Positions 1-47,985 of a DNA stretch of 47,985 nt are shown piece by piece. Source of the DNA: Clostridia bacterium (GTDB lineage Bacteria; Bacillota; Clostridia; Christensenellales; CAG-138); the NCBI GenBank assembly GCA_017614315.1, contig JAGACA010000004.1, forward strand, positions 1-47,985. Reading direction: 5' to 3'. Position numbers and translations under genes: made by a program. The notes under the pieces are model-generated. The model did not search any database. It was not told the origin of the DNA and saw only the letters and a program-made list of their open reading frames with translations. How positions within the stretch are numbered: the first letter of the stretch is position 1; the number at the start of each line of letters is the position of its first letter.

Positions 1-8
1 AAGGGCGA

Positions 9-35
9 GCGAAACCAACCGGTGGATGGTTTCGC
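9..35. other. Perfect 9-bp stem hairpin at left edge
   Basis: Arms gcgaaacca and tggtttcgc enclose a 9-nt loop. No U-tract follows, so it is not a standard terminator. Bases 36-131 hold GC-rich short repeats (gcggtgcgag-like) and no convincing gene. It may be the 3' tail of a feature outside the window. Confidence 0.35.
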
Positions 36-131
36 CGCCCCGTGTTTTGGCGCGGTGCGAGCGCGCGGTGCGAAGCACAAGAAGCGAGACACATTATCGC
101 GGCAAAACCGAATCTCTCCTCCTCCGCTATC

Positions 132-173
132 AAAGAAACCTCTTTTGTCTACCAGGACAAGAGAGGTTTCTTT
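132..173 (+). terminator. Terminator hairpin, copy 1 of a repeated family
   Basis: Stem aaagaaacctct...agaggtttcttt with a short loop and a T-rich 3' side. Close copies lie at 789, 1448 and 3473, and looser relatives at 6377 and 11480. The stem is nearly symmetric, so it may work in both directions. Confidence 0.75.
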
Positions 174-174
174 G

Positions 175-203
175 TTGCTAAGCAACTTAAAACATGGTAT
201 AAT
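175..203 (+). promoter_or_regulatory. Promoter of the small lipoprotein gene
   Basis: TTGCTA, 17-bp spacer, TATAAT, with TGG just before the -10 box. The -35 box starts directly behind the T-tract of the preceding hairpin. Confidence 0.7.
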
Positions 204-227
204 AATACCGACAAAAAGGAGGCAGTT

Positions 228-701
228 ATGTTCTTAAGGAAAAGAGTTTTATTTCTTGTCAGTATTATTGTTCTTTTTGCAGTCTTAACCGGATGTGGAC
301 CGTTCAATGATGATGTGTCCAGAGACCGGATTATAGAATATGTTACCAATAATCACGAAACACTGGAAGCGATCGCAGAAGACGAAATACCAAGTGAAAA
401 AGCTGAACTTGAATCTTGGATCCGTGATCGTCTTGGCAAACAAACAATCGTGAAAAGTGTGTACAGGTTTAATAACAATATTACAGACTTTTATTGCGGA
501 GGAACCGGTTTGGCGACCAATTCGACATATTCCGGGTTTTATTACTCTGCGGATAACACTCCTTTTGCGCTGGAGTTTCCTTCAGATGAATTGGTGGAGA
601 CGTCTTCTGGCGTCTATGAGTGGAAGAGTAATACCGGAGAGGAGATCATTACAGAAAGAATAATTCCAAACTGGTTTTATTATTACATGGTTTGGAATTA
701 A
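228..701 (+). CDS. Small lipoprotein of unknown function
   Basis: A 157-residue protein that I do not recognise. The N-terminus (MFLRKR, then a hydrophobic stretch ending LTGC at about residue 20) is a clear lipoprotein signal, so it is probably anchored to the outer face of the membrane. The mature part is acidic and ends in an aromatic tail (WFYYYMVW). The ATG at 228 was chosen because AAAAGGAGG lies 7 nt upstream and the signal peptide starts there; an in-frame upstream extension would run through the terminator and promoter. It is monocistronic: own promoter before it, own terminator after it. Its codon use is markedly more AT-rich than genes after 1.6 kb, which suggests later acquisition (inference). 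Confidence 0.75.
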   Translation: MFLRKRVLFLVSIIVLFAVLTGCGPFNDDVSRDRIIEYVTNNHETLEAIAEDEIPSEKAELESWIRDRLGKQTIVKSVYRFNNNITDFYCGGTGLATNSTYSGFYYSADNTPFALEFPSDELVETSSGVYEWKSNTGEEIITERIIPNWFYYYMVWN

Positions 702-728
702 CAAGAACATTGGGAAGATATCATATTC

Positions 729-835
729 TGGTGTACTTTTAGGCGTTCTTTCTATGGTTTGGTGTACTTTTGTACGCTCTTATACAACAAAGAAACCTCT
801 TTTGTCTACCAGGGCAAAAGAGGTTTTCTTTATTG
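729..835 (+). repeat. Intergenic repeat module, copy A
   Basis: About 105 bp, closely matching 1390-1494. It starts with two imperfect tandem blocks (ggtgtacttttaggcgttct, then ggtgtacttttgtacgctct) and ends in the repeated terminator hairpin. It separates two unrelated single genes. Confidence 0.75.
789..831 (+). terminator. Terminator hairpin, copy 2
   Basis: Same stem as copy 1 (agaaacctcttttg ... caaaagaggttttct) followed by T-rich sequence. It ends the lipoprotein transcription unit. Confidence 0.75.
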
Positions 836-861
836 TTTTAACATGATGTGCATGATATAAT
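833..861 (+). promoter_or_regulatory. Promoter of the first GNAT gene
   Basis: TTGTTT, 17 bp, TATAAT. The -35 box again overlaps the end of the terminator T-tract. Confidence 0.65.
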
Positions 862-894
862 AATTATGTACGCTTTGGAGGGGAGGAATGACGA

Positions 895-1380
895 ATGGTA
901 CATCTGGAAGAATTAAACAAGTATAATGTTTGGGATGTTATTGAGCTTACTGTAAAAAAAGAGCAGGAAAGCTTTATCGCAGGCAATGAATGGAGTCTCG
1001 TCCATGCCTATGTGGGTAGTAAAACCAAAGGCGCGGTATACCCTTTTGGAATATTTGATGACGATAAAGCTGTTGGATTCTTAATGATCGCATATGACTA
1101 CGGCGAAGTATGCAACGATCCTGACGCACCTGAAATATCCAAAAACAACTATTTCCTTTGGCGATTGATGATAGATCAAGAAGAGCAAGGAAAAGGATAC
1201 GGAAAGAAAGCAGTCGAACTTGCCTTGGAGTTTGTTAAGACATTCCCGCACGGCAAAGCGGATTACTGCTGGCTTTGCTATGACAAGAACAACGAGGTCG
1301 CAAGGAAGCTATATCTTTCCATGGGATTCCAGGAAATCGGCGAACAGGATAATGATATCAACGCGGTAATTAAACTATAG
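895..1380 (+). CDS. GNAT family N-acetyltransferase
   Basis: A 161-residue single-domain acetyltransferase of the GNAT fold, which transfers acetyl from acetyl-CoA to an amine. The acetyl-CoA loop is visible as QEEQGKGYGKKA (about residues 97-108), preceded by the strand FLWRLMID and followed by the typical C-terminal NNEVARKLYLSMGFQEIGE (about 134-152). The acceptor cannot be read from sequence; the family includes polyamine, antibiotic and protein acetylases, and the overall pattern resembles spermidine/spermine-type (BltD-like) members. GGAGGGGAGG lies 7 nt before the ATG. An ATG at 888 is out of frame. The gene is monocistronic, AT-rich, and flanked on both sides by the repeated terminator/promoter module. 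Confidence 0.85.
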   Translation: MVHLEELNKYNVWDVIELTVKKEQESFIAGNEWSLVHAYVGSKTKGAVYPFGIFDDDKAVGFLMIAYDYGEVCNDPDAPEISKNNYFLWRLMIDQEEQGKGYGKKAVELALEFVKTFPHGKADYCWLCYDKNNEVARKLYLSMGFQEIGEQDNDINAVIKL

Positions 1381-1389
1381 AAAATACAC

Positions 1390-1494
1390 TGGTGTACTTT
1401 CAGGCGTTCTTTCTATGCTTTGGTGTCCTTTGCGCGCTCTTTCACAGAAAAGAAACCTCTTTTGTCTGCCGGTGCAAGAGGGGTTTCTTTGTTG
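1390..1494 (+). repeat. Intergenic repeat module, copy B
   Basis: Close copy of 729-835, with the two tandem ggtgtactttc / ggtgtcctttg blocks followed by the terminator hairpin. It starts 10 bp after the GNAT stop codon. Confidence 0.75.
1448..1490 (+). terminator. Terminator hairpin, copy 3
   Basis: aaaagaaacctctt ... aagaggggtttcttt. A promoter follows directly: TTGCTT at 1492 and a TAATAT-like -10 at 1515, 17 bp apart, which would serve the GGDEF gene. Confidence 0.7.
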
Positions 1495-1607
1495 CTTTTT
1501 TCGTGGCTGTATGATAATATTATTGCGGATATATGATGTTTCCGATGCGGATATCGTTCAATAGCGTCTGAGATGCACATTGATGGAAAGAAAGCGCAGG
1601 TATTATT

Positions 1608-3233
1608 ATGCGGGAAAGCAAAGCTGCTGCGACAGTCGAAGCAGTTGTAAAAGCATCCGGTGATGATTTACAAACACAGATGCGGGAACTGAAGCGACTT
1701 ATTCGGGAAGGAAAGCGAGCCAACGATCTTCTGCTGGTTGGAGCCGCATATTGTCGGCTTGCCGAGATCTGCAACGATGCGGACGATCTGCCCGGGGTGC
1801 TTGCCAATTCGATGAAGGCGGTCACGCTGCTGCAGGATACCGGCGAATATGAACTGCTCGCGAAGTCCTGTTCCGCACTGGGCTATGCTTATACACACCA
1901 GGGCAACAACCAGATGGCGCTGTTCTACGACGAACGCGCGTACAGCATCGTAAAAAAGCACCGGATTCGAGGCCAAACCAGACTCGCGGTCATGAACAAC
2001 CTTGCGACCGGTTACCGTGCCTTGGAGGAGACCCAAAAAAGCATCCGGTATGGGAACGAATGCCTCGATCTGCTCCGAAAGGAACAATGTGAAGACTATG
2101 ACGATCTTGTCATGTATTCCCTCAACTTGGCCGAGTATTATAAAGACAACGGCGAACTGAAGATCGCCATGGAAATACTCAAATCTCTATCGGCATATCT
2201 CGAAAAAGTGGAGTATTCACCCTTTGTCTGCGACTACTATCTGAGAAGCGCGATCGTTTCCTATTTAAGCGAGGACGTAACAGCAGGCAACAGCTATATG
2301 GATACCGCTTTTACCCTCATTCCTGAAAAAACCTATCCGCTTCCCCTGTATGACGATCTTCATGAGGTCTCGCGCCTCCTTTTGAATCACAGGGACCGGG
2401 AGCGGGCGAAAACAATCCTTGATATCATGACCATATATGCCGAGAAGAACCCCGGCACACTGGAGCAGCTTTTTGCCGCCAGCATGATGGCGAACTACTA
2501 TAATACCTTCGCCGAGTATCAGCTCGCTTCGGAGTATTTCGCAAAATACGAAGCGCTGAAAGAGAGACAAGAGCGCGAACAGAAGGAAATGCAGATGACT
2601 CTGCACAGGATCACGCAGAAGACCGAGACAGAGGTCCGCAAGCTAAGGCGGAGAATACAGGAAAGCGAAGCGCTTGCCTCTCTGGAGCCGATGACGAAGC
2701 TGCTGAACCGTTCGGCACTGCTCCGCATCTCATCGGAATTCATCGAGTCGGCTGCAAAGAAGAAACAGAAGGTCGGAGCGGTCTTTATTGATATCGACTT
2801 TTTCAAGGAGTGCAACGACACCTACGGCCACGCCAAAGGCGACGAAATCATCCGGGAGGTTGCCCGCGCCTGCCGGAAGCAGGAGACCGCCAATATCCGC
2901 TTTGCCCGCTACGGCGGCGACGAATTCTTCGGGATCACAAAGGGGCTCACGGATGACCAGGTCTGCGAAGTGGCCCGCCGCATCTGCCAAATCATTCGGA
3001 ATGCGGATATCCCCAATGCGAACAATCCGGCAGGCGGAAGAATCACGCTGTCGGTCGGCGTTGTGAATGTGCCTATTACCGCCAGAACGGATACCATTCT
3101 GGAAATCGCAAATTATGCCGATAAGGCGTTGTATCACGCGAAAAATGCGGGAAAGAATATGATTTTCGAACTCTTCCGCAGCGACGGTGAGGCAAAAAAC
3201 GCCGAAACGTCCTATATCAAAATCGATTTTTAG
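1608..3233 (+). CDS. TPR-repeat diguanylate cyclase (GGDEF domain)
   Basis: A 541-residue soluble protein. Residues about 1-340 are helical tetratricopeptide-like repeats (AAYCRLAEICNDADD, AKSCSALGYAYTHQGNN, NNLATGYRALEETQKS), a protein-binding or sensing scaffold. A coiled coil (about 320-365) leads to a C-terminal GGDEF domain. The domain looks active: IDIDFFKECNDTYGHAKGDE carries the metal and nucleotide residues, and RYGGDEFFG has the intact signature at G436-F440. This would make cyclic di-GMP from two GTP. The inhibitory RxxD site expected just before RYGGDEF is not there (TANI instead), so feedback control may be weak. No signal peptide or membrane segment is seen. The start is only moderately supported (weak purine-rich RBS). 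Monocistronic. Confidence 0.88.
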   Translation: MRESKAAATVEAVVKASGDDLQTQMRELKRLIREGKRANDLLLVGAAYCRLAEICNDADDLPGVLANSMKAVTLLQDTGEYELLAKSCSALGYAYTHQGNNQMALFYDERAYSIVKKHRIRGQTRLAVMNNLATGYRALEETQKSIRYGNECLDLLRKEQCEDYDDLVMYSLNLAEYYKDNGELKIAMEILKSLSAYLEKVEYSPFVCDYYLRSAIVSYLSEDVTAGNSYMDTAFTLIPEKTYPLPLYDDLHEVSRLLLNHRDRERAKTILDIMTIYAEKNPGTLEQLFAASMMANYYNTFAEYQLASEYFAKYEALKERQEREQKEMQMTLHRITQKTETEVRKLRRRIQESEALASLEPMTKLLNRSALLRISSEFIESAAKKKQKVGAVFIDIDFFKECNDTYGHAKGDEIIREVARACRKQETANIRFARYGGDEFFGITKGLTDDQVCEVARRICQIIRNADIPNANNPAGGRITLSVGVVNVPITARTDTILEIANYADKALYHAKNAGKNMIFELFRSDGEAKNAETSYIKIDF

Positions 3234-3294
3234 TCAGACGCGCTTCCGTTGGATAATGATGTCATGCATCATTTTGCTTTTGAAAAGCAAGCGT

Positions 3295-3346
3295 TACGTT
3301 TGTGCGTTCTTCCTTTGAATCTGATACGTTTGTACGCTTTTTTCAG
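3295..3346 (+). repeat. Degenerate copy of the intergenic tandem blocks
   Basis: tacgtttgtgcgttctt and tacgtttgtacgctttt resemble the paired blocks at 729 and 1390. Here they are separated from their terminator hairpin by about 125 bp of palindromic sequence. Confidence 0.5.
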
Positions 3347-3472
3347 TTATATCCGCCTTCGGCGAGTTTGATTGCGCTGCAGTGATATCCGGCTTACGCC
3401 GAGTGATATTGCTTTGCGCGCAGTTTTGAAGACGAATATAGAATAACTGCGATCATCGGGAGCAATATAACT
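3347..3472. repeat. Palindromic repeat insertion in the 3234-3571 spacer
   Basis: Contains small self-complementary units: atccgccttcggcgag, then gatatccggcttacgccgag, then gatattgctttgcgcgcag. It reads like a string of short hairpin units rather than a gene and appears inserted between the tandem blocks and the terminator. The rest of the 338-bp spacer holds the degenerate blocks, the terminator and the promoter; no gene is seen. Confidence 0.5.
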
Positions 3473-3509
3473 AACCTCTTTTGTCTGCCGGGACAGGAGA
3501 GGTTTCTTT
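3473..3509 (+). terminator. Terminator hairpin, copy 4
   Basis: aacctcttttgtctg ... caggagaggtt followed by tctttg. Same family as 132, 789 and 1448. Confidence 0.7.
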
Positions 3510-3510
3510 G

Positions 3511-3539
3511 TTGCCGTTACCCTGCGGGTATGGTATAAT
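3511..3539 (+). promoter_or_regulatory. Promoter of the HicB/DinB-like gene
   Basis: TTGCCG, 17 bp, TATAAT, with TATGG before the -10. The same terminator-promoter junction as at 175. Confidence 0.7.
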
Positions 3540-3571
3540 TTCTCAACGACCCTTAATTAGGAGGAGAAAGC

Positions 3572-4279
3572 ATGAAGATCCGGTGCGTATGGGAGCATAA
3601 CGGCAACGACAGTCTTCTCTATGCCGAGAATTTTACAGGCGCATTTACAAGGGGAGGATCACTTGAGGAGGCGCTTGCCAAAATGCCGGAGGAGATCCGA
3701 CGGTACCGGCTTTGGAAAGGCGAGCCCCCATTTGACATTATTGACCCGGAGATCGTTCAGGAAAAGCAATCCGATTTACAGATCAAAGACGCCGACAGCG
3801 ATGTGCTGTTTAAGACAGAAGAAGCGCCCCTGAGCGCAGAAGAATACCTGCATCTCAAATCGTTGGCAATGAAGTCTGCCGAAGATTTCCAAGCGCTTTA
3901 TTTATCTTTTCCGGACAAAAACAAGAGCGCAAACCCGATGCGAAAGACATTTTACGGAGATGTGCCCCGTACTGCGGAGGAAATGTACCGGCACACGAAA
4001 AACGTGAACGCATACTATTTCTCCGAGATCGGCGTTGACGCCGACAACGAAGGATCGATCGTGTCCTGCAGGGCGCGAGGCTTTGATGCGCTTGAGGCCA
4101 TTCCCGACTTTCTGTCTATGGAAGCGGTAACAGGCAGCTATGACGAGCGATGGTCGGTCAGGAAAGTATTGAGGCGTTTTATTTGGCATGACAGGATACA
4201 TGCTAAAGCGATGTACAAAATGGGCGTATTGACCTTTGGCGAAGATATCATTCCCGACGTTTTCGGATTCTGCCGGTAG
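3572..4279 (+). CDS. HicB-like / DinB-like two-domain protein
   Basis: A 235-residue soluble protein. The first ~50 residues (GGSLEEALAKMPEEIRRYRLW) resemble the HicB-type partial RNase H fold found in antitoxin HicB. The C-terminal ~130 residues look like the DinB/YfiT four-helix superfamily, with histidines in WHDRIHAKAM (about residues 205-214) that could bind a metal. The DinB superfamily includes thiol-dependent S-transferases (bacillithiol, mycothiol), but no substrate can be assigned. No HicA toxin gene is next to it, so a classic toxin-antitoxin role is unlikely. GGAGGAG precedes the ATG. It has its own promoter and is followed by a terminator-like hairpin, so it is monocistronic. Confidence 0.72.
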   Translation: MKIRCVWEHNGNDSLLYAENFTGAFTRGGSLEEALAKMPEEIRRYRLWKGEPPFDIIDPEIVQEKQSDLQIKDADSDVLFKTEEAPLSAEEYLHLKSLAMKSAEDFQALYLSFPDKNKSANPMRKTFYGDVPRTAEEMYRHTKNVNAYYFSEIGVDADNEGSIVSCRARGFDALEAIPDFLSMEAVTGSYDERWSVRKVLRRFIWHDRIHAKAMYKMGVLTFGEDIIPDVFGFCR

Positions 4280-4316
4280 ATCTCAATATGCGGGACAGTC
4301 CATAGGAATGTTTTCC

Positions 4317-4349
4317 CGTGCTTTGGTACCTTTTAAGTGTTCTTACACA
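4317..4349 (+). repeat. Partial copy of the intergenic tandem block
   Basis: gtgctttggtaccttttaag followed by tgttcttacacaat resembles the second tandem block at 1417-1447 (tgctttggtgtcctttgcgc). It again lies just before a hairpin and a TATAAT box. Confidence 0.45.
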
Positions 4350-4393
4350 ATAAAACAAGCCGTCCCTTCGGAGCGGGAGAAGCCTTTTTTATT
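4349..4393 (+). terminator. Terminator-like hairpin
   Basis: aataaaa ... ttttttatt outer stem with an inner tccc/ggga stem around a ttcgg loop. Different core from the agaaacctc family but in the same place relative to the repeat block and the next promoter (TATAAT at 4407). Confidence 0.6.
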
Positions 4394-4443
4394 GTCCGCC
4401 GCGTGGTATAATTACGATGAAAAAAGATCCGGAGGAACGGAAC

Positions 4444-4623
4444 ATGATCCTATCTGAGGCCGAAAGGCTGATACTCAGGAACTATACGATGGACGACGTG
4501 CCCGAAGCGCACGAGTATTTCTCGGACGAATAGGCGTCGCGGTGCGAGGATTTCTGGCCAGAGACGGTCGAAGAGGCAGAGAAAAGCTTTCAGAAAGGAA
4601 GGACATGGACAAATGAGATTTAA
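4444..4623 (+). pseudogene. GNAT acetyltransferase remnant with internal stop
   Basis: The frame from ATG 4444 (RBS GGAGG at 4431) reads MILSEAERLILRNYTMDD and continues to EYFSDE, a classic RimJ/RimL-type GNAT N-terminus. It meets a TAG at 4531. In the same frame after the stop it goes on plausibly (CEDFWPETVEEAEKSFQKG), which is also GNAT-like, then ends at TAA 4621. The acetyl-CoA-binding half is missing. So the gene carries a nonsense change and has lost its 3' part where it meets the peptidase gene, whose ATG at 4613 lies inside the remnant. The remnant probably still supplies the promoter and leader for the peptidase. Confidence 0.7.
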
Positions 4624-6367
4624 CCGTATTTTCGCCGCACTTCTGGCGGCGCTCATGCTCGCCGCGAGCCTTACAGGCTGCAGCGGCGCCGCAAACGAGC
4701 CCGATAAGCCCGCCGCCACCGCCGCACCCACGGCGGAGCCCGCAACCACGCCCGCGCCGACGCCGGAGCCGACGCCCGCTCCGGAGGAGCCGCCCGTCCG
4801 CATGAGAAACGGCGGCAGCCTGTGCTTTCTGCCGGAGGAGCCGATCGATATCCCGAACCTGTCCGAGATGGTCTATACCCGCCCGGACTCCGAAGCGCTG
4901 ATCGCGAAGATCGAGGCCCTCACGGAAAAGGCGGCTGTGTGCCAAGACCCGGCGGAGCTCCTTGACGATTATTACGAGATCGCGGTGCTGGTGAACCGTT
5001 ACGCTACCATGATAAGTCTCGCGTATTACCGTTTCAGCACGGATATCTTTGACGAATACTTTTCCGAAGAGTACGATCGCTGCGATGAGAACGGCTCGGC
5101 GATCGATGAAAAGCTTAATGAACTCTATGCCGTGTTCGCCGCGTCCCCGTTTAGGAACATACTGGAGGCGGAATACTTCGGCGAGGGGTTCTTCAGGGAT
5201 TACGAGGATTTCAACACGGCGGACGATACGTTCCTCGAGCATAAAAAGCGGGAGAACGATCTCCTTTTCCGATACTATGAGCTTTCGGGGAACGCCGACT
5301 TTTCCACCTATAGGGGTATCGAAAAAAGCCGCGGGGAGATAGGCGGCGTATTCATCGAGCTCATAAAGGTCAGGAGAGAGATCGCGGCCGCGAAGGGCTA
5401 TGACAACTATATGGATTACGCCTACGCCTGCGAATACAAGCGGGATTTCACCACCGACCGGGCGAAGGAATACCTCGAGCTCGTGAGGACGCGGCTCGCT
5501 CCGCTCCTTGAAAACAGGAAGATAACCGAAGAGTATTCGTACTATTCCGACTGGCGGGAGTCGAAGACCGTTGAGATACTCTCCTCCGCCGCGCAGAAGA
5601 TGGGCGGCCCCGTCTGGGAAGCGTTCCGATTCATGATCGACCATGAGCTTTACGACATTTCCTATTCAAACAACAAGCTCTCCACCGCCTACACGAGCTA
5701 CCTCGCGGACTACGAGTCGCCGTTCATATTCGTCGATCCCGGCGCAAAGGATCTGCTCATAGCGATGTTCCACGAATTCGGGCATTTTACCGACGCGTAC
5801 GTGAATTACGGCCTCTCGGGCGATCTCGAGCTCTCGGAGATCTATTCCCAGGCGATGGTGTACCTCGCGTTCGCCTATGGCGAGCCGTTCTCGGACAGCG
5901 CGCGTGAAACGAACCTCCGCGCGACGCTCGCAGAGCTTTTGACGGGAAGCATTATCCGGATGGCGGCTTACGGCGATTTCGAGCTTCGGGTATATTCGCT
6001 CGCGCCGGAGGAGCTCAGCCTTGACGCGATCGACGAAATTTACGCCCAATGCATGAAGGATTACGGCCTCGCGGGGCTGATCGGCATCGAGTACACGAAG
6101 ATCTACTGGGTGGCGTACCACCATTTCTTCGATTATCCCGGCTACGTCATCAGCTATTCCATCTCCGCTGTGCCCGCTGTACAGATCTGCCGTCTGGAGG
6201 CGGAGGAGCCCGGTGCGGGCGTTGAAGCCTTCTGCCGCCTGCTCGGCCGCACCCGCGGCAAAAGATTCACCGCGGTGCTCGCGGAGGCGGGTCTCGACAG
6301 TCCCTTTGACGCCGCGGCTTTCGACGGGCTCGCGGAATTCCTGAAGGCGGTATTCGAAATGAACTGA
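4613..6367 (+). CDS. M3-family metallopeptidase lipoprotein (oligoendopeptidase F-like)
   Basis: A 584-residue exported zinc peptidase. The N-terminus ends in LAASLTGC (lipobox, Cys about 23), followed by a Pro/Ala/Glu/Thr-rich linker to about residue 62 that would hold the enzyme off the membrane. The catalytic motif HEFGH spans H387-H391 (HExxH), with a downstream Glu in ELSEIYSQ as likely third zinc ligand and the substrate-binding YHHFFDYPGYVISY near residues 502-515, as in M3/PepF enzymes that cut short peptides. M3 enzymes are mostly cytoplasmic, so a lipid-anchored one is worth noting. The start fits RBS AAGGAAGG about 8 nt upstream. It overlaps the end of the GNAT remnant. A terminator and promoter follow. 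Confidence 0.88.
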   Translation: MRFNRIFAALLAALMLAASLTGCSGAANEPDKPAATAAPTAEPATTPAPTPEPTPAPEEPPVRMRNGGSLCFLPEEPIDIPNLSEMVYTRPDSEALIAKIEALTEKAAVCQDPAELLDDYYEIAVLVNRYATMISLAYYRFSTDIFDEYFSEEYDRCDENGSAIDEKLNELYAVFAASPFRNILEAEYFGEGFFRDYEDFNTADDTFLEHKKRENDLLFRYYELSGNADFSTYRGIEKSRGEIGGVFIELIKVRREIAAAKGYDNYMDYAYACEYKRDFTTDRAKEYLELVRTRLAPLLENRKITEEYSYYSDWRESKTVEILSSAAQKMGGPVWEAFRFMIDHELYDISYSNNKLSTAYTSYLADYESPFIFVDPGAKDLLIAMFHEFGHFTDAYVNYGLSGDLELSEIYSQAMVYLAFAYGEPFSDSARETNLRATLAELLTGSIIRMAAYGDFELRVYSLAPEELSLDAIDEIYAQCMKDYGLAGLIGIEYTKIYWVAYHHFFDYPGYVISYSISAVPAVQICRLEAEEPGAGVEAFCRLLGRTRGKRFTAVLAEAGLDSPFDAAAFDGLAEFLKAVFEMN

Positions 6368-6376
6368 CTTATAACG

Positions 6377-6414
6377 AAAGAACCTCTTTTTCCTGCAGGA
6401 CAAAGAAGTTTTTT
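6377..6414 (+). terminator. Terminator hairpin, variant of the repeated family
   Basis: aaagaacctcttt ... aaagaagttttttg. The left half is close to the family at 132; the right half has drifted, leaving a mismatched stem before the T-tract. Confidence 0.55.
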
Positions 6415-6415
6415 G

Positions 6416-6444
6416 TTGCCGCCGCACCCCGGTTATGGTATAAT
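6416..6444 (+). promoter_or_regulatory. Promoter of the serine hydrolase/HD-GYP operon
   Basis: TTGCCG, 17 bp, TATAAT with TATGG before the -10; same junction design as at 3511. Confidence 0.7.
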
Positions 6445-6475
6445 CAAACTGTTATATCGCTTTTTAGGAGAGAGT

Positions 6476-7822
6476 ATGGATAAGAAGACCGCAATGGAAA
6501 ACTACGTACGCGAGGCGCACGAAAAGGGCGTGTTCACCGGGACGTGGCTGCTTGCCGAAAACGGCGCGTTGGTATCGAAGGGCGCGATCGGATATTTCGA
6601 CGCCGCGGACAGCCGACCGATGCGCGAGGATACTTTATTCGATATCGGCTCCGTCAGCAAGCAGTTCACGGCGGCGGCGATAATGCTCCTTCGCCGCAGG
6701 GGGCTTCTTTCGCTCGACGACGAGATCCGGAAGTTCTTCCCCGGGATACCCTATAAGGGCGTGACCGTCCGCAATCTCCTCACCCATACAGGCGGGCTTC
6801 CCGACAATTTCGCTTTCATCAGGGAAACGGCAAAGAAGGAAGGCTCCGCTCCGGATAACGGCGCCACGCTCCGCTTCTTCGAAGAGGGCGGGGAGGAGCC
6901 GCGCTTTGAGCCGGGCGAAGCCTGGGAATACTGCAACTCGGGCTACTCGCTGCTCGCTCTTCTGACGGAGAAGCTTTCGGGCACGGCTTTCGCGGACTTC
7001 CTCAAAAAGAACATATTCGAGCCCGCGGGCATGGCCTCGACGGGGCTTTATCACCGCATAAAGGACGGAGCCGAAATCGAAAACCTCGCCGTAGGCCTCA
7101 CCTATGAAGGGGACAATTGGCTCCCGGCCGAGGATTCCATGTGGAAAAGCCTCGTCGTTTCTCTGGACGGAACGGAGGGCGCGGGCTTTGTAAAGAGCAA
7201 TATCTTCGACCTATGCGCGTGGGACAGGGCGCTCCGAGACGGGAAGGTACTCACGAAGGAGGAGCAGGAGCTCATGTTCACACCGGCGAAGCTTAAAAAC
7301 GGCGAGATCGGCGGAGGCGGCTACGGCTTCGGCTTCGGGATATTCGAACAAGAGGGCGTCGGACACTTCGCCTGGCACGAGGGCGAGTGGCCGGGCTACA
7401 GGGCATGGTTCGGGCATTTCCTCGATACCGACCGCGTGATGGTCATACTCTGCTCCCGCACGGGCTTCGACGAGAGGGGCATGGAGGCTTTCTTCAACGG
7501 CATGCTGCTCATCGCGCTCGGTCACGAGCCGGAGCCCGTCACGCTCACGGAAGACCTTGCCGAAGAGGATCCCGACAGGAGCGCGTGGGAGTCCTTCTGC
7601 GGCGAATACGACGGCGAACCCGAAGGCCTCATGATCAAGAAGGTGTATATGAAGGATAAAGAGCTATTCGCCTCGATTTACAGCGTCGAAGCGGACGGCA
7701 CGTTCGAAGCGAAGCTGTATCCCTTCGGAGGGAACACATTCGGCATTAAGGGCGATTCCGACGAGATCGAGTTCGGCGACGGCTCCCTTTCGTTCGGAGA
7801 CGAATTCAAAAAAATAAGCTGA
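6476..7822 (+). CDS. Beta-lactamase-fold serine hydrolase
   Basis: A 448-residue enzyme of the class C beta-lactamase / penicillin-binding-protein fold (PF00144-like). The nucleophile motif SVSK is at S59-K62, the second motif Y-x-N at Y152-C-N154 (EYCNSGYS), and a third-motif-like HEGEWPGY lies near residue 302. The last ~90 residues form a separate small beta domain (CGEYDGEPEGLMIKK onward), as in many esterases of this family. No signal peptide, so it is cytoplasmic by sequence; the substrate could be a D-amino peptide or an ester. ATG 6476 follows TTAGGAGAG; an upstream in-frame extension would cover the promoter. First gene of a likely three-gene operon. Confidence 0.85.
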   Translation: MDKKTAMENYVREAHEKGVFTGTWLLAENGALVSKGAIGYFDAADSRPMREDTLFDIGSVSKQFTAAAIMLLRRRGLLSLDDEIRKFFPGIPYKGVTVRNLLTHTGGLPDNFAFIRETAKKEGSAPDNGATLRFFEEGGEEPRFEPGEAWEYCNSGYSLLALLTEKLSGTAFADFLKKNIFEPAGMASTGLYHRIKDGAEIENLAVGLTYEGDNWLPAEDSMWKSLVVSLDGTEGAGFVKSNIFDLCAWDRALRDGKVLTKEEQELMFTPAKLKNGEIGGGGYGFGFGIFEQEGVGHFAWHEGEWPGYRAWFGHFLDTDRVMVILCSRTGFDERGMEAFFNGMLLIALGHEPEPVTLTEDLAEEDPDRSAWESFCGEYDGEPEGLMIKKVYMKDKELFASIYSVEADGTFEAKLYPFGGNTFGIKGDSDEIEFGDGSLSFGDEFKKIS

Positions 7823-7849
7823 CCTTAAGACGGATAGGAGAAAAACGAC

Positions 7850-8776
7850 ATGGGTTTTATAGTCAAAAAATACGTTGAAAGCTTCATGGTACGCTACGAT
7901 TCGGACGAAGGCATACCCTTTCCGGGATACGCCGATTTCCCGGGACTCGTCTGCGAGCCGGCCTCGTTCAGAAACTCGGACGGAGTCGAGATAAAATACT
8001 GCGCTTATTACTACGACGGTCACCGTAACGACAAGCTTATACTGTTCCTTCACGGACTCGGTCCGGGGCATACCCCCTACACGGTCGACATCGAGCAGTA
8101 CTGCCGCGCGGGGTATAAGGTGCTCGCGCCCGATTACACGGGCTGCGGAGCGTCGGGCGGAGAGGCGCTTCCTTCCGTCAACGCGCCGGCGCGCGACGCC
8201 GTCGAGCTGATCGAGCTCCTCGACCCGAAGGAGGAGGTCGTCCCCGTCGGACATTCGCTGGGCGGGTATACCGCGCTTACAGTCGCGAACTGCCTCCCCC
8301 GCGTGAAGCGCGCGGTCATAATTTCGGGCTTCGTCAGCGTCGCGGACGAGATGATCGGCGCCGTGAAGCTCAGGCTCCTCACGGGAGGCGTGACGCGGTA
8401 TGAAAAGAAGCGCATACCCCGCTTCAGGAAGCTCGATAACCGCGCCTATCTCGCTTCGACGGAGGATAAGATACTTTGGATCCACTCGAAGGACGACCCC
8501 GTCGTCAATTTCAAATACAACGCCGGGCAGGCGATTAAGCTCGGCAATCCGAATGTGCGCGTGATCGCCGTCGAAAACAAGCAGCACATGCCGCAGTACA
8601 CCCGGGAATCGCTCGGCAGGATGAACGAATGGCTCGGCGAATATAACCGCGAGGTAAACGAGAAGAAGCTCGTCACCCCGGAGGAGAAGAAGGCGTTCTT
8701 TCTTGATAAGCCCGTCATCCGGATGATGGAGCCCGACCCCGCCGTTTTCGGGGAGATACTCGATTTTATAAAATGA
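7850..8776 (+). CDS. Alpha/beta hydrolase
   Basis: A 308-residue alpha/beta-hydrolase fold protein. The oxyanion region LFLHGLGPGHTPY (about residues 64-76), the nucleophile elbow GHSLGG (S136) and a late acidic/His pair (WIHSKDDPVV about 205-214; ENKQHMPQY about 242-250) fit a Ser-Asp-His triad. The type resembles serine aminopeptidase S33/lysophospholipase-like hydrolases (Hydrolase_4). No signal peptide. It lies 27 bp after the serine hydrolase stop and 19 bp before the HD-GYP gene, so the three are probably co-transcribed. RBS TAGGAGAAA. The substrate is unknown. Confidence 0.85.
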   Translation: MGFIVKKYVESFMVRYDSDEGIPFPGYADFPGLVCEPASFRNSDGVEIKYCAYYYDGHRNDKLILFLHGLGPGHTPYTVDIEQYCRAGYKVLAPDYTGCGASGGEALPSVNAPARDAVELIELLDPKEEVVPVGHSLGGYTALTVANCLPRVKRAVIISGFVSVADEMIGAVKLRLLTGGVTRYEKKRIPRFRKLDNRAYLASTEDKILWIHSKDDPVVNFKYNAGQAIKLGNPNVRVIAVENKQHMPQYTRESLGRMNEWLGEYNREVNEKKLVTPEEKKAFFLDKPVIRMMEPDPAVFGEILDFIK

Positions 8777-8795
8777 CGACTGAACGGAGAAGGAT

Positions 8796-10007
8796 ATGAA
8801 GCGTCTGTTCGCTTTTTTCAAAAGACACATAAGGCTTTTGAATCGGTCGATATACGACGGCGAAAAATACGAGAAGAACCTTAATGCTATCGGCTGGTTC
8901 GGCATAATCGGCACCGCTTTCGGCTGCATGATGACGGTCATGAACATTTTGCAGCACAAGGGCTTTGTTACGTATACGACGATCGCCGTCGCCGTCATCG
9001 GGGTGCTGATATTTGTTTTCGCAAGGGTCTTCAAGAAAAGAAAAGGCGCGGTCATCTGCGCTCTTATGCTCAGCGCATTCGTTTTCAGTTACTATGCCAT
9101 AAGCGGCGCGAACGAGGGATTCGCGATACTCTGGACCCTGCTGGTGCCCATGGCGATCTGTTACTTCATAGGCGTAAAGCAGGGGATACTCCTGTCCGTT
9201 TATTTCGAGCTCCTTCTTATAGTGATGTTTTATACCCCTCTCCGCGCGCACTTTGCGGAATTCTATACCGAAACCTTCATGAACCGTTTCCCGATCATGT
9301 ACCTCTGTATCCTGATGCTGACGACCGTATCCATGACGCAGTATCATGAGAGCGTTCTCGTCGAGATCGAGTATACCAACAGGCTGAACGCGGAGGTCGA
9401 AAAACAGACCAAGGTCGCCGTCGAGCGCGCCGCGCAGCTTCTGAAGCTTTCGGACGAGATGGTGGAGACCCTCGCGAAGACTATCGACGCAAAGGACAGA
9501 TATACCAACGGTCACTCATTCCGCGTTTCGGAATACGCGGTGAAGCTCGCAAGACGGCTCGGCTGGGGGGAGGATGAGATCCGCGAGCTCAAGCGCGAGT
9601 CGCTCCTTCACGATATCGGCAAGATCGGCGTTCCCGACGCCGTGCTCAACAAGCCCGGCAGGCTGACCGAGGAGGAATTCGAGACCATCAAAAACCATAC
9701 CACCACCGGAAAGACCATCTTAAACGGCATAGACGGCATGGAGCACGTCGCCGCCGCAGCCGCCTACCATCACGAGCGTTACGACGGCTCGGGCTATCCC
9801 GAGGGGCTGAAGTGGACGGAGATCCCTGCGCACGCGCGGGTGATAAGCATCGCCGACGCTTTCGACGCCATGCGCTCGGATAGGGTGTACCGCAGGGGCA
9901 TGGAGGACGACGTCATCCGCAGGGAGCTCGCGGAGGGCGCGGGAAAACAGTTCGACCCGGAATATCTTTCCGTATTCCTCGAGCTTTTCGACGAAGGCGC
10001 GCTGTAA
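8796..10007 (+). CDS. Membrane HD-GYP phosphodiesterase
   Basis: A 403-residue protein. About five hydrophobic segments between residues 28 and 185 form an integral membrane sensor that I cannot match to a named MASE domain. A short helix (about 190-215) leads to a complete HD-GYP domain: HSFRVSEYAVKLARRLG, HDIGKIGVPDAVLNKPG (H272-D273) and HHERYDGSGYP (G333-Y334-P335). HD-GYP enzymes hydrolyse cyclic di-GMP, and some act on other cyclic dinucleotides. All metal-site residues that I can see are kept, so activity is expected. It is the last gene of the operon with the two hydrolases; why they go together is unclear. Confidence 0.88.
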   Translation: MKRLFAFFKRHIRLLNRSIYDGEKYEKNLNAIGWFGIIGTAFGCMMTVMNILQHKGFVTYTTIAVAVIGVLIFVFARVFKKRKGAVICALMLSAFVFSYYAISGANEGFAILWTLLVPMAICYFIGVKQGILLSVYFELLLIVMFYTPLRAHFAEFYTETFMNRFPIMYLCILMLTTVSMTQYHESVLVEIEYTNRLNAEVEKQTKVAVERAAQLLKLSDEMVETLAKTIDAKDRYTNGHSFRVSEYAVKLARRLGWGEDEIRELKRESLLHDIGKIGVPDAVLNKPGRLTEEEFETIKNHTTTGKTILNGIDGMEHVAAAAAYHHERYDGSGYPEGLKWTEIPAHARVISIADAFDAMRSDRVYRRGMEDDVIRRELAEGAGKQFDPEYLSVFLELFDEGAL

Positions 10008-10050
10008 CGTTCCGATCCGTTCAAGATCCGAGCGATTTTCACATTTTTTG

Positions 10051-10079
10051 TTGAAAGACCTCTCGGATTCTGTTATAAT
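10051..10079 (+). promoter_or_regulatory. Promoter of the second HD-GYP gene
   Basis: TTGAAA, 17 bp, TATAAT. Confidence 0.65.
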
Positions 10080-10115
10080 GATAATGGAATAGAACGCGCG
10101 TGAGGAAAACCCGGG

Positions 10116-11468
10116 ATGGTATTCCAGATCTCAACGGCCAATTTAATAAACCTCATCGTAATATCCGCGGGCATAGGCGTTTGCGGCCTGTGTTTCCTGC
10201 ATATCACGACCTCCGTCGATCTCCAGAAGGCTTTCCGCCGCTATTTCGGGATAATATTCATACTGCTCCCGATATACATGGCGACTTACCTCGCAAGGCG
10301 CATCATGGAGGGCATACCCGGATCGGGCGTCAGGACCGCTCTTTACATACTTCCGTTCGTCGAGATCTTCTGCGCGGGGGTCATGACCTATACCATTTCA
10401 CTTTTGTTCCTCACATATACTAAGTCCGGGAAATACAATAAGCTTCTCAGGATCGTGATGCACGTCCTGCTCGCCGCCAATACGGCGCTGCTCGTTTACG
10501 GCACCCTGACGGGCGAGTATTACTATTTCGATGAGAGCAATTTCTATCACCGCGGCGCGGGATACCTCGTCGCGGATATCGTCCCGTTCATAATGCTCCT
10601 CATCGACATCGGGCTCCTTATCCGCCATGGCAAAAAGATCGGCCGCCGCGTCAAGCTCGCATTCTGGATATACATGATCGCGCCCATATTCGCCATGCTG
10701 GTGCAGAGCATCTCCTACGGCATACAGTACATCATGATCGCGACCACCGCAGGGTCGGTATTCATGTATTTCGCCCTCTCGAGGGAGCAGGCGGAGCAGT
10801 ATGAAAGGCAGACCAGATCCATCGCGAAGCTGCAGAACGGCCTCATACTCGTCATGGCCGACCTGGTCGAGAGCCGCGACAAATGCACGGGCGACCACAT
10901 CAGGAGGACCGCTGAGTACACACGCATCATAATGGAGCAGATGATTAAGGACGGCTCCTATACCGATCAGCTGACGGACGAGTTCATCGAGGACGTCGTC
11001 CGCTCCGCGCCTCTGCACGACATAGGCAAGATACAGGTCTCCGACGTCATATTAAACAAGCCCGGCAAGCTCACACCCGAGGAATTCGACACGATCAAGA
11101 TCCACGTGACCGCCGGCCGCGACATCATCTCCAGTGCGATCGACATGGTCTCGGAGGAGGATTCCGGATACCTCAACGAGGCGAGGAACCTTGCATACTG
11201 CCATCACGAAAAATGGAACGGCACGGGGTACCCGCAGTCGCTCTCCGGCGAGGACATACCGCTTTCCGCCCGGATCATGGCGGTCGCGGGCGTGTTCGAC
11301 GCTCTTGTATCGAAGCGCAGCTATAAGGACGAATTCCCCTTTGACACCGCCATGGATATTATAAGGGAGGGCGTCGGCACGCATTTCGACCCGAAGGTCG
11401 CAGAGGCGTTCATCCGCGCGGAGGACAGAGTACGCGAGGTCACGTATCCCGACGGGACACAGCAGTAA
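10116..11468 (+). CDS. Membrane HD-GYP phosphodiesterase, second paralogue
   Basis: A 450-residue protein with about seven hydrophobic helices in the first ~225 residues, a coiled linker and a C-terminal HD-GYP domain. The motifs are GDHIRRTAEYTRII, HDIGKIQVSDVILNKPG (H301-D302) and CHHEKWNGTGYP (G371-Y372-P373). In the last motif the Asp found in the first paralogue (RYDGSGYP) is Asn; this variation also occurs in known family members. The N-terminal 7-TM region differs from the neighbour, so it would sense another signal. It has its own promoter and a strong terminator 12 bp after the stop. RBS GAGGAAA; the ATG is preferred over the upstream GTG at 10100, which is in another frame. Confidence 0.86.
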   Translation: MVFQISTANLINLIVISAGIGVCGLCFLHITTSVDLQKAFRRYFGIIFILLPIYMATYLARRIMEGIPGSGVRTALYILPFVEIFCAGVMTYTISLLFLTYTKSGKYNKLLRIVMHVLLAANTALLVYGTLTGEYYYFDESNFYHRGAGYLVADIVPFIMLLIDIGLLIRHGKKIGRRVKLAFWIYMIAPIFAMLVQSISYGIQYIMIATTAGSVFMYFALSREQAEQYERQTRSIAKLQNGLILVMADLVESRDKCTGDHIRRTAEYTRIIMEQMIKDGSYTDQLTDEFIEDVVRSAPLHDIGKIQVSDVILNKPGKLTPEEFDTIKIHVTAGRDIISSAIDMVSEEDSGYLNEARNLAYCHHEKWNGTGYPQSLSGEDIPLSARIMAVAGVFDALVSKRSYKDEFPFDTAMDIIREGVGTHFDPKVAEAFIRAEDRVREVTYPDGTQQ

Positions 11469-11479
11469 ACACTGACGAT

Positions 11480-11516
11480 AAAGGCCTCTTTCGCCTTGCG
11501 GGCGGGGGAGGCCTTT
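11480..11516 (+). terminator. Terminator hairpin
   Basis: aaaggcctcttt ... gaggccttt with a GC-rich loop; related in layout to the repeated family. The next promoter starts at once behind it. Confidence 0.7.
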
Positions 11517-11519
11517 CGG

Positions 11520-11548
11520 TTGCATCGACCGACGGGGCATAGTATAAT
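11520..11548 (+). promoter_or_regulatory. Promoter of the GNAT pair
   Basis: TTGCAT, 17 bp, TATAAT. Confidence 0.65.
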
Positions 11549-11578
11549 AGTCCCGGAATACAACATTCGGAGGATAGT

Positions 11579-12067
11579 ATGGAGATCGTTCGCGCGGATC
11601 GCGCCGACGTTTCGGCGATAGCGCCGCTCGCCGCGGCTTTCAGGGCGACGCTCAGCTCTTTCCGCGGCGTCGAGGCCGAACCGGACGCCGCTGCCGGAGA
11701 GGAGGAGCTTAATGAGTTCCTCGATCGGGGCTGTCCCGTTTTCGCCGCGAAGGACGGCGGCGAGTTTTTGGGCTATATTGTATTCAGGATCGATGAGCCC
11801 TGCCTTTGGGTGGAACAGTTTTTCGTCCGCCCCGACCGCAGGCGGAACGGCGTCGGGACTCTGCTCTTTGAAAAGGCGGAGGAGACCGCCGCGTCGATGG
11901 GAGAGGATACGGTCTATAACTTCGTGCATCCCAACAACGACCGCATGATAGCCTTCCTCCGCTCGAAGGGCTATACCGTGCTCAACATGCTCGAGATCAG
12001 GAAACCGTACAGCGGCGAGGAACCGACTTCGCGGATCAAGGTCGCGGACAACGAATTCGATTACTGA
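11579..12067 (+). CDS. GNAT family N-acetyltransferase
   Basis: A 162-residue GNAT-fold acetyltransferase. The acetyl-CoA pyrophosphate loop is VRPDRRRNGVGTLLFEKAEE (about residues 82-101), after the strand LWVEQFF; the C-terminal part NNDRMIAFLRSKGYTVLNMLEIRKPY is typical of the family. The acceptor is unknown. RBS CGGAGGA precedes the ATG. The next gene, another GNAT, starts 46 bp later without an obvious promoter or terminator between, so the two are probably co-transcribed. Confidence 0.84.
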   Translation: MEIVRADRADVSAIAPLAAAFRATLSSFRGVEAEPDAAAGEEELNEFLDRGCPVFAAKDGGEFLGYIVFRIDEPCLWVEQFFVRPDRRRNGVGTLLFEKAEETAASMGEDTVYNFVHPNNDRMIAFLRSKGYTVLNMLEIRKPYSGEEPTSRIKVADNEFDY

Positions 12068-12113
12068 TAAGCTTTGGCGGCTACATTTTCAAAAACCGCA
12101 AGGGAGATCTATT

Positions 12114-12518
12114 ATGGAGATAAGGGAATACGCCGATTTCAACGAGGATGAGATAGTAAGCCTCTATTCCGCGGTCGGCTGGACGGCGTACACGAATGAC
12201 GTCACCGCGCTCAAAAAGGGCTACGAGAATTCGCTCGCGGTACTCGCCGCTTACGAGGACGGGGAGCTTCTCGGCGTGATAAGGGCGGTCGGCGACGGAC
12301 ACACGGTCGTGTTCGTGCAGGATATCCTCGTCTATCCCGATAAACAGAGGCGGGGGACGGGCACGGCTCTCTTGAAGGCGATGATCGATCGCTTTCCGTC
12401 CGTAAGGCAGATAGAGCTCGTCACGGACGACACTCCGAAAACGGTCGCGTTTTACAGATCGCTCGGCTTCAAAGAGCTTTCCCGGATCGGCTGCTGCGGG
12501 TTCATGATCTGCCGCTGA
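12114..12518 (+). CDS. GNAT family N-acetyltransferase (small)
   Basis: A 134-residue GNAT acetyltransferase with nearly only the core fold. FVQDILVYPDKQRRGTGTALL (about residues 63-83) is the acetyl-CoA loop, and TPKTVAFYRSLGFKEL (about 108-123) is the conserved tail. The short form, with the N-terminal VGWTAY pattern, is like YjcF/YvbK-type small GNATs. RBS AAGGGAG. Probably second in an operon with the preceding GNAT. Confidence 0.84.
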   Translation: MEIREYADFNEDEIVSLYSAVGWTAYTNDVTALKKGYENSLAVLAAYEDGELLGVIRAVGDGHTVVFVQDILVYPDKQRRGTGTALLKAMIDRFPSVRQIELVTDDTPKTVAFYRSLGFKELSRIGCCGFMICR

Positions 12519-12551
12519 CGCAGCGTGCGCGCAAGGCCGGTATTTTGTATA

Positions 12552-12580
12552 TTTACATTTTCACTTTTTTGGAGTATAAT
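12552..12580 (+). promoter_or_regulatory. Promoter of the YcxB-like gene
   Basis: TTTACA, 17 bp, TATAAT. Confidence 0.65.
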
Positions 12581-12597
12581 AGCCCAAAGGAGTTTTT

Positions 12598-13095
12598 ATG
12601 GAGATTTTATTCGAAAACACATATATGTTCGACGAGCGCGTCGCGGGGGAATACATGCGCTATTCCATTTTAAGGACGCCGCGCCTCTATATCGTCGTCA
12701 GCATGTTCGTGGTCATCGCCTCGATGCTTCTTTACGTAAAGCAGTACGCGTACGCGGCGGTGTTCCTCGCGATATTCCTCGTCTGGATACTGATCTCGGT
12801 CAGGTCGTATAAGCAGGGCGTCAAAAGGATGACCGAAAAGAGCGAACTCGTCTCCGGCAGCCTGCCGAACGTCACGAGGTTCGAATTCGGCAGCGACTGC
12901 TTTGTCGCGCACAGCTCCGGCACGGGCACCGTCGTGATCCCCTACCGCGACCTCAAAAGGGTAACGGACATGGGGCAGACGATAATGCTCATCGTCAAGG
13001 GCGGCGCGAAATACGCCCTCCCGAAGAACGCCTTCATAAAGGGCACCGAGGAGGAGTTCTCCGCGTTCATTAAGGAAAAAGCCGGCAAAAAATGA
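12598..13095 (+). CDS. YcxB-like membrane protein
   Basis: A 165-residue protein with two transmembrane segments (about residues 30-47 and 50-68) and a C-terminal cytoplasmic beta-rich domain (PNVTRFEFGSDCF ... VVIPYRDLKRV ... YALPKNAFIKGTEEEFSAFI). This layout and the closing 'PKNAF' motif match the YcxB-like family, whose function is unknown. RBS AAAGGAG 6 nt before ATG. It has its own promoter and shares a bidirectional terminator with the convergent LRR-dockerin gene. Confidence 0.75.
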   Translation: MEILFENTYMFDERVAGEYMRYSILRTPRLYIVVSMFVVIASMLLYVKQYAYAAVFLAIFLVWILISVRSYKQGVKRMTEKSELVSGSLPNVTRFEFGSDCFVAHSSGTGTVVIPYRDLKRVTDMGQTIMLIVKGGAKYALPKNAFIKGTEEEFSAFIKEKAGKK

Positions 13096-13109
13096 CTTAT
13101 GTATAATAA

Positions 13110-13138
13110 AAAGGACTGTTTGAAAACAGTCCTTTTTT
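13110..13138. terminator. Bidirectional terminator
   Basis: aaaggactgttt / aaacagtccttt with A-tract upstream and T-tract downstream, between convergent genes. Confidence 0.85.
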
Positions 13139-13151
13139 TCGCTCAAACGCC

Positions 13152-14459
13152 TTAAATGATCCCGAGGGCTTTTCGCAAAATGATCAGAGCGTCGATGGCG
13201 TTTACGACGCCGTCGTGGTTGATGTCGACCAACCACATCCTTTCATAGTCGATCGTGATCAATCCCATTATATGGCGGAGCACCAGGAGCGCGTCCTCGC
13301 CGTTCACGGCGCCGTCACCGTCGGCGTCGCCCTCGATGTATTCGTCGGGCGCGGAGAAGCGTGCGATGACGACCCTGGGCTTATCCTTAAGCTGATACTT
13401 GTAAAGCTTGAACGAAAGGGATTCCGACGCGATCTCGCCGTCGTCGTAATACCAACCGCGGAACAGCATGCCCGTCTCGGGCAGGGCGGAGAAGGTGTAA
13501 TAATCGCCGCCGTCCTTCATTGCAAAGCCGATCGTGCCGCCGGGCATGGAATACACCCTGTCGAAATAGACGTATTCGTTCGCCGTAAGGTCGACGTCGC
13601 CGAGCAGGTTCCCGTCAAGGTCGAGCGTGCGCAGGTTCGGACAGCCCGAAAGGTCGATCTCGCGCAGGTCGTTGTTCGCGCAGTCGAACGTGTTCAGCCA
13701 CCCGAGCCCCGTAATGTCGATCTCGGTAAGGTCGTTGTCGCGGCAGTTTATGAAATAGATGAGGTCGGAAGAAGAGGGAAGGGCAAGGCTGTACATGCCG
13801 TTGTCGGCGCAGTCGAGCACCGTGAGGTAAGTAAACGGCGCCGCGTCGAATACGGGAATGAAGTTGCCCGAAAAATTGATGCTCTCCAAAAGCGGACAGT
13901 TGGAAAGATCGAGCGACGACAGCAGGTTGTCGAAAAGGTACAGGAACCTAAGCATCGTGCAGCCGGTGAGGTCTACGGACGTGAGCGAGTTCCGCCCCAG
14001 CTGCAGATAGATTATCGAGGGGCAGCCGGATATGTCGATCGAGGTCAGCTTGTTGTCGCCGATCGTCAGCCTTTTCAGCGCCGTACAGCCCGAGAGATCG
14101 GCCTTTGTTATGTTGTTCCAGCGCAAAAGCACCGTTTCGAGCGATGTCAGGCCCGAAAGATCGAGTTCGCCCACGAGGGGTATCTCGATCGCGGTGAAGC
14201 TCTTTATTCTCTTCGTCTGCCCATCGGTGAACTCGATGCCCGTCCATGTGGTCGGGTCGTTTTTCTTGTAATTATCCGAAAGCTTCTTGCCGTTCTTTAC
14301 GCCGCTGTCGTCCGCGATCTCGAGAAAGGCAGACATCTTATCGTAATCTGCGGTATTGTATCCCGAGGGGGCGCGCCCGGCGCCGCCGGCGGCGAGCACA
14401 GAAAAAGCGGAGCACAGCATAACGAGCATAAGCGCCGCCGCGGTCAGCCTTTTCATCAT
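13152..14459 (-). CDS. Exported leucine-rich-repeat protein with C-terminal dockerin
   Basis: A 435-residue secreted protein. A signal peptide (MMKRLTAAALMLVMLCSAFSVLAAGG) is followed by a short domain and about nine LRRs of ~21 residues (LTSLETVLLRWNNITKADLSGC pattern, about 95-300). Next comes a small beta domain (FALKDGGDYYTFSALPETGMLFRGWYYDDGE) like the InlB-type repeat, then a type I dockerin of two calcium loops, GDADGDGAVNGEDALLVLR and VDINHDGVVNAIDALIILR, at the very end. Dockerins bind cohesins, but no cohesin gene is seen here. The ATG at 14459 follows AGGGGGG; the next codon is also Met. An open upstream extension lacks an RBS and crosses the promoter. Confidence 0.85.
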   Translation of the reverse strand: MMKRLTAAALMLVMLCSAFSVLAAGGAGRAPSGYNTADYDKMSAFLEIADDSGVKNGKKLSDNYKKNDPTTWTGIEFTDGQTKRIKSFTAIEIPLVGELDLSGLTSLETVLLRWNNITKADLSGCTALKRLTIGDNKLTSIDISGCPSIIYLQLGRNSLTSVDLTGCTMLRFLYLFDNLLSSLDLSNCPLLESINFSGNFIPVFDAAPFTYLTVLDCADNGMYSLALPSSSDLIYFINCRDNDLTEIDITGLGWLNTFDCANNDLREIDLSGCPNLRTLDLDGNLLGDVDLTANEYVYFDRVYSMPGGTIGFAMKDGGDYYTFSALPETGMLFRGWYYDDGEIASESLSFKLYKYQLKDKPRVVIARFSAPDEYIEGDADGDGAVNGEDALLVLRHIMGLITIDYERMWLVDINHDGVVNAIDALIILRKALGII

Positions 14460-14496
14460 GCTTTTCGCCCCCCTTTTCTCAAAAATACACATACAT

Positions 14497-14525
14497 ATAA
14501 TAAGGTATGACGCGTTTTTTGTCAA
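14497..14525 (-). promoter_or_regulatory. Promoter of the LRR-dockerin gene
   Basis: On the minus strand TTGACA, 17 bp, TATTAT. Confidence 0.65.
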
Positions 14526-14566
14526 TATCGTATGTTTTTCCAAGCCCTTGGCCGTCCCGCCGGATA

Positions 14567-14613
14567 CCACAACATATTGTGCCGACAAAAATATATAGCA
14601 CATAATGTGGTGA
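14567..14613 (+). promoter_or_regulatory. Tandem NrdR boxes upstream of nrdD
   Basis: Box 1, ccacaacatattgtgc (14567-14582), matches about 13 of 16 positions of the NrdR consensus acaCwATATnTwGtgt. Box 2, gcacataatgtggtga (14598-14613), is weaker (about 10-11). Their centres are 31 bp apart, three helical turns, the spacing typical of paired NrdR boxes. They end 7 bp before the -35 box, so NrdR bound with (d)ATP would be well placed to repress nrdD. No nrdR gene is in the window. Confidence 0.72.
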
Positions 14614-14620
14614 TCGGGTG

Positions 14621-14649
14621 TTGACAGACCGCAATTCGCTTGCTATAAT
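14621..14649 (+). promoter_or_regulatory. Promoter of nrdD
   Basis: Consensus TTGACA, 17 bp, TATAAT. Confidence 0.85.
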
Positions 14650-14718
14650 GTTACGGTAAGCAGGATCGCCTGTCGGCGGTTTTCGATAAAAAATGCAGTG
14701 TTTCAGGGGGAAACGATA

Positions 14719-17079
14719 ATGTACAGGGTAGTAAAACGTGACGGCAAGGTCGCCGAGTTCGACATCAAAAAGATCTCTGCCGCGCTCACCAAGGCGTTCG
14801 ACGCCTGCAATAAACAGTACCATCCGTCCATCATTGACATGCTCGCTCTGCGCGTATGCGCCGATTTCGAGCCGAAGATCGTCAACGATCAGATCGCCGT
14901 CGAGGATATCCAGGACAGCGCTGAAAAGGTCCTCTCCGAGGCCGGTTACTCCGACGTATCGAAGAGCTACATCCTCTACCGCAAGCAGCGCGAGAAGATC
15001 AGGAACGTCGGCTCGACCTTCCTCGATTACAAGGATCTCGTTGACAATTACCTCAACATCAACGACTGGCGCGTCAAGGAAAACTCAACCGTCACCTATT
15101 CCGTCGGCGGACTCATCCTTTCCAATTCCGGCGCCATCACCGCCAATTACTGGCTTTCCGAGGTTTACGATAAAGAAGTCGCCGAGGCGCATCGTTCCGC
15201 CGCCATTCATCTCCACGACCTTTCCATGCTCACCGGCTACTGCGCCGGCTGGAGCCTGAGGCAGCTCATCAAGGAAGGTCTCGGCGGAGTTCCCGGCAAG
15301 ATCACCTCGTCTCCCGCAAGTCATCTTTCCACGCTCTGCAATCAGATGGTCAACTTCCTCGGCATCATGCAGAACGAATGGGCGGGCGCGCAGGCGTTCA
15401 GCTCCTTCGACACCTATCTTGCTCCCTTCGTAAAGGTCGACAATCTCACCCAGAAGGAAGTCAAGCAGTGCATCCAGAGCTTCGTCTACGGCGTCAATAC
15501 GCCAAGCCGCTGGGGCACGCAGGCACCGTTCTCCAATATCACCCTTGACTGGGTCGTCCCGAAGGACATGGCGAACCTGCCTGCGATCGTCGGCGGCAAG
15601 GAGATGAACTTCACCTACGGCGACTGCAAGAAGGAAATGGACATGGTCAACAAGGCGTTCATCGAGATCATGATCGAGGGCGACGCCAACGGCCGCGGCT
15701 TCCAGTATCCGATCCCCACCTATTCCATCACCAGGGACTTCGATTGGTCCGAGACCGAGAACAACAAGCTCCTGTTCGAGATGAGCGCGAAATACGGCAC
15801 CCCCTATTTCTCGAACTACATCAACTCCGATATGGAGCCGACCGACGTTCGCTCCATGTGCTGCAGGCTGCGCCTCGACCTCCGCGAGCTCAGGAAAAAA
15901 TCCGGCGGCTTCTTCGGCTCCGGCGAATCCACCGGCTCCGTCGGCGTCGTCACGATCAATATGCCCCGCATAGCCTATCTTGCCGAGGATGAGAAGGACT
16001 TCTACACCCGCCTCGACAGGCTGATGGATCTTTCCGCCCGCTCCTTAAAGACCAAGCGCACCGTCATCACCAAGCTGCTTGAGGCCGGGCTCTATCCCTA
16101 CACCAAGCGCTACCTCGGCACCTTCGCGAACCACTTCTCCACCATCGGCCTTATCGGCATGAACGAGGTCGGCCTCAACGCCAAGTGGATCAGGAAGGAT
16201 CTCACCCACAAGGAAGCGCAGGAGTTCGCGAAGGACGTGCTCAACCACATGCGCGAGCGTCTTTCCGATTATCAGGAAAAATACGGCGACCTCTACAACT
16301 TAGAGGCTACCCCCGCCGAGAGCACGACCTACCGCTTCGCGAAGCATGACAAGGCCAAGTATCCCGACATAATCACCGCGAACGAGAACGGCACCCCCTA
16401 CTACACCAACTCCTCGCATCTGCCAGTCGGCTATACCGAGGATATCTTCTCCGCCCTCGACATTCAGGACGGCCTGCAGACCCTTTACACCTCCGGCACC
16501 GTCTTCCACGCCTTCCTCGGCGAGAAGCTGCCCGACTGGAAGGCCTGCGCCGACCTCGTCAGGAAGATCGCGGAGAACTACCGCCTGCCCTACTACACCA
16601 TGAGCCCGACCTATTCGGTCTGTGCGGATCACGGCTATATCAAGGGCGAGCATTTCTCCTGCCCGACCTGCGGCAGAAAGACCGAGGTCTACAGCCGCAT
16701 CACCGGCTATTACCGTCCCGTCCAGAACTGGAACGACGGCAAGGCGCAGGAGTTCAAGGATCGTCAGACCTACGTCATCGAGCGTTCTGTCCTCACCCAT
16801 AACGGCGTGCTCGAGCCGGTCGCCGCGGACGCGGAGCCGGTTAACGGCGGCGAGGAGAAGACGATGCTCTTCGTATCCCACACCTGCCCCAACTGCCGCA
16901 CGGCGAAGACCGTCCTCGACAACGCGGGCGTCGCGTATGAGACCGTCGTTGCGGACGACTCGATCGATCTCGTCAACAAGTACGGCATCACCCAGGCGCC
17001 GACCCTTGTAAAGGTCACTGCGGCGGGCGCGGAGCAGTACAAGGGTGTTTCGGAGATCCTCGGCATGCTTAAGCGCTGA
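14719..17079 (+). CDS. nrdD: Anaerobic ribonucleoside-triphosphate reductase with C-terminal thioredoxin-like domain
   Basis: A 786-residue class III ribonucleotide reductase, which reduces NTPs to dNTPs with a glycyl radical and so works only without oxygen. An N-terminal ATP-cone (VVKRDGKVAEFDIKKISAAL, about 1-90) gives allosteric control. The barrel carries conserved Cys in LTGYCAGW and in SMCCRL (C381/C382), a Zn site (VCADHGY ... FSCPTCG) and the glycyl-radical loop SRITGYYRPVQNW with Gly663. Unusually, the last ~75 residues are a glutaredoxin/thioredoxin-like domain with CPNC at C723-C726, joined by an Ala/Glu-rich linker. That suggests the enzyme carries its own disulfide reductant. 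The activase gene nrdG, usually next door, is absent. ATG 14719 follows AGGGGGAAA; a GTG at 14698 is a poorer start. Confidence 0.93.
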   Translation: MYRVVKRDGKVAEFDIKKISAALTKAFDACNKQYHPSIIDMLALRVCADFEPKIVNDQIAVEDIQDSAEKVLSEAGYSDVSKSYILYRKQREKIRNVGSTFLDYKDLVDNYLNINDWRVKENSTVTYSVGGLILSNSGAITANYWLSEVYDKEVAEAHRSAAIHLHDLSMLTGYCAGWSLRQLIKEGLGGVPGKITSSPASHLSTLCNQMVNFLGIMQNEWAGAQAFSSFDTYLAPFVKVDNLTQKEVKQCIQSFVYGVNTPSRWGTQAPFSNITLDWVVPKDMANLPAIVGGKEMNFTYGDCKKEMDMVNKAFIEIMIEGDANGRGFQYPIPTYSITRDFDWSETENNKLLFEMSAKYGTPYFSNYINSDMEPTDVRSMCCRLRLDLRELRKKSGGFFGSGESTGSVGVVTINMPRIAYLAEDEKDFYTRLDRLMDLSARSLKTKRTVITKLLEAGLYPYTKRYLGTFANHFSTIGLIGMNEVGLNAKWIRKDLTHKEAQEFAKDVLNHMRERLSDYQEKYGDLYNLEATPAESTTYRFAKHDKAKYPDIITANENGTPYYTNSSHLPVGYTEDIFSALDIQDGLQTLYTSGTVFHAFLGEKLPDWKACADLVRKIAENYRLPYYTMSPTYSVCADHGYIKGEHFSCPTCGRKTEVYSRITGYYRPVQNWNDGKAQEFKDRQTYVIERSVLTHNGVLEPVAADAEPVNGGEEKTMLFVSHTCPNCRTAKTVLDNAGVAYETVVADDSIDLVNKYGITQAPTLVKVTAAGAEQYKGVSEILGMLKR

Positions 17080-17228
17080 TATACGGCCTCAAAAGGGATC
17101 CTTTTGCGCCCTGCTTCGTTGAAAATGCTCGAAAGTCTATAAAAAGTATTCCTGCGCTTTTCGCCTCGCACGGCACAAAAAACTCCTCTTTTGAGACGCA
17201 GGCGGTTTTCAGCCGTAAAACAAAAAGA
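17080..17228. repeat. Structured spacer after nrdD, probably a dispersed repeat
   Basis: No gene is seen. It starts with the palindrome aaaagggatccttttg and continues with T- and C-rich stretches. An 11-bp arm, ggttttcagcc (17204-17214), is complementary to ggctgaaaacc at 17282-17292, so the terminator between can be enclosed in a larger stem. The rest up to 17344 holds nothing recognisable apart from the terminator. Confidence 0.35.
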
Positions 17229-17266
17229 TATCCGGGGATATTCCGTATCCCCGGATCGTTTTGTTT
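17229..17266 (+). terminator. Strong terminator after nrdD
   Basis: 11-bp perfect stem atccggggata / tatccccggat with loop ttccg, then cgttttgttt. Confidence 0.85.
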
Positions 17267-17344
17267 CTTGGGCTTATTAAGGGCTGAAAACCCGCATCTC
17301 CTTAAGCGAATGCACCCTTGTTCGCTCTTTTTTTATTCTTATCA

Positions 17345-17373
17345 TTGACCGCGGAGCTCGGTTGTGATAAAAT
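17345..17373 (+). promoter_or_regulatory. Promoter of the PLP enzyme/SDR operon
   Basis: TTGACC, 17 bp, TAAAAT. Confidence 0.55.
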
Positions 17374-17414
17374 AATACGGTTATTTATACCCATTCATCA
17401 AAGGACGGAATAAT

Positions 17415-18581
17415 ATGGATCTTTTTGACAAATGCGTAAACGACCTCGTCATAAAGACGAGGGAAGAAGGCGTCTACCCCTATTTCCACTGCCTCGAATC
17501 CCGCCAGGACGTAGAGGTCATTATGGAGGGCAAGCGCCGGATCATGCTCGGATCGAATAACTATCTGGGTCTTACGGTCAACCCCCGCGTGATAAAGGCC
17601 GGCGTCGAGGCGCTCGAAAGGTACGGCTCCGGCTGTTCCGGCTCCCGATTCTTGAACGGCACGCTCGATCTGCACATACAGCTCGAAAAGGAGCTCGGCG
17701 AGTTCCTTCACAAGGAGGCCGTTATGACCTTCTCGACGGGCTTCCAGTCGAATCTCGGCATAATCAGCGCCATAGTCGGCAGAAACGACTACATGATCTG
17801 CGACAAGGAGAACCACGCCTCCATTTACGACGGCTGCAAGCTCTCCTACGGCAAGATGCTGAGGTACCGCCACGCCGATATGGAGGATCTAGAGGAACAG
17901 CTCAAAAGGGTGCCCGACTCCGCGGGCAAGCTCATAATCACCGACGGCGTTTTCTCCATGAGCGGCGACATCGCGAAGCTTCCCGAGATAGTGGAGCTTG
18001 CGCATAAATACGGCGCGAGGATCATGGTCGACGACGCGCACGGTCTGGGCGTTCTGGGCGAGAACGGCCGCGGCACGGCCGACTATTTCGGCCTGACCGA
18101 TCAGGTCGATCTCATCATGGGCACCTTCTCGAAGAGCCTTGCATCCATCGGCGGCTTCGTCGCGGGCGATCTCCGCGTCATCGACTGGGCAAGGCACTGC
18201 TCGAGGCCGTTCATATTCTGCGCTTCGATACCCCCCGCATCCTGCGCGACCGCGCTTGAGGCGCTCCGCATAATGAAGGAGGATCCGACCCTGCCGAAGC
18301 ATCTTCTCGATCTTGCCGCGCATATGCGAAACGGCCTGAGGGCTCGCGGCGTCGCCATAAAGGACAGCATCACGCCTATAATCCCCATCTATACGTACAG
18401 CCTCGAGCGCACCTTCCAGAAGGTCAAGGAGCTCTATGACGAGGGCGTTTACGTCAATCCCGTCATACCTCCAGCGACTCCCGCCGACGAGTGTCTGCTT
18501 CGCACGAGCTATATGGCGACGCACACGACGGAGCTTCTTGACGAGGCGCTCGACATAATCGAAAAGGTCATCAAGGAATAA
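17415..18581 (+). CDS. Alpha-oxoamine synthase family PLP enzyme (serine palmitoyltransferase-like)
   Basis: A 388-residue fold-type I PLP enzyme. The family condenses an amino acid with an acyl-CoA: Kbl (glycine + acetyl-CoA), BioF (alanine + pimeloyl thioester) and serine palmitoyltransferase. Visible motifs are LGSNNYLGLTVNPRV (about 46-60), GSGCSGSRFLNGTLDLH (about 73-89), DKENHASIYDG, VDDAHGLGVLGENGRG and GTFSKSLASIGGF, where K240 should bind PLP. The SGSRFLNGTLD stretch and N-terminal YPYFHCLES look closer to what I recall of bacterial serine palmitoyltransferases than to Kbl, which has VRFICGTQD-like sequence. A reductase of the right class follows 5 bp later. An automatic label may read glycine C-acetyltransferase; which acyl-CoA it uses is open. 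Confidence 0.85.
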   Translation: MDLFDKCVNDLVIKTREEGVYPYFHCLESRQDVEVIMEGKRRIMLGSNNYLGLTVNPRVIKAGVEALERYGSGCSGSRFLNGTLDLHIQLEKELGEFLHKEAVMTFSTGFQSNLGIISAIVGRNDYMICDKENHASIYDGCKLSYGKMLRYRHADMEDLEEQLKRVPDSAGKLIITDGVFSMSGDIAKLPEIVELAHKYGARIMVDDAHGLGVLGENGRGTADYFGLTDQVDLIMGTFSKSLASIGGFVAGDLRVIDWARHCSRPFIFCASIPPASCATALEALRIMKEDPTLPKHLLDLAAHMRNGLRARGVAIKDSITPIIPIYTYSLERTFQKVKELYDEGVYVNPVIPPATPADECLLRTSYMATHTTELLDEALDIIEKVIKE

Positions 18582-18586
18582 CCGGT

Positions 18587-19375
18587 ATGCAGAGGATCGT
18601 TGTGATCACCGGCGCGACGAGCGGCATAGGGCTCGCCATGGCGGAGGAGTTCTCCCAAAGGGGGGATAAGGTCTATTGTCTTGCCCGCAGGGAAGCTCCG
18701 ATCCCCGAAGGAGCCGTATTCATTCCCTGCGATGTCACGGACGAAGCGCGCGCCGCGGAAGCGATAAAAGAAGTGATCTCCCGCGAGAGCAGGATCGACG
18801 TGCTGATAAACAACGCGGGCTTCGGCATATCCGGCGCGGTCGAGTTCACCGAGCTTTCCGACGCGAAAAAACAGCTCGACGTCAATTTCTTCGGCACGGT
18901 CAACATGACGAAGGCAGTCCTCGGACACATGAGAGAGGCGGGGAAGGGCATGATACTCAACACCTCCTCCGTCGCGGGCGTAACGCCCATACCGTATCAG
19001 ACGTATTATTCCGCCTCGAAGGCCGCGATAAACAGCTATACTATGGCGCTCGCGAACGAGGTGCGCGCGTTCGGCATAAAGGCCGCCGCGCTGATGCCGG
19101 GCGACGTGAAGACCGGCTTCACCGACGCGAGGGCGAAATCCTCGGTCGGCGCGGACGTGTATAAGTCGCTCGAAAAGTCCGTAAAGACCATGGAACACGA
19201 CGAAAGGAACGGCATGAGCCCCGTCAGGCTCGCGAAGCGCGCGTACTTCATCTCGACGAGGAAGCGCCCGAAGCCGCTCTATTCCTGCGGCTTCGCGTAT
19301 TCCCTCATCTGCACTCTCGCGAAGATACTCCCGTCAAGGTTCGTCAGCTTCGTGCTCGGAAAACTGTACGGATAA
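18587..19375 (+). CDS. Short-chain dehydrogenase/reductase
   Basis: A 262-residue classical SDR using NAD(P)H. The cofactor motif TGATSGIG lies at residues 8-15, NNAG near 72-75, Ser in NTSSVAG, and the catalytic YSASK at Y141-K145. It starts 5 bp after the upstream PLP enzyme (AAGGA RBS inside the previous stop region), so the two are surely co-transcribed and probably act in sequence. An alpha-oxoamine synthase makes a 3-keto product, and an SDR is what would reduce it, as 3-ketosphinganine reductase does (inference). The C-terminal hydrophobic patch (YSLICTLAKILPSRFVSFVLGKL) could touch the membrane, as in KDSR-like enzymes. Confidence 0.87.
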   Translation: MQRIVVITGATSGIGLAMAEEFSQRGDKVYCLARREAPIPEGAVFIPCDVTDEARAAEAIKEVISRESRIDVLINNAGFGISGAVEFTELSDAKKQLDVNFFGTVNMTKAVLGHMREAGKGMILNTSSVAGVTPIPYQTYYSASKAAINSYTMALANEVRAFGIKAAALMPGDVKTGFTDARAKSSVGADVYKSLEKSVKTMEHDERNGMSPVRLAKRAYFISTRKRPKPLYSCGFAYSLICTLAKILPSRFVSFVLGKLYG

Positions 19376-19382
19376 AAGCAAA

Positions 19383-19420
19383 AAAACAGCCGATGCTTTA
19401 CAAACATCGGCTGTTTTGTT
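19383..19420. terminator. Bidirectional terminator
   Basis: aaaacagccgatg / catcggctgtttt, between the convergent SDR and fumarase beta genes. Confidence 0.88.
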
Positions 19421-19424
19421 TCGG

Positions 19425-19982
19425 TCATTTCACGCTTTCCAGATACTCGCGTCTGCCCTTTTCGTAAAGGTTGTTTCCCTCCGCGTCGATGACCGCGACG
19501 ACGGGCAGATCCTCGACGACAAGACGCCTTACCGCTTCCGCACCGAGATCCTCATAGCAGACTATCTCCGCCGACTTGATGCAGCTCGACAGAAGCGCGC
19601 CCGCGCCGCCGATCGCGGCGAAATAGACCGCGCCGTATTTCTTCATGGCCTCGACGACCTCGGGGCTTCTTTTACCCTTGCCGATCATGCCGGTCTCGCC
19701 CTCCCTGATCAGGGTAGGGGAATACGCGTCCATGCGGTAGCTCGTGGTCGGGCCCGCGGAGCCGATGACGCTGCCGGGCTTCGCGGGAGTGGGACCCACG
19801 TAATAGATCGTCGCGTTCTTTAAGTCGAACGGGAGCTTTTCGCCCTTTTCGACCAGCTCGACGAGCCTCTTGTGCGCCGCGTCCCTCGCGGTGTAGATCA
19901 CGCCGGACAGAAGACAGGCGTCGCCGGACTTTATATCGCGGACGTTCTCACGGGTGATGGGGAGCTTGATCCTCTTTTCCAT
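19425..19982 (-). CDS. Fe-S hydro-lyase (fumarase/mesaconase) beta subunit
   Basis: A 185-residue protein equal to the C-terminal half of class I fumarases. Conserved stretches are LLSGVIYTARDAAHKRL, the GPTTSYRMD substrate loop (about residues 78-86), IGKGKRS and VYFAAIGGAGALLSSCI. With the alpha subunit it forms a [4Fe-4S] dehydratase for fumarate/malate; related two-subunit enzymes handle tartrate or mesaconate/citramalate. It starts 10 bp after the alpha subunit with GAGGTG as RBS. Last gene of the citE-citF-alpha-beta operon and ends at a bidirectional terminator. Confidence 0.9.
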   Translation of the reverse strand: MEKRIKLPITRENVRDIKSGDACLLSGVIYTARDAAHKRLVELVEKGEKLPFDLKNATIYYVGPTPAKPGSVIGSAGPTTSYRMDAYSPTLIREGETGMIGKGKRSPEVVEAMKKYGAVYFAAIGGAGALLSSCIKSAEIVCYEDLGAEAVRRLVVEDLPVVAVIDAEGNNLYEKGRREYLESVK

Positions 19983-19992
19983 AGCGCACCTC

Positions 19993-20832
19993 TTATAAAA
20001 CAGCGGTCTTGTGCCTTGTCACGTGGCAGTTGATGTTGACGGCGACGGGGAGCCCGGCGATATGCGTCGGCATCTGTTCGATGTTCACGGCAAGCGCCGT
20101 TGTTTTTCCGCCTAAGCCCTGCGGCCCCACGCCGAGTGAATTGATCTTATCAAGCATCTCGGCCTCGAGCTCGGCGTAGAACGTGTCGGGGTTCCTCTCG
20201 TCGGTCGAGCGCATGAGCGCCTTCTTCGCAAGGTACGCCGCCTTGTCGAACGTGCCTCCGATACCCACGCCCACGATGACGGGCGGGCAGGGATTGGGGC
20301 CGGCCTCCTCGACGGCCTTCAAAATGAACGCCTTCACGCCTTCTATGCCGTCGGAGGGCTTGAGCATCGCAAGCCCAGACATGTTCTCGCTCCCGAAGCC
20401 CTTTGGGGCGACAGTTATCTCCAGCTTATCGCCGGGGACTATCTCGGTATAGAGCATGGCGGGGGTGTTATCGCCCGTATTCACGCGGCGAAGAGGATCC
20501 TTTACGACGGACTTCCTCAAATAGCCCTCGGTATAGCCCTTCCTCACGCCCTCGTCGACCGCTTCCTTCAGGTCGCCTGCGATGTGGACGTCCTGACCTA
20601 TCTTCAAAAACACACAGCACATGCCGGTATCCTGACAGATGGGGACGAGATCGCGCTCCGCGATGCCGTAGTTTTCGATCATCTTGTCGAGTATACCGCA
20701 CGCGGTCGGCCACGGCTCGGAGGCGCGCGCCTCCTCTATGCGGCGCTTAACGTCGCCGGGAAGCAGACAGTTCGCCTCGACGGCGAGCCGCGACACGGTA
20801 TCGGTGATGAGGGCGGCGTTTATCTCTCTCAT
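19993..20832 (-). CDS. Fe-S hydro-lyase (fumarase/mesaconase) alpha subunit
   Basis: A 279-residue protein equal to the N-terminal half of class I fumarases. Three cysteine-bearing motifs expected to hold the [4Fe-4S] cluster are present: QDTGMC (about residue 66), GPNPCPP (about 184) and NINCHVTRHK near the C-terminus. The start codon overlaps the stop of citF (ATGA), so translation is coupled. Physical linkage to a citrate-lyase-type pair suggests the hydro-lyase feeds or drains that reaction: fumarate/malate if citrate lyase, mesaconate/citramalate if citramalate lyase. Confidence 0.9.
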   Translation of the reverse strand: MREINAALITDTVSRLAVEANCLLPGDVKRRIEEARASEPWPTACGILDKMIENYGIAERDLVPICQDTGMCCVFLKIGQDVHIAGDLKEAVDEGVRKGYTEGYLRKSVVKDPLRRVNTGDNTPAMLYTEIVPGDKLEITVAPKGFGSENMSGLAMLKPSDGIEGVKAFILKAVEEAGPNPCPPVIVGVGIGGTFDKAAYLAKKALMRSTDERNPDTFYAELEAEMLDKINSLGVGPQGLGGKTTALAVNIEQMPTHIAGLPVAVNINCHVTRHKTAVL

Positions 20833-22235
20833 GCTCTGACCTCCCTAATGTGGTCGATGACCGTTCCGTCGCGGTAGATGACGTCGGCGACCACGCGCTC
20901 GCCGATCGCGGGCTTTAACGGCGCTCCGCTCGTCTTCTCCGCAAGCTCCTTGAGCTCACGGATGTCCATGACCTTTATGCCCGCGTCCTTAAGGCGGAGC
21001 TTAAGCTCCTCGTCCTTCGGATTGACGGCGACGCCCTTCTGCGTCACCAACACGTCGATCGTCGAGCCGGGCGTGGATATGCAGGTCACGCGGTCGGTAA
21101 CGATGGGCAGTCTTGCCCTCGAAATCGGGGCGATTATCATGGCGAGCTTCGCGCCCGCCGCGGTATCGGAATGTCCGCCCGAGCCGCCCATAATGCGCCC
21201 GTCGGAATCGGTATGCACGTTGATGTTGAAATCGGTGTCTATCTCGGTCGCGCCGAGTATCACCACGTCGAGGCTGTCGACGACGGCGCTCTTTGCGAAA
21301 GGAGAGGCGTAATGCGTAGCGGATATCTCCCTGTGGCGGGGATCCGACCTGATCGACTCGACCGCCTTAAGGTCGAAGCACTGCACGTCGAGGAGCGACT
21401 CAAAGCAGCCCTCGCGAAGCATGTCGACCATATAGCCGGTAATGCCGCCGAGGCCGAAGCTGCCGCGGATCTCCTCCTTCAGCATCACGTCCTTAAGGTA
21501 CTTTGCGGCGGCAAGCGACGCGCCGCCGGCGCCGGTCTGGAAGCTGAATCCTTCCTTCAGAAGGCCGGACGCCCTAATAACGTCGACCGCGGTCTCGGCC
21601 ATCCTGAGCCCGACCGGGTCGCGGGTGATCTTGGTGGTGCCGGAGACTATCCCCGCGGGATCGCCTATCGACTCGACCGCGACGACCGCGTCGACGTCGG
21701 TCTCGGGTATCGACCATCCGGTAAGAGGATAGGGACGGAGCCCGTCGGTGACGGCTATGACATAGCGGGCGTTCTTCGCGTCGGGAATGGCGTATCCCAA
21801 AGAGCCGCAGGCGGATCTGCCCTCCGAGCCCTTGAGATTGCCCATCGGATCGCAGGCAGGAGCCGCTATGAACGCTACGTCGACAGGCGTCCTGCCGTTT
21901 TCGATGTCGGCGGGACGTCCGCCGTGCGTGCGGAACTGAACGGGGTTTTTCATCCAGCCCGAGGATATGAACGAGCCGAGACCCGAGGACATATAGTCCG
22001 TCAGTATCGTAGTCACGACGCCGTTCTTTATGTGCTCCGCAAGGGGTTTATGCACGTCGAAAAGCGAGCTTGCGTTTACCGTAAGATCCTTTATGCCGAG
22101 CGCCGCGATCTCGTCCATTACCATATTGAGGACGTGATCGCCGTTCCTAAGATGATGGTGGAAGGAGATCGTCATCCCGTCCTTAAGGCCGGAATCGAGT
22201 ATGGCGTGTTTAAGATCCTTTGCGAGCTTATTCAT
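20829..22235 (-). CDS. citF: Citrate lyase-type alpha subunit (acyl carrier/CoA transferase)
   Basis: A 468-residue CitF-family protein. In citrate lyase this subunit swaps acetyl for citryl on the carrier protein CitD. Family blocks are SFHHHLRNGDHVLNMVMDE, FRTHGGRPADIENG, SGSF-type GSEGRSACGSL and TQKGVAVNPKDEEL near the C-terminus. ATG 22235 follows AGGTGAG and overlaps the end of citE by 8 bp; an upstream in-frame extension would lie wholly inside citE. The partner CitD carrier is not in the window. The substrate may be citrate or citramalate. Confidence 0.9.
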   Translation of the reverse strand: MNKLAKDLKHAILDSGLKDGMTISFHHHLRNGDHVLNMVMDEIAALGIKDLTVNASSLFDVHKPLAEHIKNGVVTTILTDYMSSGLGSFISSGWMKNPVQFRTHGGRPADIENGRTPVDVAFIAAPACDPMGNLKGSEGRSACGSLGYAIPDAKNARYVIAVTDGLRPYPLTGWSIPETDVDAVVAVESIGDPAGIVSGTTKITRDPVGLRMAETAVDVIRASGLLKEGFSFQTGAGGASLAAAKYLKDVMLKEEIRGSFGLGGITGYMVDMLREGCFESLLDVQCFDLKAVESIRSDPRHREISATHYASPFAKSAVVDSLDVVILGATEIDTDFNINVHTDSDGRIMGGSGGHSDTAAGAKLAMIIAPISRARLPIVTDRVTCISTPGSTIDVLVTQKGVAVNPKDEELKLRLKDAGIKVMDIRELKELAEKTSGAPLKPAIGERVVADVIYRDGTVIDHIREVRA

Positions 22236-23109
22236 CGATCTCACCTGCCAATCCCAATGCTTTTGCCGCTTCAAGCGTCTGGCGCGCGCGCTCGACTATG
22301 GGCTTGTCGATCATCTTGCCGAACAGGGACACCGCGCCCTTGCCCTGCTCCTTGCCCTTTCTTATTGCCTCGAATACGAGCTTCGCGTATTCGATATCCT
22401 TCGCGCTCGGGCTGAATACGCGGTTGATGACCTTCACGTGACGGGGAGCGATCGCGGACTTGCCCGTGAAGCCGAGGCTCTTCGCGTACTCGGCGTCGGC
22501 TTCCGCGCCGTCGTCGTCGTTCACGTCGGTAAAGGGCGTATCGTAAACGTCCACGCCCGCAGCCCTCGCTGCGACGACCAGACGCTTCCTCGCGTAGTCG
22601 ATCTCGTTGCCTGCCTTCGTGCGCTTGCAGCGAAGATCGGCGGTAAGATCCTCGCCTCCCAGGAATATCGCGGCTACGCGCGGCGAAGCGGAGGCGATCG
22701 CATACGCGTTCTCGACGCCGAGAGCGGTCTCGATGAGAGGTATCAGGCGGACGGAACCGACCTCGAGGCCCGAACGCTTCTCGACCTCGGCGATGTACGC
22801 GTCGACGGTCCTTATATCCTCCGCGCAGCTTGCCTTCGGAGGCATAATGAGATCGGGCTTGAGGGGTATTATCGCGTCGAGATCGTGCTTCCAATAGGCG
22901 GTGTCGATCGAATTGATCCTAACCGTGATCTCAACACCGGCAAAGCCCATGCGCTCGATGGCGCTCCTGACCAGAAGCCTCGCCGCGTCCTTTTCGTCGG
23001 GCGAGACGGCGTCCTCAAGATCCAAAATAATGCTGTCGGCTCCGAGCGAGTCGCCGTTTATTATCATGTTCGGCGTGTTGCCCGGCAAAAAAAGCATGCT
23101 CCTTCGCAT
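22228..23109 (-). CDS. citE: Citrate lyase-type beta subunit (citryl/citramalyl lyase)
   Basis: A 293-residue CitE/HpcH-aldolase family TIM barrel. MRRSMLFLPGNTPNMI at the N-terminus, DSIILDLEDAVSPDEKDAAR (metal-binding Glu/Asp, about 28-47), RINSIDT and IFLGGEDLTADL (about 149-160) are all typical. It cleaves a (3S)-citryl or citramalyl thioester to acetyl thioester plus oxaloacetate or pyruvate with Mg2+. First gene of the operon, with a good promoter and RBS GGAGG. citD normally precedes citE in citrate lyase operons; here only the promoter and leader do. Confidence 0.92.
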   Translation of the reverse strand: MRRSMLFLPGNTPNMIINGDSLGADSIILDLEDAVSPDEKDAARLLVRSAIERMGFAGVEITVRINSIDTAYWKHDLDAIIPLKPDLIMPPKASCAEDIRTVDAYIAEVEKRSGLEVGSVRLIPLIETALGVENAYAIASASPRVAAIFLGGEDLTADLRCKRTKAGNEIDYARKRLVVAARAAGVDVYDTPFTDVNDDDGAEADAEYAKSLGFTGKSAIAPRHVKVINRVFSPSAKDIEYAKLVFEAIRKGKEQGKGAVSLFGKMIDKPIVERARQTLEAAKALGLAGEIDE

Positions 23110-23151
23110 CTTAACCTCCGTTTGAAAAAGGTTTTGTTGTCCTGACTATTC

Positions 23152-23180
23152 ATTATACCGCGGCAGACTTGTTTTTTCAA
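23152..23180 (-). promoter_or_regulatory. Promoter of the citE-citF-hydro-lyase operon
   Basis: Minus strand: TTGAAA, 17 bp, TATAAT. Confidence 0.75.
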
Positions 23181-23268
23181 GTGCCGCACGAATAAAACAG
23201 ACCACGTTCGGCGGCTGGGAAGCTTCGCCCGACCCACATATTTCCTGCGTCGTTTTTCGGGCGTAAAG

Positions 23269-23297
23269 TTGAAAAAAACGTCGGAATATGATATAAT
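23269..23297 (+). promoter_or_regulatory. Promoter of the large dockerin protein gene
   Basis: TTGAAA, 17 bp, TATAAT. In the leader, ctgcgg (23314-23319) and ccgcag (23324-23329) form a small hairpin around a 4-nt loop, without a U-tract. Confidence 0.75.
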
Positions 23298-23350
23298 AAA
23301 TCTAACTATGGACCTGCGGCCTGCCGCAGACGATCACGCGAGGTTTTGAT

Positions 23351-26329
23351 TTGCTGAAGAGACTGTCCGCGCTTCTTATCGCGATCGTGATCACAATCAC
23401 ATACACGACCTTTTCACCCGCGTCCGCGGATGTATTCGAAGCGCCCCGGGCGGCCTCGATCGAGCTCCCGTTCGCGGGGAAGGGCTCCGAGGCTTCGCCC
23501 TATCTTATAGGCACGGGAGAAGAGCTTAAGCTCCTCGCTTCGATCGTCAACTCCGGCGTCTCCGTTCGCGGGCTTTATTTCAGGCTGACAGGCGACGTCG
23601 ACATATCGGGCTGCGAGTGGTCGCCGATCGGCTCCGACGCGGAGCATCCGTTCGACGGAAGCTTCTCGGGCGGAGGCAATACGGTGTACGGGCTCATGAT
23701 CGAGCACGGCGGCCGCTATTCCGCTCTGTTCGGATATTCGACCGGCTCGATAAAGCGCGTCAACGTCTCCGGCGCGCGCGTCGCAGGCACGGAATGCGCC
23801 GCGGCTGTAGTCGCCGTGGGCTCGGCCGAAAACTGCCGCGCGGACGGCGCGGTTTCGGGCGAAAGGTACGTCGGCGGCGTCGTGGGCGACGGTTCGGCGT
23901 TTTACTGTGAGAGTGCCTGCTCGGTCGAAGGCCGCGAATACGTCGGCGGCGTCATCGGCATTGGCGACGCGATCGGATCGGTCTTCACGGGCGAGGCGTC
24001 GGGCGAAAGCTTCACGGGCAATATCTCCGGCCTCGGCGTCGTCCGCGATACGTTCGAGAGGGACGAGACCCGCGTCCCGGACGAAGAGGAGCTCAAGGGG
24101 ACAAAATACAGCGTTTCGGAATTCGTAAAATGGGCGCTGACCCATATCGAATACACCAGCATACCGGTCGGCGCGACGCTGATCGCGCCGAGATCGAGCT
24201 GCGGCACCGACACATGGCAGTATCTTTACGGCAGCGTACGGCAGAAGATAAACGAAACCGCCGTTTCGAGCTATTATTCCAACTACTACAACAAATACAT
24301 GTTCAGCGGACAGTACGGCGATCTGACCGCCGGCTGGATCGGGGATTATTCCCACGCCACCGACTGTCAGGGGCTCCTCGACGCGTGGATGACATACGTC
24401 TGCGGCGTGACCACCGATTTCAGCGCCTCCATGAACTACGATTACTGGTGCACGCAGAAGGGCGCGATAAGCTCCATCAACCGCAATTACGTCGTCGGCG
24501 AAGCGGTGTTCAGGTATTCCCGCTGGCTCGAACGCATGGCGCACGTCGGCTGGATCTGCGGCTTTGACGACGACGGAGAGCCGCTCGTCGTCGAAGCAAA
24601 GGGCATAAACTACGGCGTGATCGTCACAAGGCTTTCGGACGGTACGTGGACGCACCGCGGGCTGATGACCGTCAAGTTCTATTATGACGCGACCCTCACG
24701 CCGAATTCCGAGCCCTCTCCGACCGCCGATGAGCCCGTACAGACGGAATGCCCCGACGCAGGGGGATCCTCTCCGACCAGAGCGGTATGGAGCGGCGGCA
24801 TCGCAAGCGGCTTTGCGGGAGGCAGCGGCACGCAGGCGGATCCGTATCTCATATCGACCGCGGAACAGCTCGCGTATCTCGCTTACGCCGTCAGCAACGA
24901 CTATACGTACAGCGGTAAATACATCGAGCTCACGAACGATATCTGGCTCAACGACACGACGGGCTGGACAACATGGGATCATTTCACCAACAGACCCGCG
25001 CACTCGTGGACGCCCATAGGCTGCTTTACCTCGAACAAGAACAAAAAGCCGTTCAGGGGCAGCTTCAACGGCAAGGGACACACGATCTACGGCATGTTCA
25101 TAGACGTCAACAGCTTAAGCTGTCAGGGGCTTTTCGGATACGTCGGCGAAAACCAGTCCGGACACATCAGAAACCTGAACGTCGCCCGCTCGGTCGTCTC
25201 CGGCGGCAACAATACGGGCGGCATTGTCGGTTACATGGGCGATTACGGCAGCATCGAAAGCTGCAGCTTCTCCGGCATCGTCAAGGGCGAGGCGTGGACG
25301 GGCGGTATCGTCGGCTATGCGGTAAGATCCTCCGGCACGTCCTATATCTATAACTGCGCGAATCTCGGAAGCATAAAGGGCGGACCCAATACGGGCGGCA
25401 TTGTCGGCAGGGCGAGAGCGAACTGCATTATTTCCGAATGTGAGAACACCGGCTCGCTCGTCAAGGGCTTCAAGATGGCCGGCGGCATAGTCGGCATGGC
25501 GGCGTATTCGACCGTCAGCGTCTGCAGGAACCACTGTCCTGCGACGGGCGCCGACATGATAGGCGGTATCGCGGGCTCGACGCTGAACGCCTCCGTTTCC
25601 GAGTGCTATAACGGAGTCGACCTTTCGGCGACGAAACGCCTCGGCGGCATAGCGGGCTCCTCGACGGGAGGCAGCGTCAAAAACTGCTTCAATACCGGGA
25701 ACCAGACCGGGCGCGAAAAAACGGGCGGTCTGATCGGCCACGCGAAGAATACGGCCGTACAGTGCTGCTATAATGTCGGCACGGTCGCCGCGGCGCACAT
25801 CGCTGGCGCGGCGGCGGCTTTGAGCGAGGGACAGACCGCCTTTACGAACGTATACGTGCTCGCGGGCTGCTGTCAGTCGGGCTCCGCGGGCGGAACGCAG
25901 ATGAGCGCCGACAGGTTCAACAGGGCGGTCAACTACGCGGGGTTCGATTTTCAGAGCATCTGGATCGTCGATCCCGGAACGGTCTATCCCGCTGCGGAAT
26001 TAAGGCGCGTGTGCTATACGGCGGACAAGATCCCCGACATACCGCAGCCCGAGCCCGATCCGACTCCCGCGCCCACCGCGGCGCCTACGCCTGCTCCCAC
26101 GACGGTCCCGACGGCTGCTCCGACCGCGAACCTTCCGGGCGACGCCGACGACAACGGCTATGTCGAGGCGACGGACGCGCTCATAATACTCCGCTTGGCG
26201 ATGGGAATGATCGACGAAGCGGACGTTCCAGGGGTCGCAAGATGCGATATGACCGGCGACGGAGTGATCGGTGCGGACGACGCATTGATAATACTCCGCA
26301 TTGCGATGGGAATAATAGATCAAGACTAA
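23351..26329 (+). CDS. Large exported protein: GLUG-like repeats, NlpC/P60-like domain, dockerin
   Basis: A 992-residue protein started by TTG (RBS GCGAGG 8 nt upstream) with a signal peptide ending near ASA. Residues about 35-240 and 480-870 are tandem beta repeats of the GLUG type (GTECAAAVVAVG, NTGGIVGYMGDYGSIESC, KTGGLIGHAKNTAVQCC), each block opened by FAGKGSEASPYLIGT / FAGGSGTQADPYLIST. Between them (about 255-450) lies a cysteine-peptidase-like domain with TDCQGLLDAWM (Cys339) and MAHVGWICGFDDDGEPLVVEAKG (His398), the Cys/His pair of NlpC/P60-type cell-wall hydrolases. A Pro/Thr/Ala linker (about 900-925) leads to a type I dockerin (GDADDNGYVEATDALIILR; DMTGDGVIGADDALIILR). So it is probably an exported wall-active or adhesive protein. 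Confidence 0.82.
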   Translation: MLKRLSALLIAIVITITYTTFSPASADVFEAPRAASIELPFAGKGSEASPYLIGTGEELKLLASIVNSGVSVRGLYFRLTGDVDISGCEWSPIGSDAEHPFDGSFSGGGNTVYGLMIEHGGRYSALFGYSTGSIKRVNVSGARVAGTECAAAVVAVGSAENCRADGAVSGERYVGGVVGDGSAFYCESACSVEGREYVGGVIGIGDAIGSVFTGEASGESFTGNISGLGVVRDTFERDETRVPDEEELKGTKYSVSEFVKWALTHIEYTSIPVGATLIAPRSSCGTDTWQYLYGSVRQKINETAVSSYYSNYYNKYMFSGQYGDLTAGWIGDYSHATDCQGLLDAWMTYVCGVTTDFSASMNYDYWCTQKGAISSINRNYVVGEAVFRYSRWLERMAHVGWICGFDDDGEPLVVEAKGINYGVIVTRLSDGTWTHRGLMTVKFYYDATLTPNSEPSPTADEPVQTECPDAGGSSPTRAVWSGGIASGFAGGSGTQADPYLISTAEQLAYLAYAVSNDYTYSGKYIELTNDIWLNDTTGWTTWDHFTNRPAHSWTPIGCFTSNKNKKPFRGSFNGKGHTIYGMFIDVNSLSCQGLFGYVGENQSGHIRNLNVARSVVSGGNNTGGIVGYMGDYGSIESCSFSGIVKGEAWTGGIVGYAVRSSGTSYIYNCANLGSIKGGPNTGGIVGRARANCIISECENTGSLVKGFKMAGGIVGMAAYSTVSVCRNHCPATGADMIGGIAGSTLNASVSECYNGVDLSATKRLGGIAGSSTGGSVKNCFNTGNQTGREKTGGLIGHAKNTAVQCCYNVGTVAAAHIAGAAAALSEGQTAFTNVYVLAGCCQSGSAGGTQMSADRFNRAVNYAGFDFQSIWIVDPGTVYPAAELRRVCYTADKIPDIPQPEPDPTPAPTAAPTPAPTTVPTAAPTANLPGDADDNGYVEATDALIILRLAMGMIDEADVPGVARCDMTGDGVIGADDALIILRIAMGIIDQD

Positions 26330-26366
26330 TATACCACCCCGGCGTTTTCAGCCGGAACGAGGCACA

Positions 26367-28691
26367 ATGAAAAAGACGCTTGCTTTGATACTGTCGGCAC
26401 TGATGCTGCTCGCGGCGCTGTCCGCGTGCAGTCTGTTCGACCCGACCGATCCCTCGGCCGTGACCGATCCTTCGTATTCGCCGACGGGGAAGAAGAACAT
26501 AATCATCAGCGAGCTGATGGCGGACAATTCTTCGTTCGTTATGGGCTGTATGGACGACTGGATCGAGCTCTACAACGACGAGGACGAGGACGTCGTCCTC
26601 TCGTCGTACTACCTCACCAAGAAGGCGAAGGGCAAGTCCTTCCCGCTCGACGGCTATACGATCAAGGCGAAGAGCTATCTCGTGATAAGGCTCGGCGACA
26701 GCTCGCCGTTCAGGCTCTCGAAGACGGGCGACTGCGTGATGCTCCTATGCTATTCGGGCATAGTCGATCAGCTCGAATACGACGCCGCGATCGGAACGGC
26801 GTCATTTTCGCCCGACGGCGTATGCGCGTTCCCGACCCCGGGCTATCCCAATACGCTCGACGGGTATTACGTCTACGTCGACAGCCTCGAGCTGCCCGAC
26901 CTGAGGATCAGCGAGGTCGTCCCCTCGAACGGCAGATATCTGCCCGTCAACGACGTCTATTACGACCTCGTCGAGGTGTACAACGCCTCCGAGAACGATA
27001 TCGAGCTCTCCGACTACTGGCTTTCCGACAAAAAGAGCGAACCGAAAAGGTATCGGTTCCCCAACGTGACGCTTCCCGCGGGCGGATACTTCATCGTGTA
27101 CTGCTCGGGGCTCACCGCACCCGATCATGCCCCGTTCAGGATAAGCTCCGCGGGCGAGAGCGTTTATTTGAGCAATGCCGACGGCGTTATCGACTGCATC
27201 GAGATCCCCGGCGACGTTCCCCGGAACGAAAGCTACGGCAGGAACGGCAAGGATCTCGTCTATATGAGCGTCCCCACCCCGGGGTATGAGAACAACGAGG
27301 GCTATTCGAAGCGTCCCGGCGCTCCGGCCGCGAGCGTCCCGACCGGCGCTTACGGCGAGCCGATCACCGTTTCGCTCACCGGCGAGGGCACGATCTATTA
27401 TACCCTCGACGGCACCGCTCCGACGACCGAGTCTCCGGTCTATACCGAGCCTATCACAGTCGATCACATAGCGTCGATAAGGACTTTCTGCGTCTCCGAA
27501 GGTCATTCCTCGGAGCTTAGATCATACTTCTATCTCGTCAACGTCGAGCACGCCTATCCCGTCGTGAACATCGCGATAAAGCAGGAATACCTCGACGGCA
27601 GCACGGGCGTGCTCAACCACGTCAACGCGGAATACGAGCACGAGGCATACGTCACGATGATGGAGAACGGCTCGGAGCTCTTCTCCGCGCCATGCGGGTT
27701 CAAGCTCCACGGCAACGACTCGAAGAAGGGCGATAAGCAGAACTTCCAGCTCCGCTTCCGCTCCGCTTACGGGCTCGGCACGCTCAATTACAAGGTCTTC
27801 GACAACAGGGACTATACGACGTTCAACTCGCTGCTTCTAAAGGGCGGCAGCGAGGATTACGTCTTCTGCGGTTTCCGCGACGAGCTCTGCACAGGCCTCG
27901 TCGACGGCTTGACCGAGCTCACCGTACAGGCCTACCGCCCCGTGATACTGTATCTTAACGGACAGTACTGGGGCTTCTACTGGCTCCGCGAAAGGTTCGA
28001 TTCCGAAATGTTCTCGAACCGCATCGGCGTTTCGAGGGAGTCTATCAACCATCTCAAGGATTACGGTCTAAACACGGTCGACGGCTCCGCCAATGATTAT
28101 TTCTCGCTCGTTTCCTACTGCAGGAACCACGATCTTCGCGATCAGACGAATTACGATCACGTCATGAGCAAGATCGATTACGTAAGCCTCATGGATTGGT
28201 ACATCTGCCGTTCGTTCATGGCGGACACCGACCTCGCGAACGTCCGGTTCTATATGTCCCCCGAGGAAGAAGGCGGGGGCAGATGGCACTGGTGCTATTA
28301 CGACCTCGACTGGGCGTTCTGGAGCAACAGTGAGAATCCCATCGGCTCCGTCGCGAGGAACGACGGACACCACGATATAATACTCGCGCTCCTCAAAAAC
28401 CGGGACTTCCGCGATATGTTCCTCAAACGGTACGCCTATATCATCGAAAACGTGCTCAACGAGGAGCGTATCCTCGCGAGGATCGACGAGCTTGCCGCGA
28501 TAATGGAGCCGGAGCTTGCCGCCGACCGAGCGAGGTTCGGGCTCTCCGTATCGCTCTGGTACGACTATGTGAACGTCCTCAGGAACTTCATAAGGGGCGG
28601 GAAGCGCACGACCACGGTGCTCGCCGGGCTCAAGCGCTACTTCGGCCTCTCCGACGCGGAGATGACACAGTATTTCGGCAGAGCGAACTGA
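26367..28691 (+). CDS. CotH-kinase lipoprotein with LTD and chitobiase-like domains
   Basis: A 774-residue lipoprotein (lipobox LLAALSAC, Cys about 21). Two lamin-tail domains follow (IIISELMADNSSFVMGCMDD and LRISEVVPSNGRYLPVNDVY), then a short Ig-like domain of the CHB_HEX type (GEGTIYYTLDGTAPTTESPVY, about 350-370), then a CotH domain (about 390-750) with GFKLHGNDSKKGDKQNFQLRF, LNGQYWGFYWLRERFD and WHWCYYDLDWAFW. CotH proteins are atypical secreted protein kinases known from spore coats; the D-x-D in YYDLDWAF fits. It starts 37 bp after the dockerin gene with no promoter seen, so it is likely co-transcribed. A strong terminator follows. The substrate is unknown. Confidence 0.88.
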   Translation: MKKTLALILSALMLLAALSACSLFDPTDPSAVTDPSYSPTGKKNIIISELMADNSSFVMGCMDDWIELYNDEDEDVVLSSYYLTKKAKGKSFPLDGYTIKAKSYLVIRLGDSSPFRLSKTGDCVMLLCYSGIVDQLEYDAAIGTASFSPDGVCAFPTPGYPNTLDGYYVYVDSLELPDLRISEVVPSNGRYLPVNDVYYDLVEVYNASENDIELSDYWLSDKKSEPKRYRFPNVTLPAGGYFIVYCSGLTAPDHAPFRISSAGESVYLSNADGVIDCIEIPGDVPRNESYGRNGKDLVYMSVPTPGYENNEGYSKRPGAPAASVPTGAYGEPITVSLTGEGTIYYTLDGTAPTTESPVYTEPITVDHIASIRTFCVSEGHSSELRSYFYLVNVEHAYPVVNIAIKQEYLDGSTGVLNHVNAEYEHEAYVTMMENGSELFSAPCGFKLHGNDSKKGDKQNFQLRFRSAYGLGTLNYKVFDNRDYTTFNSLLLKGGSEDYVFCGFRDELCTGLVDGLTELTVQAYRPVILYLNGQYWGFYWLRERFDSEMFSNRIGVSRESINHLKDYGLNTVDGSANDYFSLVSYCRNHDLRDQTNYDHVMSKIDYVSLMDWYICRSFMADTDLANVRFYMSPEEEGGGRWHWCYYDLDWAFWSNSENPIGSVARNDGHHDIILALLKNRDFRDMFLKRYAYIIENVLNEERILARIDELAAIMEPELAADRARFGLSVSLWYDYVNVLRNFIRGGKRTTTVLAGLKRYFGLSDAEMTQYFGRAN

Positions 28692-28737
28692 CGAAACAAA
28701 AACCACTTTTCGCGCGTCGGATAAGGAGTATATTCAG

Positions 28738-28778
28738 AACGGCGGAAACCCTTGCAAAATAAGGATTTCCGCCGTTTT
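28738..28778 (+). terminator. Terminator after the CotH gene
   Basis: aacggcggaaa / tttccgccgtt stem closed by further cctt/aagg pairing, then tttt. Confidence 0.85.
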
Positions 28779-28840
28779 CTTATGCTTATTTGCCGCTTAA
28801 ATCTGCAAGCAGATACTAAACGATACTTGCCGATACGGGA

Positions 28841-28966
28841 TTATTTGTTGCCTTTCGTCCGGTTGTGCGTGGCGCAAAGCATTTGACAGTTGCTAATATC
28901 GGTTGCGCCGCCGTTGCTCCATGCGGTTACATGGTCAGCGTCCATTTCATTATACTTCCATATCCG
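28841..28966 (-). pseudogene. HNH endonuclease C-terminal fragment
   Basis: On the minus strand, immediately after and in the same frame as the TGA of the DUF1295-like gene, 41 codons read as the end of an HNH nuclease: EMDADHVTAWSNGGATDI, then SNCQMLCATHNRTKGNK and TAA. The D-H, N and C-x-x-C...H-N-R pattern is the classic HNH core ending. No start codon with RBS and no N-terminal part exist, so this is a relic. It may be fused by read-through of the TGA, but most likely the membrane-protein gene was joined to the remnant by a deletion. Confidence 0.65.
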
Positions 28967-29908
28967 TCATTTATCCATCGTATGGAACCACGGTATGAAC
29001 CGCGAGACCTTCTTCTGATAGACCGCGTACTCGGGGTACTTGGAGGAGCTGATCTCCTCGCCGAAGCTCGAGCTTCCGATGAAGAGCACCACGAGGAGCA
29101 GTGCGCCGATGAGGCTCCAGTTGAAAACGCCCATCCCCGCGCCGATGCTGAACACATAGAACGATATCCATATGCACTGCTCGCCGAGGTAATTCGGGTG
29201 TCTGCTGCGCGCCCAAAGCCCCGTCGTGTTGAACCCGCGCCTGTAAGGCATGGGCAGCTCCGAAAGGGACTTGCCCCCGTGCAGAAGCTCCTTTTTCTTC
29301 TGCTGGAACCTCCACTGCTGCTCGTCCGCGACGAGCTCCAGGACGATGGATCCCAGCATCAGCGCCGCGGCAGCGATATCGACTGCGCCGAACGGGGCGG
29401 CGGAATCCATGCTTATGAGTGCGGGGAAGGTGGTCGTCAGTATCAGCATGTTCTGATATATCGATATGAAGAACAGGTTGAACAGCATCCATTTCCAATG
29501 GGGCTTGAAGGTGGATCTCTCCCGCAATACCTTCCAACGGTAATCCTCCTCGCCTGCCCAGAACCTTATGGAATACGCGCCCTTTCTTGCGAAATTGAAC
29601 GTAAGGCGCGCGCCCCACAGCGTCGTGAGTATCGCCATAACGACGAGGCGCGGCGTCATCCCGCCGCGGATCGCGGCGATCCAGACGTACACTTCGGGCA
29701 GTATGCTCCACAGCTTGTCCATTTGACTGTTGTTCTTTGATATCTCGCCGACGGCGAAGCAATAGAGCGCGGAGCACCCGGCGACTGTGCAGAGTATCTT
29801 CAGCGTGCCGAGCTGCAGCTCGTTCAGCGCGGGTCCGACGAGAAAATACAGCGCGGGGCAGGCGGCGAGGGAGAGCCCCAGTACGATCGCGGTCAGTACT
29901 TTTTTCAT
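28967..29908 (-). CDS. DUF1295 / steroid 5-alpha-reductase-type membrane protein
   Basis: A 313-residue integral membrane protein with about seven hydrophobic helices. The C-terminal signature GLWARSRHPNYLGEQCIWISFY (about residues 224-245) and the ending SSKYPEYAVYQKKVSRFIPW are typical of DUF1295 and related isoprenylcysteine-methyltransferase / steroid-reductase fold proteins. The reaction is unknown. The start is uncertain: ATG 29908 has a weak RBS, while the promoter at 29984-30012 puts the transcript start near 29977 with AAAGGAG at its very 5' end but no suitable in-frame start nearby. The stop is followed in frame by an HNH relic. Confidence 0.8.
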   Translation of the reverse strand: MKKVLTAIVLGLSLAACPALYFLVGPALNELQLGTLKILCTVAGCSALYCFAVGEISKNNSQMDKLWSILPEVYVWIAAIRGGMTPRLVVMAILTTLWGARLTFNFARKGAYSIRFWAGEEDYRWKVLRERSTFKPHWKWMLFNLFFISIYQNMLILTTTFPALISMDSAAPFGAVDIAAAALMLGSIVLELVADEQQWRFQQKKKELLHGGKSLSELPMPYRRGFNTTGLWARSRHPNYLGEQCIWISFYVFSIGAGMGVFNWSLIGALLLVVLFIGSSSFGEEISSSKYPEYAVYQKKVSRFIPWFHTMDK

Positions 29909-29983
29909 CTTGCCGCGGGGAAGCGGGATAAGAAATGATGATGACGGGATAAAGAACGCTCCCCCAAAGCTCCTTTCGAACAA

Positions 29984-30012
29984 ATTATAACATTATCCGC
30001 ACGTTTTGTCCA
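29984..30012 (-). promoter_or_regulatory. Promoter of the DUF1295-like gene
   Basis: Minus strand: TGGACA, 17 bp, TATAAT. Confidence 0.65.
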
Positions 30013-30028
30013 CACCGGGAGCAAACAA

Positions 30029-30055
30029 AAAGCCCGCGAAAAACGCGGGCTTTAA
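30029..30055 (-). terminator. Terminator after the propeller HD-GYP gene
   Basis: agcccgcg / cgcgggct stem with A/T tracts on both sides, 4 bp beyond the stop on the minus strand. Confidence 0.85.
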
Positions 30056-30058
30056 TGC

Positions 30059-33007
30059 TCATTCGTTATCGAACGCGCCCTCTTTGTAAAGCTTTATGAA
30101 CGCGTCCACGACCTCGGGATCGAGTTGCGATCCGGCGGATCTTTGTATCTCGTTCACGACGGTCGAAAGCTCCATGCGTTTCCTGTAAGGACGGGTCGAA
30201 TACATCGCGTCGAATGTATCCGCCACGGCGATTATCCTCGCGACCTCGGGTATGTCGTTTCCGTTCAGCCCCTTCGGGTACCCCTTGCCGTCATAGCGCT
30301 CGTGGTGGTAGCCCGCGCCGAGCGAAAGCTCGGGAGCTATGTCGATCTCTTTCAGTATCTCGCCGCCCCTCTCCGCGTGGCTCTTCATCAGCGCGTATTC
30401 CTCGTTCGTCAGGCGTTCGGGCTTATTGAGAACGGCGTCGGGAATGCTTATCTTGCCCACGTCGTGGAGCATGGCGATGTTGTACATCTTGTCGATCTCG
30501 GCGTCGGACTTGCCCAGCTTCTTCGCGAGCAGCGCGGTGTATTTAGCCACCCTCGAAGCGTGACCGTTGGTGTACGGATCCTTCATTTCGACACATTCCG
30601 AAAGCACCTTTATGACGCCGTTTATGTACCGCCTCTGTTCCTCCTGCTTTTTGATCATCGCGGCGGCCTTCCTGCGGTTCAAAAGCTGCTGGACGAGCAC
30701 GACGAGCGCGATCACCGCGAACGATACGAGCGCCCAGAACCACCAGTGTTCGCCCAGCGCCTTCTGCTTTACGATCGTGACGGTAAGCGTCTCGGTCGCC
30801 TCGCCCGTAAGGGGATTTATTACCGACAGCACGAACTTATACGTCCCGCCGTCGAGGTTCGTATAGACGAGCTCGCCGAGGTCGCGCTTGTTGACCTCGA
30901 AACTGTCCTCGTCGAAGCCCTCGAGACGGTAGCTTATGCGCGGATTGTTTAGGGAATAGGTGAACGCGAACGGGTGTATCGCAAGACGCTTGCAGGTCGA
31001 GGGTATCTTCACCTCGCCGTTCTTGACGGCGACGTACTCGTCGTCGACGGTGACGTACGGAACGGCAAGGCGGATGTCCCTGCCGATGTCGCTCGTGTCG
31101 TTGATGTCGACCAAGGTCACGCCCGTCGAGCAGGCGATGTACAGCGTGCCGTCCTGACCGAGACAGCTGAACGAGTTCGCCGTCGTTATGTGCGGAAGTC
31201 CGCAGTCGATATCATAGAAGGTGTACTGCAGCTGCCCGCCGTCGAGCATATCCTCGCGCGTGGTCACGTAAATGCCGTTCGACGAGAGCACCCATACCCT
31301 GCCGACGCTGTCGAAATAAAGGTCGAAATTGTTGTTGTAGGGGAAGCTGTCGATCGTCGAGGCGCGTCCGTCCTTTAGGTACGCGATCGAGTTGCTGGTA
31401 ATGACCCAGAAGAGCTCGTCGTCGATAGGGTCGCGCTTCACGCGGAGTATGACCTCGCTCCTCAGCCCGTCGTCATGGCCTATGCGGCTCACCTTCGCGC
31501 CGTCCGAAACGTAGATACCGTCGCCGTCGCTGCCCATATAGAGCCTGCCGTCCGCGCCCTCCTCAAGGCAGAGTATCTGCGTGTTGCTTATGCCCTTCGA
31601 GCTGTCGAGCGTTATCGTGACGCGGCCGTCCTCGATAATGTTCACGCCCGAGTTGGTCGCGGCGGCGATCCTGCCGTCCGAAAGCTCCAACACGGAGCGG
31701 GTGCGGTTCGACGCGAGCCCCATGTCCTCGTTGAAGGACACTATCTCGCCCGAAGAGGGGAGGTACCTTACCAGCGCCTTGTCGCCGTAAGTGCAGAACC
31801 AGATATAGCCGTTTGAATCCCGCTTTATGCAGCGTATGCGCGAGCCGGTGAGGTATTCCGTAACGGCGTTTTCGACGGTCTCGAAGTTGGCGTTAAGGAG
31901 TATCAGCCCGGTGTCCGTGCCTATGTACAGATCCCTGCCGTCAAGACAGGTGCTGTTCACGACGCGGCTGTCGAGATGCGCGATGAGGTTAAGGTCGGTG
32001 AAGCGATTGGTCGCTATCTTCATAACGCCCTGACGCGAGGAGGTGAACCATAGGTTCCCCTCGTGATCCTCCATCAGCCCGTCTATCGAGTTGTTCATGG
32101 GCAGGTTCTGGAGCGGGGAATAGCTCCCGTCCTGGAAGAACCCGACGCCGTTGTCGGCGCACACCCACAAAAGCCCGTCGATTATCCTCACGCAGTTGAC
32201 GCTGCCGTGCGGGAGTATCGAAAGCATCCTGCCGCCGCGGAGGTCCTTTGAAAGGTCGGCGCGGATCACGGAGGAGTTGCGCGTGCCGAGGTAGAGCACG
32301 TCGGGATCGGACGGATCGGGACAGACCGCGTTGATCACGCCGTAGCCCAGATCGTCGGAGGTATAGAACGCCTCGACTCGAAGATCCCGCATAATGAACA
32401 CGCAGCCCGACTGCGTAGCGCCGCAGACCGTGCCGGAGTTGCCGGGGACGAGCTCGTCGATGTATTCGTTCGATATCTGCGGCTCGTTCAGTGGATGGAG
32501 CTCGTCGTTCGCATCGATGTACGCCATGCCCATCGTGGTGCCGATAAGGATATTGCCCGCGGCGTCCTCGGTGATGACGCGGACGTAGCTCGAACGCATC
32601 GCGCCCGCGCCGTTATAGAACTTTATCACGCCGTCCTGCATCATTGCGGCGCCGTTGTCGTTCGTGCCTATCCACAGCCTGTCCTTCGAATCGACAAAGA
32701 GGCATATGACGCTCGTTATTCCGTAGGAGGCGTCATAGTGCATGAACACGTTGCCGTCGTATCGGGTGAGACCCGAATAGCCGCCTATCCAGATGAAGCC
32801 GTCCTTCGACTGGACGATGGCGTTCGCCTCGGACGTCGGCAGTCCGTTGGTGTTGTCGTAAAGCACCGCGGCGTATCCCGCGCCGCTTCCGGACAGCTCC
32901 TTCAAAAGGCTGCCCTCCTCGCCCATGCCGGCGACGGGCGGCAGCAGTATGGCGCAAACGAGTAAAACAGCGAGCGCGGTCTTCGATATTTTCAAGAGAG
33001 ATCTCAT
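30059..33007 (-). CDS. Beta-propeller receptor with HD-GYP output
   Basis: A 982-residue one-protein receptor. A signal/anchor segment (ALAVLLVCAILLPPVAG) is followed by ~650 residues of two-component-regulator propeller repeats (NTNGLPTSEANAIVQSKDG, FIWIGGYSGLTRYDG, RLWIGTNDNGAAMMQDG), a Y_Y_Y-type beta domain (NPRISYRLEGFDEDSFEVNK), one transmembrane helix (WWFWALVSFAVIALVVLVQ) and a full HD-GYP domain: HDVGKISIPDAVLNKPE (H848-D849) and HHERYDGKGYP (G909-Y910-P911). This is the sensor layout of hybrid two-component systems, but with a cyclic-dinucleotide phosphodiesterase instead of a kinase. The propellers sit outside, so a sugar or polymer ligand is plausible. ATG 33007 has GGAGG 8 nt upstream. 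It lies 36 bp after the ParB/BMP gene, likely one operon. Confidence 0.9.
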   Translation of the reverse strand: MRSLLKISKTALAVLLVCAILLPPVAGMGEEGSLLKELSGSGAGYAAVLYDNTNGLPTSEANAIVQSKDGFIWIGGYSGLTRYDGNVFMHYDASYGITSVICLFVDSKDRLWIGTNDNGAAMMQDGVIKFYNGAGAMRSSYVRVITEDAAGNILIGTTMGMAYIDANDELHPLNEPQISNEYIDELVPGNSGTVCGATQSGCVFIMRDLRVEAFYTSDDLGYGVINAVCPDPSDPDVLYLGTRNSSVIRADLSKDLRGGRMLSILPHGSVNCVRIIDGLLWVCADNGVGFFQDGSYSPLQNLPMNNSIDGLMEDHEGNLWFTSSRQGVMKIATNRFTDLNLIAHLDSRVVNSTCLDGRDLYIGTDTGLILLNANFETVENAVTEYLTGSRIRCIKRDSNGYIWFCTYGDKALVRYLPSSGEIVSFNEDMGLASNRTRSVLELSDGRIAAATNSGVNIIEDGRVTITLDSSKGISNTQILCLEEGADGRLYMGSDGDGIYVSDGAKVSRIGHDDGLRSEVILRVKRDPIDDELFWVITSNSIAYLKDGRASTIDSFPYNNNFDLYFDSVGRVWVLSSNGIYVTTREDMLDGGQLQYTFYDIDCGLPHITTANSFSCLGQDGTLYIACSTGVTLVDINDTSDIGRDIRLAVPYVTVDDEYVAVKNGEVKIPSTCKRLAIHPFAFTYSLNNPRISYRLEGFDEDSFEVNKRDLGELVYTNLDGGTYKFVLSVINPLTGEATETLTVTIVKQKALGEHWWFWALVSFAVIALVVLVQQLLNRRKAAAMIKKQEEQRRYINGVIKVLSECVEMKDPYTNGHASRVAKYTALLAKKLGKSDAEIDKMYNIAMLHDVGKISIPDAVLNKPERLTNEEYALMKSHAERGGEILKEIDIAPELSLGAGYHHERYDGKGYPKGLNGNDIPEVARIIAVADTFDAMYSTRPYRKRMELSTVVNEIQRSAGSQLDPEVVDAFIKLYKEGAFDNE

Positions 33008-33043
33008 TTTCGATTCCTCCAATAGAGTCGTTCGTTCGGCACG

Positions 33044-34984
33044 TTAAGCGTCCTCATCCGGGGGTATGCTGTCACGGTGTACGCCGAGCTCCTTGACGAG
33101 CGGTCTCGACATGGGCAGAAGCTCGCCGTACTCGGGTATATGGCCTATGACCGCCTCCGAAAGACGGTCGCATTTGAGTATCTCGATCGACGAAAGCGGC
33201 GTTATCCCGTCGGAGATCAGGCTCCCGTCCTGTGCGCGGAGCTTTTGTCCGAAAACGTCGAATCCGCCCTTTTTGAGCTTGTCGGAGAAGGTCCTTACGA
33301 GCTCCCTCACGCCGTCGGGGACGAGCTCCGAAAGCGCAACGTCGATCACGCCCGAATCCATGCCCCACCAGTAATTGACGGCAAGCTCCTTCTTTTCGAG
33401 GTTTCCCGCGAGCGCGCGGCGGACGATGTTCTCGTAAAGCCTGCCCCATACCCACACGGGGGAGGCGAGGGGCTTGGGATCCGTCGGATCGTCGATCAGG
33501 AAGGTGCCGTAATAGCCGTGCTTCAAGTAATTCGCGTCGGGTATGGGTACGTCGCGGTTCGATATAACGCGGACGCCCCTGTCCCAGAGCTTTCTTACGC
33601 AGTCGACCTCAAGACAGCTCCACTCGAGCAGCACCTTTGCGTCGGGCGCGGTCATTCTGACGCCCAGCGCGAACGCGTTTATCGAGGCGGGCACGCCGAG
33701 TATCGGATAGGACCCTACGTAGCCGACGAGGTCGTTCTTCGCAAGCGCGCCTGCGATGAGACCGGTAATGAACTTGCCCTCGTACGTGCGGCAGTAATAG
33801 CTCGTCACGCTTGAAAACGGCTGACAGGCGGAGCAGTTGAAGAACCTCACCTTGGGATATTTGAGAGCGGCCTTCAAGGTCTCCTTCAAAAGCGGCGGAG
33901 TGGTCGTGAATACGAGCTCCGCGCCGTCCGATACTGCCTCGTCGAGCAGCCTTTCCGCGTCGGCGGCGGAGTCGGCGTTATAATACGTCCTCACAGAAAC
34001 GGAATCGGGGAACGCCTCGGCAAGATGCGCCGCGCCGTCGGCGTGACCCTTCGTCCAGGCGCTGGTCTCGGCGTCCCTCTGCATTATGAACGCGGCGTTC
34101 AGATGTTTCGGCACGCCGGAAATGAGTTTTCCGATGACGCTCTTTTTTTCGTCCTCTCCGGGAACGGTGCTGACGGTGATCGCGTCCGGCTCGGACTGCG
34201 CCTTAATGTCGTCCCGCATGGAGGCGAGCTTTTTCTTGATCGCCGCGGTGTCGGCGCGGTCGGGCTCGCCGTAGGGATAGACCGTAAGGTAAAGGAGCAT
34301 CGCGTCCTCGGGCGAGAGGCCGTCGTTCTTCGAGCCGAGCGACGAGAACGCCTCCTTGAAGAAATGATAGAACGATTCGAGCCGTTTCTTCTCGTCCTCC
34401 GACCATTCCTCACCGGGCTTTTTGCCGACGAAGGACAAAAGCTTCGCAAGATCTCCGGGCTTTCTGAAATGTATGTCCCAGATGCCGGTCAGCCGGTTGA
34501 ACTCGATGAATTCGCGGTAGACGGCGCGCTCGGGGGAGTCGATATCCGCCGGTATAACGCGCCTGACGCGCGCGGGGATCCTCACCGCGCCGAAGTATTT
34601 CAATACGCTCACGCGCTTGTTGCCCTCCCCGACGTAGAACCTGCCGAGGTACTCGAAGCATTCGATGGGCTCACGTATGCCGGCGTCGGACAGATGCGCC
34701 GCGCACAGGGCGATCCACTTCATGGCGAACTCGCTGTCGGGCTCGGGCAGAGGCATGAACGACGCGGAAAACGCGCTGATGCGTCCCTTCGACCTTGTGC
34801 CGATTATTAGGTCTGCGGGTATCTCCGAAACGGGCAGCTCGACGGCGTTCATGCGCGACGTCTCGGGGCATACTTCGTCGAGCACCGCGGGGAAGGGATC
34901 CAGTCCCGCCGCCTCGAGCTCCTTTTTCTCCTTTTGCCCCATCCGCATTGCGCGGAGGTATTCTTCCGCAAAGCTTGCCTGCAT
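33044..34984 (-). CDS. Cytoplasmic ParB-like/BMP ligand-binding protein
   Basis: A 646-residue protein. Residues about 1-150 resemble a ParB/sulfiredoxin-type fold: VELPVSEIPADLIIGT, then ECFEYLGRFYVGEGNKRVSVLKYFG. A mid region of charged helices (about 165-290) leads to a BMP/PnrA-type periplasmic-binding-protein fold (about 300-590): VIGKLISGVPKHLNAAF, AELVFTTTPPLLKE, VRFFNCSACQPFSSV, GSYPILGVPASINAFALG. BMP proteins normally bind nucleosides for ABC uptake and carry a signal peptide; this one has none and no ABC genes are near, so it should sense a ligand inside the cell. It has its own promoter; RBS AAAAGG. Co-transcription with the HD-GYP receptor suggests a signalling role (inference). 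Confidence 0.8.
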   Translation of the reverse strand: MQASFAEEYLRAMRMGQKEKKELEAAGLDPFPAVLDEVCPETSRMNAVELPVSEIPADLIIGTRSKGRISAFSASFMPLPEPDSEFAMKWIALCAAHLSDAGIREPIECFEYLGRFYVGEGNKRVSVLKYFGAVRIPARVRRVIPADIDSPERAVYREFIEFNRLTGIWDIHFRKPGDLAKLLSFVGKKPGEEWSEDEKKRLESFYHFFKEAFSSLGSKNDGLSPEDAMLLYLTVYPYGEPDRADTAAIKKKLASMRDDIKAQSEPDAITVSTVPGEDEKKSVIGKLISGVPKHLNAAFIMQRDAETSAWTKGHADGAAHLAEAFPDSVSVRTYYNADSAADAERLLDEAVSDGAELVFTTTPPLLKETLKAALKYPKVRFFNCSACQPFSSVTSYYCRTYEGKFITGLIAGALAKNDLVGYVGSYPILGVPASINAFALGVRMTAPDAKVLLEWSCLEVDCVRKLWDRGVRVISNRDVPIPDANYLKHGYYGTFLIDDPTDPKPLASPVWVWGRLYENIVRRALAGNLEKKELAVNYWWGMDSGVIDVALSELVPDGVRELVRTFSDKLKKGGFDVFGQKLRAQDGSLISDGITPLSSIEILKCDRLSEAVIGHIPEYGELLPMSRPLVKELGVHRDSIPPDEDA

Positions 34985-35011
34985 CTTGAAACGACCTTTT
35001 CTTTTTTCGGT

Positions 35012-35040
35012 ATTATACAATGAAACCGCCTGTTTTTCAA
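35012..35040 (-). promoter_or_regulatory. Promoter of the ParB/BMP-HD-GYP operon
   Basis: Minus strand: TTGAAA, 17 bp, TATAAT. Confidence 0.75.
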
Positions 35041-35059
35041 GCTTTACCGCCGACCGCTG

Positions 35060-35088
35060 TTGCCAAAGCGCCGCCGCGGTGATACAAT
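35060..35088 (+). promoter_or_regulatory. Promoter of the esterase gene
   Basis: TTGCCA, 17 bp, TACAAT, divergent from the promoter at 35012-35040 with only about 20 bp between the two -35 boxes. Confidence 0.6.
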
Positions 35089-35120
35089 CATGCTTGAACG
35101 AAGAAACAGGAGGAAAAGGC

Positions 35121-35876
35121 ATGATAAAGGTCACAAAGATAAACATACCCGGGCTCCCGACGAAGAAGCCGAGAAGGCTCTACGTCTATACGCCGCGCGG
35201 GTATCTCGATACGGACAGGCGCTATCCCGTGCTCTATATGTTCGACGGTCACAACGTGTTTTATGACAGCCACGCGACCTTCGGCAAGAGCTGGGGCATG
35301 AAGGAATACCTCGAAAGGAGCAAGGCGCAGCTCATACTCGTCGCCGTCGAGTGCAATCCCGAGGGCAACCGCAGGCTCAACGAGTACACTCCGTGGACGT
35401 TTGAAAGGCGCGAGGTCGGGCTCATCGAGGCCGAGGGCAGGACGACCATGGACTGGTTCACAAAGGAATTGAAGCCCATGATCGACAGGGAATACCGCAC
35501 CCTTCCCGAAAGGGAGCATACAATGATCGCGGGAAGCTCCATGGGCGGACTGATGTCGCTTTACGCCGCTGTGGAGTATAACGACGTGTTCTCGCGCGCC
35601 GCGGTGCTCTCGCCGAGCCTCTGGGTGGATCCGAAACGCATGCGCGATATGATCAAGACCCATCCCCTCAAAAACCCCACGCGGGTATATATCGATATGG
35701 GCGGGGGAGAGGCAAAGGGCTATATCCGCATGCTTACGGGCATATTCGACGTCGCGAAGGAGCTCGCCGTCTCCGGCGCGGAGGTCGCCGCGCGCGTCGT
35801 TCCCGACGCGATGCACTCCGAAGCATACTGGGAGCAGCGCATACCCGTTTTCATGCAGTACCTTGAGCTCGAATGA
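35121..35876 (+). CDS. Esterase (putative esterase family, alpha/beta fold)
   Basis: A 251-residue enzyme of the D-type esterase family (PF00756-like; includes enterochelin and feruloyl esterases). RRLYVYTPRGYLDTDRRYPVLYMFDGHNVF near the N-terminus, the elbow AGSSMGGL with nucleophile S140, and the late His in VVPDAMHSEAYWEQRIP fit the Ser-Asp-His triad. No signal peptide. ATG 35121 follows CAGGAGGAAAAGGC; an in-frame region upstream is open but would run back into the divergent gene. Monocistronic, with a terminator 15 bp after the stop. Confidence 0.86.
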   Translation: MIKVTKINIPGLPTKKPRRLYVYTPRGYLDTDRRYPVLYMFDGHNVFYDSHATFGKSWGMKEYLERSKAQLILVAVECNPEGNRRLNEYTPWTFERREVGLIEAEGRTTMDWFTKELKPMIDREYRTLPEREHTMIAGSSMGGLMSLYAAVEYNDVFSRAAVLSPSLWVDPKRMRDMIKTHPLKNPTRVYIDMGGGEAKGYIRMLTGIFDVAKELAVSGAEVAARVVPDAMHSEAYWEQRIPVFMQYLELE

Positions 35877-35891
35877 CGGGAGGTCTCAAAG

Positions 35892-35916
35892 CCGGAAGGA
35901 GATCCTTCCGGTTTTT
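35892..35916 (+). terminator. Terminator after the esterase gene
   Basis: ccggaagg / ccttccgg stem with 4-nt loop, then tttttc. Confidence 0.88.
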
Positions 35917-35930
35917 CGCTCATATTTCCC

Positions 35931-35959
35931 TTGATGAGCGGAAGTATTTAATGTATAAT
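35931..35959 (+). promoter_or_regulatory. Promoter of the partner-switching operon
   Basis: TTGATG, 17 bp, TATAAT. The whole stretch from tcccttgatga to tttaatgtataatat recurs at 42018-42051 in front of the MATE-ATPase operon, including bases in the spacer and beyond the -10. Confidence 0.75.
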
Positions 35960-35988
35960 ATCCATATATCATAATCTGGAGGATAAAA

Positions 35989-36600
35989 ATGAGATCGGAC
36001 ACTATCATGGTTTCCAGCTCCGGCGCAGGCATCGCGGACGCGCTCAAGACCGCGGAACGCGTAGCGGAGTATAAGGGGCTTGCCAAAAAGGATGCGCTGC
36101 AGCTCCGCCTTCTTACGGAAGAGCTCATGGGCATGCTGCGCGGGCTTACGGGCGAGAAGGATGCGAAGTTCTACATCGAGGACGACAAGAACGATTACCG
36201 CATCCACCTTGTCACCGAGACGGCCATGGACGCGGAGAAGCGCAGGAAGCTGCTTTCGTCCTCCACGTCCGGCAAAAACGCCGCCGTCACCGGCGTCATG
36301 AGCAAGATCCGCGACCTGTTCCAGCAGGCCTTCGAGCCGCTGGACGACGATCTGCCCTCGTATTACACCGCCGGTTGGGTGGGATACGACATCGATCCCG
36401 CCGCGGCCGATTTCGCGTTCCAGGATCACACCTGGAGCTTCAACCGCTACAGGGATTCCATAACCCGCGAGAACAACACGGAGGAGTGGGACGAGCTTGA
36501 GAAGAGCATAGTCGCCAACCTCGCCGACGAGATAAGCATAGGAATTAACAAAAACAAAGTCGAAATGATCATTTTCAAAAAATTCGGAGGTAAAAAATGA
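35989..36600 (+). CDS. Anti-sigma-like (degenerate GHKL ATPase) protein
   Basis: A 203-residue cytoplasmic protein. LQLRLLTEELMGMLRGLTGE (about residues 42-61) sits where RsbW/SpoIIAB-type anti-sigma ATPases have their N-box, but the usual Asn and His are not there, and no clear G-box follows. Instead there is a ~60-residue insert (SSSTSGKNAAVTGVMSKIRDL onward) and a C-terminal acidic helix. It may bind partners without hydrolysing ATP. Its stop overlaps the ATG of the STAS gene (ATGA), which ties it to partner switching. RBS TGGAGGA. The assignment rests on the helix pattern and context. Confidence 0.6.
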   Translation: MRSDTIMVSSSGAGIADALKTAERVAEYKGLAKKDALQLRLLTEELMGMLRGLTGEKDAKFYIEDDKNDYRIHLVTETAMDAEKRRKLLSSSTSGKNAAVTGVMSKIRDLFQQAFEPLDDDLPSYYTAGWVGYDIDPAAADFAFQDHTWSFNRYRDSITRENNTEEWDELEKSIVANLADEISIGINKNKVEMIIFKKFGGKK

Positions 36601-36893
36601 ACATCACAAAGACCAAGGAAGGCAGCCGTCTCACGATCGCGCTCAGCGGCAGGCTCGACACCATGACCGCGCCGGAGCTCGAAAAGGCGATCAACGACAG
36701 CATCATCGGCGTCGACGAGCTCGTTCTCGACCTTAAGGAGCTCGAATACATGTCGTCCGCGGGACTTCGCGTGCTCCTCTCTGCCCAGAAGAAGATGAAG
36801 AACGTCGGCAGCATGACCGTCAGGAACGTCAACGAAATGATAATGGAGATCTTCGAGGTCACCGGCTTCGCCGACATTCTGACGATAGCCTGA
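36597..36893 (+). CDS. STAS-domain anti-anti-sigma factor antagonist
   Basis: A 98-residue single STAS domain like SpoIIAA/RsbV. The phosphorylation-site motif is EYMSSAGLRVLL, with S53/S54 as candidate phosphoserines, preceded by the strand ELVLDLKEL. In the known systems the dephosphorylated form traps the anti-sigma ATPase and frees the sigma factor; phosphorylation by that ATPase resets it. Here the likely partners are the overlapping upstream protein, the downstream fusion's ATPase domain and possibly the MATE-fused ATPase. RBS CGGAGG lies inside the upstream gene. No sigma factor gene is in the window. Confidence 0.9.
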   Translation: MNITKTKEGSRLTIALSGRLDTMTAPELEKAINDSIIGVDELVLDLKELEYMSSAGLRVLLSAQKKMKNVGSMTVRNVNEMIMEIFEVTGFADILTIA

Positions 36894-36913
36894 CGCGGGG
36901 TGATTATCAAACG

Positions 36914-38500
36914 ATGAGCGGCGGTCCGGACAACAGCATAACGATACCGCTTTCCGGCAGGATCGATTCCAATAACGCGGCGAAGGTCGAGGAGGATATC
37001 AGGGCGAAGCTCGCGGGCAGGGCTCCTTCGGAGCTCGTTCTCGACGCGCAGAAGCTCGATTACATCTCAAGCGCGGGGCTCCGCGTGGTATTAAGGCTCA
37101 AAAAATCCTTCCCGGGGCTTGCCGTTACGGGATTGAGCTCCGAGGTCTACGAGATATTCGAGATGACGGGCTTTGCCGAGATGATGCGCGTGGAGAAGGC
37201 CTATCGCGAGATCTCGGTCGAGGGCTGCGAGGTGATAGGCGAGGGCGCGAACGGCAAGGTATACCGCATCGACGGCGACAACGTGGTTAAGACGTACAAG
37301 AACGCCGACGCGCTTTCGGAGATCCGGCACGAGCGCGAGGTCGCGCGCCTTGCGCTGATATTGGGCGTCCCGACCGCGATCTCATACGATGTCGTCAGGG
37401 TCGGCGACAGCTTCGGCTCCGTGTTCGAGCTGTTGAACGCCAGCTCCTTTTCGAAAATACTCGCCAACGAACCGGAGCGCTATGACTGGTGCGTAAAGGA
37501 ATACGTCGGGATGCTCAAGAAGATCCACGCGATCACCGTCCCAGAGGGGAAGCTCCCGCCCATTAAGCACAAGATCGTCGAAGCGGCGGAGAGGATAAAG
37601 GACAGCCTCCCCGACAGCCTCGGCGATAAGCTCGTCAAGATGACGAAGGAGATACCCGACAGCGACCGCATGATCCACGGAGATCTCCATACCAAGAATA
37701 TCGTTCTTGCAGGCGACGAGGTGCTCCTCATCGACATGGACACGCTCTCCGTCGGGCACCCGATATTCGAGTTTTTCAATATCTATAACGCCTATATCGG
37801 CCGTTCCGAGCTTGACAACGATATAGTCATGAGGTTCCAGGGCTTCGATCAGGAAACTGCGAACCGCTTCTGGCGCGACACCCTGACCGCCTATCTCGGC
37901 ACGCACGACGAAAACGCAGTCAAGACCGTCGAGGACAAGATCCGCTGCGTCGCCTATGCCTACCTCGTCGACTGGGCAGTCCGCCACAGCTTCCGTGACG
38001 AAGCGACCGCCGCTTTATGGAAAAGCCGGCTCGTCGAGCTCCTCGGGCGGCTGGACACGCTCACGTTCGAAGTCGACGAAAGCTCGGGCGATCCCGACGA
38101 GATCGAGGTCGACGCCGATACCGGAAGCCTTGAGGCCGTGATCGACCACGTCGGCGCTCGCCTCGACGCGCTCGGTTGCCCTCCGAAGACGAGGATGCAG
38201 ATGGAGCTTGCGGTCGAGGAGATATTCGTCAATATCGCGCATTACGCTTACGCTCCCGAAAAGGGACGCGCATGGATACGCGCTGAGGCCGACGAAGCGG
38301 AGCGCGAGCTGACGGTGACTTTCACGGACGCCGGCAGACCGTACGATCCCACGAAGAGAGCCGACCCCGACGTAACGCTCTCTGCGGACGAAAGGAACCC
38401 CGGCGGGCTCGGGATATTCCTGACGAAGAAGCTTATGGACAGCGTGGCGTATGAGTATAAGGACGGCAAAAACGTCCTGACCGTACGGAAAAAGGTGTAA
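36914..38500 (+). CDS. STAS / APH-like kinase / HATPase three-domain fusion
   Basis: A 528-residue fusion. Domain 1 (about 1-95) is a STAS domain with DYISSAGLRVVL (S52/S53). Domain 2 (about 100-385) is an aminoglycoside/choline-phosphotransferase-like kinase: GEGANGKVYRI (P-loop-like), HGDLHTKNIVL (H255-N262) and LIDMDTLSVGHP (D274/D276), close to the poorly characterised TIGR02172-type family. Domain 3 (about 395-528) is a GHKL ATPase of the RsbW/SpoIIAB kind: ELAVEEIFVNIAHYAY (E435, E436, N440), DAGRPYDPT and GGLGIFLTKKLMD. So antagonist, small-molecule-type kinase and anti-sigma kinase are joined in one chain. It follows the STAS gene by 20 bp. RBS GGGGTG is modest. Confidence 0.9.
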   Translation: MSGGPDNSITIPLSGRIDSNNAAKVEEDIRAKLAGRAPSELVLDAQKLDYISSAGLRVVLRLKKSFPGLAVTGLSSEVYEIFEMTGFAEMMRVEKAYREISVEGCEVIGEGANGKVYRIDGDNVVKTYKNADALSEIRHEREVARLALILGVPTAISYDVVRVGDSFGSVFELLNASSFSKILANEPERYDWCVKEYVGMLKKIHAITVPEGKLPPIKHKIVEAAERIKDSLPDSLGDKLVKMTKEIPDSDRMIHGDLHTKNIVLAGDEVLLIDMDTLSVGHPIFEFFNIYNAYIGRSELDNDIVMRFQGFDQETANRFWRDTLTAYLGTHDENAVKTVEDKIRCVAYAYLVDWAVRHSFRDEATAALWKSRLVELLGRLDTLTFEVDESSGDPDEIEVDADTGSLEAVIDHVGARLDALGCPPKTRMQMELAVEEIFVNIAHYAYAPEKGRAWIRAEADEAERELTVTFTDAGRPYDPTKRADPDVTLSADERNPGGLGIFLTKKLMDSVAYEYKDGKNVLTVRKKV

Positions 38501-38531
38501 TACCTCCCGACAAGGATCAGTTAGGAAGAAT

Positions 38532-39686
38532 ATGAGAACCAATAATGTTACTGCTTTCATCATGGCCCTTGTGTTTTTATGCACGGGCCTGTGCTTTTTT
38601 TCCGCGTGCGGAAAGAAATACCCGTCGCTTAACGGGACGATCGACAACATCAACAAACACGGCAACGTGACCGTCACGCTTACCAAGGCCGAAATGGCCG
38701 ATAACGGATACGAATACGGCGATATCGTCACGGTCACGTTTGCGGAAAACAGCCTTGACGTCCCGTACTGCAGCAGTTACTCCGACGTCGACGCCGGTTC
38801 TGCCGGCATTTTCGGCAAGCCGGACAACGACACGCTCGTGCTCGCCGTCAACGGCGGCAGCTTCGCCGCGGTCTACGGCATAGCCGACAAAAAGACGTTT
38901 GACGACGGCTCGTTCGAATGGATCTACCGCGAGGGCATGTCCGAGGCGCTTTCGTTCGGCGTATCTATGAAGACCAAACGCGGGTATTACGACGAATACG
39001 TCGTCCGCCAGCTGACCTACACCGACGAAAGATCCGACTATCCCGGGCTTTCCGATGAGGAATACGCCAATTTCAGAGCCGTCTCCGCGACAGGGATAAG
39101 GGCGAACGTACTGTTCCGCTCGTCTTCGCCCATCGATCCCGATTGGGCCAGGAGACCATACGCCGACGCCGCCGCGAAGGAGCACGGCGTGAACGTGATA
39201 CTGGATCTCGCGGACGACGAAGCGGCGCTCGCCGCATATGAGGGCTATGATTCCTCCTGTTTCGGCGGCGCGAAGCATCTGGCGCTTAACATGGGCATGG
39301 ACTATACCGAGGCCGATTTCAGGGAAAAGCTCAAGGCGGGACTCAGATTTATCGCTGAAAACGAGGGCGTCTACCTCATCCACTGCAAGGAGGGGAAGAG
39401 CAGGACGGGCTTCGTAATAGCGCTCCTCGAGTTTCTGATGGGCGCGGGCTATGACGAGGCGGAGGCCGATTACATGCTCACCTACCGCAACTATTACGGC
39501 GTAGTGAAGGGCGATGAAAAATACGGATCGATCGCGTCCGCAAATTTCGAAAAGATGTTTTTAAGATCGTTCGCCGTCGGCGACGTCAGGAAAGCCGACC
39601 TTAAAAAACTCGCGGAGTATTACATAAAAGGGCTTGGCCTGACCGACGCGGAGATCGCCGCGATCAGAGCGCACCTCGCCGCGTGA
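38532..39686 (+). CDS. Lipoprotein with tyrosine/dual-specificity phosphatase domain
   Basis: A 384-residue lipoprotein (lipobox about FFSAC, Cys about 26). Residues about 30-120 (GTIDNINKHGNVTVTLTK, PYCSSYSDVDAGSAG, LVLAVNGGSFAAVYGI) look like the C-terminal beta domain of SAM hydroxide adenosyltransferases, here without its catalytic N-domain. Residues about 175-340 are a cysteine phosphatase: FRAVSATGIRANVLFRSSSP and the P-loop HCKEGKSRTGF with C285 and R291 (C-x5-R). It is predicted to act outside the cell. It is 31 bp after the kinase fusion and has its own terminator downstream, so it closes this operon. RBS AGGAAG. Confidence 0.85.
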   Translation: MRTNNVTAFIMALVFLCTGLCFFSACGKKYPSLNGTIDNINKHGNVTVTLTKAEMADNGYEYGDIVTVTFAENSLDVPYCSSYSDVDAGSAGIFGKPDNDTLVLAVNGGSFAAVYGIADKKTFDDGSFEWIYREGMSEALSFGVSMKTKRGYYDEYVVRQLTYTDERSDYPGLSDEEYANFRAVSATGIRANVLFRSSSPIDPDWARRPYADAAAKEHGVNVILDLADDEAALAAYEGYDSSCFGGAKHLALNMGMDYTEADFREKLKAGLRFIAENEGVYLIHCKEGKSRTGFVIALLEFLMGAGYDEAEADYMLTYRNYYGVVKGDEKYGSIASANFEKMFLRSFAVGDVRKADLKKLAEYYIKGLGLTDAEIAAIRAHLAA

Positions 39687-39702
39687 CTTTGAAAAATCGG
39701 AA

Positions 39703-39732
39703 GCTGCCTCATTTTTTGAGGGAGCTTTTTTT
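39703..39732 (+). terminator. Terminator after the phosphatase gene
   Basis: gctgcctca / tgagggagc stem with a T loop, then ttttttt. Confidence 0.8.
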
Positions 39733-39825
39733 GCCCGGATCTGTCGGACGAATGACACAATTCCGCCATGGCTTTTTGTTTTTGGCGTGTTATACTGTAA
39801 TCAAAAGATATGGGAGGTGTTCATC

Positions 39826-41196
39826 ATGAAAAAGATCATCGCCATACTGACGGCGGTACTCATGGTATTGTCGCTCGCCGCGTGCGGCGGCACGGGTACG
39901 AATACCGGGACGAACAACGGTCAGAATATGCCGGGCAAGCCTCCATCCGGCGGCCACGGCGGCCCGGGCGGCAGCAGCGCGGATATTGATTATAAGGGCA
40001 CGGTCGTTATAACCGCAGCCGATTCGAGAAGCGGCGAGACTTACGCCTCGACGGCCTCAGACGAGAGCGCGCTCATTATAAACACCGCTGACGCGGTCAC
40101 ACTCGAAAACATGACCGTCACCAAGACCGGCGATTCCGACGGCGGCGACAGCTGCAATTTCTACGGTCTGAACGCCGCGGTGCTTGCGATGGGCGGCACG
40201 ACCGTCACCATCACCGGCGGCACGGTCGAATCAAGCGCGAACGGCGCGAACGGAATATTCAGCTACGGCGGAAACGGCGGGCAGAACGGCGCTTCGGGCG
40301 ACGGCACCACCGTCATAGTCAAAAACGTCACGATTGTCACGACAGGCTCCGGCTCGGGCGGCATAATGACCACGGGCGGCGGCGTCATGAAGGCGTACGA
40401 CCTCAACGTCACCACGAGCGGTCAGTCCTCCGCCGCGATCCGTACCGACCGCGGAGGCGGAACGGTCTATGTCGAGGGCGGCACGTTCACCTCAAACGGC
40501 CTCGGCTCGCCCGCGATCTATTCCACCGCGGAGATAACCGTCGTCGGCGCGGAGCTCAACTCCAACCTTTCCGAGGGCGTCTGCATAGAGGGCAAGAACT
40601 CGATAACCCTCACGAACTGCGTACTCACCGCGAAAAACACGCAGATGAACGGCAACGCGACCTTCGTCGACACGATAATGATCTACCAGTCCATGTCGGG
40701 CGACGCTGACAGCGGCACCTCGGCGTTCACGATGACGGGCGGCAGCCTTACCAGCAAAAACGGCCACGTTTTCCACGTGACCAACACCAATGCGGTCATC
40801 ACCCTCGAGAACGTAACGATCGTAAACGAGGACGCGGAGGGCATACTCCTCTCCGTCTGCGACGACGGCTGGAGCGGCGCCGCGAATATCGCCTCATTGA
40901 AGGCGGTCAACCAGACGCTTGCCGGAAGGATACTCGTCGGCAGCAACTCGACGCTCACGCTCTCGCTCACGAACGGCTCGAGCTTCGTCGGTATGATAGA
41001 CGGCAATATCACCAACGCGAAGGGGGCCGTGATATCGACCTCCGTCGGCGCTGTCTCCGTCACGATCGACGCGGGCTCCACATGGACGCTTACGGGCGAC
41101 ACCTATATCACCGAGTTCAACGGCGACGCGTCCTCGATAATTTCAAACGGCTATACCCTATACGTCAACGGCGTCGCGCTCACCGGGACGAACTGA
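39826..41196 (+). CDS. Beta-helix lipoprotein
   Basis: A 456-residue lipoprotein (LSLAAC, Cys about 21) with a Gly/Asn/Pro-rich linker to about residue 55. The rest is a long right-handed parallel beta-helix pattern of short strands and Thr/Ser/Gly turns (VTLENMTVTKTGDSDGG, TVTITGGTVESSANGANG, GTVYVEGGTFTSNGLGS, NSITLTNCVLTAKNTQMNG). Such proteins are adhesins or polysaccharide-binding or -cutting surface proteins; no catalytic residues can be named, so function is unknown. ATG 39826 follows GGGAGGTG and starts the signal peptide. Probably monocistronic (TATACT at 39791 as a possible -10). Confidence 0.8.
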   Translation: MKKIIAILTAVLMVLSLAACGGTGTNTGTNNGQNMPGKPPSGGHGGPGGSSADIDYKGTVVITAADSRSGETYASTASDESALIINTADAVTLENMTVTKTGDSDGGDSCNFYGLNAAVLAMGGTTVTITGGTVESSANGANGIFSYGGNGGQNGASGDGTTVIVKNVTIVTTGSGSGGIMTTGGGVMKAYDLNVTTSGQSSAAIRTDRGGGTVYVEGGTFTSNGLGSPAIYSTAEITVVGAELNSNLSEGVCIEGKNSITLTNCVLTAKNTQMNGNATFVDTIMIYQSMSGDADSGTSAFTMTGGSLTSKNGHVFHVTNTNAVITLENVTIVNEDAEGILLSVCDDGWSGAANIASLKAVNQTLAGRILVGSNSTLTLSLTNGSSFVGMIDGNITNAKGAVISTSVGAVSVTIDAGSTWTLTGDTYITEFNGDASSIISNGYTLYVNGVALTGTN

Positions 41197-41241
41197 CGGC
41201 GGGATGGGATAAAAGGCAGAAAAGGAATGAGATAAGCGGCA

Positions 41242-41269
41242 AAAAAGGGAGGTTTGATCCTCCCTTTTT
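41242..41269. terminator. Bidirectional terminator
   Basis: aaaaagggagg / cctcccttttt between the convergent beta-helix and phosphoesterase genes. Confidence 0.85.
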
Positions 41270-41281
41270 GATTCTACCGTA

Positions 41282-41950
41282 TCAGAACAGGCCTTCGCGC
41301 ACATCAGGCTCGCGGTGATCGCTGACCCAAAGTATCTCCGCCGCCCTGTCCGCCCGGGCGGGGTAGTCGAGCTCGAGACGCTCGGAAACGTTTATGATCC
41401 GCGTATCGCCGAGGACGTGCTCGCGGGGGACGCCGTGGCTGTAGCTCAGGTGCGTGTGTCCGTGCAAAAAATACCGTGGGCGGTATTCCTCGATCAGGCC
41501 GACGAACGCCTCAAAGCCCGTATGCGCGGGATCGGGCAGATCGCCGTGACCCTTCGGCGGCGCGTGCGTGACGACGACGTCCACGCCGCCTGCTTTTTTT
41601 ATCGCGCGGCGGAGCTTCCTTATCCTGCTTTTCATCTCCCTTTCGGTATACTGATCGACGCCGGGGTTGTACCTGAGGCAGCCGCCGAGACCGAGTATGC
41701 GGACGCCGTTCCAGATAACGAGCTGTCCGTCGATATCCTCGCAGCCCTCCGGCGGGCGCGAGGCGTATTCCCCGTCGTGATTGCCGTGAACGTACAAAAG
41801 CCGCGCGTGGCTCATGGTAACGAGAAAGGTGAGATACGCGGCTTTAAGATCCCCGCAGGAGAGGATCAGATCGTATTCGTCGAGCCTGCCGGGAACGTAA
41901 TATTCCCAGAGCGCGGGACATTCATTGTCGGAAACGGCCAATATCTTCAT
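41282..41950 (-). CDS. Metallophosphoesterase
   Basis: A 222-residue calcineurin-like phosphoesterase. Motifs in order: VSDNE (residues 6-10), CGDLK (about 32-36), GNHDG (about 56-60), THAPPKGHGD (about 128-137) and LHGHTHLSY (about 162-170). In the usual first motif D-x-H the His is replaced (D-N-E), a variation seen in some Icc-like members that can change metal use. Substrates in the family include cyclic nucleotides, nucleotides and phosphodiesters; none can be picked here. The promoter lies so close that the mRNA may have almost no leader. Confidence 0.87.
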   Translation of the reverse strand: MKILAVSDNECPALWEYYVPGRLDEYDLILSCGDLKAAYLTFLVTMSHARLLYVHGNHDGEYASRPPEGCEDIDGQLVIWNGVRILGLGGCLRYNPGVDQYTEREMKSRIRKLRRAIKKAGGVDVVVTHAPPKGHGDLPDPAHTGFEAFVGLIEEYRPRYFLHGHTHLSYSHGVPREHVLGDTRIINVSERLELDYPARADRAAEILWVSDHREPDVREGLF

Positions 41951-41959
41951 TTGTCACGT

Positions 41960-41987
41960 ATTATAGCAGAAACATGATGAAATGCAA
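41960..41987 (-). promoter_or_regulatory. Promoter of the phosphoesterase gene
   Basis: Minus strand: TTGCAT, 16 bp, TATAAT. Only 9 nt separate the -10 box from the ATG, which would put the transcript start about 2-3 nt before the start codon. Confidence 0.6.
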
Positions 41988-42020
41988 GCTTCCGGGCAGC
42001 ATGAAATGACGCGTTATCCC

Positions 42021-42049
42021 TTGATGACGGAAGAAGTTTAATGTATAAT
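42021..42049 (+). promoter_or_regulatory. Promoter of the MATE-ATPase operon
   Basis: TTGATG, 17 bp, TATAAT; near copy of the promoter at 35931-35959, with shared tcccttgatga and tttaatgtataatat. Confidence 0.75.
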
Positions 42050-42116
42050 ATTTATATACCGAAAGGGAAAGCGCATTCAACGCACAACAGATCCCGAGGA
42101 TATACACACAAATTAT

Positions 42117-43919
42117 ATGATATCGGTCAGACAGAAAAAAGGAGACGCGATCACCGCAAGGCTGTTCCAGAACGCCATGCTGACGATGCTGGTGGCGGAG
42201 CTTTCCGGCGCGTTCACAGCGGTCATCGACGGAATAATCACCGGACAGTTTTTGGGGCCGGTCTCGCTGGCGGCGTTCGGCATAGGCACGCCCTATTTCA
42301 GCATCGCCTCGATAGTAAGCGGCATACTCATGGTCGGAAGCACCGCAATGTGTACCCGCGCCATAGGAAGGGGCGACAAGACGGAGCTCACGAGGGTGTT
42401 CTCGCTGACGATACTGCTCGGAGCCGTCGCTTCCGTGCTTCTTGCCGCGCTCGGCTTCGGCTTTGCGGACTCGCTCGCGTCGCTCTTCGGCGCGAAGGCT
42501 TCCGCCTCCTCCCTGCACGGGCAGACCGCGCAGTATCTTCGCGGCATATTCTTAGGCGCGCCGGGCTTCATCATGTTCGTGATACTCACTCCGCTTCTGC
42601 AGCTTGACGGCGATTCCCTGCGTCCGCAGCTCGCGAGCATCGTTATGGCGATAGTGGACATCGGCGGAGACGTCCTTAACGTCACCGTATTCAAGGGCGG
42701 ACTGTTCGGCATGGCTCTTGCGAGCACGTTCAGCCACTACGCCGCGCTCCTCGTGCTCCTTACGCATTTTATCAAAAAGAGCGATCTCTTCACGTTCTCA
42801 CTGCGCGAGGTCGGGTTAAAGACCGCGCCGAAGCTCATGAGCGACGGGCTCCCGCGCGCGGCGTGCATGCTCTGCCGCGGCATACTGCCCATCGTCATCA
42901 ACAGCCTTGCGCTGAAGCTTGCGGGCGACAGCGGCGTCGCGGCGTATTCGACCATGAACAGCACGACCTTCGTCGTCGGCTCCCTGGGCTGGGGGATCGG
43001 CGGAGCGGTGCTCATCATGGGCGGCATGACGGTCGGCGAACAGGATACCCGCGGGCTCGTCACGGTGATCAAAACCGCGCTCAAGGACATCCTCATCGGC
43101 GTCGTGCTCCTTGCCGCTGCGGTATTCGCGGCCGCGCCGCTTATCGCGGGGCTGTTCATAACCGAGGCGGGGGAGATACGCGATATGGCCGCGGCGGCGA
43201 TACGCTGCTACGCGGCGGCGCTCCCGTTCCTTGCCTTCAACGTGTCCGCATCGAATCATTTCCAGTCGATATCGAGGAAGGCCGAGGCCTACGCGGTCAA
43301 CATCTGCATTGAGCTCGTCTGCACAGCTTTGGCGGCGCTCGCGCTCTCGTCCTTCATTGGCGTGACCGGATTGTGGCTCGCGTTCCCGACAGGCCAGGCG
43401 CTCCTCAGCCTCGCGATCGCGCTTCGCGCGGTATTCGGACGTGACGGAAAAAGAAAGGGGCTCGCCTCGTTCCTCATGCTCCGAAAGGATTTCGGCGTTA
43501 ACGAGAACGACTGCGTCGAGCGGTCGGTCGTCTCGATGGATGACGTCATCGCGCTTTCCGTCGACGTCGGGGAGTTCTGCTCGTCGCACGGCATCGGCAA
43601 AAAGGAAGCGAACCGTGTCGCCCTGTGTATCGAGGAGATGGCGGGCAACGTCGTCGAGCACGGCTTTGCCGACGGCAAGCCGCATCATCTCGACGTCCGC
43701 GTGATAGTCAAGGACGGAAAGACCGTGCTCCGCATGAGGGATGACTGCGCGTTCTTCGATCTGAGGGAGCAGGCGAAAAAATGGTCCTTCGATCCGGAGC
43801 ATCCCGAAAAGAACATAGGCATCCGGATGGTGATGGGCGCTTCCGAGGACGTCGTCTACACCCGCACCATGAAAACGAACAACCTTATCGTAACGGTCAA
43901 AAAGGAGAATGCCTCATGA
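42117..43919 (+). CDS. MATE transporter fused to anti-sigma-type ATPase domain
   Basis: A 600-residue fusion. Residues about 1-450 are a 12-helix MATE-type exporter (ELSGAFTAVIDGIITGQFLGP and GPVSLAAFGIGTPYFSIASI at the start; a second half from about 240). Residues about 465-600 are a GHKL ATPase of the RsbW class: RVALCIEEMAGNVVEHGF (E506/E507, N511, H515), RMRDDCAFFDL and KNIGIRMVMG. Thus the transporter carries a cytosolic domain of the kind that phosphorylates STAS proteins. The stop overlaps the start of the next gene (ATGA). The start has only a distant GAGGAT; the first ~10 residues are polar as expected for MATE. The promoter matches that of the STAS operon. Confidence 0.9.
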   Translation: MISVRQKKGDAITARLFQNAMLTMLVAELSGAFTAVIDGIITGQFLGPVSLAAFGIGTPYFSIASIVSGILMVGSTAMCTRAIGRGDKTELTRVFSLTILLGAVASVLLAALGFGFADSLASLFGAKASASSLHGQTAQYLRGIFLGAPGFIMFVILTPLLQLDGDSLRPQLASIVMAIVDIGGDVLNVTVFKGGLFGMALASTFSHYAALLVLLTHFIKKSDLFTFSLREVGLKTAPKLMSDGLPRAACMLCRGILPIVINSLALKLAGDSGVAAYSTMNSTTFVVGSLGWGIGGAVLIMGGMTVGEQDTRGLVTVIKTALKDILIGVVLLAAAVFAAAPLIAGLFITEAGEIRDMAAAAIRCYAAALPFLAFNVSASNHFQSISRKAEAYAVNICIELVCTALAALALSSFIGVTGLWLAFPTGQALLSLAIALRAVFGRDGKRKGLASFLMLRKDFGVNENDCVERSVVSMDDVIALSVDVGEFCSSHGIGKKEANRVALCIEEMAGNVVEHGFADGKPHHLDVRVIVKDGKTVLRMRDDCAFFDLREQAKKWSFDPEHPEKNIGIRMVMGASEDVVYTRTMKTNNLIVTVKKENAS

Positions 43920-44797
43920 CGAACGGGCAGGAGCATGACTTTTTATTGGAACGCCGCCTTATGGAGCTCGATCCCTCGCTCCACAGGCGCTTTACTGACG
44001 CGGTCTTCGCGCTCCAGCATATCCTCTCGAACTATAAGCTGATCTTCCCGGAATACACGGATCATACCGAGCTCCATTCCCTCACAGTCATCGATTTCTG
44101 CAACAGGCTCATAGGCAGCCGGATAGACAGGCTCAGCGCCGACGAGATATACGTCCTTTTGATGGGCTGCTATTTCCATGATACGGGCATGGGCGTTTCG
44201 GAAAAGGACTTCGCCGAGTTTTCAAAGGATATCGACTTCGGCGATTATTTCCTCACGCACAGCGGCGACGATAAGCCAAGGACGATCCGCGATTTCCATA
44301 ACGAATTTTCGGGTCGGTTCATAAATAAATACGCCGACTTTTTCGAGATACCGTCAAAGGAGCATCTTTTCGCGGTGATCGAGATCTCAAGGGGGCACCG
44401 GAAGACCTATCTTACGGACGAGAAGCAGTACCCGATCGCGCTTCCCCTCCCGAACGGAGGCTCCGTCTGCCTGCCGTACCTTTCGGCGCTCATAAGGCTC
44501 GCGGACGAGATCGACGTCGCGGCTGCGCGAAATCCGATAATACTTTACGATATCGGCAGCGTCACCGATCCCAAACAGATAATCGAGCGCAAAAAGCACC
44601 TTGCCGTGCGCGATCTGATGATCACGGACGACGCGTTCACACTGCTCGTTAAGACGGATGAACAGGACATCTCCGACCGCCTTGCCGTTATGGTGGGAAA
44701 GATGCAGAAAACGCTCGACGAATGCAGAGAAGCCGTTATCGGCAGAACGCCTTTCACGATCACGCAGGAGAGGGTTCTGCTTAAGGAATCGACATAA
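43916..44797 (+). CDS. HD-domain phosphohydrolase-like protein
   Basis: A 293-residue soluble protein with an HD metal site: TDHTELHSLTVIDFCNR (about residues 48-64) and LLMGCYFHDTGMG (H88-D89), then IEISRGHRKTYL and LIRLADEIDVAAARNP, the later His and Asp ligands. This order resembles the HD-CE / HSP90-linked HD proteins rather than HD-GYP. Substrate unknown; HD proteins cleave phosphate esters of nucleotides. It overlaps the MATE-ATPase gene by ATGA with AAAGGAG as RBS, so the two are made together and may act as a pair. Confidence 0.82.
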   Translation: MTNGQEHDFLLERRLMELDPSLHRRFTDAVFALQHILSNYKLIFPEYTDHTELHSLTVIDFCNRLIGSRIDRLSADEIYVLLMGCYFHDTGMGVSEKDFAEFSKDIDFGDYFLTHSGDDKPRTIRDFHNEFSGRFINKYADFFEIPSKEHLFAVIEISRGHRKTYLTDEKQYPIALPLPNGGSVCLPYLSALIRLADEIDVAAARNPIILYDIGSVTDPKQIIERKKHLAVRDLMITDDAFTLLVKTDEQDISDRLAVMVGKMQKTLDECREAVIGRTPFTITQERVLLKEST

Positions 44798-44809
44798 GGA
44801 TAAAAAACT

Positions 44810-44875
44810 ATGGATCTGTCATTTGAACAGCTTATCAAAGGGGATATGGGCGATCCGGAAGGCGTAAAAGGATGA
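44810..44875 (+). CDS. Short 21-codon ORF coupled to the CstA-type gene
   Basis: Reads MDLSFEQLIKGDMGDPEGVK plus G and a TGA that overlaps the ATG of the transporter gene. AAGGA lies about 9 nt upstream. No family is recognised. It could be a leader peptide that couples translation, or a truncated gene end. The overlap geometry is the same ATGA used elsewhere in the window for real gene pairs. Confidence 0.4.
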   Translation: MDLSFEQLIKGDMGDPEGVKG

Positions 44876-46296
44876 TCTCTTTGCTGCTCTCATTCGGGGT
44901 ATTGATCGCCGGATACTTCCTTTACGGAAGGGTCGTCGAAAGGGTTTTTGCCCCCGATGACCGGAAGACGCCTGCGTTTTCAAAGCAGGACGGCGTGGAT
45001 TTTATCCCGATGCCGACATGGAAGGCGTTCCTCGTCCAGCTCCTTAACATCGCGGGGACCGGTCCTATTTTCGGCGCGCTGATGGGCGCGTGCTTTGGCC
45101 CGGTCGTTTTCCTTTGGATAATCTTCGGCTCGGTGCTTGGAGGAGGCGTCCATGATTTCATGTCGGGAATGATCTCCGAAAGGCACGACGGCGCGTCCAT
45201 CGCCGAGCTTTCCGGCATCTATCTCGGCTCAGCGGCAAAGTGGATCATGCGCATTTTCTCCGTGCTCCTTTTACTCCTGACAGGCACGGTATTCGTAAAC
45301 TCGCCAGCGGCTCTGCTTGCAAGGCTAACTCCGGACACGCTGAACGTCACCTTCTGGATAGTCGTGATCCTCATATACTACGTTCTTGCGACGCTGCTTC
45401 CCATTGACAAGATAATCGGCAGGCTCTATCCGGTTTTCGGCGCTGTGCTGATAATTATGGCGCTGGGCATCCTCGGAGGGACGATATTCGGCGGGTACAG
45501 GATCCCCGAGATCACGCTTCAGGACCTGCACCCCGACGGACTTCAGATATGGCCGTTCATGTTCGTGACCGTCGCCTGCGGCGCGATATCAGGCTTTCAC
45601 GCAACGCAGTCGCCAATGGTGGCAAAATGCTTAAAGTCCGAGAAACAGGGACGAAAGGTATTCTACGGCGCTATGCTCTCGGAGTCCGTGATCGCCCTTG
45701 TCTGGGCGGCGGGCGGCGTCGCCTTCTACGGCGCGACGGGCGGCCTCAACAACGCCCTTTCCGAGCTCGGACAGTCAGGCGCGGTTTATGATATCTCGAC
45801 CGGCATGCTCGGACCTGTCGGCGGCATACTGGCAATAGTCGGAGTCATCGCCTGTCCCATCACGTCGGGCGATACGGCCTTCCGCTCGGCAAGGCTGATA
45901 CTTGCCGAGATCACAAAGCTCGACCAGAAGAAGATACGGAACCGGCTCATCATCACCATACCCCTTCTTGCAGTCGGCGCGGTGCTTACGCAGCTTGATT
46001 TCAACGTGCTTTGGAGGTACTTCTCGTGGTCAAACCAGACCCTCGCAACGATCTCGCTGTGGGTGGCGACCGCATACCTTCTGAAAACCAAGCAGAATAA
46101 GCTCGCGAGCCTTCTGACAGCCCTTCCCGCTGCGTTCATGACGGCTGTCAGCGTTACGTATATCCTCATGGCGAACGAGGGCTTCCGTCTCGGAGCGAAT
46201 GTCGGCTGTCCTGTCGGGATCGCGGCGGCTCTCGCAGCGCTTGCCGCGTATGTTCTCATCATGCTGAAAAAGAAAAAGGATCCGGCAAAGCCTTGA
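44872..46296 (+). CDS. Carbon starvation protein A (CstA) family transporter
   Basis: A 474-residue membrane protein with about 13 hydrophobic helices. The family blocks are near the start (GTGPIFGALMGACFGPVVFLWI, about 56-77; GGGVHDFMSGMISERHDGAS, about 87-106), in the middle (CGAISGFHATQSPMVAKCLKSE, about 236-257) and later (CPITSGDTAFRSARLILAE, about 327-345). It is the short Firmicute form (E. coli CstA is about 700 residues). CstA/YjiY-type proteins import pyruvate or peptides when carbon runs short; the substrate here is unproven. Probably in one operon with the MATE and HD genes through the 21-codon ORF. RBS GTAAAAGG is weak, which fits translational coupling. Confidence 0.9.
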   Translation: MISLLLSFGVLIAGYFLYGRVVERVFAPDDRKTPAFSKQDGVDFIPMPTWKAFLVQLLNIAGTGPIFGALMGACFGPVVFLWIIFGSVLGGGVHDFMSGMISERHDGASIAELSGIYLGSAAKWIMRIFSVLLLLLTGTVFVNSPAALLARLTPDTLNVTFWIVVILIYYVLATLLPIDKIIGRLYPVFGAVLIIMALGILGGTIFGGYRIPEITLQDLHPDGLQIWPFMFVTVACGAISGFHATQSPMVAKCLKSEKQGRKVFYGAMLSESVIALVWAAGGVAFYGATGGLNNALSELGQSGAVYDISTGMLGPVGGILAIVGVIACPITSGDTAFRSARLILAEITKLDQKKIRNRLIITIPLLAVGAVLTQLDFNVLWRYFSWSNQTLATISLWVATAYLLKTKQNKLASLLTALPAAFMTAVSVTYILMANEGFRLGANVGCPVGIAAALAALAAYVLIMLKKKKDPAKP

Positions 46297-46392
46297 TCGC
46301 GTCGCATGCCGGACGGAAGACGCTTTGACCGCGGCATAAAGTTCGCAGCGGAATGCATTTTATATAAAAAGGATAACGAATAGGAGAATAGT

Positions 46393-46497
46393 ATGGAGTC
46401 GAATAACTTTTTAATCAATAATTGTGTTGAATTAACTCGAATTGCATTCCTATGTAGCGATTGGAGATCTGCATTAACTCTATATGGGGACATTTAG
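46393..46497 (+). CDS. Small AT-rich ORF of 34 codons
   Basis: ATG with an excellent RBS (TAGGAGAATAGT) reads MESNNFLINNCVELTRIAFL, continues CSDWRSALTLYGDI, then TAG. Not recognised. It lies in a 371-bp AT-rich spacer downstream of the transporter with no clear promoter; the remaining spacer up to 46628 shows nothing else. It may be a peptide or the 5' stub of a lost gene. Confidence 0.35.
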   Translation: MESNNFLINNCVELTRIAFLCSDWRSALTLYGDI

Positions 46498-46628
46498 AAC
46501 ATTATTGAAGAATAGATAACAATGTGTTTCTTCCCAGTGTTTGTATTCACTGATTGCAAATGTTTGGGAATCTATTTCTTCAACTGTAAACCAGCCATCC
46601 ATATATACTATTTATCCTCACAATTGCC

Positions 46629-46666
46629 GATTTGTTTGTTTCTCCGTCCGTCCCGTCAAGCGGGAA
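46629..46666. repeat. 38-bp repeat, copy 1
   Basis: Starts gatttgtttgtttctccgtc and ends tcccgtcaagcgggaa; one mismatch to the copy at 47657-47694. A small stem tcccg/cgggа-type hairpin is included. It lies directly after the stop of the minus-strand deaminase gene, without a U-tract. Confidence 0.75.
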
Positions 46667-46667
46667 G

Positions 46668-47630
46668 TTATACTCCAACCGCTTTTGGCTTTAATCCGTT
46701 TAGTCTAATATCATTCAATTCCTCAGCGGACAAACAACCCGAACGATACAATCGCAGGTACTCTTTTGAAACATCGGAATCAAAGATCAATACATCGTCG
46801 GAATTGATCGTCACGTCTACCCCTTTTCGGTACAGCCGTCCTATCGGATGATTTTTCATATCGGGCACACGTCCCAGAAGGACGTTGCTTGTAGGCGTGA
46901 TATTCAGCCGGATCCTGTTTTCCGCAAGGAAGTCGATAACGCTTTCATCATGCACCGCGGCTATACCGTGCTGCACTTCGTTTAGATGCAATAGATTTAC
47001 GGCATTGAAAATGTCCTTCGCGGTTCCCCATTCTCCGACGTGCGCTTTTAACACCAGCCCGTTTTCTGCGGCCTTTTCATAGATCGGAACAAAGCTTTCT
47101 ATTGGCTGTGCGGATTCGTCGCCATACAGATCGATGGAATAAAACTCCTTATGCCCCCAAAAGTGTTTAAGGCGATCCTCCAGATAATCGATGGGGCAAT
47201 GCCGCGAGAGACCGATCTGCAGGCGCAATTCGATCTCCGGAGCGATCCTTGCGTTCGTTTCCCGAAAAGCGGCGATCAATTCTTCTGTATCGTTATGGAA
47301 AAACTCACTGAGGCCCCAGACGTCTTCACCGATCTCCAATACGGTCACGCCGTCCTTTTTTGCCTGTACGAAAGCAGCTTCTATCAGCAGCCTCCGCCCT
47401 TCCGGGCTGTTAAACCGAGCGCCGATATAACGGGAGCTCCATGCATCCATTTCGCTCATCGACCCGATCGGACTTGAGATCGGGTTTATTGCATAACCCG
47501 TTTCGGATAAGATGAATTCTCTGCATCCGCCCAAAGCAAAATGGTTATGGAGATCCGACTTCGGAAAACGCCGGATCGCATCCGGATCACATTTTTTAAT
47601 TGCCTCGATAAAAGAAGGAGCTTCACACAT
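46668..47630 (-). CDS. Adenosine deaminase family protein
   Basis: A 320-residue TIM-barrel metal hydrolase of the adenosine/AMP/adenine deaminase family. SDLHNHFALGG (residues 24-34) gives the H-x-H zinc pair, LKAHVGEWG (about 191-199) the catalytic His/Glu region, and VTINSDDVLIFDSDVSKEY (about 284-302) the paired Asp. All key residues are visible, so an active deaminase or a related hydrolase is likely; adenosine is the default substrate but not proven. The start has GAGGTG about 12 nt upstream, somewhat far. It is bracketed by two copies of a 38-bp repeat and is more AT-rich than the core of the window. Confidence 0.86.
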   Translation of the reverse strand: MCEAPSFIEAIKKCDPDAIRRFPKSDLHNHFALGGCREFILSETGYAINPISSPIGSMSEMDAWSSRYIGARFNSPEGRRLLIEAAFVQAKKDGVTVLEIGEDVWGLSEFFHNDTEELIAAFRETNARIAPEIELRLQIGLSRHCPIDYLEDRLKHFWGHKEFYSIDLYGDESAQPIESFVPIYEKAAENGLVLKAHVGEWGTAKDIFNAVNLLHLNEVQHGIAAVHDESVIDFLAENRIRLNITPTSNVLLGRVPDMKNHPIGRLYRKGVDVTINSDDVLIFDSDVSKEYLRLYRSGCLSAEELNDIRLNGLKPKAVGV

Positions 47631-47656
47631 ACAGTTTCCCGATCACCTCAAATAAC

Positions 47657-47694
47657 GATTTGTTTGTTTCTCCGTCCGTCCCGGCAAGCGGGAA
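47657..47694. repeat. 38-bp repeat, copy 2
   Basis: Same sequence as 46629-46666 except one base (ggcaagcggg instead of gtcaagcggg). It lies just after the stop of the DUF3784-like gene on the minus strand. Confidence 0.75.
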
Positions 47695-47709
47695 TTTGTA
47701 CTGGTTTTC

Positions 47710-47985
47710 TTATCTCTTGAATCTATCTCCCGTGTTCAGGTAAATGAGTCCTGCGATCAAGGCAACCGCAAACAATGCTTGTCCAATCCAAATCAATGAC
47801 TTGGCGTGTAACACCTGACTCAACGCGGATATAAAAAAGCATCCTGCAAGAACAAACATAAAAACGGACATTGCTTTTAGAAGCTTCTTCTCATCTGTCT
47901 TTGACTTTTCTTCATAAGTGGCTGTATTGTATCCAGCAATCAGATTTGCCCCTTTACCTGAGGCAAAGATGATTCCCAGCACAAC
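47710..47985 (-). CDS. DUF3784-like small membrane protein, partial
   Basis: The 3' part of a gene that runs off the right edge; about 90 residues are visible. GKGANLIAGYNTATYEEKSK and TDEKKLLKAM near the start are characteristic of DUF3784 proteins, followed by two transmembrane segments (FMFVLAGCFFISALS and LIWIGQALFAVALIAGLIYL). Function unknown. Same strand as the deaminase gene, 79 bp upstream of it. Confidence 0.75.
   Translation of the reverse strand, partial: VVLGIIFASGKGANLIAGYNTATYEEKSKTDEKKLLKAMSVFMFVLAGCFFISALSQVLHAKSLIWIGQALFAVALIAGLIYLNTGDRFKR

Follow-up and report, generated by a model that had tools for sequence, protein, structure and literature searches.

What does a partner-switching module act upon when its locus holds no gene for a sigma factor? 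Partner switching is familiar above all as a means of freeing sigma factors, and in a few cases it acts on an enzyme. In the stretch of DNA analysed here (the window, 47,985 nucleotides), open reading frame calls place three plus-strand genes, G1, G2 and G3, between positions 35989 and 38500, and the last of them joins elements of such a switch to a kinase of the APH type. We consider it somewhat more probable than the opposite, at roughly 55%, that these genes belong to a partner-switching unit that acts directly on proteins rather than via a sigma factor. The features on which the argument draws are the following.

35931..35959, plus strand: weak promoter-like site, TTGATG-17-TATAAT, upstream of the operon.
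35989..36600, plus strand: G1, 203 residues (open reading frame), a protein with an RsbW fold that lacks the paired glycine motifs of the ATP site (pseudo-ATPase).
36597..36893, plus strand: G2, a free-standing STAS antagonist of 98 residues (Pfam/NCBIfam).
36753-36758, plus strand: codons of S53/S54 in G2; both serines are present in 83/83 distinct free STAS homologues.
36914..38500, plus strand: G3, a triple chain of STAS, APH kinase and RsbW ATPase, 528 residues (Pfam/NCBIfam, conservation).
36935..37204, plus strand: STAS domain of G3, residues 8-97 (PF01740, 1.6e-13).
37067-37072, plus strand: codons of S52/S53 in G3; both serines are present in 90/90 distinct kinase-fused STAS domains.
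37217..37894, plus strand: APH/TIGR02172-like kinase domain of G3, residues 102-327 (PF01636, 8.3e-13; TIGR02172, 4.4e-30).
38114..38491, plus strand: RsbW-type HATPase_c_2 domain of G3, residues 401-526 (PF13581, 8.9e-24), with intact ATP-site motifs.
42117..43919, plus strand: MATE transporter ending in a HATPase_c_2 domain that has partly decayed (Pfam; HATPase part at 43560-43892).

G1 and G2 overlap by 4 bp and G3 starts 20 bp past the end of G2, in agreement with a first-pass annotation of this DNA that had described three overlapping or adjacent genes. The promoter-like site may be weakly compatible with the coordinate at which that annotation opened the region, three such sites being counted there against 2.0 expected from shuffles. 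The serines that it had singled out for a phosphotransfer assay, S53/S54 in G2 and S52/S53 in G3, are found at those positions, and by analogy with SpoIIAA the phosphate acceptor is presumably the second of each pair, S54 in G2 and S53 in G3. G2 matches STAS at 3.3e-15, with both PF01740 and TIGR00377 above cut-off, so that a STAS antagonist of the SpoIIA/Rsb type with a phosphorylatable serine is present.

Is G3 what it appears to be? It had been read as a single chain of STAS, APH-type kinase and RsbW-type ATPase, a reading that would fail if the middle or C-terminal region lacked a kinase or GHKL fold; the Pfam/NCBIfam domain search supports it, with APH and HATPase_c_2 domains found in those two regions. 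Membership of the APH superfamily is clear (PF01636 at 49.1 bits against a gathering cut-off of 23.2, with HGDxHxxN and the metal Asp present). The match to TIGR02172 spans model positions 3-226 of 226 and scores 105.2 bits against the NCBI cut-off of 228.2, meaning that G3 has the kinase fold in common with this family but lies below its cut-off and carries signalling domains on both flanks. The kinase residues K126, H255-G-D257, H259, N262 and D274 are kept in G3, and all 91 distinct kinase domains share the Lys, HGD, His, Asn and metal Asp without variation. In the C-terminal domain the residues of the N, G1 and G2 boxes of the ATP site are intact and invariant in 41/41 fused chains. A structure model of G3 (pLDDT 88.6, pTM 0.66, at which the mutual orientation of the three domains is not fixed) returned 50 listed Foldseek matches, all aminoglycoside phosphotransferases and methylthioribose kinases, and the profile of the chain matches seven PDB sequences, namely STAS antagonists (SpoIIAA, RsbV, TM1442 and one more) and RsbW.

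The relatives of this locus reveal how the ATPase is distributed. A scan of 84,980 species genomes yielded 354 relatives, the best 80 of which were retained and together with the window make up 81 loci, whose genes were typed with HMMs derived from proteins of the window and of the loci. Record titles that state an origin mostly point to rumen or gut, and those that name a taxon give Firmicutes. Co-occurrence of the three domains in one chain, for which the first-pass annotation had proposed a survey, is found in 34 of the 81 loci (33 of the best 80, and the window), the other 47 carrying STAS-kinase alone; two of the six peptide patterns used in the scan lie inside the ATPase part, so that the proportion of fused loci should not be read as a population frequency. 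An ATPase lies nearby in 38 of the 47 split loci, borne in 20 on the C-terminus of a SpoIIE-type PP2C and free in 18, whereas none of the 34 fused loci has a second such ATPase nearby (Fisher 8e-15). Counted per locus, the ATPase is present once in 72, absent from nine and never present twice. The nine without it are all split, and several of them have full flanks. When the count is restricted to 85% representatives that have 5 kb or more upstream and 3 kb or more downstream, a separate ATPase accompanies 0/22 fused as against 18/21 split forms. Judged from sequence, the triple fusion appears to be one of three carriers of the same ATPase; an active ATPase on three carriers, never seen twice in a locus, amounts to a clean and testable wiring rule. 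A search of 297 genomes of the order at 1e-20 found G3 matches in 39, and sorting the match table by hand gives 24 in which STAS-kinase is covered (11 of them with the triple chain) and 15 with the ATPase only. At 1e-40, six of 398 genomes sampled across the phylum match, the window's own included, and genome G611 is the sole other one in that sample to match over the whole chain.

The ATP site separates two kinds of RsbW-fold domain. We counted D-x-G followed by G-x-G, patterns contained in the genome's own SpoIIAB-like protein as a positive control, and found both in 41/41 fused, 29/30 PP2C-fused and 23/23 free ATPases, but in 0/37 of the domains on MATE transporters and 0/32 of the G1 proteins. 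D-x-G alone occurs in 14/37 and 2/32, respectively. Decay in the MATE-borne domains is partial, the N-box Asn being kept in 29/37 and one second-box glycine in 36/37, and because of this some of them may still bind ATP. In G1 the N-box Asn is substituted in 32/32. G1 itself is identified through its fold and not through its sequence: it has no Pfam match at E <= 1 and no match to a PDB sequence below 0.2, NCBIfam yields one model far below cut-off, a Pfam scan of the 32 G1 proteins finds no common family (at most two members, E 0.077), and Foldseek returns nothing at E <= 0.001. The GHKL/RsbW fold is present and visible by profile and structure comparison only; the G1 profile resembles that of the active ATPases weakly (probability 12%) and that of the MATE ATPases at 85%. 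The first gene had been taken for a degenerate anti-sigma-like protein, a description that suits an RsbW fold from which the ATP-site motifs are absent. A free STAS gene adjoins G1 in 27/32 homologues, and in two loci that are sister rows of the tree (L059 and L062) the G1 part forms the C-terminus of an MscS channel. We predict that G1 is probably a STAS-binding reader.

What, then, could such a switch control? The product of 42117-43919 combines MatE (4.2e-29) with HATPase_c_2 (9.4e-11); it belongs to the MATE family by Pfam, at 101.7 bits against a cut-off of 24.9 in two stretches, and scores below the cut-off of the NCBIfam matE model (104.6 against 147.4). The gene lies 3.6 kb downstream of G3, and we place it outside the G1-G3 operon because of this distance and of the three intervening open reading frames, which have no relatives in the loci and one of which is on the opposite strand. 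The first-pass annotation of the region did not mention this fusion. Among the 297 genomes of the order at least 23 have a match over both parts, a lower bound since they were picked by hand (match to residue 540 or beyond) with at most four candidates scored per genome; 20 of the 23 were typed in fetched stretches, with G123, G146 and G190 left out. The distributions overlap, in counts not corrected for kinship: 20 of the 23 fall among the 39 genomes with G3-type matches (expected 3.0), 11 among the 24 with STAS-kinase (expected 1.9) and 14 among the 22 with G1 (expected 1.7), and 21 of these 22 are likewise among the 39 (expected 2.9). Closer at hand, a MATE-HATPase gene lies near the anchor in 9/34 fused and 4/47 split loci, and 15/37 have no typed neighbour within 400 bp (here as in the other 400-bp counts, the duplicate loci L211 and L212 are omitted). 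RsbW-fold domains with a decayed ATP site thus seem to recur on membrane transport proteins, MATE and MscS, in genomes that have the system, which is the reason for reading it as linked to transport; the MATE-HATPase of the window is probably its output and is in any case the best candidate.

We propose that the ATPase domain of G3 would serve as the one active serine kinase, or writer, phosphorylating the STAS serine of G2 and also, in cis or in trans, that of G3 itself, and that a membrane-bound SpoIIE-type PP2C would strip the phosphate upon a signal. Unphosphorylated STAS would then dock on the readers, that is, on RsbW-fold domains with a decayed ATP site namely G1 and the domain at the C-terminus of the MATE protein, where docking would gate transport, and the STAS domain of G3 would relay the same phosphorylation state to its APH-type kinase. 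Sequence and fold show the domains, the intact and the decayed motifs, no more than one writer per locus, and the linkage and co-occurrence of the genes; phosphorylation, docking, gating, and the control and substrate of that kinase are what we infer. The anatomy is consistent with a single writer, a single phosphatase, and multiple STAS proteins and decayed readers, which are the components of partner switching apart from the sigma factor. Here an exporter, and in relatives a mechanosensitive channel, would carry an anti-sigma recognition domain whose ATP site has decayed; if that domain does bind STAS, the result would be a fast phosphorylation switch for transport that requires no gene expression.

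How much of this has precedent? With the SpoIIAA-SpoIIAB-SpoIIE and RsbV-RsbW-RsbU switches of Bacillus the system shares a STAS antagonist with a conserved serine, an RsbW-type ATPase with intact motifs and, in the loci of relatives, a SpoIIE-type PP2C; it differs in having no linked sigma factor, in the fusion of the ATPase to STAS-kinase, and in the additional decayed RsbW-fold proteins, found on MATE and, in two relatives, on MscS. We know of no RsbW-fold transporter or channel, and of no APH-type kinase, in SiaABCD of Pseudomonas aeruginosa or SypE-SypA of Vibrio fischeri. The assertion that antagonist and ATPase remain separate in classical partner switching was put too strongly and holds with an exception, Rv1364c, in which PAS, PP2C, kinase and STAS reside within one chain (PMC9138534); Rv1364c differs from G3 in lacking an APH-type kinase, in including a phosphatase and in its link to SigF. 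For STAS/HATPase/PP2C sets of Campylobacterota, control of a chemoreceptor or of c-di-GMP enzymes that involves no sigma factor has been proposed (PMC9239204); these are other outputs, and the accessible portion of that account names neither a transporter nor an APH-type kinase. STAS and ATPase in one chain are already known, as are non-sigma outputs of partner switching, known or proposed (PMC9239204 included). In literature covering few subscription journals, no title or abstract start among those listed was found to describe a STAS-APH-ATPase chain, a MATE-HATPase fusion or the G1 family, nor were RsbW-type domains on MATE or MscS proteins found in it.

Candidate phosphatases in the window's own genome are unlinked to the locus, although a PP2C gene lies near it in 46/81 loci (22/34 fused, 24/47 split). 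The genome, at 90.7% completeness such that a missing gene is possible, has SpoIIE domains at C5:220819 (read as spoIIE), at C5:65615 and, weakly, at C5:13091. The protein at C5:65615 is a membrane PP2C with a 5TM-5TMR_LYT part; the 11 matches listed for it among PP2C proteins encoded in relatives' loci share 43-48% identity with it across 253-316 residues. Elimination leaves this protein as the likely phosphatase of the system.

Could the switch nevertheless control a sigma factor encoded elsewhere? The ATPase or G1 would in that case sequester the factor in trans, with the transporter being a side target or unrelated. Intact RsbW-type ATPases classically bind sigma factors, and the genome has 13 Sigma70_r2 matches (one below cut-off), one of which directly follows spoIIAA-spoIIAB-like genes. 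None of the 13, however, is on the 48-kb contig (C20) that carries G1-G3, as the first-pass annotation had seen, and the locus holds no target sigma factor; sigma-like open reading frames were found in only 4/121 sources, two of these being the same contig, with a phmmer probe, the genome's own SigF-like protein, that is less sensitive than a family model, and three of them are upheld by Pfam. The SigF-like gene, moreover, is already adjoined by a STAS and an ATPase of its own. The STAS proteins of the genome are those of C1 (adjoining the SpoIIAB-like and sigma genes), G2, G3 and a 570-residue frame on C9, and its HATPase_c_2 domains are those of G3, the MATE fusion, the SpoIIAB-like protein on C1, one on C18 and one below cut-off on C8. 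The C18 gene lies in an apparent hydrogenase cluster. We regard sigma control in trans as rather unlikely, and agree with the earlier suggestion that the output is probably something other than a sigma factor.

Another explanation is that the APH-type kinase is the real output, with STAS gating a small-molecule kinase partnered by a nucleotide phosphoesterase and the transporter being secondary. The complete retention of the kinase residues and the resemblance of the model to small-molecule kinases, among the listed matches, speak in its favour, as do the neighbours: 23/50 STAS-APH genes have an HD_4 gene no more than 400 bp upstream, 17/41 genes of the fused form have a PHP gene no more than 400 bp downstream, and two other genomes of the phylum encode HD_4 fused to this type of kinase. 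The HD_4 proteins are nearest to the hydrolase part of RelA/SpoT and the best model for the PHP proteins is 3',5'-nucleoside bisphosphate phosphatase, but both fall far below the NCBIfam cut-offs. Neither gene is near G1-G3 in the window; in its genome the sole HD_4 match, a 721-residue frame, lies on C1 and is read as Rel/SpoT, and the closest PHP relative, at 34% identity, is encoded on C9. Across the 81 loci HD_4 alone occurs in 26, PHP alone in 21, both in one and neither in 33. This exclusivity (Fisher 4e-4) was considered and rejected as proof of a common substrate, since it mostly follows the fused and split clades and might be explained by descent alone. The relatives' neighbours hint that the kinase substrate may be nucleotide-like; that the kinase is the principal output seems to us doubtful. 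With the APH-fold kinase of G3, a fold familiar chiefly from antibiotic resistance gains a defined candidate for what it does in nature. Returning to the direct action on proteins that we prefer, one might tentatively go further and envisage that gut Firmicutes have a new class of switch: one roaming writer would, by way of STAS, control catalytically decayed readers on transport proteins (MATE exporters, MscS channels), and so gate transport directly after translation, and would also control an APH-type kinase that works with SpoT-type HD or PHP phosphoesterases on a nucleotide-like messenger; we consider this wider reading possible, less probable than direct action as such.

How did the fusion arise? 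In a tree of the STAS-kinase part all 34 fused rows fall in one supported set of 40 that also contains six split rows, four of which have an ATPase nearby, and the fused or split label requires five changes. The simplest reading would be a single origin of the fusion followed by later splits. In L066 and L084 the stop of the kinase gene and the start of the ATPase gene overlap by 4 bp, an arrangement one step from fusion. The triple chain is neither a product of chance nor an assembly error, because it is found in 33 other loci and 41 distinct sequences align along G3 with a mean column identity of 69%. A broken or chance fusion without function, of which the six split members of the fused clade might be taken as a sign, is very improbable given the number of fused loci, the invariance of the catalytic residues and the nearby ATPase in most of those six. 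Two further kinds of gene recur around the loci, encoding M15 peptidases (6/34 fused, 4/47 split) and DUF218 proteins (7/34 fused, 5/47 split).

The gene immediately downstream of G3, which encodes the STAS-kinase-ATPase chain, may be co-transcribed with it:

window 38532-39686, plus strand (as G3): tyrosine phosphatase-domain protein of 384 aa, starting 31 bp after G3

Its product matches the tyrosine phosphatase domain PF13350 (1.4e-14) as well as SAM_HAT_C, and looks lipoprotein-like by eye. No relative was found in the 80 loci (the best 80 of 354 relatives), and the protein therefore probably lies outside the partner-switch system.

Domains related to those of the system also occur in other chains, comprising two fusions of a kinase without STAS and two channels bearing the domain of G1, the proposed reader:

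L236:1495-2973, minus strand: SpoT-type HD domain and TIGR02172-like kinase in one chain
L238:1324-2820, minus strand: the same fusion
L059:3727-5127: MscS-type mechanosensitive channel with a C-terminal G1 domain in one chain
L062:1611-3011: the same architecture

Among 398 genomes sampled from the phylum, 2 matched the HD-kinase fusion over nearly its full length, one of them being the query's own genome. At L204:6468-8250 (minus strand), G1 genes flank a single STAS gene on either side, as if two readers shared one antagonist.

A stand-alone APH-type kinase (L224:7410-8402, minus strand) adjoins the gene of a MATE transporter with a C-terminal HATPase_c_2 domain in a genome where the search of the order's genomes found no match to G3. 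On another contig of the window's own genome, a small HATPase_c_2 protein (L115:1444-1878) is encoded inside a cluster that, judged by eye, includes hydrogenase-like iron-sulfur proteins.
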